A DNA stretch of 35,695 nucleotides. It comes from Arthrobacter sp. H20 (lineage in GTDB: Bacteria > Actinomycetota > Actinomycetes > Actinomycetales > Micrococcaceae). The position numbers were made by a program, and so were the translations under genes. Every line of letters starts with the position of its first letter. The first letter of the stretch is position 1. The DNA is taken from positions 58,837-94,531 of the forward strand of contig NZ_KI914755.1 of NCBI RefSeq assembly GCF_000520515.1. Direction: 5' to 3'. The notes under the pieces are model-generated. The model was not told the DNA's origin. It saw only the letters and a program-made list of their open reading frames with translations, and did no database searches. Shown here piece by piece: positions 1 to 35,695 of this stretch.

Positions 1-766
1 TGCCCTCGCCGCCGTGAAGCACCAGCCACGCCTGGACGTTGCACTCGGGGAAGAGGTCCTGAACCCGCCGGACTGAATCGATGATTCGCACGTCCCCGGC
101 GATCCTGCCGTTGTGGCGCAAAGCTTTGCCGTCCCACCGGTAATTGCCGGGCGGAGCCTGCAGGGAATCAATGATTGCCAACCGGTATCCAGCCAGTACC
201 GCATGGCCCGCTTCGGTGCCGGCGTCGTCGCCGAATCGCAGACCGTTGACCATCCGTGCCGCAGGGAAACCAGCGAGAAAGCGGTGTTCCAGCAGCGCCG
301 CGGTGCGGCGCTCGCCGTCGTATCGGGATCCACTGCTGGATCCAAGCCGCGCGAAGAAGCCAGGTTGCCGGGCGGTGCCATGGATCTGACTGCCAGCGAG
401 GGTCAGTGGGACAACTGGCGGGTTCCGGGGGGAGAACGGTGGCTCGTAGACGGCTGGCCGTTGAAAGGCCTCGTCGTCAGTTGCACGGTCGGGAGTCGGC
501 GCCGTCGACCGGGGCGGCGTGCGGGCGCCAGCTGGTTCAGCGTTTCCGGCGTTTCCCCCGAGCCCGTGGTCGTAGCGGCGGCGACGTTCGGGGTCGGCCA
601 GGGTCTCATAGGCGACAGCCACATCGTGAAACTTCTCGGCGCTGCCTCCCGCGTCCGGGTGGGTTGAGCGGGCGGCCCGGCGGTAGGCATCCTTGACCTG
701 CTTGGCAGTCGCGTCCCGCGATACTCCCAGGACGGCATAGTAGGTCCGGTCGGACGGGGTCGCCAT
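1..766 (-). CDS. J-domain protein with NERD-like C-terminal region (partial)
   Basis: Starts at ATG (complement of 764-766) with a GAAAGG ribosome site five bases upstream. The frame stays open to the left edge, so at least 255 residues are present and the C-terminus is missing. Residues 7-70 form a J-domain: the HPD triplet that stimulates Hsp70 ATPase is at residues 36-38, followed by a YETLADPERRRRYD helix. There is no Gly/Phe-rich or CxxCxGxG zinc region, so this is a specialised J-protein, not DnaJ itself. A Pro/Thr-rich linker follows, then a region (from about residue 145) with GERRTAALLEH, MVNGLRF and HAVLAGYRLAIID. That layout resembles NERD (nuclease-related) domains, but the catalytic Asp/Glu-Lys set is not obvious. 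The J-domain call is firm; the NERD assignment is an inference. Confidence 0.8.
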   Translation of the reverse strand, partial: MATPSDRTYYAVLGVSRDATAKQVKDAYRRAARSTHPDAGGSAEKFHDVAVAYETLADPERRRRYDHGLGGNAGNAEPAGARTPPRSTAPTPDRATDDEAFQRPAVYEPPFSPRNPPVVPLTLAGSQIHGTARQPGFFARLGSSSGSRYDGERRTAALLEHRFLAGFPAARMVNGLRFGDDAGTEAGHAVLAGYRLAIIDSLQAPPGNYRWDGKALRHNGRIAGDVRIIDSVRRVQDLFPECNVQAWLVLHGGEG

Positions 767-952
767 AGGGGCCTTTCATCGGGATGGACGGGCTGCGGGA
801 TGAAGCGGGTGAGACCGGGGTGCCGGGCACTGGTGCGGCCAGCACACAGTGGCGCATCAGGGCAAGACTGTAGACGCTGTTGAGGCTACCGACCAAATGC
901 TTGCTCTACCTTCAACGGTGGAGGGGGTCGATCCGTTCGGTAGCATCGGACA
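767..952. other. Divergent intergenic region
   Basis: This is 186 bases between the divergent J-domain and pentapeptide genes. The only convincing signal is the TAGCAT hexamer at 941-946, listed separately. I see no RNA gene or repeat. Confidence 0.5.
941..952 (+). promoter_or_regulatory. Putative leaderless -10 element of the pentapeptide gene
   Basis: TAGCAT at 941-946 is followed by six bases and then the ATG at 953. Transcription starting about seven bases after the -10 would begin on the start codon, and no Shine-Dalgarno sequence is visible. No good -35 is present. Confidence 0.5.
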
Positions 953-1525
953 ATGATGATCAGCGGCGAGGATTGGTACGGCAAAGTACTCGACCGGGAA
1001 GACTACGCGGGCTCCCATTTCGTCGACTGCGACTTCACCGAGATGCAGACCAACGGATCCACCTTCAGCAATTGCGTCTTCCGCAACGTCAAGTTCAACG
1101 TCTCTACCCACACGGACAGCGCGTTCGACGGTTGTCGATTCGAGTCCTGCAGCTTCTTCGATTCCACGTTTGTCGGATGCCGAGTGACTGGCAGCAGCTT
1201 TTCCAACTCCACCCTGGTGCCCATGAAAGTCGCGGGAGGCAACTGGTCCTACGTTTCGCTGGTGCGCGCAGACCTTGCCTCAGCCGACTTCTCGGATGTC
1301 ACGCTGACCGAAGCTGACTTCACCGGAGCCAACCTCACGAAAGCGTCGCTGCGTAACTGCCGGTTATCAAACGTCGAGTGGGCGGGTGCGCGGTTGCTCG
1401 ATGCCGATCTGCGCGGCAGCGAGTTGGGCGAGCTGTCTCTGGAGAACGTGCAGCTGCGGGGCGCTGTGATCGACGTTGCGCAGGCCATGACCATCGCTGA
1501 GGCGCTGGGCACGGTGATCAAGTGA
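953..1525 (+). CDS. Pentapeptide-repeat protein
   Basis: 190 residues. Most of the chain is built from five-residue units with the A(D/N)LXX pattern or its degenerate S/C/F-rich form, for example RADLASADF, ADFTGANLTKASL and ADLRGSEL. Such proteins fold into a right-handed quadrilateral beta-helix. The N-terminal half has many Cys, Ser and Phe at the stacking positions (DCDF, NCVF, GCRF, SCSF). No signal peptide or membrane segment is present, so it is probably cytoplasmic. Known members include gyrase-protecting Qnr/MfpA proteins, but nothing here proves that role. The first of two tandem ATG codons is used because it fits the -10 spacing; no ribosome site is present. Confidence 0.85.
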   Translation: MMISGEDWYGKVLDREDYAGSHFVDCDFTEMQTNGSTFSNCVFRNVKFNVSTHTDSAFDGCRFESCSFFDSTFVGCRVTGSSFSNSTLVPMKVAGGNWSYVSLVRADLASADFSDVTLTEADFTGANLTKASLRNCRLSNVEWAGARLLDADLRGSELGELSLENVQLRGAVIDVAQAMTIAEALGTVIK

Positions 1526-1530
1526 GGAAA

Positions 1531-1546
1531 CCGGGCGCACGCCCGG
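1531..1546 (+). terminator. Short GC hairpin after the pentapeptide gene
   Basis: CCGGGC at 1531-1536, loop GCAC, GCCCGG at 1541-1546 gives a perfect six-base-pair stem just after the stop codon. No T-tract follows, so it is at most a weak terminator. Confidence 0.4.
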
Positions 1547-1575
1547 CGAAAAGTGAAGTGTCAGGCCGAAGCCGC

Positions 1576-1587
1576 TAGAATTGATCG
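1576..1587 (+). promoter_or_regulatory. Putative leaderless -10 element of the cysteine desulfurase gene
   Basis: TAGAAT at 1576-1581 is a close match to TANNNT/TATAAT and lies six bases before the ATG at 1588. No ribosome site precedes the ATG, consistent with a transcript starting at the A of ATG. The candidate -35 (GTGAAG, 1553-1558, spacer 17) is weak. Confidence 0.6.
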
Positions 1588-2799
1588 ATGCCCGTGTATC
1601 TGGACCACGCGGCGACCACGCCTCTCTCGGCGCCCGCGCTCGCTGCACTCACCACCGAACTCAGCCGCAGCGGCAATCCATCGTCGCTGCACGGCTCGGG
1701 CCGTCGCGCCCGTATGGTGGTCGAAGACTCGCGGGAGACCCTCGCCGTCGCGGCCGGAGCCCACCCGTCTGAGGTCATTTTTACCTCAGGTGGCACTGAG
1801 GCTGACAACCTTGCAGTCAAGGGGTTGTACTGGGCCCGTCGAGCCGAAGACCCGCGCCGCCGGAGAATTCTGTGCTCGGCCATCGAACATCCGGCCGTCC
1901 AGGACACCGTCGAGTGGCTCGCCAAGCATGAGGATGCTCAGATCACCTGGCTACCCGTCGACACGGATGGGACGCTCTCACTCGACGCGCTGCAGTCCGA
2001 GCTCGACGACGATCCGGGTAGCATCGCGCTGATTACAGTGATGTGGGCCAACAACGAGGTCGGAACCATCCAGCCCATCGAGATGATCAGCGCAGCGGGA
2101 GCCCGCTACGGCATCCCGGTCCACTCTGACGCGGTGCAGGCATTCGGTTCCCTCCCGGTTTCCTTCACCGCATCGGGGCTCGCGACCATGGCGGTCAGCG
2201 GGCATAAGATCGGCGGTCCGGTAGGCGTCGGCGCCCTCTTCGTCGGGCGGGCGGTGAAGCTCACCCCGGTACAGCACGGTGGGGGACAGGAGCGTGATAT
2301 CCGATCGGGGACTCTTGACACGGCAGGAATCGCTGCCTTCGCCGCCGCCGCGGCTCATGTCACCGGTGGCCTTGCCGAGGAATCGATGCGCATCGCTGAA
2401 CTGCGGGATCAGCTGATCAACATGGTTGAAGCGTCGGTACCCGAGGCAGTCCTGCGGGGGCACCACACGCTCAGGCTTCCAGGGAACGCCCACTTCACTT
2501 TTCCCGGCTGCGAGGGGGACTCCCTCCTGTTTCTGCTTGACCTGGTGGGGGTCGAGTGCTCCACCGGGTCGGCCTGCACCGCCGGTGTGCCGCGGCCTTC
2601 GCACGTCCTGCTGGCGATGGGCCTCACTGAAGCAGAGGCGAGGGGTGCCCAACGGTTTTCGCTCGGGCATACCTCATGCGCTCAGGACGTTGAGGCTCTT
2701 GGGGCGGCTCTGCCCGAAGCCTATAGACGGGCGCGGCAGGCTGGCATGGCTAACCATGCCTCTACTATTCAGACAGCTGGAACAGGTTTTCGATCATGA
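1588..2799 (+). CDS. Cysteine desulfurase (NifS/IscS family)
   Basis: 403 residues. A PLP enzyme that converts L-cysteine to alanine and carries the sulfur as a persulfide for Fe-S clusters and thiolated tRNA. It starts with the family signature [10 protein letters not shown]. His101 lies in IEHPAV, the PLP lysine is Lys207 in SGHKIGG, and the persulfide Cys330 is in STGSACTAG, the short active-site loop of group I enzymes. Only 10 bases separate its stop from mnmA, which uses this sulfur for tRNA 2-thiouridine, so IscS-type supply to MnmA is the likely main role. No iscU or other isc genes are adjacent. The last ~20 residues are an unconserved tail. Confidence 0.93.
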
Positions 2800-2809
2800 A
2801 GGACAAATA

Positions 2810-3949
2810 ATGAAGGTACTCGCAGCAATGAGCGGTGGAGTGGACTCCGCCGTAGCCGCGGCACGCGCGGTTGAGGCAGGACACGACGTCGTCGGGGTCC
2901 ACCTGGCCCTGTCCCGTATGCCAGGAACCCTCCGCACCGGCAGCAGGGGTTGCTGCACCATCGAGGATTCCCGAGATGCCTGGCGGGCCTGCGACATTCT
3001 CGGCATCCCCTACTATGTCTGGGACTTCTCTGAGCGGTTCAAAGAGGACGTGGTTGATGACTTCATCGCTGAGTACGCCGCCGGTCGCACGCCCAACCCC
3101 TGCATGCGCTGTAACGAACGAATCAAGTTCGCCGCTCTGCTTGAGAAGGCGCTGGCGCTGGGTTTCGACGCGGTCTGCACCGGTCACTACGCGAAGGTCA
3201 TCGAGGATGGCGAGGGCAACCGTGAACTGCATCGGGCCGCGGACTGGGCCAAGGATCAGTCCTATGTGCTGGGCGTTCTCACTCACGAGCAGCTGAAGCA
3301 CTCGATGTTCCCACTGGCAGAGACTCCGTCCAAGGCCGAGGTCCGCGCCGAGGCCGAACGCCGTGGGCTGTCAGTGGCTAACAAGCCCGACAGCCACGAC
3401 ATTTGCTTCATTCCGGACGGCGATACCAGGGGCTGGCTGGCTGAGCGAATTGACATGGCCGAGGGGGCGATTGTCGATACCGATGGCGAACAGGTTGGAA
3501 CCCACCCGGGAGCCAATGCCTTCACCGTGGGACAGCGTCGTGGATTGAAGCTGGGTACCCCTGCGGACGACGGCAAGCCACGCTTTGTGCTGGAGATCCG
3601 GCCGAAGGAGAACAAGGTGGTGGTGGGGCCTGAGCGGATGCTGGCCGTGGACCAGCTCCGGGGCATCAAAGTGTCCTGGGCTGGATTGCCGATCGACCAG
3701 GTAGTCAACGGCGGTGAATTCGAGTGCATGGCCCAGGTGCGTGCCCACGGCGATCCAGTGGACGCGGTGGCCTGGATGGAGGACGGCGGCGAGGGTCAGG
3801 CGGAGCTGGTGGTCCGGCTGAACGAACCGATGCGCGGGGTTGCCCCCGGACAAACAGTAGTGCTGTATCAGGGGACCAGGGTATTGGGCCAGGCGACGCT
3901 CGATTCGGCGCGCTCGATGGAACGCCCTGAGCTCCAGCCGACTCACTGA
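2810..3949 (+). CDS. mnmA: tRNA-specific 2-thiouridylase MnmA
   Basis: 379 residues, normal family length. It uses ATP and persulfide sulfur to make 2-thiouridine at wobble position 34 of Lys, Glu and Gln tRNAs. The N-terminal PP-loop SGGVDS is at residues 8-13. The catalytic pair is Cys98 (NPCMRCN) and Cys199 ([10 protein letters not shown]). FTVGQRRGL and the C-terminal beta-barrel complete the domain order. The start is set by GAAGGA at 2798-2803, six bases before the ATG. The same frame is open upstream to 2426, but that part lies inside the desulfurase gene and is not family-like. It is co-transcribed with the cysteine desulfurase. Confidence 0.96.
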
Positions 3950-4002
3950 ATGTGTCGACGCCGGATTAGTCGGCGGTCTGCAACTGGTGTTTGACTTGGT
4001 AC

Positions 4003-4377
4003 ATGACTGAATCGAGCAGCGGCTACAACCCGGCGGCAAGCTCGCTGTCCGGGCAGGTACGGCCCGAGGTGATGGAAGAACTGCTATCAGTGCGGAGCAG
4101 TATCGACAATATCGACGCGACGCTTGTCTATCTCCTGGCTGAGCGCTTCAAGGCCACTCAGCGGGTAGGAGTTCTTAAGGCCGAACACCAACTGCCGGCC
4201 GGGGACCCGGACCGTGAAGCCGCCCAGATCACCCGGCTCCGCGCGCTGGCCGAGGAAGCCAACCTTGACCCGGCGTTCGCCGAGAAATTCCTGAACTTCA
4301 TCATCTCCGAGGTGATCCGCCACCATCAGGCGCTGTCCGAGAACCGCCGCCCCACGGAGGGAACCAGTGAAGCCTAG
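4003..4377 (+). CDS. Chorismate mutase, AroQ type
   Basis: 124 residues from the ATG; a TTG at 3991 would add four. The all-helical AroQ fold converts chorismate to prephenate for Phe/Tyr synthesis. The active-site residues follow the spacing of the E. coli AroQ domain: Arg31 (RSSIDNIDATLVYLLAERF), Arg48, Lys59 (VGVLKAEH), Glu72 and Gln109 (RHHQAL). No signal peptide is present, so it is the cytoplasmic form. The ~20-residue N-terminal extension is low in complexity. A TTGACT hexamer sits six bases before the ATG, but it is a poor -10, so the start and promoter are uncertain. Its end overlaps the next gene by 11 bases, implying translational coupling. Confidence 0.85.
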   Translation: MTESSSGYNPAASSLSGQVRPEVMEELLSVRSSIDNIDATLVYLLAERFKATQRVGVLKAEHQLPAGDPDREAAQITRLRALAEEANLDPAFAEKFLNFIISEVIRHHQALSENRRPTEGTSEA

Positions 4378-5392
4378 TTCTGCGCAGGTCACAGCAACGG
4401 CACTGGGCGATTGGCCGGGTACCGATCCGGTGGAGTCAGCCCGGGTGGTACGCGGCGAACTCGGCTCACCGCATCTGCCTCACCTGGTGTCGTTGCCGCA
4501 CCGGGGGGTAGGCAGCGATGCAGTCGGGCGGACCGCTGCCATCCTCGTGGAGTTGCCGGTCGACGTGCAGCCGCACGGCTGGCGGCTGGTGGACCGTCCG
4601 GGTAAGGACCACCACCGAGCGGTATCGGCTCTAACGACCGACCTCAACGTCCTCGGTGATGTGATCGGCGCCGAATCCGCTCCGAACCCTGAGCTGAAGA
4701 TCCATCTCCGTGGTCCGCTTTCCATGGCCGCCAACCTGTACCTGCACGGCGGGGAACGTGCGCTGCTCGATGTGGGAGCTCGGCGTGAAATACGGGATTC
4801 CCTGGCCGCGGGGGCAGCTGAACTTGTCGGCAGGATCGCTTCATCGGCTCCGGGTGCGCTGGTTCATGTGCAGCTGGATGAGCCCGAGATCGCTGACATT
4901 CTGGCAGGGGGTGTGCCGACTGCAAGCGGCTACCGAACCCTTCGAGCGGTGCCTGATCAGGAAGCGGCTGACGCGTGGGACGCTGTAGCCCACGCGGTCC
5001 GTGGCGTTGGTGCAGGATGCGTTGCGGTTTCCTTCCCTGCTGACCGGGCCCCGCTTCATGTGCTGGCGACCAGTTCCCTCACCGCTGCGGCGCTGCCCCT
5101 TACTGGGCTGACCATGGTTCAGTGGGAGCAGCTTGCAGTTCATCTTGAGGCAGGTGGTGAGCTCTGGGCGGGTATCCTCCGCAATGCAGGCTCAGTGCCC
5201 CCGGTAGCGGCACTTGCCGGCGTCGTCCTGGCCCCGTGGCGGATGCTCGGCCTGCAGCTGACCAGGCTGGCGCAGCTGCGGGTGACCCCTGACACCGGTC
5301 TGGCGGATGTTTCACCCTCCGCCGCGGCGAGTGTGTTGCGACGGCTGACCCAGACAGCTGACTCCCTGAACCAGGAGATGGTTGGCAACTAG
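4367..5392 (+). CDS. MetE C-terminal/UROD-like protein
   Basis: 341 residues from a GTG that overlaps the chorismate mutase end. The layout LPHLVSLPHRG, then LKIHLRGPLSMAANLYLHGGERAL, then ALVHVQLDEPEIADIL resembles the TIM-barrel of cobalamin-independent methionine synthase and UROD-like proteins. The GP(L/F)S and (Q/H)xDEPxL landmarks are present. The metal-binding His/Cys set of true MetE is not evident, so methyltransferase activity is doubtful. In mycobacteria a similar small MetE-like gene (Rv3015c) lies in the iscS-mnmA-ligA neighbourhood, which supports orthology. No ligA follows here; the next genes are on the opposite strand and the stops interlock (CTAG, 5389-5392). Confidence 0.7.
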   Translation: MKPSSAQVTATALGDWPGTDPVESARVVRGELGSPHLPHLVSLPHRGVGSDAVGRTAAILVELPVDVQPHGWRLVDRPGKDHHRAVSALTTDLNVLGDVIGAESAPNPELKIHLRGPLSMAANLYLHGGERALLDVGARREIRDSLAAGAAELVGRIASSAPGALVHVQLDEPEIADILAGGVPTASGYRTLRAVPDQEAADAWDAVAHAVRGVGAGCVAVSFPADRAPLHVLATSSLTAAALPLTGLTMVQWEQLAVHLEAGGELWAGILRNAGSVPPVAALAGVVLAPWRMLGLQLTRLAQLRVTPDTGLADVSPSAAASVLRRLTQTADSLNQEMVGN

Positions 5393-6060
5393 CTTCGCTT
5401 TTCCCAGCGGCGGGGTTCTGCTGAAACTGGCAGGACGCCGTCGAAGTCGACAAGCCAGTAATCGAAGGAGCCAGCATAGACCAGCAGGGTTCCCAGCTGC
5501 CGGTGAATCACCTTGGTCTGGATCCGAAACTGGCCGGCCTGCTCATCCCACCACTGCTCCATATAGGCCTGGGCGCCAACAACGTCGGGCACCGGCAGCC
5601 GAACCGGACCGGCGAACACGCGGGTCCGGTTCGATACCATCCGCATCCGCCCGGTAGGCGTGACCGAACAAGTGAGATCGGTAAGGGTCAGCCGGTGAGC
5701 CCCCACGTAGTCCAGGAGCTGTCCGTTCTCCTCTGAGGTGGTGTCCTCGAAAACACGGTCAACCCCAGGAAAGTGCAGCACCCGGCGGGCGGTCAGCGAT
5801 GCGCGCCCGAAGGGATCGGCGTGCGGGTAATTGACGATCTGGAAGCGGACATCAGTTCCGTACTCGGGGAAGAAAGAGTTTTCGGAAGTTGCCAGCCGAA
5901 ACAGCTGACGGATAAACCAGGCGGGGCAGCCTGCCACATCGAAGGTGCCCGTGCCCACCCCGGCCTTCCCCGCGCCAGCGTGAAGGCTGAAATAGGCCTG
6001 CAGTTCCGGCTGAAGCCGGTCAAAGTCGGCGCCGAGGGCGCGCTGGTAGATGGATTGCAT
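5389..6060 (-). CDS. DUF4166 domain protein
   Basis: 223 residues, last gene of the seven-gene minus-strand block. The sequence has LQPELQAYFSLHAG, GTGTFDVAGCPAWFIRQLFRL, then PFGRASLTARRVLHFPG and a beta-rich C-terminal half (GRMRMVSNRTRVFAGPVRLPVP, ending YWLVDFDGVLPV). This fits DUF4166, a family of unknown function. No signal peptide or membrane segment is seen. The start lies one base after the stop of the phosphotransferase gene, so the two are probably co-translated. The family call is from remembered motifs and is moderately sure; the function is unknown. Confidence 0.7.
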   Translation of the reverse strand: MQSIYQRALGADFDRLQPELQAYFSLHAGAGKAGVGTGTFDVAGCPAWFIRQLFRLATSENSFFPEYGTDVRFQIVNYPHADPFGRASLTARRVLHFPGVDRVFEDTTSEENGQLLDYVGAHRLTLTDLTCSVTPTGRMRMVSNRTRVFAGPVRLPVPDVVGAQAYMEQWWDEQAGQFRIQTKVIHRQLGTLLVYAGSFDYWLVDFDGVLPVSAEPRRWEKRS

Positions 6061-6061
6061 T

Positions 6062-7075
6062 CTAGCTTTCCCACTTTCGTCGTTTATTGAGCCAGTCGAT
6101 CAGGATCCGAGCGGTGAACCTCTGGTGGGGCCGCAGCTGGGGGCTGCTGGACAGCTCCGGTTGAGCTCCGCTGGTGATCATGTAGGAAGCAAGCACTGCG
6201 AGCCAGGCATCAACGTGATCGGGTTCGGCCCCGGCGCTCAGTGGTGACTCCGCCAGGAGATGGTCGACGTCGATTCCGGCAGAGCGTGGATAGACCAGGA
6301 GAGCCACCCAATCAGCCCAGGGCGGTCCGGTGGATAGGAAATTCCAGTCGCAGAACACCGCCCGTGGCGGCTCTGTCTGGGCTCCGCCGCGGCTGATGAT
6401 GATGTTGTCGGCTCGGAGGTCATTGTGAAGGACCGAGTCACCGATCAGGGCGTCCGCGCCGAGTTCAGCCAGGGCCTGGAGGTCCAACATCCGACGCACC
6501 GATAGGGTTGGAAGATAGGCTGGAGCGGCGCCGTTCCGGGCCAACCGGGCAAAGACATCGGTGCGCGCCCCATCGCCGAAGAACTCATCGACCATTGATG
6601 GTCCACTCAAGCCAGGGGATAGGCGCTGCAGACCTGATTGCACGCCCAGCAAAGACTCGTGGATAGCACCGAGGTCCCCGGAGGTCCATGGTCGCCCCGG
6701 CATGCTGCCGTCCACTGCCTCGAAACAGAGCACCTGCCATTGGGTGCCCCCGGCTGAAAGCAGATCGCTTGACCGCAGCAGTGGGATAGGAAGGCCTTGA
6801 GGTAGTGCTGCGAGTACTTCTGCCTCGCGGACGTAGGCATCGAAGATCATGCTATCGGTGGAGGGTGCTGCCTTGGCGAAAAGGCGGCGGTCGCCGCCGG
6901 CGAGAAGAGCCGCGAAACCGTTGGTGAATCCGCCGCCGGCTAGGGTCATCGACTCCACTGGCGCGCCAAGCTCGGTGGCCAGCCGGTGTTGGACCACGGC
7001 GGGAAGCGAAGACCAGGGAGGGCGGCGTGCTGTCCGGGAGTAATCCACCATTGACCCGTTGACCAGTTGCATCAT
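6062..7075 (-). CDS. APH-family phosphotransferase
   Basis: 337 residues with a protein-kinase-like/aminoglycoside phosphotransferase fold. The N-lobe has AGGGFTNGFAALL and a lysine in LFAKAAPS; the catalytic loop is HNDLRADNIII (Asp219 the likely base); the metal-binding loop is FCDWNF. The substrate cannot be told: such proteins phosphorylate small molecules, sugars or antibiotics. Start ATG overlaps the upstream DUF58 stop (TGATG), which indicates translational coupling. That context makes a housekeeping or envelope-linked kinase more likely than a resistance determinant. A second ATG follows immediately. Confidence 0.82.
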   Translation of the reverse strand: MMQLVNGSMVDYSRTARRPPWSSLPAVVQHRLATELGAPVESMTLAGGGFTNGFAALLAGGDRRLFAKAAPSTDSMIFDAYVREAEVLAALPQGLPIPLLRSSDLLSAGGTQWQVLCFEAVDGSMPGRPWTSGDLGAIHESLLGVQSGLQRLSPGLSGPSMVDEFFGDGARTDVFARLARNGAAPAYLPTLSVRRMLDLQALAELGADALIGDSVLHNDLRADNIIISRGGAQTEPPRAVFCDWNFLSTGPPWADWVALLVYPRSAGIDVDHLLAESPLSAGAEPDHVDAWLAVLASYMITSGAQPELSSSPQLRPHQRFTARILIDWLNKRRKWES

Positions 7076-8367
7076 CAGAGCCGTCCTGCCGCTTTGAGGC
7101 GAATATACATGTCGGCCAGCTGCGGTGGCAGTTCCTGAGGGGCAGCATCGACGACCTCGGCGCCAAGCTGGCGGAACTGAGCGGTCACAGCTGCGCGGTC
7201 CAGAAGAGCACGCTCCGCCGCGGCCGCCCGGTACACGTCGGCCGCCGATTGCCGTTCCCCCCGCATTTCGTCAAGGCGCGGATCGCTCACGGAGGCCACC
7301 ACGACCACATGCTGGGAGGTGAGGCCGGCAAGCACCGGGAGGAGCCCCTCCTCCACTGCGCCAGAATCAAGTGACGTAAGCAGGACCACCAGGGACCGGT
7401 GGGAGGAGATCGAGCGAATCTGGGCGGGTACCCTTGACCAGTCAGCCTCAATCAACTCTGCTTCCAGCGGTGCCATCGCCTTCACGAGTGAATTCAGAAG
7501 GTTTCCCTTCGCCGCCGAGTCAACCCTCGCACGGGGTCGCCGGTCGAAGGCGAGGAAGTCCACTCGGTCACCACCGCGCTGGGCCAGGACGGCCAGCAGC
7601 AGAGCAGCCTCCATACTGGTGTCCAGCCGCGGTTCATCATTGATCCGGGCAGCCGAGGTTCGCGACGTGTCCAGGACGATGACCACGCGCCGGTCCCGTT
7701 CCGGACGCCAGGTGCGCACTACCGTGTCGCGGCGGCGGGCAGTTGCCCGCCAGTCGATGGAGCGCACATCGTCGCCCCTGACGTAGTCCCGCAAGGAGTC
7801 GAACTCGGTTCCCGCGCCGCGGATCTGGACTGCTGCACGCCCATCGAGCTCCCGCAGCCTGCGCAGCTTGGACGGAAGGTGACGTTTGGAATGAAACGGT
7901 GGCAGCACCCGGAGGAGGCCGGGCGCGGGGACGCTCACCTGTCGGGCCGCAAGCCCCAATGGGCCGAAGCTGCGAATCGTTACGTGCTCCACGCGGAGGT
8001 GCCCGCGTCGCTCAGGGAACAACTTGACCAGGATCTGGCGGGCTTCTCCTGTCGGAACCGAAACGTGGTGTACCGGATCGACTGCTCCAGCCGACGGCTG
8101 CCACGCCTCACGGACGTCCGCCCGCAGCCGGCGTCGGGAGTAGTTGCGGACCCTCAGCGCACTGGTGCAGGCCTCGGTGAGCCGCACGCTATCGGGCAGC
8201 TCCCGGCTCAGGCCCGTTTTCCGGGGGGAGGCCGCCAGAGCGAGGTCCAGCCCTGCGGCTGCCACTAGTGCGCCGGACCAGATGAGGATGGAGACCGCGC
8301 CGGGGTAGAGCGCAACCGGGAGCGTTCCGAGAAACGCCACGAGGACGAATCGACCGGTAATTGTCAT
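7075..8367 (-). CDS. DUF58 domain protein (MoxR partner)
   Basis: 430 residues from the ATG at 8367; an upstream GTG in frame would run into moxR and is unlikely. Two N-terminal membrane segments (about residues 4-20 and 24-44) anchor a soluble region. The DUF58 core GTEFDSLRDYVRGDDVRSIDWRATARR is at about residues 205-230. A von Willebrand A-like part follows, with the metal-site start VVIVLDTSRTS. DUF58 proteins are encoded beside MoxR ATPases, which are thought to remodel or activate VWA-type partners. It starts 13 bases after the moxR stop and overlaps the next gene. Confidence 0.9.
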   Translation of the reverse strand: MTITGRFVLVAFLGTLPVALYPGAVSILIWSGALVAAAGLDLALAASPRKTGLSRELPDSVRLTEACTSALRVRNYSRRRLRADVREAWQPSAGAVDPVHHVSVPTGEARQILVKLFPERRGHLRVEHVTIRSFGPLGLAARQVSVPAPGLLRVLPPFHSKRHLPSKLRRLRELDGRAAVQIRGAGTEFDSLRDYVRGDDVRSIDWRATARRRDTVVRTWRPERDRRVVIVLDTSRTSAARINDEPRLDTSMEAALLLAVLAQRGGDRVDFLAFDRRPRARVDSAAKGNLLNSLVKAMAPLEAELIEADWSRVPAQIRSISSHRSLVVLLTSLDSGAVEEGLLPVLAGLTSQHVVVVASVSDPRLDEMRGERQSAADVYRAAAAERALLDRAAVTAQFRQLGAEVVDAAPQELPPQLADMYIRLKAAGRL

Positions 8368-8380
8368 ACAGCACTGAGCC

Positions 8381-9382
8381 TTAGCGGGGAACGGGGACGG
8401 TAGCGAGGATGCCCAGCAGGACGTCGTCCACGTCAATGCCATCCATCTGGGCTTCTGGTCGCATTGTCACCCGATGACGCAGCGCCGGAAGAGTCAAGGC
8501 CTTGACGTCGTCGGGTGTCACGAAGGTGCGTCCTGAAAGCCATGCCCACGCACGGGAGGTGGTGAGGAGCGCCGTGGCGCCGCGCGGCGAAACACCCAGC
8601 TGGAAGGACGGGGCGGAGCGGGTGGCGCGCACCACGTCCACGATGTAGGCGATCACCTCGGGGGCAATCGCGACTGTTGCCACTGATCGGCGGGCATGGG
8701 CCAGGTCCTGTCCCGAAGCGACCGGGCGGACCCCAGCGGCACCGAGATCCCGTGGGTCGAATCCCAGACTGTGACGTCGGATCACCTCGATTTCGTCGTC
8801 ACGTTCCGGCACCGTCAGGGTGAGCTTCAAAAGGAAGCGGTCGAGTTGGGCCTCAGGCAGAGGGTAGGTTCCCTCATATTCGACCGGGTTCTGGGTAGCC
8901 GCAACAATGAAAGGGTCGGGAAGGGCCCGCGACACGCCGTCGACCGACACCTGACGTTCTTCCATCGCCTCCAACAGGGACGCCTGGGTCTTGGGCGGTG
9001 TCCGGTTTATTTCGTCGGCCAGCAGAATATTGGTGAACACCGGGCCTTCCCGGAACGTGAACTTCGAATTCTGCGCCTCATAGATGAGGGACCCGGTAAT
9101 GTCGCCAGGCATGAGATCGGGGGTGAACTGGACCCGTTTGGTGTCGAGGTTGAGGGCCTCAGACAGGGTCCGGACCAGCAGGGTTTTCGCCACGCCCGGG
9201 ACACCCTCCAACAGCACATGCCCATTCGCGAGCAAGGCAACTAGCATCCCGGTCACCGCAGCTTCCTGTCCCACTATCACCTTCGCCACCTCAGAACGCA
9301 CGGCCAGCAGGGCCTCGCGTTCTGGGCCGGGGCCGTCGGCTGATGGGGGAGAGTCCTGATGGGTCGGGAACTGTTGGCTCAT
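8381..9382 (-). CDS. MoxR-family AAA+ ATPase
   Basis: 333 residues, full family length. Walker A is GVPGVAKT (Lys66), Walker B is LLADEINR (Asp123-Glu124), followed by the ATQNPVEYEGTYPLPEAQLDRF stretch with sensor 1 and arginine-finger elements. Sensor 2 lies in VSPRGATALL. MoxR proteins are chaperone-like AAA+ ATPases that act with VWA or DUF58 partners on envelope or metal-enzyme maturation. The first ~20 residues are a disordered Pro/Ser-rich tail. Its ATG overlaps the stop of the DUF4350 gene by four bases, and DUF58 follows at once. Confidence 0.95.
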   Translation of the reverse strand: MSQQFPTHQDSPPSADGPGPEREALLAVRSEVAKVIVGQEAAVTGMLVALLANGHVLLEGVPGVAKTLLVRTLSEALNLDTKRVQFTPDLMPGDITGSLIYEAQNSKFTFREGPVFTNILLADEINRTPPKTQASLLEAMEERQVSVDGVSRALPDPFIVAATQNPVEYEGTYPLPEAQLDRFLLKLTLTVPERDDEIEVIRRHSLGFDPRDLGAAGVRPVASGQDLAHARRSVATVAIAPEVIAYIVDVVRATRSAPSFQLGVSPRGATALLTTSRAWAWLSGRTFVTPDDVKALTLPALRHRVTMRPEAQMDGIDVDDVLLGILATVPVPR

Positions 9383-10581
9383 CGCGTGTCGATCTCTTTC
9401 TCTAGGGCGTCAAGGTCTTGACTCCATCGCACCAGCTGGGCATCGGAGGTTGGTTTTGTGGTGCGTAGGAGCGCGTCGAGGGCAGCTACCGACCGATTGG
9501 TGTGCCGTGCGGCGGCATGGACTACCTCGGTCACCGAACCAGTGGCCGGCAGCCGGAGCCGTGTGGCAAGCCGGATGAGCGTTGCGGCACGAAGGTTGGA
9601 GGCGGCGCGATCAATCGATGCCGAATCCTGGTAGAGCCGCGCCCGCCCTTCGGCTGTTTCTGCGGCGCGTACGACGACGGGCAGGGGCTCCTGGACGAGG
9701 GGACCCAGCCGGCGCCCACGCCACAGCACTGCCAGGAGTGCTGAGCCCAGGAGCCAGAGCATGACCGGGTTCACCCAGTCGGGTAGCAGATTGAGGGGGT
9801 CGACTGGGGCATCACCGACTGCAAGATCGGCAGCGGTGGGCTGATACCAGACCACCACGGGGGTGCTGCCCAGGGTGCGGAGGGCCAGGGCGGCGTTGCC
9901 CTCCAGATCGATGGTCTCGTTACTGATGATGCTCCCATTGCCGAGCGCCACCACTTCCTGGTTGGCCGTTGCGGCATAGGACCCCGACGGCGGACCGCCC
10001 TGGGCCGTGGCCGGAGGAAAACAGATCAGATCGGCCCGGTAGGCGAAGCCCCCCGCTGAGATACTCCCGGCAGCGATGGCGTCCTCAACCTGGCAGGCGG
10101 CCACAAGCGGGTCCTCCTCCGAGTCGGGGATCAACCCGGCCTGACGGATGCCGGGGGCTAGTTCACCCAACATCAATTGGTTCGGTTCAATCAGAACCAG
10201 GCGGTCGGCGATCCCGGCAAGGGTACCGAGCTGGTCAGCGCTAAGCCACGCATCGGGGTCATGGATGAGCAGGGTGGAGCTTCCCAACGCGGCTGACTCG
10301 GCAGCGGCTTCGAGCGACTCTGCCTGGATCACTTCAACTCCACGATTCTCGAGGACCTCGGCGAGGGCCATTGCTCCCGCCGGTGCCGGGTTGACCGGTG
10401 ATAGGGCAACGCCGTCCTGCCCCGACCGCCCGAAGAACCCCACCACCACTACGCCAACGAGAAGGAAACCAAGAACCAGCCAGGGCGCGACCCGGCGAAG
10501 ACGCGCGGCAGCGGTCCGGCCAACACTGCCACCGTCGCCGACTACCTCGGTCGCCGGATTCTGATCGCTCTGCGCAGCCAT
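9379..10581 (-). CDS. DUF4350 membrane protein
   Basis: 400 residues. One membrane helix near residues 33-51 (PWLVLGFLLVGVVVVGFF), an extracytoplasmic domain of ~200 residues, and a second helix near 265-283 (VMLWLLGSALLAVLW) followed by a cytoplasmic tail. The SPVNPAPAGAMALAEVLENRGVEV stretch and LLIHDPDAWLS match the DUF4350 pattern, a ligand-binding-like Rossmann domain of unknown ligand. It sits between DUF4129 and moxR, the usual place in actinobacterial MoxR clusters. Both ends overlap neighbours (TGATG upstream, ATGA downstream). Confidence 0.85.
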   Translation of the reverse strand: MAAQSDQNPATEVVGDGGSVGRTAAARLRRVAPWLVLGFLLVGVVVVGFFGRSGQDGVALSPVNPAPAGAMALAEVLENRGVEVIQAESLEAAAESAALGSSTLLIHDPDAWLSADQLGTLAGIADRLVLIEPNQLMLGELAPGIRQAGLIPDSEEDPLVAACQVEDAIAAGSISAGGFAYRADLICFPPATAQGGPPSGSYAATANQEVVALGNGSIISNETIDLEGNAALALRTLGSTPVVVWYQPTAADLAVGDAPVDPLNLLPDWVNPVMLWLLGSALLAVLWRGRRLGPLVQEPLPVVVRAAETAEGRARLYQDSASIDRAASNLRAATLIRLATRLRLPATGSVTEVVHAAARHTNRSVAALDALLRTTKPTSDAQLVRWSQDLDALEKEIDTR

Positions 10582-11267
10582 CAGCCCGGTGCCGCCAGTT
10601 CAGCTCTTGCTGGCTGGTGGGTGGGTCGGGCTCTCGTGAGGAGGTCATCGATGGTTGTAGCCCGCTGGTAGTCGGAGTCATCAGCGGGTTGGTTGCCGTA
10701 GTGCACCTCGTTGAACCGGTTGGCCAGCCACAGGGTGCCGTCTCCCTCCGCACCGAACGCCGCCCTGAGGTGCACTCCGGTCTCGCCTGCTGTGCGGCCG
10801 GGCTCGCGATCAATGATGCCCCGTTCCTCTGCGGACCGGATGACCGCCCGCAGCCGCTCGGTGAGGGCCACATCCCATTCCTGTGAGCCTGCGGCGGCCG
10901 TGGCGAGTTGCCGGTGTTCCCGTGCAGTCCTCACCGCGTCACCGGAGAAGACACCTGCCCCGGGGACGGCCCGCCGGGCGTTGAGGCGGGGTTTGACGAG
11001 CCACACCGCTAGGGCAATCACCGCCACAGCGCCGAGGGCGAGGAGGAGGGTGCCGGGTCCGGCGTCAAGAGGCCGCAGACCAGCGAAAAGGGATCCCAGC
11101 CATTCGAGGATCGCTGCCGCGATCCGTTCAATAAAATTCGGTTCGGCCTCCTGATAGGGGCCCTGTGCCAGTTCGTCGACGAGCCAACCGCGTGCCTCGT
11201 CGGCATCGGGAACCACCGGACTGTTGCTCGCCAAGGGCGCAGTGCCAATCGTTGATGGGTTCAGCAT
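10581..11267 (-). CDS. DUF4129 membrane protein
   Basis: 228 residues from the ATG at 11267. The frame is open further upstream, but that part lies inside the preceding gene. One membrane helix is near residues 75-93 (LLLALGAVAVIALAVWLV). The cytoplasmic C-terminal domain has WDVALTERLRAVIRSAEERGI, DREPGRTAGE and ANRFNEVHYGN, the typical DUF4129 landmarks (helical, ending in an F-x-x-V-x-Y-G motif). DUF4129 proteins co-occur with MoxR/DUF58 modules and have been compared to transglutaminase-associated membrane proteins. It follows the GDPD-type gene by 19 bases. Confidence 0.85.
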   Translation of the reverse strand: MLNPSTIGTAPLASNSPVVPDADEARGWLVDELAQGPYQEAEPNFIERIAAAILEWLGSLFAGLRPLDAGPGTLLLALGAVAVIALAVWLVKPRLNARRAVPGAGVFSGDAVRTAREHRQLATAAAGSQEWDVALTERLRAVIRSAEERGIIDREPGRTAGETGVHLRAAFGAEGDGTLWLANRFNEVHYGNQPADDSDYQRATTIDDLLTRARPTHQPARAELAAPG

Positions 11268-11286
11268 GCTCGGTGTTGCACCCGAC

Positions 11287-12594
11287 TTAGGTTCCGCTGG
11301 CCGGCGGGCCGGGTGGGCCGCCGGGTTGGTGGCCGAACTGCTGCCCGCCGCGGTTCGCTGACTGGCCGGGAATGGGAGTGAAACGCCCGGCACCCGCTTC
11401 TTCATGTTCGCGCAACAGGACCACATCAAATCCCTCGCGCCGGATGCGCAGGTCCACGTACAGCAGGGCTGTCACACCAGCCTGGAAGGCGTAGCCGATG
11501 GCCCCAAACACAGCTGTGATCAGCTGGGCCACCAGCAGGATGGGAAGGGAGTTCATCAGGTCCTCGCCGAGCTCTGCGGGGGAGTCGCTGAAGGACACGA
11601 ACTGGGTGGCGAGCAGGCTCAGGGGGGTGGATATCACCGAGGTGATGATTGAGACGATGATGCTTGTCAGGATAAGGATCCCAAAGGTCCGCCACCAGTT
11701 GCGGGTGGTCAGGGTCCACGACCTGCGCAGGGAGGTCAACGGCCCGGCGCCCTCGAGCATGAGGACAGCAGGAGCCAGTACGAACTTGATGCTTAGCCAG
11801 ATGATCAACGCAAGCGAGGCGAGGAACCCCAGCACGATGAGCCAGATCGAGTCCTGGCCAAGCACCGCGGCCAGTAGTCCGGCGATCAGCAGCAAGACCG
11901 CCAGCCCGGCGACAATCATCAGGAGAAGAAGAATGCCCAGTCCCACGAGGGGCAGGATTCGTCGGATAGCGAGCTTCCACAACTGCACGAAGCTTGTGCG
12001 CTCGTTCAGCACTGCGCGGGCGATCGGTATCACCAACACGCCTTGCAGGATGAGGACTCCGACGCTGCTCAGCAGAACAATGGCTGTCCCCAGAGAAATA
12101 GCTGACGCTGCCAGCCCTGTGACCTCATCTATCGAGGGGTTGATGGGATCCAACTGAGCGATCGAGCCAAACAAGCCAACGGTCAGCAGCAACGTCAGAA
12201 CCGAGATCACTACCTGGAACAGGATGGCGGTGCCGAAGGTTGCCAGCGGGTTCTTGCGGCACGCCTGAAACGCTCCATCGAGAATCTCCCCTAACCCGAG
12301 GGGCCTTAGCGGGATGATGCCTGGCTTCGGCGGAGCCTGGTAGCCGTGGAACTGGCCTGGTGGAACGCCCTGCCAGCCCGGCTGCGCACCCCACGCCGGC
12401 GGCGCCGCAGGTTCGGGGTTCTGCCCCCATTGTGGCTGCTGTCCACCCTGTGCCGGTTGACCCCATTGTGCGTTCTGACCCGGTTGAGGTGGCTGACTCC
12501 ACTGAGGTGGAGGATTATGAGGCGGCATTTGAGAGCCTGACGCATCGTCTCGCGACTGGTCGGCTGGTCCGCCGTCGTGCGGATTATTGCTCAT
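11287..12594 (-). CDS. GDPD-type polytopic membrane protein with Q/W/P-rich tail
   Basis: 435 residues from the ATG at 12594, which has a GGGGGGA ribosome site; a GTG at 12621 is the alternative. The first ~95 residues are disordered, with repeated QW-x-QP units. PLRPLGLGEILDGAFQACRKNP opens the membrane domain, as in glycerophosphodiester phosphodiesterase membrane domains (pfam10110-like). About six hydrophobic helices follow between residues 115 and 385. A second Pro/Gly/Gln-rich tail ends the protein. No GDPD catalytic domain is present, so enzymatic activity is not implied. It is the first gene of the minus-strand block, divergent from mtrA. Confidence 0.8.
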   Translation of the reverse strand: MSNNPHDGGPADQSRDDASGSQMPPHNPPPQWSQPPQPGQNAQWGQPAQGGQQPQWGQNPEPAAPPAWGAQPGWQGVPPGQFHGYQAPPKPGIIPLRPLGLGEILDGAFQACRKNPLATFGTAILFQVVISVLTLLLTVGLFGSIAQLDPINPSIDEVTGLAASAISLGTAIVLLSSVGVLILQGVLVIPIARAVLNERTSFVQLWKLAIRRILPLVGLGILLLLMIVAGLAVLLLIAGLLAAVLGQDSIWLIVLGFLASLALIIWLSIKFVLAPAVLMLEGAGPLTSLRRSWTLTTRNWWRTFGILILTSIIVSIITSVISTPLSLLATQFVSFSDSPAELGEDLMNSLPILLVAQLITAVFGAIGYAFQAGVTALLYVDLRIRREGFDVVLLREHEEAGAGRFTPIPGQSANRGGQQFGHQPGGPPGPPASGT

Positions 12595-12621
12595 GCTGTC
12601 CCCCCGGGACCCTTGTTCCAC

Positions 12622-12650
12622 TTGTGAACTCGTCTCCTAGAACTATAGTT
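12622..12650. promoter_or_regulatory. Palindromic -10 region between the MoxR block and mtrA
   Basis: AACTATAGTT at 12641-12650 is a perfect ten-base palindrome. It gives TATAGT on the plus strand (12644-12649) and the same hexamer on the minus strand (12647-12642). For mtrA a TTGTGA -35 lies at 12622-12627 with a 16-base spacer. No clear -35 is seen for the minus direction. The arrangement would allow bidirectional transcription. Confidence 0.5.
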
Positions 12651-12745
12651 ACCGGGAAGGTTTTCGGGGAACTCATCCCCCTGCGGGGCGCGCGGAGCAT
12701 CAGCACCGGTAAGACATTGCAGTGGCAATGGGAGACTATGGAGAT

Positions 12746-13423
12746 ATGAAGGCACGCATTCTGGTCGTAGACGACGACGAAGCACTGGCCGAGATGATCG
12801 GCATCGTACTACGCAACGACGGATTCGATCCCGTGTTCTGCGCAGACGGCTCCCAGGCACTAGAGATCTTTAGGAGCTCCAAACCTGATCTGGTGTTGCT
12901 CGACCTGATGCTGCCTGGAATCGATGGGATTGAAGTCTGCCGGCAGATCCGCAGTGAATCGGACCTCCCCATCGTCATGCTGACCGCTAAGTCGGACACC
13001 TCCGATATTGTGCGGGGGCTGGAATCTGGTGCCGACGACTATGTGCCAAAGCCGTTCAAGCCCGCCGAACTGGTGGCACGGGTGCGAGCCCGGCTCCGCC
13101 CAGGTGACCAGAAAGCTCCGGAGACACTGCGGATAGGCGAAGTCACCATTGATGTCGCAGGGCACTCTGTGATCCGGGCTGGTGACCGGATCTCCCTGAC
13201 CCCGCTGGAGTTCGATTTACTCGTGGCGCTAGCGCGCAAGCCCTGGCAGGTTTTCACCCGCGAGTTGTTGCTGGAACAGGTGTGGGGTTACCGGCACGCG
13301 GCAGACACCCGGCTCGTTAACGTTCATGTACAGCGGTTGAGGTCAAAGATTGAGCGCGATCCTGAGGCACCCGAGATTGTGCTGACGGTCCGTGGCGTGG
13401 GCTATAAGGCAGGGCAGGGATAA
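12746..13423 (+). CDS. mtrA: Two-component response regulator MtrA
   Basis: 225 residues. An OmpR-type regulator: receiver domain (1-115) with acidic pocket DDDE at 9-12, phospho-acceptor Asp53 in LLDLMLPG, Thr80 and Lys102 in YVPKPF; then a winged-helix domain with the end motif TRLVNVHVQRLRSKIE and VRGVGYK. The start MKARILVVDDDEALAEM matches MtrA orthologues, so the GTG (12722) and ATG (12728) upstream in frame are rejected. MtrA controls cell-wall and division genes together with MtrB and LpqB, which follow directly. Only one base separates its stop from the mtrB start. Confidence 0.97.
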   Translation: MKARILVVDDDEALAEMIGIVLRNDGFDPVFCADGSQALEIFRSSKPDLVLLDLMLPGIDGIEVCRQIRSESDLPIVMLTAKSDTSDIVRGLESGADDYVPKPFKPAELVARVRARLRPGDQKAPETLRIGEVTIDVAGHSVIRAGDRISLTPLEFDLLVALARKPWQVFTRELLLEQVWGYRHAADTRLVNVHVQRLRSKIERDPEAPEIVLTVRGVGYKAGQG

Positions 13424-13424
13424 C

Positions 13425-15137
13425 TTGGAGCGCGCGGCGGCAACCGCTCGGGGCAGATTGGGTGAACTGACATCCCAGACCTGGACCCGGCTTCGAATAA
13501 TGCCGTCGCTGATAGCCCGGCAATGGCGCCGGTCACTGCAGTTTCGCACTGTCGTCTCCACCCTGCTGCTCACCGCCCTCGCTTTCGCTGCCGTGGGCGC
13601 GTTTCTCTCCAATCAGATCGCCTCCGGACTGTATGAGGAACGGTTTGAGCAATTCAGAGCCGAATCCAGCAACGGGCTCACCGAGGTGGGAGCGATCTTC
13701 AGTAGTGCCTCGACTACCGATGCGGACTCAACAGTGCAGTTGGTGGGTGATACCCTGCCAAGCCTCGAGGGCGGTGGGGCTGATGCCCCGCGCCGCTTCA
13801 TCCTCGCGATCGTGCCCGATCAGACCACCGAAATCTACGTTCCGCCATTCGCCAGTGACAATCTGACCGAGTCCAGCGCGATCCCTCCGGCTATGGTCGA
13901 TGCCGTGCGATCCGGCGATGACCAGTATTGGTCAGCCACCTCGTTCATCGATTCCGGTGAGCGGGTGCCCGGCGTGGCTTTCGGCACCAAGGTCGCGCTG
14001 CCGCCAGCTCAGACCGAGTATGCCCTGTACCTGATCTATGACCTGTCCTCCATGCAGGCAACCCTTGACTACATTCACGGGGTGATCTGGATTGCCGGGA
14101 CACTCCTGCTGGTGATCATCGGGGCCATCGCCTGGTTTGTGACCCGTAGCGTTGTGGGTCCAGTGAGCCACGCCGCAGTGGTGTCCGAAAAGCTTGCCGC
14201 CGGTGAGCTGCAGGAGCGGATGGATGTCAAGGGCGAGGATGAGGTGGCCCGGCTGGGAGCCTCCTTTAACCACATGGCGGAGAGTCTGCAGGACCAGATC
14301 ACGCAACTGGCGCACCTGTCGCAGATGCAGCAGCGCTTTGTCTCGGATGTCTCACACGAGCTCCGCACGCCGCTGACCACGGTGCGGATGGCTGCCGAAG
14401 TCCTGCACGATGCCCGGGCCAACTTCGACCCGGTAAACCGTCGATCAGCAGAGATTCTCTATAACCAGGTGGAACGCTTCCAGGCACTCCTCGCCGATCT
14501 CTTGGAGATTTCGCGCTTCGACGCTGGTGCGGCGGTGCTCGATTCCGAATCGGTAGACATTTTCCAGGTGGTCAGACACGTCCTTGACGGCGCCCAACCG
14601 CTCGCGGACGCCTGCGGTTCGGAGCTCACAGTTATTTCCCGAGAAACCGAGTGCGTTGTTGAGGTGGACCCGCGCCGGATCGACAGGATTCTGCGGAACC
14701 TGGTGGTGAACGCACTGGAGCACGGCGATGGGAAGCCGGTCTCCATCTACGTCGCTTCCAACCCCGACGCCGTCGCCGTAGCTGTCCGCGACTATGGCAT
14801 CGGGATGGCGCCGCTGGAGGCCTCACGGGTCTTCGACCGGTTCTGGCGTGCAGATCCAGCCCGGGCGCGCACCACCGGTGGTAGCGGACTGGGTCTGTCA
14901 ATTGCCACCGAGGACGCTAACCTGCACGGAGCCTGGCTGCAGGCTTGGGGCTCTCCGGGTAAAGGCGCATGCTTCCGCCTGACCCTCCCGAAGCTCCGGG
15001 ATTCGGTGCTCAAAGTCTCACCATTGCCGCTCCCGCCACGCAAGGGTGGGCTGCCTGTCCGGCCGTCAGTAGGGACTGCACCGGAACCGCTCCCGCAGCT
15101 GACCACTCTGCTGAAGGAGTCCCACGATGCCCGCTGA
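13425..15137 (+). CDS. mtrB: Sensor histidine kinase MtrB
   Basis: 570 residues from a TTG with AGGGA upstream; an ATG at 13500 (545 residues) lacks a ribosome site. Order: membrane helix (about 44-64), extracellular sensor domain, second helix (about 216-238), HAMP domain (RSVVGPVSHAAVVSEKLAAGEL), HisKA box SHELRTP with His311, then the HATPase domain with N box (NLVVNALEHG), G1 DYGIGM and G2 GGSGLGLSI. It phosphorylates MtrA. The TTG start one base after mtrA suggests coupled translation with reduced yield. It overlaps lpqB by 11 bases. Confidence 0.95.
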   Translation: MERAAATARGRLGELTSQTWTRLRIMPSLIARQWRRSLQFRTVVSTLLLTALAFAAVGAFLSNQIASGLYEERFEQFRAESSNGLTEVGAIFSSASTTDADSTVQLVGDTLPSLEGGGADAPRRFILAIVPDQTTEIYVPPFASDNLTESSAIPPAMVDAVRSGDDQYWSATSFIDSGERVPGVAFGTKVALPPAQTEYALYLIYDLSSMQATLDYIHGVIWIAGTLLLVIIGAIAWFVTRSVVGPVSHAAVVSEKLAAGELQERMDVKGEDEVARLGASFNHMAESLQDQITQLAHLSQMQQRFVSDVSHELRTPLTTVRMAAEVLHDARANFDPVNRRSAEILYNQVERFQALLADLLEISRFDAGAAVLDSESVDIFQVVRHVLDGAQPLADACGSELTVISRETECVVEVDPRRIDRILRNLVVNALEHGDGKPVSIYVASNPDAVAVAVRDYGIGMAPLEASRVFDRFWRADPARARTTGGSGLGLSIATEDANLHGAWLQAWGSPGKGACFRLTLPKLRDSVLKVSPLPLPPRKGGLPVRPSVGTAPEPLPQLTTLLKESHDAR

Positions 15138-16854
15138 AAGACGATCCCTCAGCCAGTCTTTGGTGCTACTCGTTCTGCCGGTCCTGCTGGTGATCAGCGG
15201 ATGCTCGTCGATCCCCACCTCCGGCCCAGTCGGGGTGATCACCGCAGACTCCGAAGCTGGCCCTACCGATCCGCTGATCTTCAATCCGTCTGGCCCCCGC
15301 CAGGATGCGGATCCGGAATCGCTCCTGAGAACCTTTATTAGAGCGGGGACCGGAGCAGCAGGGGACTACGAAATCGCCCGGGACTACCTCACCGATGAGT
15401 TTGCCATGCAGTGGCAGCCCGAGGAGCGCATCATTATCTACAGTTCCGCCCCACAGGTCTCGGCAACGCCAACCGAGGGCGTGTTTCAGGTCCAGCTTGA
15501 AGTTGAGGGCACAATCAACGCCGAAGGGATCCGGACAGGGGCGGTAGCCACCACTACCGAAAGCCTCACCGCGGAGCTGGCGCAGGACGCTGACGGGCAG
15601 TGGCGGATCACTTCGATCCCCGACGGCATCATGATCTCCTCCAACGAGGCAGATCTGTTGCTGGAAACCTACAGCCTGTATTTCTACAGCAGTTCCTTTG
15701 AGCACTGGGTGCCAGATGTCAGATGGTTCGTCAACCGCGCAGCCATCGCGGCCAATATCGTTGAAGCGATGCTTGAAGGCCCCGCACCCTATCTGCAGGG
15801 TTCGGTGACCAGCGCGTTCCCGGAGGGCACCACGCTTGGCGTGGAGTCTGTACCGATCGTCTCGGGCACAGCAACTGTCGACCTCTCGGCCGACGTCCTG
15901 CAGGACACCAGCGACCTGATCCGCCAACAGATGCAACAACAGCTGCGGGTCAACCTGGCCGGACTGAACACGGTGAACTCGGTACAGATGACTGTCGGGC
16001 AGCCGGTATTCCTCGGGGATGATATTCCCCACCCGAACCTCATCGTTCCGGTGGCGGACCCGCCAGTGGGCAATGAACAGATAGTGGTTTCCGGTAACGA
16101 ACTGTTCCTCTATCAGACAGATCAGACAGTCCCGATCGGTGCTGTTCCGTCGGTGGCCGCGTTGGATCCCCAGGATCCTGCAATGGCATTGACTGGCTCG
16201 GACTTTGCCTTCTTGAACGGGAACCGCACCCGGCTTTACACCACCGGGCCGGACGAGGAGATTCTGATCGCGGCGACGGGAAGGAACCTGACCGCTCCCA
16301 GTTTCGATCCGAACAACTGGGTCTGGACGGCTGGAACCGATTCGCAGGGGCAGGGTTCAACAGTCACCGCGATTCCTCCGGGCGGCACCCAGGACAGTTC
16401 AGTGTCGGTGACAGTGCCGTGGCTCGCTGACGGCCGGGTGCTCGAACTTCGGGTCTCGAGGGACGGGTCCCGGGCGCTGGTGGTGACCGAGCAGGACGGA
16501 GTCAGTCGGGTCCTGTTGGCGGGAATCATCCGGAACAGGGACCGCACCCCGCAGAGTCTCAGTGCTCCCCGTGAGCTTTTTGCGCGCGGTCCGGTCAATA
16601 CTGCAAAGTGGGTGAATGAGGATACGGTGATCGTCGCCCAGACCTCAGCCGACGCCGAGGTCACCCCTGAGTTCCTGAGCCTTGATGGGAGTGCGCAGAC
16701 GCTGGCACCACTGGAGGGAATCACCCACATCAGTGCGGGCACCGGGCCGACAGCAGTGTTCGCCGCGACACCCGAAGGGGTCAGGAATCGGGTGGGTGAC
16801 ACCTGGTCTGACGAACCTGTAGAAGGCGTCCAGGACCCAGCGTTTCCCGGTTAG
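15127..16854 (+). CDS. lpqB: Lipoprotein LpqB
   Basis: 575 residues. A signal peptide ends in the lipobox VISGC, so Cys26 is lipidated and the protein is anchored outside the membrane. A GerMN domain lies near residues 200-300 (ANIVEAMLEGPAPYLQG), followed by a beta-propeller-like region (about 330-575). AAGGAG at 15114-15119 is seven bases before the ATG. LpqB acts with MtrB and modulates MtrAB signalling, and the mtrA-mtrB-lpqB order is the canonical actinobacterial operon. Confidence 0.95.
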   Translation: MPAERRSLSQSLVLLVLPVLLVISGCSSIPTSGPVGVITADSEAGPTDPLIFNPSGPRQDADPESLLRTFIRAGTGAAGDYEIARDYLTDEFAMQWQPEERIIIYSSAPQVSATPTEGVFQVQLEVEGTINAEGIRTGAVATTTESLTAELAQDADGQWRITSIPDGIMISSNEADLLLETYSLYFYSSSFEHWVPDVRWFVNRAAIAANIVEAMLEGPAPYLQGSVTSAFPEGTTLGVESVPIVSGTATVDLSADVLQDTSDLIRQQMQQQLRVNLAGLNTVNSVQMTVGQPVFLGDDIPHPNLIVPVADPPVGNEQIVVSGNELFLYQTDQTVPIGAVPSVAALDPQDPAMALTGSDFAFLNGNRTRLYTTGPDEEILIAATGRNLTAPSFDPNNWVWTAGTDSQGQGSTVTAIPPGGTQDSSVSVTVPWLADGRVLELRVSRDGSRALVVTEQDGVSRVLLAGIIRNRDRTPQSLSAPRELFARGPVNTAKWVNEDTVIVAQTSADAEVTPEFLSLDGSAQTLAPLEGITHISAGTGPTAVFAATPEGVRNRVGDTWSDEPVEGVQDPAFPG

Positions 16855-16945
16855 GGCTCCTCCACAGCATTAGCCGGTTGCTGATTGTGCGCACATGGAC
16901 AGCGCGCTGACCCTGGTTCCACAGTGATGGCGGCAGAGTCAGACA

Positions 16946-17824
16946 ATGATCTTTCCCCGGATGGACTCGTTGTGGGCCGGCTGCCTGAGCTACCTCGATA
17001 GTGTTCGGTTGCGTCCGGGTATCGTGCTGGTGGCTGCTGCGATAGCTGATTTTTGGTCCCTGATCTTTCCGACTGAGTGTGCCGTGTGCGGGCGCGCCTC
17101 CGTCTCGCTCTGCCTGGAGTGCCAGGCGAAGATCCGGGAAGCCACGGTGCACCCGTTCAGGGCTGACGGAGCGGCGCCTGCGCTACCGCAGGCTGACAGG
17201 CCGGCTTTGTCCACCGCCGACTCGAACTGCCTGGAATCGCTGCCTGTCACAGCTGCCGGGCACTACCGGGCAACTCTGGCTCGGCTGATCCTGGCCTATA
17301 AGTCTCATCACCGAACAGATATCGTCAGACCACTGCAGGCAGCGCTCGCTTCCGCATTGCACGCCGCGGTGAATGAGCTGCGACGTGGCGGTGAACCAGC
17401 CCAGATTCTCTTGGTGCCGGCGCCGCCGAAAGGCAGGTCGATGCGACGGCGGGGCTATGATCCGGTAGCGGTGCTCCTCAACGGATTGGAGAGAAGGGGT
17501 GAGCTGCCAGCCGGCTGCCAGCAAGCCCGGTTGGTGAGGTACCCGGGCGCCGTCGGTCAGATTGGGCCGCTCCTTGAGGGGCGCAATCGTCCACAGCATC
17601 AAAAGGGACTCGGCCGCTCTCAACGACGCGCCAACGTCCGCTTCACCATGACTGAGCGAAGGACGAGGGACAGCGTGCAGTCGGCCGTGTGCCTCGTGGT
17701 TGACGATGTGCTGACCACCGGTGCAACCATCGCCGAGGTAACCCGGGTACTCCGGCTCGGCGGAGCCCGCGTCGTCGGAGGCGTAGTTGTCGCCGCCACA
17801 GCCCCGCCATCGGGTGCCGAGTGA
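16946..17824 (+). CDS. ComFC-like phosphoribosyltransferase-family protein
   Basis: 292 residues (an alternative ATG at 16961 gives 287; neither start has a good ribosome site). N-terminal zinc-ribbon-like cysteines in PTECAVCGRASVSLCLEC, then LARLILAYKSHHRTDIV, LVPAPPKGRSMRRRGYDPV, and the PRPP-binding loop CLVVDDVLTTGATIAEV. This is the ComF/GntX architecture. In competent bacteria ComFC takes part in DNA uptake and transformation; no other com genes are in this window. It lies downstream of lpqB, as is usual in Micrococcales, after a 91-base gap holding the palindrome TGTGCGCACA (16886-16895). Confidence 0.88.
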   Translation: MIFPRMDSLWAGCLSYLDSVRLRPGIVLVAAAIADFWSLIFPTECAVCGRASVSLCLECQAKIREATVHPFRADGAAPALPQADRPALSTADSNCLESLPVTAAGHYRATLARLILAYKSHHRTDIVRPLQAALASALHAAVNELRRGGEPAQILLVPAPPKGRSMRRRGYDPVAVLLNGLERRGELPAGCQQARLVRYPGAVGQIGPLLEGRNRPQHQKGLGRSQRRANVRFTMTERRTRDSVQSAVCLVVDDVLTTGATIAEVTRVLRLGGARVVGGVVVAATAPPSGAE

Positions 17825-17927
17825 ACTTTTTCGAAAAAACTACCCGTGAAGGATGAATATTGGAGGTGTGTGAACTAACGTGAAGTATGGATATCCCGAC
17901 ACGAACAGGTATCCGTCGACAGCGGCT

Positions 17928-17953
17928 GGAAGCACTACACCCCGGCCGCTGTT
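17928..17953 (+). promoter_or_regulatory. Possible SigH/SigR-type promoter of hpf
   Basis: GGAAG at 17928-17932, an 18-base spacer, then GTT at 17951-17953. The known SigR/SigH consensus is GGAAT-N18-GTT, so four of five -35 bases, the spacer and the -10 core match. Initiation would be ~25 bases before the hpf start codon. Confidence 0.35.
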
Positions 17954-17982
17954 GTGTCACCTAAGCGATTTTGGAGGGCACC

Positions 17983-18711
17983 ATGGAGTTTTTGATCAGT
18001 GGTCGAAATCTGTCAGTTTCGGACCGTTTTCGTGAGTACGCTGAGGAGAAGATCGACAAGATCGAGCAGCTTGGCGATAAGGTACAGCGGCTGGAGGCGA
18101 AAGTCACCAAGGAGCCCAATGCGCGCAACGCTGACAGCTCACTCACCGTTGAACTCACCGTCCTGGGTAAGGGAGCCGTGATCCGGGCTGAGGCATCAGC
18201 AGCTGACAAGTTTGCAGCATTCGACCTCGCCTACAGCAAACTGCTGGAAAGACTCCGACGTGCCCGAGACCGGCGGAAGGTGCACCATGGGCGCCATACG
18301 CCAACGGCCGTCCGTGAAGCAACAGCTGGTCTTGAACCCGCAAGTACCACCGCCCCGCTCTATCTGGCGGTACAGTCCACCGAGGTTCCACCCACGGCTG
18401 GCGACAGCGTCCCTGACGCCTATGAGATTGAGAACGACATCCCGGCGGGCGACTCGCCGGTGCTGATTCGTCGTAAGGTCTTTTCGGGCACCCCGATGGC
18501 TCTCGAGGACGCTGTGGACAATATGGAGCTGGTGGGACACGATTTCTACCTCTTTGTTGATTCAGCCACTGGAGCACCATCGGTTGCCTACCGCCGGCAA
18601 GGCTGGACCTACGGTGTGATCACCCTGGATGCCCGATGCGCTGAGGGAACCGAGGATCCGCATGAGGAGCTGCTGGCTTACCGGGCCCGGGAGGCCGCGG
18701 CCTCGGCCTAA
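17983..18711 (+). CDS. hpf: Long ribosome hibernation promoting factor HPF
   Basis: 242 residues, the long form. The N-terminal S30AE domain (1-100) begins MEFLISGRNLSVSDRFREYAEEKI. A ~70-residue linker leads to the C-terminal dimerisation domain (about 165-225), with SPVLIRRKVFSGTPMALEDAVDNMELVGHDFYLFVD. Long HPF binds the 30S decoding region and pairs two 70S particles into 100S dimers in stationary phase or stress. GGAGG at 17973-17977 is five bases before the ATG, which rules out the in-frame TTG at 17971. The linker is Ala/Thr/Pro-rich. Confidence 0.95.
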   Translation: MEFLISGRNLSVSDRFREYAEEKIDKIEQLGDKVQRLEAKVTKEPNARNADSSLTVELTVLGKGAVIRAEASAADKFAAFDLAYSKLLERLRRARDRRKVHHGRHTPTAVREATAGLEPASTTAPLYLAVQSTEVPPTAGDSVPDAYEIENDIPAGDSPVLIRRKVFSGTPMALEDAVDNMELVGHDFYLFVDSATGAPSVAYRRQGWTYGVITLDARCAEGTEDPHEELLAYRAREAAASA

Positions 18712-18733
18712 CCTGCTGCGGGAGTCACTCACG

Positions 18734-18745
18734 TAGGGTCAAAGA
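18734..18745 (+). promoter_or_regulatory. Putative leaderless -10 element of ycaQ
   Basis: TAGGGT at 18734-18739 is followed by six bases and the ATG at 18746; no ribosome site is present. The spacing equals that of three other genes in the window. No convincing -35 is seen. Confidence 0.5.
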
Positions 18746-19957
18746 ATGACAACAGTCCTCTCCCTGTCCCAGGCTCGGCGTATTGCACTTGGAGCACAGG
18801 GATTGGCAAAGGTAAGGCCCACCGGCCTCGCTTCGGCGAGGCAGGTGGGCCTTACCTTTAACCGCCTGTACCTGCTACAGATCGACTCGGTGAATGTGCT
18901 CGCGCGCAGCCACTACCTTCCCCTGTTTGCGAGGCTGGGACAGTACGATCGGGCACACCTCGATCGGCTGGCCAGCAAACACCCGAGGAAGATGGTCGAG
19001 TATTGGGCCCACGAAGCAAGCTTCATCCGCCCTGACCTTTTCCCCTATCTGCGCCCACTGCAGGAGCGGCGGTGGGTAGGAGCCAGTTCGGTGCCGGGGG
19101 CGCTCAGGGAATCGCTGCGCTCCCGTATCCGGGAGGTGCTTGCCGCCAGCTTGCCCCTGACCGCTTCGCAACTGCAACGTCGGCTGGGACATGCTGAAGT
19201 CCGCAGGGCCGACCAGTGGGGCTGGAACTGGAATTCAGTGAAGCGGGTCCTCGAGGACATGTTCGAGCGGGGACAGGTCTCGGCGGCCGGACGAACCGCT
19301 TCGTTCGAACGCCTGTATGCGCTGACTGAGCGCGTGATGCCTGACCCCGAGTACGCAGGCACGCAGGTAGACCCCTCAGATGCCTACCTGTTTCTCACTG
19401 AGCTCTCGGCCCGTGCCCAAGGGATAGGAACACTCAAGTGCTTTGCCGACTATTTCCGCCTGCCGTTGAAGCCGACGTCGACGGCGGTCGACAGGCTGAT
19501 CGCACAGGGGCACCTGGAGCGGGTCACCATCAACGGGTGGGAAAGACCAGCTTTCCGCCACGTTGAATCGGTACTGCCGAGGCGAGCCAGGGGAAGGGCG
19601 TTGCTGAGCCCGTTCGACTCGATGGTTTTCGAACGTCGCAGACTTTCAGCACTCTTCGGCTTCGATTACCGGATCGAAATCTACACTCCGGCCGCAGCCC
19701 GGCGCTACGGCTACTACGTGTTGCCGTTCCTCCTGCGGGAGACGATGGCCGCGCGGGTAGACCTCAAAGCCGACCGGGCTGCGAGCAAGCTTCTCGTCCG
19801 CGGTAGCCACAGCGAGCCGGGTGCACCGGCTGATACTGCGGCCGAGCTGGCGGCCGAGCTGCGGCTCATGGCCACCTGGCTAGGGCTCGACGACGTGGTC
19901 GTCGAGCAAAATGGCGATCTGGCGGCCGCGCTGAAGCTGGCAGTTTCCCTCGAATAG
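18746..19957 (+). CDS. YcaQ/AlkZ-family DNA glycosylase (HTH_42)
   Basis: 403 residues, normal length for the winged-helix HTH_42 family. Members excise alkylated bases and unhook interstrand crosslinks. The catalytic loop LLQIDSVNVLARSHY carries a Gln-x-Asp motif (Gln45, Asp47), the YcaQ type; the AlkZ type has Gln-x-Gln. Further landmarks are YWAHEASFIRPDLFP, RRADQWGWNWNSVKRVLEDMFERG, SPFDSMVFERRR and FDYRIEIYTPAAARRYGYYVLPFL. The start lies 34 bases after hpf and appears leaderless. Codons 21-38 encode a long UUCG-capped hairpin, between two conserved stretches of the protein, so it is inside the reading frame and not upstream of it. Confidence 0.9.
   Translation: MTTVLSLSQARRIALGAQGLAKVRPTGLASARQVGLTFNRLYLLQIDSVNVLARSHYLPLFARLGQYDRAHLDRLASKHPRKMVEYWAHEASFIRPDLFPYLRPLQERRWVGASSVPGALRESLRSRIREVLAASLPLTASQLQRRLGHAEVRRADQWGWNWNSVKRVLEDMFERGQVSAAGRTASFERLYALTERVMPDPEYAGTQVDPSDAYLFLTELSARAQGIGTLKCFADYFRLPLKPTSTAVDRLIAQGHLERVTINGWERPAFRHVESVLPRRARGRALLSPFDSMVFERRRLSALFGFDYRIEIYTPAAARRYGYYVLPFLLRETMAARVDLKADRAASKLLVRGSHSEPGAPADTAAELAAELRLMATWLGLDDVVVEQNGDLAAALKLAVSLE
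18808..18859 (+). repeat. Long UUCG-capped inverted repeat inside ycaQ
   Basis: Outer arms 18808-18823 and 18844-18859 pair perfectly over 16 bases. After a single G-A mismatch (18824/18843), arms 18825-18831 and 18836-18842 pair over seven more. The loop is C(TTCG)G, an extra-stable tetraloop. The outside edges are AAAGG and CCTTT, as in bidirectional intrinsic terminators, but only three T residues follow. It covers ycaQ codons 21-38 and lies 97 bases after the hpf stop. Confidence 0.95.
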
Positions 19958-19976
19958 CTGGCTGGAGGGCATCGGC

Positions 19977-20007
19977 TCGACAGGACAAGTCCTCTCTCCC
20001 GTAGACT
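19977..20007 (+). promoter_or_regulatory. Possible secA promoter
   Basis: TCGACA at 19977-19982 (five of six to TTGACA) and TAGACT at 20002-20007, with a rather long 19-base spacer. Initiation near 20014 would give a leader of about 40 bases with GGGAG ahead of the GTG start. Confidence 0.35.
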
Positions 20008-20052
20008 GAACAGGCCAGATTTCGGCGCACCTAAGATTGGGAGCAAATACCA

Positions 20053-22794
20053 GTGCCATCACTTCTTGAACGAGTCCTCCGCACCGGCGATAAGAAGACA
20101 CTGAAGAAACTCCGAAACTACGCTGACGCCATCAACGTCCTTGAGGACGAGTTTCGCGAGATGAGCGACGAGGATCTTAGAGGTGAGGCCGACAAGCTGA
20201 AGCAGCGCTTCGCCGACGGCGAGACCCTGGAGGCGCTGCTGCCGGAAGCATTCGCCGCGGTGCGGGAGGCTTCAGGCCGGACCCTGAAGCTACGGCAGTT
20301 CGACGTCCAGTTGATGGGCGGCGCCGCCCTGCACCTAGGTAATATCGCCGAGATGAAGACTGGAGAGGGCAAGACGCTGGTAGCGGTAGCCCCAGCCTTC
20401 CTCAACGCGCTTTCCGGAAAAGGCGTCCACATTGTCACCACCAACGACTATCTCGCTGAGTACCAGTCGGAGCTCATGGGCCGGGTCTTCCGCTTCCTCG
20501 GGATGACCTGTGGCTGCATCCTGTCCAAGCAGGACCCAGCCACCCGGCGCGAACAGTACAACGCTGACGTCACCTACGGGACTAACAACGAGTTTGGGTT
20601 CGATTACCTGCGCGACAACATGGCCTGGAGTGCAACCGAGTTGGTGCAGCGCGGCCACAACTTCGCCATCGTCGATGAGGTTGACTCGATCCTGATTGAT
20701 GAGGCGCGGACACCGTTGATCATTTCGGGGCAAGCCTCCGGCGACGTCAACCGGTGGTACACCGAATTTTCCAAGGTGGTGAAGAAACTCGCGATTGACA
20801 CTGACTACGAGGTCGACGAGAAGAAGCGCACCGTCGGGGTGCTCGAGGACGGGATAGAGAAGGTCGAGGACTATCTCGGTATCCAGAACCTCTACGAATC
20901 AGCCAACACCCCGCTGATCGGGTTTCTGAACAACGCCATTAAAGCCAAAGAGCTGTTCAAGAAGGACAAGGATTACGTAGTCCTCAATGGTGAGGTCATG
21001 ATCGTCGATGAGCACACCGGCCGTATCCTTGCCGGGCGACGTTACAACGAGGGCATGCACCAGGCCATCGAGGCAAAAGAGGGTGTCGACATCAAGGCTG
21101 AGAACCAGACCCTCGCCACTGTCACCCTGCAGAACTACTTCCGGCTCTACGAGACACTCTCAGGCATGACCGGTACGGCCGAGACCGAGGCCGCCGAGTT
21201 CATGGCGACCTACAAGCTCGGCGTGGTGCCCATCCCCACCAACCGGGCCATGGTGCGCGCAGACCTGTCTGACTTGATCTACAAAAACGAGATCGCCAAG
21301 TTCGACGCGGTTGTCAAGGACATCGTGGAACGCCATGAAACTGGCCAACCCGTTCTGGTCGGCACCACCAGCGTCGAGAAGAGTGAGTACCTGTCGAAGC
21401 AGCTCGCCAAGGCTGGTATTCGCCACGAAGTGCTGAACGCCAAGAACCACTCGCGGGAGGCGGCCATCGTGGCCCAGGCCGGGCGCAAGGGAGCCGTCAC
21501 AGTCGCTACCAACATGGCCGGTCGCGGCACCGACATTATGCTCGGCGGCAACGCCGAGTTCAACGCCATCGCCGAATTGGAAAAGCGGGGCCTGAGTCCA
21601 GCTGACAATCCCGACGAGTACGAAAGTCAGTGGCCTGATGCTCTGACTGCCGCGCGGGATTCGGTGGAGTCTGAGCACAACGAGGTCCGGGAACTCGGCG
21701 GGCTGTATGTGCTTGGCACTGAACGGCATGAGTCGCGGCGAATCGACAATCAGCTCCGCGGGCGTTCCGGACGCCAGGGCGATCCAGGCCGGTCGCGCTT
21801 CTATCTGTCGCTCACTGATGACCTGATGCGGCTGTTCAACTCAGGAGCAGCCGAACGCATCATGAACAGCTCGACCATGCCCGACGACGTCGCGCTGGAA
21901 TCAAAGTTGGTCTCCAAAGCGATCGAAAGCGCCCAGGGCCAGGTAGAGGGTCGTAACGCCGAGCAGCGCAAGAACGTTCTCAAGTACGACGACGTCCTGA
22001 ACCGCCAGCGCGAGGCGATCTACGGGGATCGCCGTCGTATCCTCGAGGGTGGCGACCTGCATGAGAAGGTCAGCTTCTTCCTCGAGGACGTCGTGACGGC
22101 GATGGTTGACGAAACCACCGCCCAAGGCCATGGCGACGACTGGGACTACGAGCAGCTGTGGACCAATCTGCGGACGCTGTACCCGATCAGCCTCACCATT
22201 GACGAAGTCCTTGATGAAGCAGGTGGACCGTCAAAGGTCACCAGAGATTTCCTCCACGCCGAGATTCTGTCGGACGCGAAGCTCGCCTATGAGACCCGTG
22301 AGCAGGCGCTGGGAGAGCAGACCATGCGCGAGCTGGAACGCCGAGTGGTCCTCTCCGTCATTGGGCGTAAATGGCAGGAACACCTGTACGAGATGGACTA
22401 CCTCAAGGAAGGAATCGGGTTGCGCGCCATGGCCCAGCGCGATCCCCTGGTCGAGTACCAGCGTGAAGGGTTCATCCTGTTCCAGGCGATGATGGAAGCG
22501 ATCCGGGAAGAAAGCGTGGGTTTCCTGTTCAACCTCGAAGTCGAGGTATCTGCTCCGGCGCCAACCGGGCTCCCAGGAGTTGCGGACGGCCGCGGGCTGG
22601 TGCAGGGTCCAACAATCAGGGCTGCGGGCCTTGACGCTCCTCAAAAGCCAGCGACCCTTAGCTTCTCAGCACCCAACGATCAGGGCGAGGTGGAAACCCG
22701 CGTGGAGAAGCGCGCAGCTTCAGCCAAGACCGCTGAATCCAATGGTGGCACCCGGGCCGAAGTCCGTGCCGCAGCCAAGCGCAAAAAGAAGTAA
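20053..22794 (+). CDS. secA: Preprotein translocase ATPase SecA
   Basis: 913 residues from a GTG. The motor of the Sec pathway, which pushes unfolded preproteins through SecYEG. Walker A is MKTGEGKT (Lys107) and Walker B is [16 protein letters not shown] (Asp208-Glu209). The preprotein-binding domain follows, then NBD2 with [14 protein letters not shown] and the [13 protein letters not shown] finger, then the helical scaffold and wing ([11 protein letters not shown]). The C-terminus is a Lys/Arg tail without the CxCxxxHC zinc motif, as in other actinobacterial SecA1 proteins. Only three bases separate its stop from that of the convergent Rv3235-family gene. Confidence 0.98.
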
Positions 22795-22797
22795 TCC

Positions 22798-23268
22798 TTA
22801 GCCAATCTCCAGTGCAGTCACCTTCCAGTGCCCGCGCCGACGCTCCAACCTCAGGGCGACGGCGCGGGCTCTGTGGTTCTCGCAGGTGACCGCTGACGCC
22901 TCGTACACCAGAGCCGTAACACGACAGGTGCGGACCGAGCGCACTGAGACATTCCGATGCAGTAGCTGGTCAGGGCGGACGCCTGCCGGGCCGCGGTTGA
23001 GACTGCGGACCAGGTTGGCGCGGAGCTGAAGTCTCTCGTAGCTGGCTGGATCCAACCAGTCAGCCAGCTGCTGCAACGGTCGGGATCCTCCGAGCACTTC
23101 CAGTGACGCCTGCGCCACTGAGCGTGCAATCCGCTGCACCTGAGCGGTTGCAGCGATGTCCTCGGGCGGCGGGTTGTGAGGATCATCTCCGTCGTGGGCG
23201 AGGGGTGGCGCCGTACTAATTGTTGGGATGACGGTGGCGGGGCGGGGAAGCTGTGTCTGGATGGTCAT
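22798..23268 (-). CDS. Rv3235-family protein
   Basis: 156 residues. The first ~45 residues are Pro/Thr-rich. The conserved core runs from IARSVAQASLEVLGGSRPLQQLADWLDPASYERL to VRSVRTCRVTALVYEASAVTCENHRARAVALRLERRRGHWKVTALEIG. This matches the Rv3235 family, usually found near secA in actinobacteria; its function is unknown. The beta-rich end (ARAVALRLERR...WKVTALE) resembles NTF2/SnoaL-type folds, which is only an inference. GAGGG precedes the ATG by seven bases. It follows the LysM gene by 17 bases, so the two form an operon. Confidence 0.8.
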   Translation of the reverse strand: MTIQTQLPRPATVIPTISTAPPLAHDGDDPHNPPPEDIAATAQVQRIARSVAQASLEVLGGSRPLQQLADWLDPASYERLQLRANLVRSLNRGPAGVRPDQLLHRNVSVRSVRTCRVTALVYEASAVTCENHRARAVALRLERRRGHWKVTALEIG

Positions 23269-23285
23269 GATGTTCCCTCTGAGTG

Positions 23286-24017
23286 CTACCTGGCGGCTGG
23301 AGGTACCCGGAGCAACTGCCCGGGAAGTAGCAGGTCCGGATTCTCACCGATTACCCGCCAGTTCTCGTTGTGCCACTTTGGCCACGCGTCAGCGATTTCG
23401 GCGTCGGTGGCAAAGGGCCCCAGATGGGCTGCAGCGATAGTCCACAGGGTGTCCCCAGGGCCAACAACTATTCCACCAGATGGGGTGTCGGGTGACTCAG
23501 GGGACGGGCGGGTCTGGCGATTCAGCAGCGGCCTTCCGTCGACAGGAGCGGGGGCAGGTTTCCACTGTGGCGTGATGGCAGGTTCAGCTGGCGGTGCTGG
23601 CAACGGTCCCGTTGCGCTCCCGGGATCGCCGGGAGCCGACTGAGCAGCTGATGCGACGCGGTGCTCTACTGACCCGGTGGCGAGAGCGGCAGGTATCCCG
23701 CTGACAAGCTGCAGTCCCACCATGGTTGCGGCAAGCCTCTTCATGAACTGTGGGGTACAGCTGCCTGCTACTCGCGCAGCACGTAGATGACCGGCTCGGC
23801 CCAATAGCTCGCTCACGAAGGCCAGCGTAAGAGCCACTGCCCACCACCCCACGAGGACCATCCCGGCAGCCGCGGCCGCGAGCCCGAGTAAGCCCTCTAA
23901 CCGGTGGTACCCGGTGAGGGGGCCGGAGCTCGCGAGGATCATCTGCCCGCAAGCGTAGAGTCCTAGACCCAGAAGGGCTATCGACAGGACCAAGGGTGCT
24001 TCGCTGTGTCCTTTCAT
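23286..24017 (-). CDS. Membrane protein with C-terminal LysM domain
   Basis: 243 residues. Three hydrophobic segments (about 8-28, 42-70 and 95-115) precede a Pro/Ala-rich linker. A LysM domain ends the chain: IVVGPGDTLWTIAAAHLG, then WPKWHNENWRVIGENPDLLLPGQLLRVP. LysM binds N-acetylglucosamine-containing polymers, so the end should contact peptidoglycan outside the membrane. The 20-residue insert between the two LysM halves is the type found in actinobacterial secA-locus proteins. GGAG lies five bases before the chosen ATG; an out-of-frame ATG-AAA-TGA overlaps it. It is first in an operon with the Rv3235-family gene. Confidence 0.85.
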   Translation of the reverse strand: MKGHSEAPLVLSIALLGLGLYACGQMILASSGPLTGYHRLEGLLGLAAAAAGMVLVGWWAVALTLAFVSELLGRAGHLRAARVAGSCTPQFMKRLAATMVGLQLVSGIPAALATGSVEHRVASAAQSAPGDPGSATGPLPAPPAEPAITPQWKPAPAPVDGRPLLNRQTRPSPESPDTPSGGIVVGPGDTLWTIAAAHLGPFATDAEIADAWPKWHNENWRVIGENPDLLLPGQLLRVPPAAR

Positions 24018-24130
24018 TTCATCTCCAGAAAGTCGTGGCCTTAGGCGTATTTGATAAGATATAGCCCATTTGAAGCTTTTTAAGATCTTATAGCTATGTT
24101 GTACACCTGAAACCTCTTTGGTGTCTATAC
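24018..24130. other. AT-rich divergent intergenic region
   Basis: The stretch 24040-24130 is clearly AT-rich against a GC-rich background. It holds the palindrome TAAGATCTTA (24081-24090) and an inverted repeat ACACC/GGTGT flanking 12 bases (about 24103-24124). TATAAG and TATATC hexamers on the minus strand are possible -10 elements for the LysM operon. Confidence 0.5.
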
Positions 24131-24165
24131 TTGACCGGAGCTAAACGTGGCTTTAGGCTGGCCCG
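24131..24165 (+). promoter_or_regulatory. Leaderless promoter TTGACC-N17-TAGGCT
   Basis: TTGACC at 24131-24136 (five of six to consensus), a 17-base spacer and TAGGCT at 24154-24159, then six bases to the GTG at 24166. This is the best promoter in the window. It places transcription start on the GTG, consistent with the absence of a ribosome site. Confidence 0.7.
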
Positions 24166-24717
24166 GTGCGGTGGGATGCCCTGTTAGAGGATCTTCAAGC
24201 CCAGTTCGCCGCGGCCGAACTGTTGGCAGTGGAGGGCCAGATAGCCGACCAATCACGACTGGAGTTGTCCTCAGTCACGGTGATGGACCGTCTGCGTGGC
24301 CAGCTGGGCCTCGCCCTCAGGATTCGTTCCCGGAGTGGCTCCGTGTTCAGCGGGGTTCTCCGCCATGTCGGGTCGGAGTGGCTAGTGCTCGAGACCGGTT
24401 CTGGTGCAGTGATGGTCCCAGCGGCTGCCATTGGCACAGTCGACGGAATGGGGCGCCAGACAACACCTGAACGATCTCAGGTGGTAACCCGGATGGGGAT
24501 CGGAACAGTCTTTCGGGCCTTCGCCAGGGACCGGACTCTTCTGAGCGTCCAACTGTTCGCTGGTGGTGCGAAGATTGACGGCACCATCGACCGGGTCGGA
24601 AGAGATTTCCTGGAGCTCGCGGCGGTGCCACTGGGAGAACAGAGACGCACGACAAGGGTCGCAGGCGTGGTGCTGGTCCCCTTTGGCGCGGTGGAAGCGG
24701 TGCTTTCTCGCTCCTGA
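24166..24717 (+). CDS. Conserved actinobacterial protein of unknown function
   Basis: 183 residues from a leaderless GTG. It begins MRWDALLEDLQAQFAAAELL with a helical N-terminal part to about residue 45. The rest is beta-rich, with GLALRIRSRSGSVFSGVLRHVGSEWLVLETGSGAVMVPAAAIGTVDG and a second similar unit VQLFAGGAKIDGTIDRVGRDFLELAAVPL. The two halves look like a duplicated small barrel (Sm- or PRC-like), which is an inference. No signal peptide, membrane helix or catalytic motif is seen. Homologues in Arthrobacter-type genomes are annotated hypothetical. Its stop lies five bases from that of the convergent HTH gene. Confidence 0.8.
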   Translation: MRWDALLEDLQAQFAAAELLAVEGQIADQSRLELSSVTVMDRLRGQLGLALRIRSRSGSVFSGVLRHVGSEWLVLETGSGAVMVPAAAIGTVDGMGRQTTPERSQVVTRMGIGTVFRAFARDRTLLSVQLFAGGAKIDGTIDRVGRDFLELAAVPLGEQRRTTRVAGVVLVPFGAVEAVLSRS

Positions 24718-24722
24718 GGACG

Positions 24723-24962
24723 CTAGTGCGTTGTCTGTTCCCTGGCCTGTCCGGCCGATCCGTCCCTAACAGCTGCTGCAGATTTTTCATAGGCGCGCGC
24801 GATGAATTCTTCAAGGACGTGGGACTCGACCCGCCACTGCCCACGCCCACCGATCTGGATCGCGGGTAACTCACCTGACCTGACCAGTGCATAGGTCTGC
24901 GACGACGAAATGTTCAGCACCTCGCCAACATCGGCAAGGGTCAGGAATCGCTTCTCGGCCAC
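24723..24962 (-). CDS. Small MerR/excisionase-type HTH DNA-binding protein
   Basis: 79 residues from a GTG with GGAAGGCGG upstream; an ATG at 25025 would give 100 residues with a poorly conserved front. The core RFLTLADVGEVLNISSSQTYALVRSGELPAIQIGGRGQWRVESHVLEEFI is a winged HTH of the HTH_17/BldC-like kind (tyrosine and QIG..GQWRV wing). It carries no partner domain, so it is probably a small transcription regulator; no integrase is nearby, which argues against phage excisionase. The Ala-rich tail is unremarkable. Confidence 0.85.
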   Translation of the reverse strand: MAEKRFLTLADVGEVLNISSSQTYALVRSGELPAIQIGGRGQWRVESHVLEEFIARAYEKSAAAVRDGSAGQAREQTTH

Positions 24963-25184
24963 GTTTTTCCGCCTTCCGTTCCGCTTTTCCAGAACTGTCA
25001 AGTTTTCGAACCATCCACTCCTCATCTTGCCATCACCGCGAGCGGTTTGGCCGGATTATCCACAGCTTGGAAGGAGTTGGCTCGGAAGGATGTCTTTTGA
25101 CGCAGTCGTGGACGAGAATTGCAGGGCAACGTCAAACTACCCGCGGCCGGCCAGATGGGCGGCCCGAGTCTGTAGGAGGCCCTC
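24963..25184. other. Divergent intergenic region with a DnaA box
   Basis: Lies between the HTH gene (minus) and the SAF gene (plus). It contains a consensus TTGACA on the minus strand (25001-24996) without a matching -10 at 17 bases, and one perfect DnaA box (listed separately). Confidence 0.5.
25056..25064 (+). promoter_or_regulatory. Consensus DnaA box
   Basis: TTATCCACA at 25056-25064 is an exact match to the bacterial DnaA box. It is the only perfect copy I noticed in the window, and it lies outside coding sequence. Confidence 0.5.
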
Positions 25185-25844
25185 GTGAGCCTATTGGCAG
25201 CCACTCCGGAAAGGGACGGGCCTCCGGTCCGGCTCAGAAAGCCCTCGTGGAAGGATCCAAGGCTCCTGGTCGGTCTTCTCCTTGTGTTGGCGTCAGTTGC
25301 GGCAGTAACGGCGCTGCTGGGTAACGCTGATCAGACCACCGATGTCTATGCCGCCCGGTCGGAGATCCCCGTCGGCGGTGGGGTCACCCCTGAGGATCTG
25401 ACGGTTGTTGCAGTGCGCCTGGGAGATCTCCAACCGGTTTACCTCAGGGTGGAGGATGGCGTCCCGGTGAACGCGGTGGCGACCACCGTGCTGCGGGCGG
25501 GTGAACTGGTGCCACGGGCTACGCTTGGCACAGCCGATGTTCTGGACCGCAAGCCGATCGGGCTCACTGTTGACGATCCGTTGCCAACTGGCACCACCAC
25601 GGGCTCCCGCGTCGACGTCTGGGTATCATTTGAAGGCGACGATGGGACTTTCGAACCACCCACACAGTTGCTTGAAGCTGCTGAAATATCAGAGCTGGCA
25701 GTAGCCGAATCAGCGCTGGGCGGGAGCGGTGGTCCAACCCTGGTTCACGTCCTCGTCGGTGACGACAAACTTCCAGAGCTTCTGGACGCGCTGTTGAACG
25801 AAGCTCGGATTGCCATCGTTCTGAACCCCGGCGGCTCCCCATGA
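25185..25844 (+). CDS. SAF-domain protein, CpaB-like
   Basis: 219 residues from a GTG, with AGGAGG at 25174-25179 five bases upstream. One membrane helix (about 27-45, LLVGLLLVLASVAAVTALL) is followed by a SAF domain (about 52-115): VYAARSEIPVGGGVTPEDLTVV, then AVATTVLRAGELVPRATL. The rest is a beta-rich extracellular region. The layout is that of CpaB/RcpC, the periplasmic part of Tad/Flp pilus assembly, but no pilin, secretin or TadA gene is present. The next gene (CpaE-like) overlaps by four bases (ATGA), so they work as a pair. Confidence 0.85.
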   Translation: MSLLAATPERDGPPVRLRKPSWKDPRLLVGLLLVLASVAAVTALLGNADQTTDVYAARSEIPVGGGVTPEDLTVVAVRLGDLQPVYLRVEDGVPVNAVATTVLRAGELVPRATLGTADVLDRKPIGLTVDDPLPTGTTTGSRVDVWVSFEGDDGTFEPPTQLLEAAEISELAVAESALGGSGGPTLVHVLVGDDKLPELLDALLNEARIAIVLNPGGSP

Positions 25845-27172
25845 GCCTCCCCGTCGTGACCGGCGGCCGCGTGGCCCGCGAGTGCGTCACTGGGCTGGAG
25901 AAGCTGCGCGGGCCAGTCACTGTCGTTCGATGGTGTGCTGAGCTCGCTGAGGTCATCGCAGTGTGCCAGACGGGCCTTGCCCGTGCTGTCATTATCTCGA
26001 CCGATGCTGGCGAACTCACCTCGTCATTGGTCGAACGGCTCAGGAGCGCCGAAGTTGCAGTGATCGCGCTGGCGGATGACGATGAGAATCGTCGCCGCCT
26101 TGATGCCCTGGGCGTCAGCCATACTTCTGCCGATGTCGAGGCTGCCACTCTGGCAGCAATCGTTCAGACGGCTGTGGAGGCGGCCATCGAACAGCGTCGC
26201 CTTTCACCCGGGCATCCGCTCGGAAGGGCTGCCTTTGCTGACCCGGCCCTTGCACTTGACCCAGTAATCGTCGAATCGCCTGACGAAGATCCACCGTCGA
26301 CCGGGGCGGGGGAATTGATTGCTGTGTGGGGCCCCGCAGGGTCGCCGGGTCGGACCACCGTGGCAGTGAATTTTGCTGCGGAACTGGCAGCTTGCGGGCG
26401 GACCGTGTTGCTGATCGACGCCGATACCTACGGAGCCAGTGTGGCCGCCTCACTGGGACTTCTCGATGAATCAGCCGGACTGGCGCACGCCTGCCGATTG
26501 GCTGAACAGGGTTCGCTCGATCTCTCGGCGCTGTCCCGTGCCATCACACTGGTCGCGGTGAAAGGTTCACGGCTTGGTGTGCTCACCGGCGTCACGCGAG
26601 CTGACCGGTGGACAGAGCTGCGTTCGATTGCTCTTGCCCGGGTGCTTGAGCTGGCCCGCCTTGTTGCTGATGTGACAATCATCGACTGTGGGTTCTGCAT
26701 AGAGTCGGACGAGGAACTCAGCTTCGATACGGTGGCACCGCGGCGGAACGCTGCGACCCTGTGTTGCCTCGAGGCTGCGGACACGGTTTTCGTTGTGGGA
26801 GCAGCCGACGCCGTCGGGCTGCCGCGTCTGATTCGTGCGCTCGCCGATCTTGAGGAATCAGTTCCAACAGTTACCCCGCGGGTAGTCCTCAACAAGGTAC
26901 GGGCGGCTGCTGTAGGCAACGGACCTGTACGACAACTCCGCGAGGCCTGGGACCGGTTTGGACCGTCGCTGCCGGTTGATGCCTACTTGCCGGCAGACTT
27001 CACGGCTGTCGATTCGGCCCTCCTGGGTGGATCGGTCCTGCTGGAATCTGCACCGCGTTCACCTCTCCGTGCCGCCATTGCTGCACTGGCCGGTGTACCG
27101 ATTGAACAACTGCGGCGCCGTCGAATTGGGGCAGGCCACAACGAAGTGATGTTTTTCCTGCAACGGCGTTAG
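25841..27172 (+). CDS. CpaE-like MinD/ParA-family ATPase
   Basis: 443 residues. The first ~115 residues resemble a degenerate receiver domain, as in CpaE (VIISTDAGELTSSL, VAVIALADDDENRRRLDALGV). A Pro/Asp-rich linker follows to about residue 157. The P-loop domain has AVWGPAGSPGRTTVAVNFAAELA, LIDADTYGASVAASLGL, VTIIDCGF and VVLNKVRAAAVG. The Walker lysine position is an arginine (Arg171). The protein is translationally coupled to the CpaB-like gene. In Tad systems CpaE localises the pilus apparatus; here the partner apparatus is missing. Confidence 0.85.
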   Translation: MSLPVVTGGRVARECVTGLEKLRGPVTVVRWCAELAEVIAVCQTGLARAVIISTDAGELTSSLVERLRSAEVAVIALADDDENRRRLDALGVSHTSADVEAATLAAIVQTAVEAAIEQRRLSPGHPLGRAAFADPALALDPVIVESPDEDPPSTGAGELIAVWGPAGSPGRTTVAVNFAAELAACGRTVLLIDADTYGASVAASLGLLDESAGLAHACRLAEQGSLDLSALSRAITLVAVKGSRLGVLTGVTRADRWTELRSIALARVLELARLVADVTIIDCGFCIESDEELSFDTVAPRRNAATLCCLEAADTVFVVGAADAVGLPRLIRALADLEESVPTVTPRVVLNKVRAAAVGNGPVRQLREAWDRFGPSLPVDAYLPADFTAVDSALLGGSVLLESAPRSPLRAAIAALAGVPIEQLRRRRIGAGHNEVMFFLQRR

Positions 27173-27192
27173 GCTCTTGGGTAGGGGGCCGC

Positions 27193-27217
27193 AAAGGAGC
27201 TGCCTTTAATTTCTTTT
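27193..27217 (+). terminator. Weak hairpin between the CpaE-like and GDH genes
   Basis: AAAGG (27193-27197), a five-base loop, CCTTT (27203-27207), then a T-rich run. The five-pair stem is weak, so it may be a partial terminator for the upstream pair or a leader structure of the GDH gene. Confidence 0.3.
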
Positions 27218-27231
27218 ATGGAGGCGTTTTC

Positions 27232-30200
27232 ATGTCGTCTGGATCCAGCATGACGGACCAGTCAAGTTCCGACACTTCTACCGGTGAGTTCATCAATCAC
27301 TACTATGAACATCTCGCTGAAGAGGACGCCACAGCGCACACAGCTGAAGCGCTCAAGGAGCGCGCCCTACGGCATCGCGGATTGGCCGAAAACCGCCAGG
27401 CGGGTGACGCGGCAGTAGATATTTTCGACCAGTCCGACGCCAGCATCATCATGATCGTGACCGACGACATGCCGTTTCTCGTTGATTCGGTCGCCGCCGA
27501 ACTCGTGCGGCACCAGGTGGCGATCCGCCTCGTCATGCACCCCACCTTCATTGCCACCCGCGACCGCCAGAGTGCCGCGTTGCACAGACTGCAGCGGGTC
27601 CCATCCTCAGCGGGTGTGTCCAGCGGTGATACCGCAGCGCTACCGAACATTTCGCACCTTATTGCCGACGGCGACGAGGCAGCCCACATCGAGTCGTGGA
27701 TCGCCGTCGAAGTTGGGCGCATCCTCGATGACACCCGGCGTCACGAGATCATCACGGGCCTGACCAGCATCCTCAGCGATGTCCGCGCCGCAGTCGAGGA
27801 CTGGCCAGCCATGCGCAGCAAGGTCAGGGAGATCGCGGCTTCCCTCGCAGTGGTTCCCGGTGGGGCCGAGATCCCTGATCTCGATCAGGCCCGGGAACTG
27901 CTCACGTGGCTCGACGCAGGCAATTTCACTTTCCTTGGATTCAAGGAATACGATCTCGTGACTGACGATGATGGCCAGGATGTCCTGCGGATCGCCGACG
28001 AAAACGGTCTCGGCCTTTTACGGCATCCCGTCGGAGGGCGCCAGATCCAGCGGCTGACCAGCGCAGGAAAAGCCAAGGCCCGTGAGAAGCGCGCACTAGT
28101 CATTACCAAAGCGAATTCCCGATCAACTGTTCATCGGGCCGCTTACCTGGACTACATCGGCGTTAAGCGATTCGATGCGCAGGGAAATGTCAGCGGTGAA
28201 CGCCGATTCATCGGGCTGTTTGCTACCAGTGCCTACACCGGCTCAGTGCGCGGCGTGCCGATCGTACGCGACAAGGTCAATGCTGTCCTGTTGCAGTGTG
28301 GCTTCCCACCTGATTCGCATTCGGGTAAGGACCTGTTGTCCATCCTGGAGACCTACCCCCGAGATGAACTCTTCCAGATCCAGGTCCAGGACCTGATAGC
28401 GACGGCCATGGGCATCCTGGGCCTTCAGGAGCGGCGGCGGACGCGGCTTTTCCTTCGCCCCGACATCTATGGGCGCTTTATGTCAGCACTGGTCTTCCTG
28501 CCCCGTGACCGATACACCACAGCTGTGCGCCTGAGGATTGAGCAGGAACTGCGCCGGACGTTCCAAGCTGAGTCAATCGATTACGAGGCACGGATCAGCG
28601 AATCCGCTCTGGCGCGCCTCTTCTTTCGCATCAGGCTTCCCCGCGGTGTCGAGGTGGCCCCGGTAGTACCCGGCGAGCTCGAGCAACGCCTCGTTGGCGC
28701 CGCCCGTTCGTGGTCCGAAGGGATCAACGAGGTGGTACGTGGTCGGTTCGACCGGCGCACCGCTGAGGAGATATCGGGGCTATGGTCGGAGGCCTTCCCC
28801 GCCAGCTACCGCGTCGACTACGAGGTGGAAGACGCGCTCAAGGACATCGAACGTTTTGAGCGCTGCGAGCAAAATTCCCCCGCAGCGCCCGTGATGCACG
28901 TTTACGTTCCTGAGGGCGCAGGCGAGCGCCTTGAGGAAGATGCGCGGCTGAAGCTCTACCTGACCGAGCCCAAAAGTCTGAGCCAGATCCTCCCGTTCCT
29001 CCACAATCTTGGTCTCGAGGTGCTGGACGAGCGGCCCTTCGAGGTGGAACGGTCGGATGGGAAGGAATTCTTCCTGTATGACCTGGGCCTCAAGTACCCC
29101 GCAGGGATCGACCCGGTGAGCACCGGGCGCCTGTTGGAGGAGTCCTTCGCGGCGGCTGTCGCCGGTTCCTCCGAATCAGATCCCTTTGATCGGTTGGTAT
29201 TGAGAGAAAACCTGAGGTGGCGCCAGGTGGTCATTCTGCGCAGCTACGCGAAGTACATGCGGCAGATGGGCAATACGAACTCCTACGGATTTGTCGCCGA
29301 CACGCTGCTCGCCAACGCCGCAGTGAGTCGTGCGCTGGTCACCCTCTTTGAGGCTCGGTTCGATCCGGAACTTAGTGAAGAGGACAGGGCCACCCGCACC
29401 GATGGTGCACGGGAGGCCCTGGAATCCGGGCTGGAGCAGGTGCCTACCCTCGACGCCGACCGGGTGCTGCGAACCTTCGGCAACCTGATTGGGGCAACTC
29501 TGCGAACCAATTACTTCCAGGACAAGCGCCATGTGAGTTTCAAGTTCGATACGTCGGCCATCGATGGAGCCCCTTACCCGCGCCCCAAGTTCGAGATCTG
29601 GGTCTACTCGCCCCAGGTTGAGGGTGTGCACCTGCGTTTCGGCACGGTTGCACGCGGAGGGCTCCGCTGGTCTGATCGGCGGGAGGACTTCCGGACCGAA
29701 GTGCTCGGCCTCGTGAAGGCGCAGACGGTCAAGAACGCAGTAATCGTGCCTACCGGCGCTAAGGGTGGCTTCTTCGCTAAGCAACTCCCCAATCCCTCAG
29801 TGGATCGCGCTGCCTGGCTGGCAGAGGGGCAAGCGAGTTACCGCACGTTTATTCGCGCTCTACTGGACATCACCGACAACCTGGTGACCGGAGTGGATGG
29901 CGAATCTGTCGTTCCGCCGCCCCGTGTGGTGAGACACGACGGCGACGATAGCTACCTGGTGGTCGCAGCAGATAAGGGCACCGCGGCCTTCTCCGACATT
30001 GCCAATGAACTGTCCGCTGAGTACGGCTTCTGGCTGGGCGATGCTTTCGCTTCCGGCGGATCGGTCGGCTACGACCACAAGGTCATGGGAATCACCGCCC
30101 GTGGCGCCTGGGAATCAGTTAAACGGCACTTCAGTGAGTTCGGCATCGATACCCAGGCCGAGGAGTTCACGGTAGTCGGCGTCGGCGATATGAGCGGCGA

Positions 30201-32076
30201 CGTCTTCGGTAACGGAATGCTGTTGTCCGAACACATCCGGCTCGTTGCAGCATTCGACCATCGCCACATTTTCCTTGATCCGACCCCCGACGCAGCGGCA
30301 TCCTTCGCCGAGCGTCGCCGGCTGTTTGAGCTCCCGCGGTCAAGCTGGGAAGACTATGATGACTCTCTGATCAGCGAGGGAGGTGGGATCTACCCGCGGC
30401 AGTCGAAAACCGTACCGATCTCGGACCAGGTTCGGGTTGCTCTCGGGCTGAGCGAGTCAGTCACCACCCTTAGCCCACCGGAACTGTTGCGGGCCATCCT
30501 GTCAGCACCAGCTGATCTGCTGTACAACGGCGGCATCGGCACCTACGTCAAGGCGTCCACCGAAACCCATGCGGAGGTCGGGGACAAAGCCAACGACGCT
30601 ATCCGAGTCAACGGTGATCAGTTGCGGGCCAAGGTGGTCGGCGAGGGCGGGAACCTCGGTATGACCCAGCGTGGGCGGATCGAGGCTGCGCTGAGCGGCG
30701 TGGTGCTGAATACCGACGCTATCGACAATTCAGCTGGTGTCGACTGTTCCGACCACGAAGTAAACATCAAGATCTTCGTCGATCGAATGGTTAAGACTGG
30801 AGCGCTACCCGCTGAAGAGCGTACTGAGTTCCTCCATTCGATGACTGACGAGGTGGGCACGCTTGTCCTCAAGGACAACATTGACCAAAACGTGCTGCTT
30901 CTCAACGATCGACAGCGGGTGCTGGAGTGGAGCCCCAGCTTTGAACGCCTCATGGACTGGCTGGAGGCGAACGCTGACCTGAACCGGGAGCTTGAGGCTC
31001 TGCCCACCACAGAAGAGTTGCGGGCCAGGGTCGAGTCCGGGCAGGGGCTGACCTCCCCGGAGCTGGCGGTGCTGGCAGCCTACGTCAAGATCGAATTGAC
31101 CAAGGCTCTCTCCACGAGCGACCTTACCGATGACCCCTGGTTCGGCAGGACGCTCAGGGAGTACTTTCCCCAGCAACTGGCTGAACGCTTCGACAGCCAA
31201 CTGGACACCCACCCACTGCGTAGGGAAATCATCTCCACGGTGATCGCCAACGACATGATCAACATGGGAGGCATCACCTTCGCCTTCCGGGTGATGGAGG
31301 AAACCTCGGTATCAGGGCCCGTGATTGCTCGCGCTTTTGTGGCGCTGCGGGAAATCTATGACCTTGACGCATTGGTCGAATCGCTCGGTCAGCTCCCTGC
31401 GAGCTTTCCCACGGATCGATGGGCGACAGTCCACCTCGACATGCGTCGGCTTCTGGACAGGGCAGTTCGCTGGTTCGTCAACAATGTTGGTCAGGGAACC
31501 TCGGTGGCTGAAGACATCCAGAGGTTCAAGCCGCTCATGGATCCACTACGCACCCATCTGGTGGACTACGTGCTTGGCCGCGACAAAGAGCGGGTCAGCG
31601 AGTGGTTCGCACGTGCTGAAGAGTGGGGCCTGCCCGACGATATTGCCCGCCACTGGGCTGAACAGTTCGAGTCCTTCGGGCTCCTGGATATCGCGCTCAT
31701 CACCGCGCAAGTCGACGAGCCGGTGGAACGTATCGCCCAGGTCTATTTCGCAGTCTACGACCGGTTCGCCGTGGATAACCTGCTGGAGCGGATCACTACT
31801 CTTCCCCGCAGGGATCGGTGGCAGGCACTCGCCCGTGCGGCGCTGCGTGACGACCTGTATTCAACGATCGCAGATATGACTGTGTCGGTGATGAAGGCTT
31901 CCGCCGCAATTGACGGGGCCGAGGCAGGCGACCGCCTGGACGCCTGGGAACAGCAGAACGCTGAAATGCTCGAGCGGGCCCGCCACATGTTCGTTGAGGT
32001 CAACCGTCTGGAACGGGACGACATGGCTTCCCTGTCGGTCGCGCTCCGGTTGCTCCGGTCGATCGTTCGACGGTAG
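27232..32076 (+). CDS. NAD-specific glutamate dehydrogenase, large (L_180) type
   Basis: 1614 residues, typical of the 180-kDa class. Converts glutamate to 2-oxoglutarate and ammonia with NAD, chiefly for glutamate catabolism and nitrogen balance. A large N-terminal regulatory region with ACT-like segments (IVTDDMPFLVDSVAAELVRH, FTFLGFKEYDL) precedes the catalytic core (about 740-1230). The core has VARGGLRWSDRREDFRTEVLGLVKAQTVKNAVIVPTGAKGGF, the nucleotide-binding part FTVVGVGDMSGDVFGNGML and VVGEGGNLGMTQRGRIEAA. A helical C-terminal domain follows. GGAGG at 27220-27224 is seven bases before the ATG. The pdtaS-like gene starts 12 bases after its stop. Confidence 0.96.
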   Translation: MSSGSSMTDQSSSDTSTGEFINHYYEHLAEEDATAHTAEALKERALRHRGLAENRQAGDAAVDIFDQSDASIIMIVTDDMPFLVDSVAAELVRHQVAIRLVMHPTFIATRDRQSAALHRLQRVPSSAGVSSGDTAALPNISHLIADGDEAAHIESWIAVEVGRILDDTRRHEIITGLTSILSDVRAAVEDWPAMRSKVREIAASLAVVPGGAEIPDLDQARELLTWLDAGNFTFLGFKEYDLVTDDDGQDVLRIADENGLGLLRHPVGGRQIQRLTSAGKAKAREKRALVITKANSRSTVHRAAYLDYIGVKRFDAQGNVSGERRFIGLFATSAYTGSVRGVPIVRDKVNAVLLQCGFPPDSHSGKDLLSILETYPRDELFQIQVQDLIATAMGILGLQERRRTRLFLRPDIYGRFMSALVFLPRDRYTTAVRLRIEQELRRTFQAESIDYEARISESALARLFFRIRLPRGVEVAPVVPGELEQRLVGAARSWSEGINEVVRGRFDRRTAEEISGLWSEAFPASYRVDYEVEDALKDIERFERCEQNSPAAPVMHVYVPEGAGERLEEDARLKLYLTEPKSLSQILPFLHNLGLEVLDERPFEVERSDGKEFFLYDLGLKYPAGIDPVSTGRLLEESFAAAVAGSSESDPFDRLVLRENLRWRQVVILRSYAKYMRQMGNTNSYGFVADTLLANAAVSRALVTLFEARFDPELSEEDRATRTDGAREALESGLEQVPTLDADRVLRTFGNLIGATLRTNYFQDKRHVSFKFDTSAIDGAPYPRPKFEIWVYSPQVEGVHLRFGTVARGGLRWSDRREDFRTEVLGLVKAQTVKNAVIVPTGAKGGFFAKQLPNPSVDRAAWLAEGQASYRTFIRALLDITDNLVTGVDGESVVPPPRVVRHDGDDSYLVVAADKGTAAFSDIANELSAEYGFWLGDAFASGGSVGYDHKVMGITARGAWESVKRHFSEFGIDTQAEEFTVVGVGDMSGDVFGNGMLLSEHIRLVAAFDHRHIFLDPTPDAAASFAERRRLFELPRSSWEDYDDSLISEGGGIYPRQSKTVPISDQVRVALGLSESVTTLSPPELLRAILSAPADLLYNGGIGTYVKASTETHAEVGDKANDAIRVNGDQLRAKVVGEGGNLGMTQRGRIEAALSGVVLNTDAIDNSAGVDCSDHEVNIKIFVDRMVKTGALPAEERTEFLHSMTDEVGTLVLKDNIDQNVLLLNDRQRVLEWSPSFERLMDWLEANADLNRELEALPTTEELRARVESGQGLTSPELAVLAAYVKIELTKALSTSDLTDDPWFGRTLREYFPQQLAERFDSQLDTHPLRREIISTVIANDMINMGGITFAFRVMEETSVSGPVIARAFVALREIYDLDALVESLGQLPASFPTDRWATVHLDMRRLLDRAVRWFVNNVGQGTSVAEDIQRFKPLMDPLRTHLVDYVLGRDKERVSEWFARAEEWGLPDDIARHWAEQFESFGLLDIALITAQVDEPVERIAQVYFAVYDRFAVDNLLERITTLPRRDRWQALARAALRDDLYSTIADMTVSVMKASAAIDGAEAGDRLDAWEQQNAEMLERARHMFVEVNRLERDDMASLSVALRLLRSIVRR

Positions 32077-32088
32077 GACAGGCAGTTC

Positions 32089-33564
32089 GTGGCAATCTTC
32101 ACTGATCCGATCCGTGAATACGCCCATTTCGGCCCAGGTGATGCGGAGTGGCTTCACCTTCTGGTGGGTGACTGGCAGATGGTCGCTGACCTTGCCTTCG
32201 CTGACCTTGCCCTCTGGTTCCCGCTGGACGGCGGCGGCTACGTGGCGTTGGCGCACGTGCGGCCGTCGACCTCCCACACGGTCTTTCACACCGACTTCGT
32301 GGGCGAACGGATTCGCGCTGATCTGCTCCCTCTTGTCGATAGGGCGTGGGGGAGCCAGCAGATGGAACGCTCAGGGGATACCAATTGGACCACCGAGATG
32401 GCGATGCGGGTCGAGGCAGTGCCAATGGTGAGGAACGGACGTACCCTAGCGGTAGTCACTACCCACATGGACCTCTCCAGTTCGCGTATGCCCTCCAGGC
32501 TGGAACTGACCTACCGCCAGTGCGCTCACGATCTGCTCCGGATGGGCACGCTGGGTCTGTGGCCGGACTTCGCTACCCCGACCGGATCCCGCCGCGGAGC
32601 CCCGCGGGTTGGTGACGGATTAATAAGGCTGGACGTCGAAGGAGTCATTCAGTACGCGAGCCCCAATGGCGTGTCGGCGTTCAGGAGGCTCGGCGATGTC
32701 GAGACCCTGGAGGGGAGGTCCCTCGCTGAGATAGTTACCTCGCTGCTGACCGATCGGCGCCTGGTTGACGAGACGCTCCCGCTGGTGGTGACGGGCAGAA
32801 TGCCTTGGCGGACTGAAATCGAGTCCCGCGGTGTGAGTCTCTCCCTGAGAGCTATCCCACTGCGCGATGCGAAGGAACGGTTCGGCGCGCTGGTGCTGTG
32901 CAGGGATGTTTCGGAGCTGCGCCGACGGGAAATGGAATTGGTGTCGAAGGATGCGACGATCCGCGAAATTCACCACCGGGTCAAGAACAATCTGCAGACA
33001 GTTGCCGCCCTCTTGCGGATGCAGTCCCGACGCATGGTCAGCGACGAAGCCAAACAGGGTCTTGAGCAAGCGATGCGACGGGTTGGCACCATTGCGTTGG
33101 TGCATGAGACGCTATCGCAGGGTTTGTCCCAGAGCGTCGATTTCGACGAACTCATAGCCCGGCAGTTCCGGTTGTCGGCAGAGGTCGCTTCACCGACCCA
33201 CGTTGTCCGGACCGAACGCGCCGGGTCTTTCGGCGAACTGCCCAGCGACTTTGCCACACCCCTGGCTCTCGTGATCAACGAGCTGGTCACGAACGCTGTG
33301 GAGCATGGTTTGTCGGAGCGAACCGGTACCGTGTGGCTGCTTGCCAACCGGCGCAGGGGTGACAACGGTGATGAGATTCTGAACGTCACAGTGGCTGACG
33401 ACGGCATCGGCTTACCCGATGGAAATCACAAAGAGGGCCTGGGCCTCCAGATCGTCAGAACCCTCGTGACCAGTGAGCTCGATGGCTCGATCGAGTGGAC
33501 ACCCCGCGACGGCGGAGGGACGGACGTTACTATCGAGCTCGGATTGCACAACAACCGCTCATAG
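32089..33564 (+). CDS. pdtaS: HisKA_2 sensor histidine kinase, PdtaS-like
   Basis: 491 residues from a GTG. An N-terminal GAF-type domain (about 1-150), a PAS domain (about 175-285, GLIRLDVEGVIQYASPNGVSAF), then the HisKA_2 box EIHHRVKNNLQTVAALLRMQSRR (His295/His296), and the HATPase domain with NELVTNAVEHG and DDGIGLP. No membrane helix, so it is a soluble kinase. In mycobacteria PdtaS phosphorylates the RNA-binding antiterminator PdtaR; pdtaR is not in this window. Close spacing to the GDH gene suggests shared transcription. The next gene, whiB1, is a pdtaS neighbour in mycobacteria too. Confidence 0.9.
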   Translation: MAIFTDPIREYAHFGPGDAEWLHLLVGDWQMVADLAFADLALWFPLDGGGYVALAHVRPSTSHTVFHTDFVGERIRADLLPLVDRAWGSQQMERSGDTNWTTEMAMRVEAVPMVRNGRTLAVVTTHMDLSSSRMPSRLELTYRQCAHDLLRMGTLGLWPDFATPTGSRRGAPRVGDGLIRLDVEGVIQYASPNGVSAFRRLGDVETLEGRSLAEIVTSLLTDRRLVDETLPLVVTGRMPWRTEIESRGVSLSLRAIPLRDAKERFGALVLCRDVSELRRREMELVSKDATIREIHHRVKNNLQTVAALLRMQSRRMVSDEAKQGLEQAMRRVGTIALVHETLSQGLSQSVDFDELIARQFRLSAEVASPTHVVRTERAGSFGELPSDFATPLALVINELVTNAVEHGLSERTGTVWLLANRRRGDNGDEILNVTVADDGIGLPDGNHKEGLGLQIVRTLVTSELDGSIEWTPRDGGGTDVTIELGLHNNRS

Positions 33565-33598
33565 CAGCGGATCGCCACCCGAAGGCCGCGATCCGCTG
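33565..33598 (+). terminator. Hairpin just after pdtaS
   Basis: CAGCGGATCG (33565-33574) pairs perfectly with CGATCCGCTG (33589-33598) over 10 bases around a 14-base loop. It begins directly after the stop codon. Only a short T-run (33611-33614) follows, so it is a non-canonical terminator. Confidence 0.5.
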
Positions 33599-33610
33599 GT
33601 TGCTCGTAGA

Positions 33611-33628
33611 TTTTGGTTACAGCCAAAA
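33611..33628. terminator. Hairpin serving the convergent pdtaS and whiB1 genes
   Basis: TTTTGG (33611-33616), loop of six, CCAAAA (33623-33628). The A/T-rich edges work in both directions; it is a modest stem at the tail-to-tail junction. Confidence 0.4.
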
Positions 33629-33650
33629 GGCCACGCGCAGGGGCCCTGAG

Positions 33651-33899
33651 TTAGGACGCACGACGGGCACGGGCGGCACGCCGCTTGAGGGCGCGACGCT
33701 CATCTTCGCTCAGCCCGCCCCACACGCCTGCGTCCTGTCCCGATTCAATAGCCCACTGAAGACAGGTGTCAACCACCTGGCAGCGACGGCAGACGCTTTT
33801 GGCTTCCTCGATCTGAAGAAGGGCAGGCCCAGTGTTTCCGACCGGGAAAAACAACTCCGGGTCCTTGTCGAGGCATGCAGCGCGGCTACGCCAATCCAT
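33651..33899 (-). CDS. whiB1: WhiB1-type iron-sulfur transcription factor
   Basis: 82 residues. The start MDWRSRAACLDKDPELFFPVG and the core match WhiB1. Four cluster-binding cysteines are at 9, 37, 40 and 46 (C...CxxC...C), the GVWGG turn is at 58-62, and the DNA-binding basic tail is RRALKRRAARARR. WhiB1 binds a nitric-oxide-sensitive 4Fe-4S cluster and partners with the primary sigma factor; it is essential in mycobacteria. AAGGAG lies 13 bases before the ATG, an unusually long spacing. A CRP-like site lies ~34-49 bases upstream. Confidence 0.95.
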   Translation of the reverse strand: MDWRSRAACLDKDPELFFPVGNTGPALLQIEEAKSVCRRCQVVDTCLQWAIESGQDAGVWGGLSEDERRALKRRAARARRAS

Positions 33900-34323
33900 G
33901 TACGATCACTTTCTCCTTCGGCCATCCACGATTGTGAAATCATTCACGAATGGCCACATAGTAAAGGGGCCAGTACGGCCCCCGGTTGTCTCTTCCTCAA
34001 GGCTGCCACGTTAAATTGGCGCAAACAAGGGGTAACAAGCGGTAAATTGTGCGATGTGGTGAGTTATGCGTCACAAGGATTATCAGCTGGAGTACTATGC
34101 GTGCTGCTGTACTGTCATACGACTATGTCCGGTGCCCGCATTTGTGTCAAGACTCCGGGGGGACCATAGCGCCCTTTCTGGCTAGGCTTGGAGCATCACC
34201 TGTCCCACCTGGCCGCTAGAAGTCCAGGCCCTCCACCCGACTAAAACTACCCACTGAGATGGATGAGTTGTATGCAGCAACAGCCGCTGACCGAACTGAT
34301 CCTTCTGCGAAATGGATCTGCTG
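33900..34323. other. 424-base intergenic region upstream of whiB1 and a membrane gene
   Basis: Holds the CRP-like site (33933-33948), GGCCAT/ATGGCC arms enclosing it (33921-33956), a TACTAT hexamer on the minus strand (33963-33958) and another on the plus strand (34093-34098). The 34021-34110 part is richer in A and T. No -35 is convincing, and I see no coding frame or RNA gene I can support. Confidence 0.6.
33933..33948. promoter_or_regulatory. CRP-like binding site upstream of whiB1
   Basis: TGTGA-AATCAT-TCACG matches the CRP-family consensus TGTGA-N6-TCACA at nine of ten half-site positions. It is centred about 41 bases before the whiB1 ATG. In M. tuberculosis, whiB1 transcription is controlled by the CRP protein Rv3676. 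Confidence 0.6.
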
Positions 34324-34764
34324 ATGACTGAAACTCCTGACCACCCTGCTCCTGGCTCTTCCGCAAGCGATACACGCCCGGTTGCTGCCACCATCATCGC
34401 TGCAATTCTGCTCCTGGAAGCACTGGGCCTATTTGCTGCAGCAGGCTGGTACCTCTATGGTCTGCTCAACAGCACCCCGACCTCGTTGGGTGGGGCTATT
34501 TTCACCATGGTCTTCCTCCTCGTGCTGGCGCTCTGGCTGCTGGTGGTTTGCTACAAACTCGCCGGTGGCTACCGCTGGACCAGATCTGCGGCGCTGGTGT
34601 TCCAACTGTTCGTTGTTGTTATTGCAGTGCCCACGCTCTCCGCCGGGATCATCTCAGTTGGTCTAACGTTGCTGGTGCCCGCAGCGGCAGTGCTGCTGCT
34701 GCTCTTTACCAAACCGGTTGTTGCCTACACCTCCCGCACCTCCGACAGCGCCAGGATCCTCTAA
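34324..34764 (+). CDS. Small polytopic membrane protein
   Basis: 146 residues from the ATG at 34324; an ATG at 34312 would give 150. Four hydrophobic segments follow a hydrophilic start of ~18 residues: VAATIIAAILLLEALGLFAA, GGAIFTMVFLLVLALWLLVV, SAALVFQLFVVVIAVPTL and LTLLVPAAAVLLLLFTK. No enzymatic motif is present; I do not recognise a specific family. The start is uncertain because the ribosome site (GGA at 34315-34317) is weak. Its stop TAA interlocks with the TAG of the convergent FtsK-type gene (CTAA, 34761-34764). Confidence 0.75.
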   Translation: MTETPDHPAPGSSASDTRPVAATIIAAILLLEALGLFAAAGWYLYGLLNSTPTSLGGAIFTMVFLLVLALWLLVVCYKLAGGYRWTRSAALVFQLFVVVIAVPTLSAGIISVGLTLLVPAAAVLLLLFTKPVVAYTSRTSDSARIL

Positions 34765-35695
34765 TCGGCGGTCAGGGCCACCTGAACCTCGATCGGGTCT
34801 CGAGTGCCGATGAGGAACCCCCGGCCAGGATTAGGTAGAGCATCGCAGTCCAGGCGAACACCGAAAAAGTCGCCATCGGATGGCCGGTGTGGACCCAGAA
34901 CTATCCCCGTTCGCGCGGCCCGTGCGTACGTGGCCAGGGGGACCTTGGTCAGCACCGATGGTCCTTCCAAAACAGTCAGAATCATGCGGTAGCCCTGGGT
35001 GAACAAGGCAGTTAGATGGCGTTGGGTCTCAGGTGATAGATGGTCGGCATCATCAACGAGGAGCAGCGAATCAGGTGGTTGGACTGAGGGGAGACCGGAC
35101 CTGACCAGCTCCCTCCAGTAAGCATCAGGGTCCGCAGTCGGAGCAGGACGCAGACATACTGTTTCAGCGGGAACCTCAGCCGCGATCCGCTCAACCAGTG
35201 TGGTGCGTCCCGAGCGCGAGCTTCCAATCACGAGGAAGACTGTCCGCTGAGGCAGTTCGAGGAACACGACGTCCAGCTCGTCACCGCCGAGGCCGATGGG
35301 CACCCGAAGAAGCCCTCCGGCCGAGGTCGCCAATGTATCAAATGACTCGAGGACAACGGCCGGTAGGGGCAGCATCCTGTAGGGGTCAACTGCTGGTCGC
35401 ACGGCGTTAGCGTGGCAGGGATGAGCTGCATCGTTGCTCCCCAACGCGAGTTGACCTACCGCGCCCGTCGCGCTGCTGATCGGGCCCTGTGCCAGGCAGC
35501 GCCCCGGAAGGGCATCCATCGGCGGAAGCTTCGGCCAGGTCAAGAGGGACTCCTGGGTGGCACCCAGCGGAAAGTACAGGCGGTTCGGGACAAGCGGGAA
35601 GAACCGGCTCGTGGTCAGCTCCCGCGCGCCCGATATGACCGCAGTGATGCCAGCGGACGCCCCGTCCCGGACAATGTCGTGCAGCACCTCTTCTG
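34761..35695 (-). CDS. FtsK/SpoIIIE-type ATPase, C-terminal part
   Basis: At least 310 residues; the frame is open through the right edge (it reads EEVLHDIV), so the start lies outside the window. The first part is the tail of an FtsK/SpoIIIE motor domain (DGASAGITAVISGARELTTSRFFPLVPNRLYFPL, then LPGRCLAQGP). A second ATPase domain follows, with the phosphate loop VIGSSRSGRTTL and the Walker B strand SLLLVDDADHL. The Walker lysine is an arginine, as in degenerate modules of EccC/EssC-type multi-ATPase proteins. It is probably a FHA-FtsK or type VII secretion-like ATPase. The N-terminal domains would decide which. Confidence 0.85.
   Translation of the reverse strand, partial: EEVLHDIVRDGASAGITAVISGARELTTSRFFPLVPNRLYFPLGATQESLLTWPKLPPMDALPGRCLAQGPISSATGAVGQLALGSNDAAHPCHANAVRPAVDPYRMLPLPAVVLESFDTLATSAGGLLRVPIGLGGDELDVVFLELPQRTVFLVIGSSRSGRTTLVERIAAEVPAETVCLRPAPTADPDAYWRELVRSGLPSVQPPDSLLLVDDADHLSPETQRHLTALFTQGYRMILTVLEGPSVLTKVPLATYARAARTGIVLGPHRPSDGDFFGVRLDCDALPNPGRGFLIGTRDPIEVQVALTAD

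Follow-up and report, generated by a model that had tools for sequence, protein, structure and literature searches.

Why does a gene for a DNA glycosylase carry a very strong hairpin close to its start? The hairpin lies at positions 18808-18859 of a 35,695-nucleotide stretch of the genome of Arthrobacter sp. H20 (the window), inside ycaQ and behind hpf. We propose that it is probably the 3'-end element of the upstream hpf mRNA, embedded in the first 40 codons of ycaQ. Most likely, one stretch of DNA carries two messages here: the gene-end signal of hpf and codons of ycaQ.

The hairpin and its host gene

In the window, hpf (17971..18711, forward strand; Pfam PF02482 and PF16321) encodes a long ribosome hibernation factor, and its message is probably ended by the hairpin. 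The hairpin is contained in the next open reading frame, ycaQ (18746..19957, forward strand), which encodes an AlkZ-like DNA glycosylase of 403 amino acids (PF06224, E = 4.9e-58; 9zd6 is a solved relative). It is followed by secA (20053..22794, forward strand; identified as an ORF and by Pfam), which is the usual gene behind hpf in relatives that lack ycaQ. A scan of viral contigs confirmed no viral copies of ycaQ.

The 52 bases of the hairpin are AAAGGTAAGGCCCACC-G-GCCTCGC-TTCG-GCGAGGC-A-GGTGGGCCTTACCTTT. Its outer stem has 16 pairs between a 5' arm at 18808..18823 (ycaQ codons 21-26) and a 3' arm at 18844..18859 (codons 33-38), both placed by sequence, fold, and alignment. After one G/A mismatch, an inner stem of 7 pairs (18825..18831 with 18836..18842; sequence and fold) is closed by a UUCG tetraloop (18832..18835; sequence), which is UACG in the three nearest relatives and is replaced by other loops elsewhere. 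All of these features are on the forward strand. The first-pass annotation had described the same pairs, mismatch, and loop, and this description is exact; it had also placed the hairpin in codons 21-38 behind the hpf stop, and we agree, with the hairpin (nucleotides 63-114 of ycaQ) starting 96 nt past the last base of the stop codon. At its 3' foot, the Phe38 codon TTT (18857..18859, forward strand) forms a short U-tract; this UUU can pair with AAA, and AACCGCCT comes next.

The annotation had called the hairpin very stable, and the fold bears this out. The RNA from 18800 to 18868 folds at -51.2 kcal/mol (z = -8.4), and none of 200 dinucleotide shuffles folded as well. Against shuffles of synonymous codons that encode the same protein, z was -5.3 and none of 300 was as good. 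In a scan for stems across the whole window, the hairpin scored highest (57.0, versus 42.7 for the runner-up). It is a stable, GC-rich stem-loop soon after an upstream stop codon, as is expected of an intrinsic terminator. A generic scan of 17500-20500 did not list the site. Searching the same region against Rfam (cmscan, E ≤ 5) gave five matches, none of which reached the gathering score, so we rejected membership of the hairpin in an Rfam family.

We also rejected two other origins. Because a blastn-type search with the whole gene returned only the gene and the palindrome itself, and because the arm pattern GGCCCRCCN{12,30}GGTGGGCC has no other match in the genome, the hairpin is not a repeat or a mobile element; the 52-base element has a single copy at the sensitivity of these searches of the 3.4-Mb genome (88 contigs). 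Nor is it an insertion into ycaQ, as the aligned proteins show no gap there. The flanking protein motifs (QARR..AQGL ahead of it and QIDSVN behind it) are conserved across 11 aligned relatives, so the hairpin lies within translated sequence.

The ycaQ transcript had been described as apparently leaderless. TANNNT is the rule for a -10 box, and TAGGGT (18734..18739, forward strand), 6 nt before the ATG, is a candidate -10 box for a leaderless transcript. A scan of 17500-20500 for the sigma-70 consensus found no sites. A leaderless start is a candidate in this genome, on the basis of the TAGGGT motif, and it is not general: among 61 loci with an in-gene hairpin that we scored, 23 have TANNNT at a fitting distance, 32 have a Shine-Dalgarno-like motif, and six have neither.

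The second strongest stem of the window, at 22826-22873, has 18 pairs and 2 mismatches and begins 31 nt behind the secA stop. It lies inside the 3' end of a convergent gene (22798-23268, reverse strand), and the RNA from 22800 to 22900 folds at z = -4.2. This is probably the gene-end hairpin of secA, embedded in a convergent ORF.

Conservation of pairing in the Micrococcaceae

Of the 236 genomes from the family that contain ycaQ, 40 from beyond the genus were sampled for the comparison. Two loci that are this genome itself (L001 and L002), and one that is the same place as another (L041, the same as L014), were dropped before all counts. Of 118 Micrococcaceae loci, 12 were identical to others in the compared stretch, giving 106 distinct loci. 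In two genomes (L034 in G029 and L035 in G003), ycaQ is split into two frames; the core of the L034 hairpin still has 9 of 11 pairs. In G016 (L014/L041), hpf and the full ycaQ are separated by a partial second copy of the gene, which adjoins a run of Ns and may be an effect of assembly.

Across the Micrococcaceae (Arthrobacter and its kin), the outer stem occupies the same codons; its core uses nearly invariant synonymous codons, and compensatory changes surround the core. In other words, the pairing itself is conserved and not just the residues. When we anchored the comparison at QIDS, 62 loci had at least 9 of the 11 core pairs in the same register. The in-gene hairpin is shifted by one codon in another four loci (L076, L077, L166, and L168), and two loci have a different in-gene hairpin (L161 in G086 and L162 in G113). 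In these two, ycaQ starts 6 nt behind hpf, and the register of the hairpin is unlike all others, so it probably has a separate origin. Four loci with other folds (L106, L123, L125, and L170) also have z below -2 in the hairpin window.

Is there more structure than the protein sequence requires? Of the 15 nearest loci (L003-L017), all but L014 and L017 have more structure in the hairpin region than synonymous-codon shuffles do (13 loci), and no such excess was found for L018-L032. The z score for a single locus shifts with the random draw (for L003, it was -5.3, -5.0, or -4.5). Across 104 Micrococcaceae loci, which were taken regardless of pairing and without the two broken ycaQ genes (L034 and L035), the mean z in the hairpin window was -1.82, with 56 of 104 below -2. 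In 30 other windows of ycaQ from the same loci, the mean z was -0.13 (standard deviation 0.18; lowest mean -0.59). Among the 65 loci whose hpf-ycaQ gap is at most 61 nt, picked by the gap alone, 64 had z ≤ -1.4 and 56 had z ≤ -2.

The choice of codons is constrained in the same region. In the 62 loci that keep the core, nucleotides 71 and 104 of ycaQ (0-based) are G-C in all 62, and nucleotides 74 and 101 are C-G in 61. These are third codon positions, and nevertheless they are almost fixed. Similarly, Gly35 is encoded by GGC in 66 of 66 loci, Val34 by GTG in 62 of 62, and Pro25 by CCC in 58 of 59.

Because the core (8 pairs) hardly varies, the covariation comes from its flanks. In 59 short-gap loci that are in register, 84.1% of the cells of the outer stem are paired, versus 28-56% if the partners are slid by 1-3 positions. 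Double changes were seen at 9 of the 16 outer pairs, in 45 cells. Shuffling the 3' letters gave 16.8 such cells on average (standard deviation 2.9), and none of 200 shuffles reached 45; the slid-partner controls gave 11-35, with the highest count from a slide of -1 (8 pairs and 35 cells). In this register, third positions pair with third positions, so both partners can change silently. Where the pairing is not third-with-third, we found paired changes of amino acids: mostly Thr26 with Val34, but also Ile with Met (L009) and Val with Thr (L076, from A. gandavensis).

The position of the hairpin behind hpf

Among 100 distinct loci with hpf at most 400 nt upstream of ycaQ, the hairpin is in the gene only in 64, between the genes only in 31, in both places in four (L012, L015, L016, and L078), and in neither in one (L129, from Glutamicibacter). 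(Six loci without hpf within 400 nt, which are L014, L124, and L169-L172, are excluded.) The gap between hpf and ycaQ is 6-61 nt (median 29) in loci with only the in-gene hairpin, which starts a median of 91 nt from the hpf stop in this class; the gap is 67-202 nt (median 96) in loci with only an intergenic hairpin. The agilis-type relatives, for instance, have the same region of residues without the pairing, yet they have an intergenic hairpin instead.

This alternation is partly built in, because a hairpin does not fit into a gap of under 40 nt, and such gaps were outside the scan. What is not built in is that the in-gene hairpin is present in 64 of 65 short-gap loci. In a tree of ycaQ that was built from the columns behind the hairpin, and that leaves out the broken genes of L034 and L035, the in-gene and intergenic states require at least four changes. 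The tree yields only four independent pairs for a test of the alternation, a number too small to reach significance; 2-3 of them change in opposite directions and none in the same direction (sign test, p = 0.25-0.5). Three of the loci with two hairpins (L012, L015, and L016) group with the intergenic clade of the agilis type at a support of 90 (not starred), which is what one would expect of an intermediate. The substitute hairpins of the other clades have no sequence in common with the ycaQ hairpin.

Where the ycaQ of Micrococcaceae stands away from hpf (L124 and L169-L172), it has only 1-3 of the 11 core pairs. Conversely, 18 of 20 family genomes that lack ycaQ have a hairpin behind hpf (17 by a stem score of at least 22, and G111 by folding); for L190 and L192, the stem finder found none behind hpf at this threshold. 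Another eight ycaQ-less genomes all have a hairpin there, as judged by eye from their folds. Outside the family, an intergenic stem with a score of at least 26 is present at 10 of the 13 loci where hpf lies 75-220 nt upstream.

One of the ycaQ-less genomes, G111 (L173), is especially informative. We searched this genome for ycaQ and found no match. In it, hpf and secA are 150 nt apart, and the hairpin between them can be read as RPTRPVTARQVGRSLDRN, which corresponds to the codons of the ycaQ hairpin. Its alignment to ycaQ hairpins scores 36, versus a maximum of 16 for 620 control windows. Going by this similarity, G111 retains a fossil of the hairpin codons alone, behind hpf and without ycaQ. 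A second candidate for a fossil, in the ycaQ-less locus L197, scores 14, versus a maximum of 12 in its controls.

By these comparisons, the hairpin tracks the hpf-ycaQ junction and not the YcaQ protein, and we infer that hpf is its beneficiary. The simplest interpretation is that a hairpin is needed behind hpf and that Arthrobacter-type lineages have theirs within ycaQ. The first-pass annotation had raised the idea of a terminator that was captured as protein sequence. The conserved pairing, the behavior of a gene-end element of hpf, the alternation with intergenic hairpins, and the fossil in G111 all support this idea in part; termination itself is a prediction from the sequence. The annotation's statement that such structures are normally placed between genes was too strong: of 26 protective 3' hairpins reported in E. 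coli by Dar and Sorek 2018 (PMC5927463), 17 lie 107 ± 56 nt into the downstream ORF and show conservation at wobble positions.

In 400 kb of a related genome (G010, with rough gene calls that cover 86% of the sequence), 15 of 16 stems with a score of at least 40 were outside of the called genes. The one exception is at the start of a gene for an iron-transporter permease, behind the gene for its binding protein (L223:2789-2837). Homologs of this iron ABC permease (L225-L234, including L228 from the Arthrobacter sp. H20 genome itself, G000:C2:15547-17142) have a hairpin at the same place with different stem sequences, although the start codons at all these loci, including L223, are uncertain.

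How the hairpin might act

We give about an even chance to the hairpin acting by termination, as a GC-rich intrinsic terminator of the actinobacterial kind. RNA polymerase leaving hpf would make the hairpin about 100 nt past the stop codon, and the long GC stem with its short UUU foot would most likely cause release of the transcript. If there is no termination, then the hairpin would instead be the 3' end of the hpf mRNA after cleavage downstream, closed to exonucleases. By either route, the hpf message would be made or kept in excess over the ycaQ message. GC-rich terminators in Streptomyces likewise have long and very stable stems with few U's: the 10 nt that follow the stem contain 3-4 U's, transcripts end at a median of 66-76 nt behind the coding sequence (Term-seq; PMC12207403), and a U-rich class is defined by 3 or more U's in 8 nt (PMC8269248). 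Unlike those terminators, the ycaQ hairpin is inside the next gene, with its start a median of 91 nt from the hpf stop across the in-gene class, and its termination is putative.

The alternative that survives best is that hpf and ycaQ are co-transcribed, the transcript is cut in ycaQ, and the hairpin blocks 3'-5' decay of the hpf part, with no termination. This is possible, but we doubt it. The hairpin's position in ycaQ is within the range of the E. coli class (PMC5927463). Also, among the 35 intergenic hairpins, only that of L157 has a clear T-run behind it, as judged by eye, so a U-tract is not what these elements have in common; and the 32 of 61 in-gene loci with a Shine-Dalgarno-like motif have gaps that are too short for much of a promoter, which suits co-transcription. 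On the other hand, 23 of the 61 have a candidate promoter for ycaQ itself, and the Phe38 codon looks like a selected U-tract. It is TTT in 47 of 50 loci, as compared to 225 of the 901 other Phe codons in these genes (272 of 951, minus those at codon 38). Among in-register loci, 43 of 46 have TTT, and just 11 of these 43 have a paired third T, so pairing does not explain the preference.

The structures of Dar and Sorek, from E. coli, Salmonella, and Enterobacter, are similar to the ycaQ hairpin in several ways: they are stable hairpins about 100 nt inside the downstream ORF, they are credited to the upstream cistron, and they show extra conservation at wobble positions, just as the structure and wobble positions of the ycaQ hairpin are conserved in its relatives. 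As reported there (PMC5927463), they lack a U-tract and were defined by mapped 3' ends and decay, whereas the ycaQ hairpin has a conserved UUU codon and is known from its sequence. The ycaQ hairpin also differs in its actinobacterial host family, in that the element moves between the gap and the ORF, and in persisting after loss of the host gene. The malE-malF type of 3' hairpin, which is described in the same source, similarly sets an abundant first product apart from a scarce second one, but the malE hairpin is intergenic.

Another explanation is that the hairpin attenuates ycaQ itself, by terminating transcription unless a closely following ribosome on the ycaQ message opens it. This is compatible with all of our observations: the ATG is close upstream, 62 nt before the stem, and there is a candidate leaderless promoter here and a TANNNT in 23 of the 61 loci. 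Still, we think that it is unlikely, as the hairpin is not kept where ycaQ is elsewhere (L124 and L169-L172) but persists in the absence of ycaQ (L173). Also, in E. coli, translation is reported to have lowered the efficiency of a synthetic tR2 terminator, placed 30 bp into an ORF, by only about 10% (Li et al. 2015, PMC4824070). This speaks against strong translational gating; opening by ribosomes may be possible in leaderless-type lineages (23/61) and less so in those with a Shine-Dalgarno-like motif (32/61). These constructs also indicate that a coding region can have a working terminator in its first 100 bp, although they are engineered, while the ycaQ hairpin is natural and conserved.

It is less plausible still that the structure serves ycaQ or the DNA itself, as an RNase III site, a translational control of ycaQ, a cruciform, or a palindrome that is bound by a protein. 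The near-invariant core, GGCCC(A/G)CC/GGTGGGCC, could be a sequence-specific site, and a stem of 16+7 bp would be a suitable substrate for a double-strand RNase. But the hairpins that replace it in other clades are unrelated to it in sequence, its arm pattern has no second match in the genome, and the position that is kept is relative to hpf, not ycaQ.

Finally, it is very improbable that conserved residues and GC-rich codons produced the hairpin by chance: the third-with-third register and RPT...VGR in GC-rich codons do predispose to pairing, and 79.7% of cells are still paired after shuffling the 3' letters, but the synonymous shuffles, the constrained codons, the independent hairpin of L161 and L162 in another register, and the fossil all argue against it.

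To return to the hairpin as the 3'-end element of hpf, we can tentatively extend this reading, although we would sooner expect parts of the extension to fail than all of it to hold. The terminator would be a coding sequence too and would steer the YcaQ protein, through forced paired swaps (Thr26..Val34, Ile..Met in L009, and Val..Thr in L076). It would have moved several times between intergenic and in-gene positions within the Micrococcaceae, arisen a second time in another register (L161/L162), and outlived its host gene (L173). In leaderless lineages, it would be opened only on ycaQ's own, ribosome-carrying message. Hairpins early in the ORFs behind other abundant genes, such as the binding-protein gene of the iron transporter, might then suggest a general layout of these genomes.

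The placement of such hairpins in a downstream ORF is already published for E. coli (Dar and Sorek 2018, PMC5927463). Among papers with open full text in PMC, to which our literature search was directed rather than to subscription papers, we found none on this hairpin or on the hpf-ycaQ junction; relative to those papers, the comparative depth, the repeated relocation, and the fossil appear to be new. Together, these loci form a long comparative series in which one stretch of DNA encodes a protein segment along with a gene-end signal, and the series includes replacements and a second origin as well as a fossil and an intermediate that has both hairpins. It is now testable whether gene-end hairpins drift into neighboring ORFs as intergenic gaps shrink, how far a hairpin bends its host protein, and whether ribosomes open it. 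Terminator finders that are restricted to intergenic DNA will misread such places, as will dN/dS tests that treat synonymous sites as neutral.
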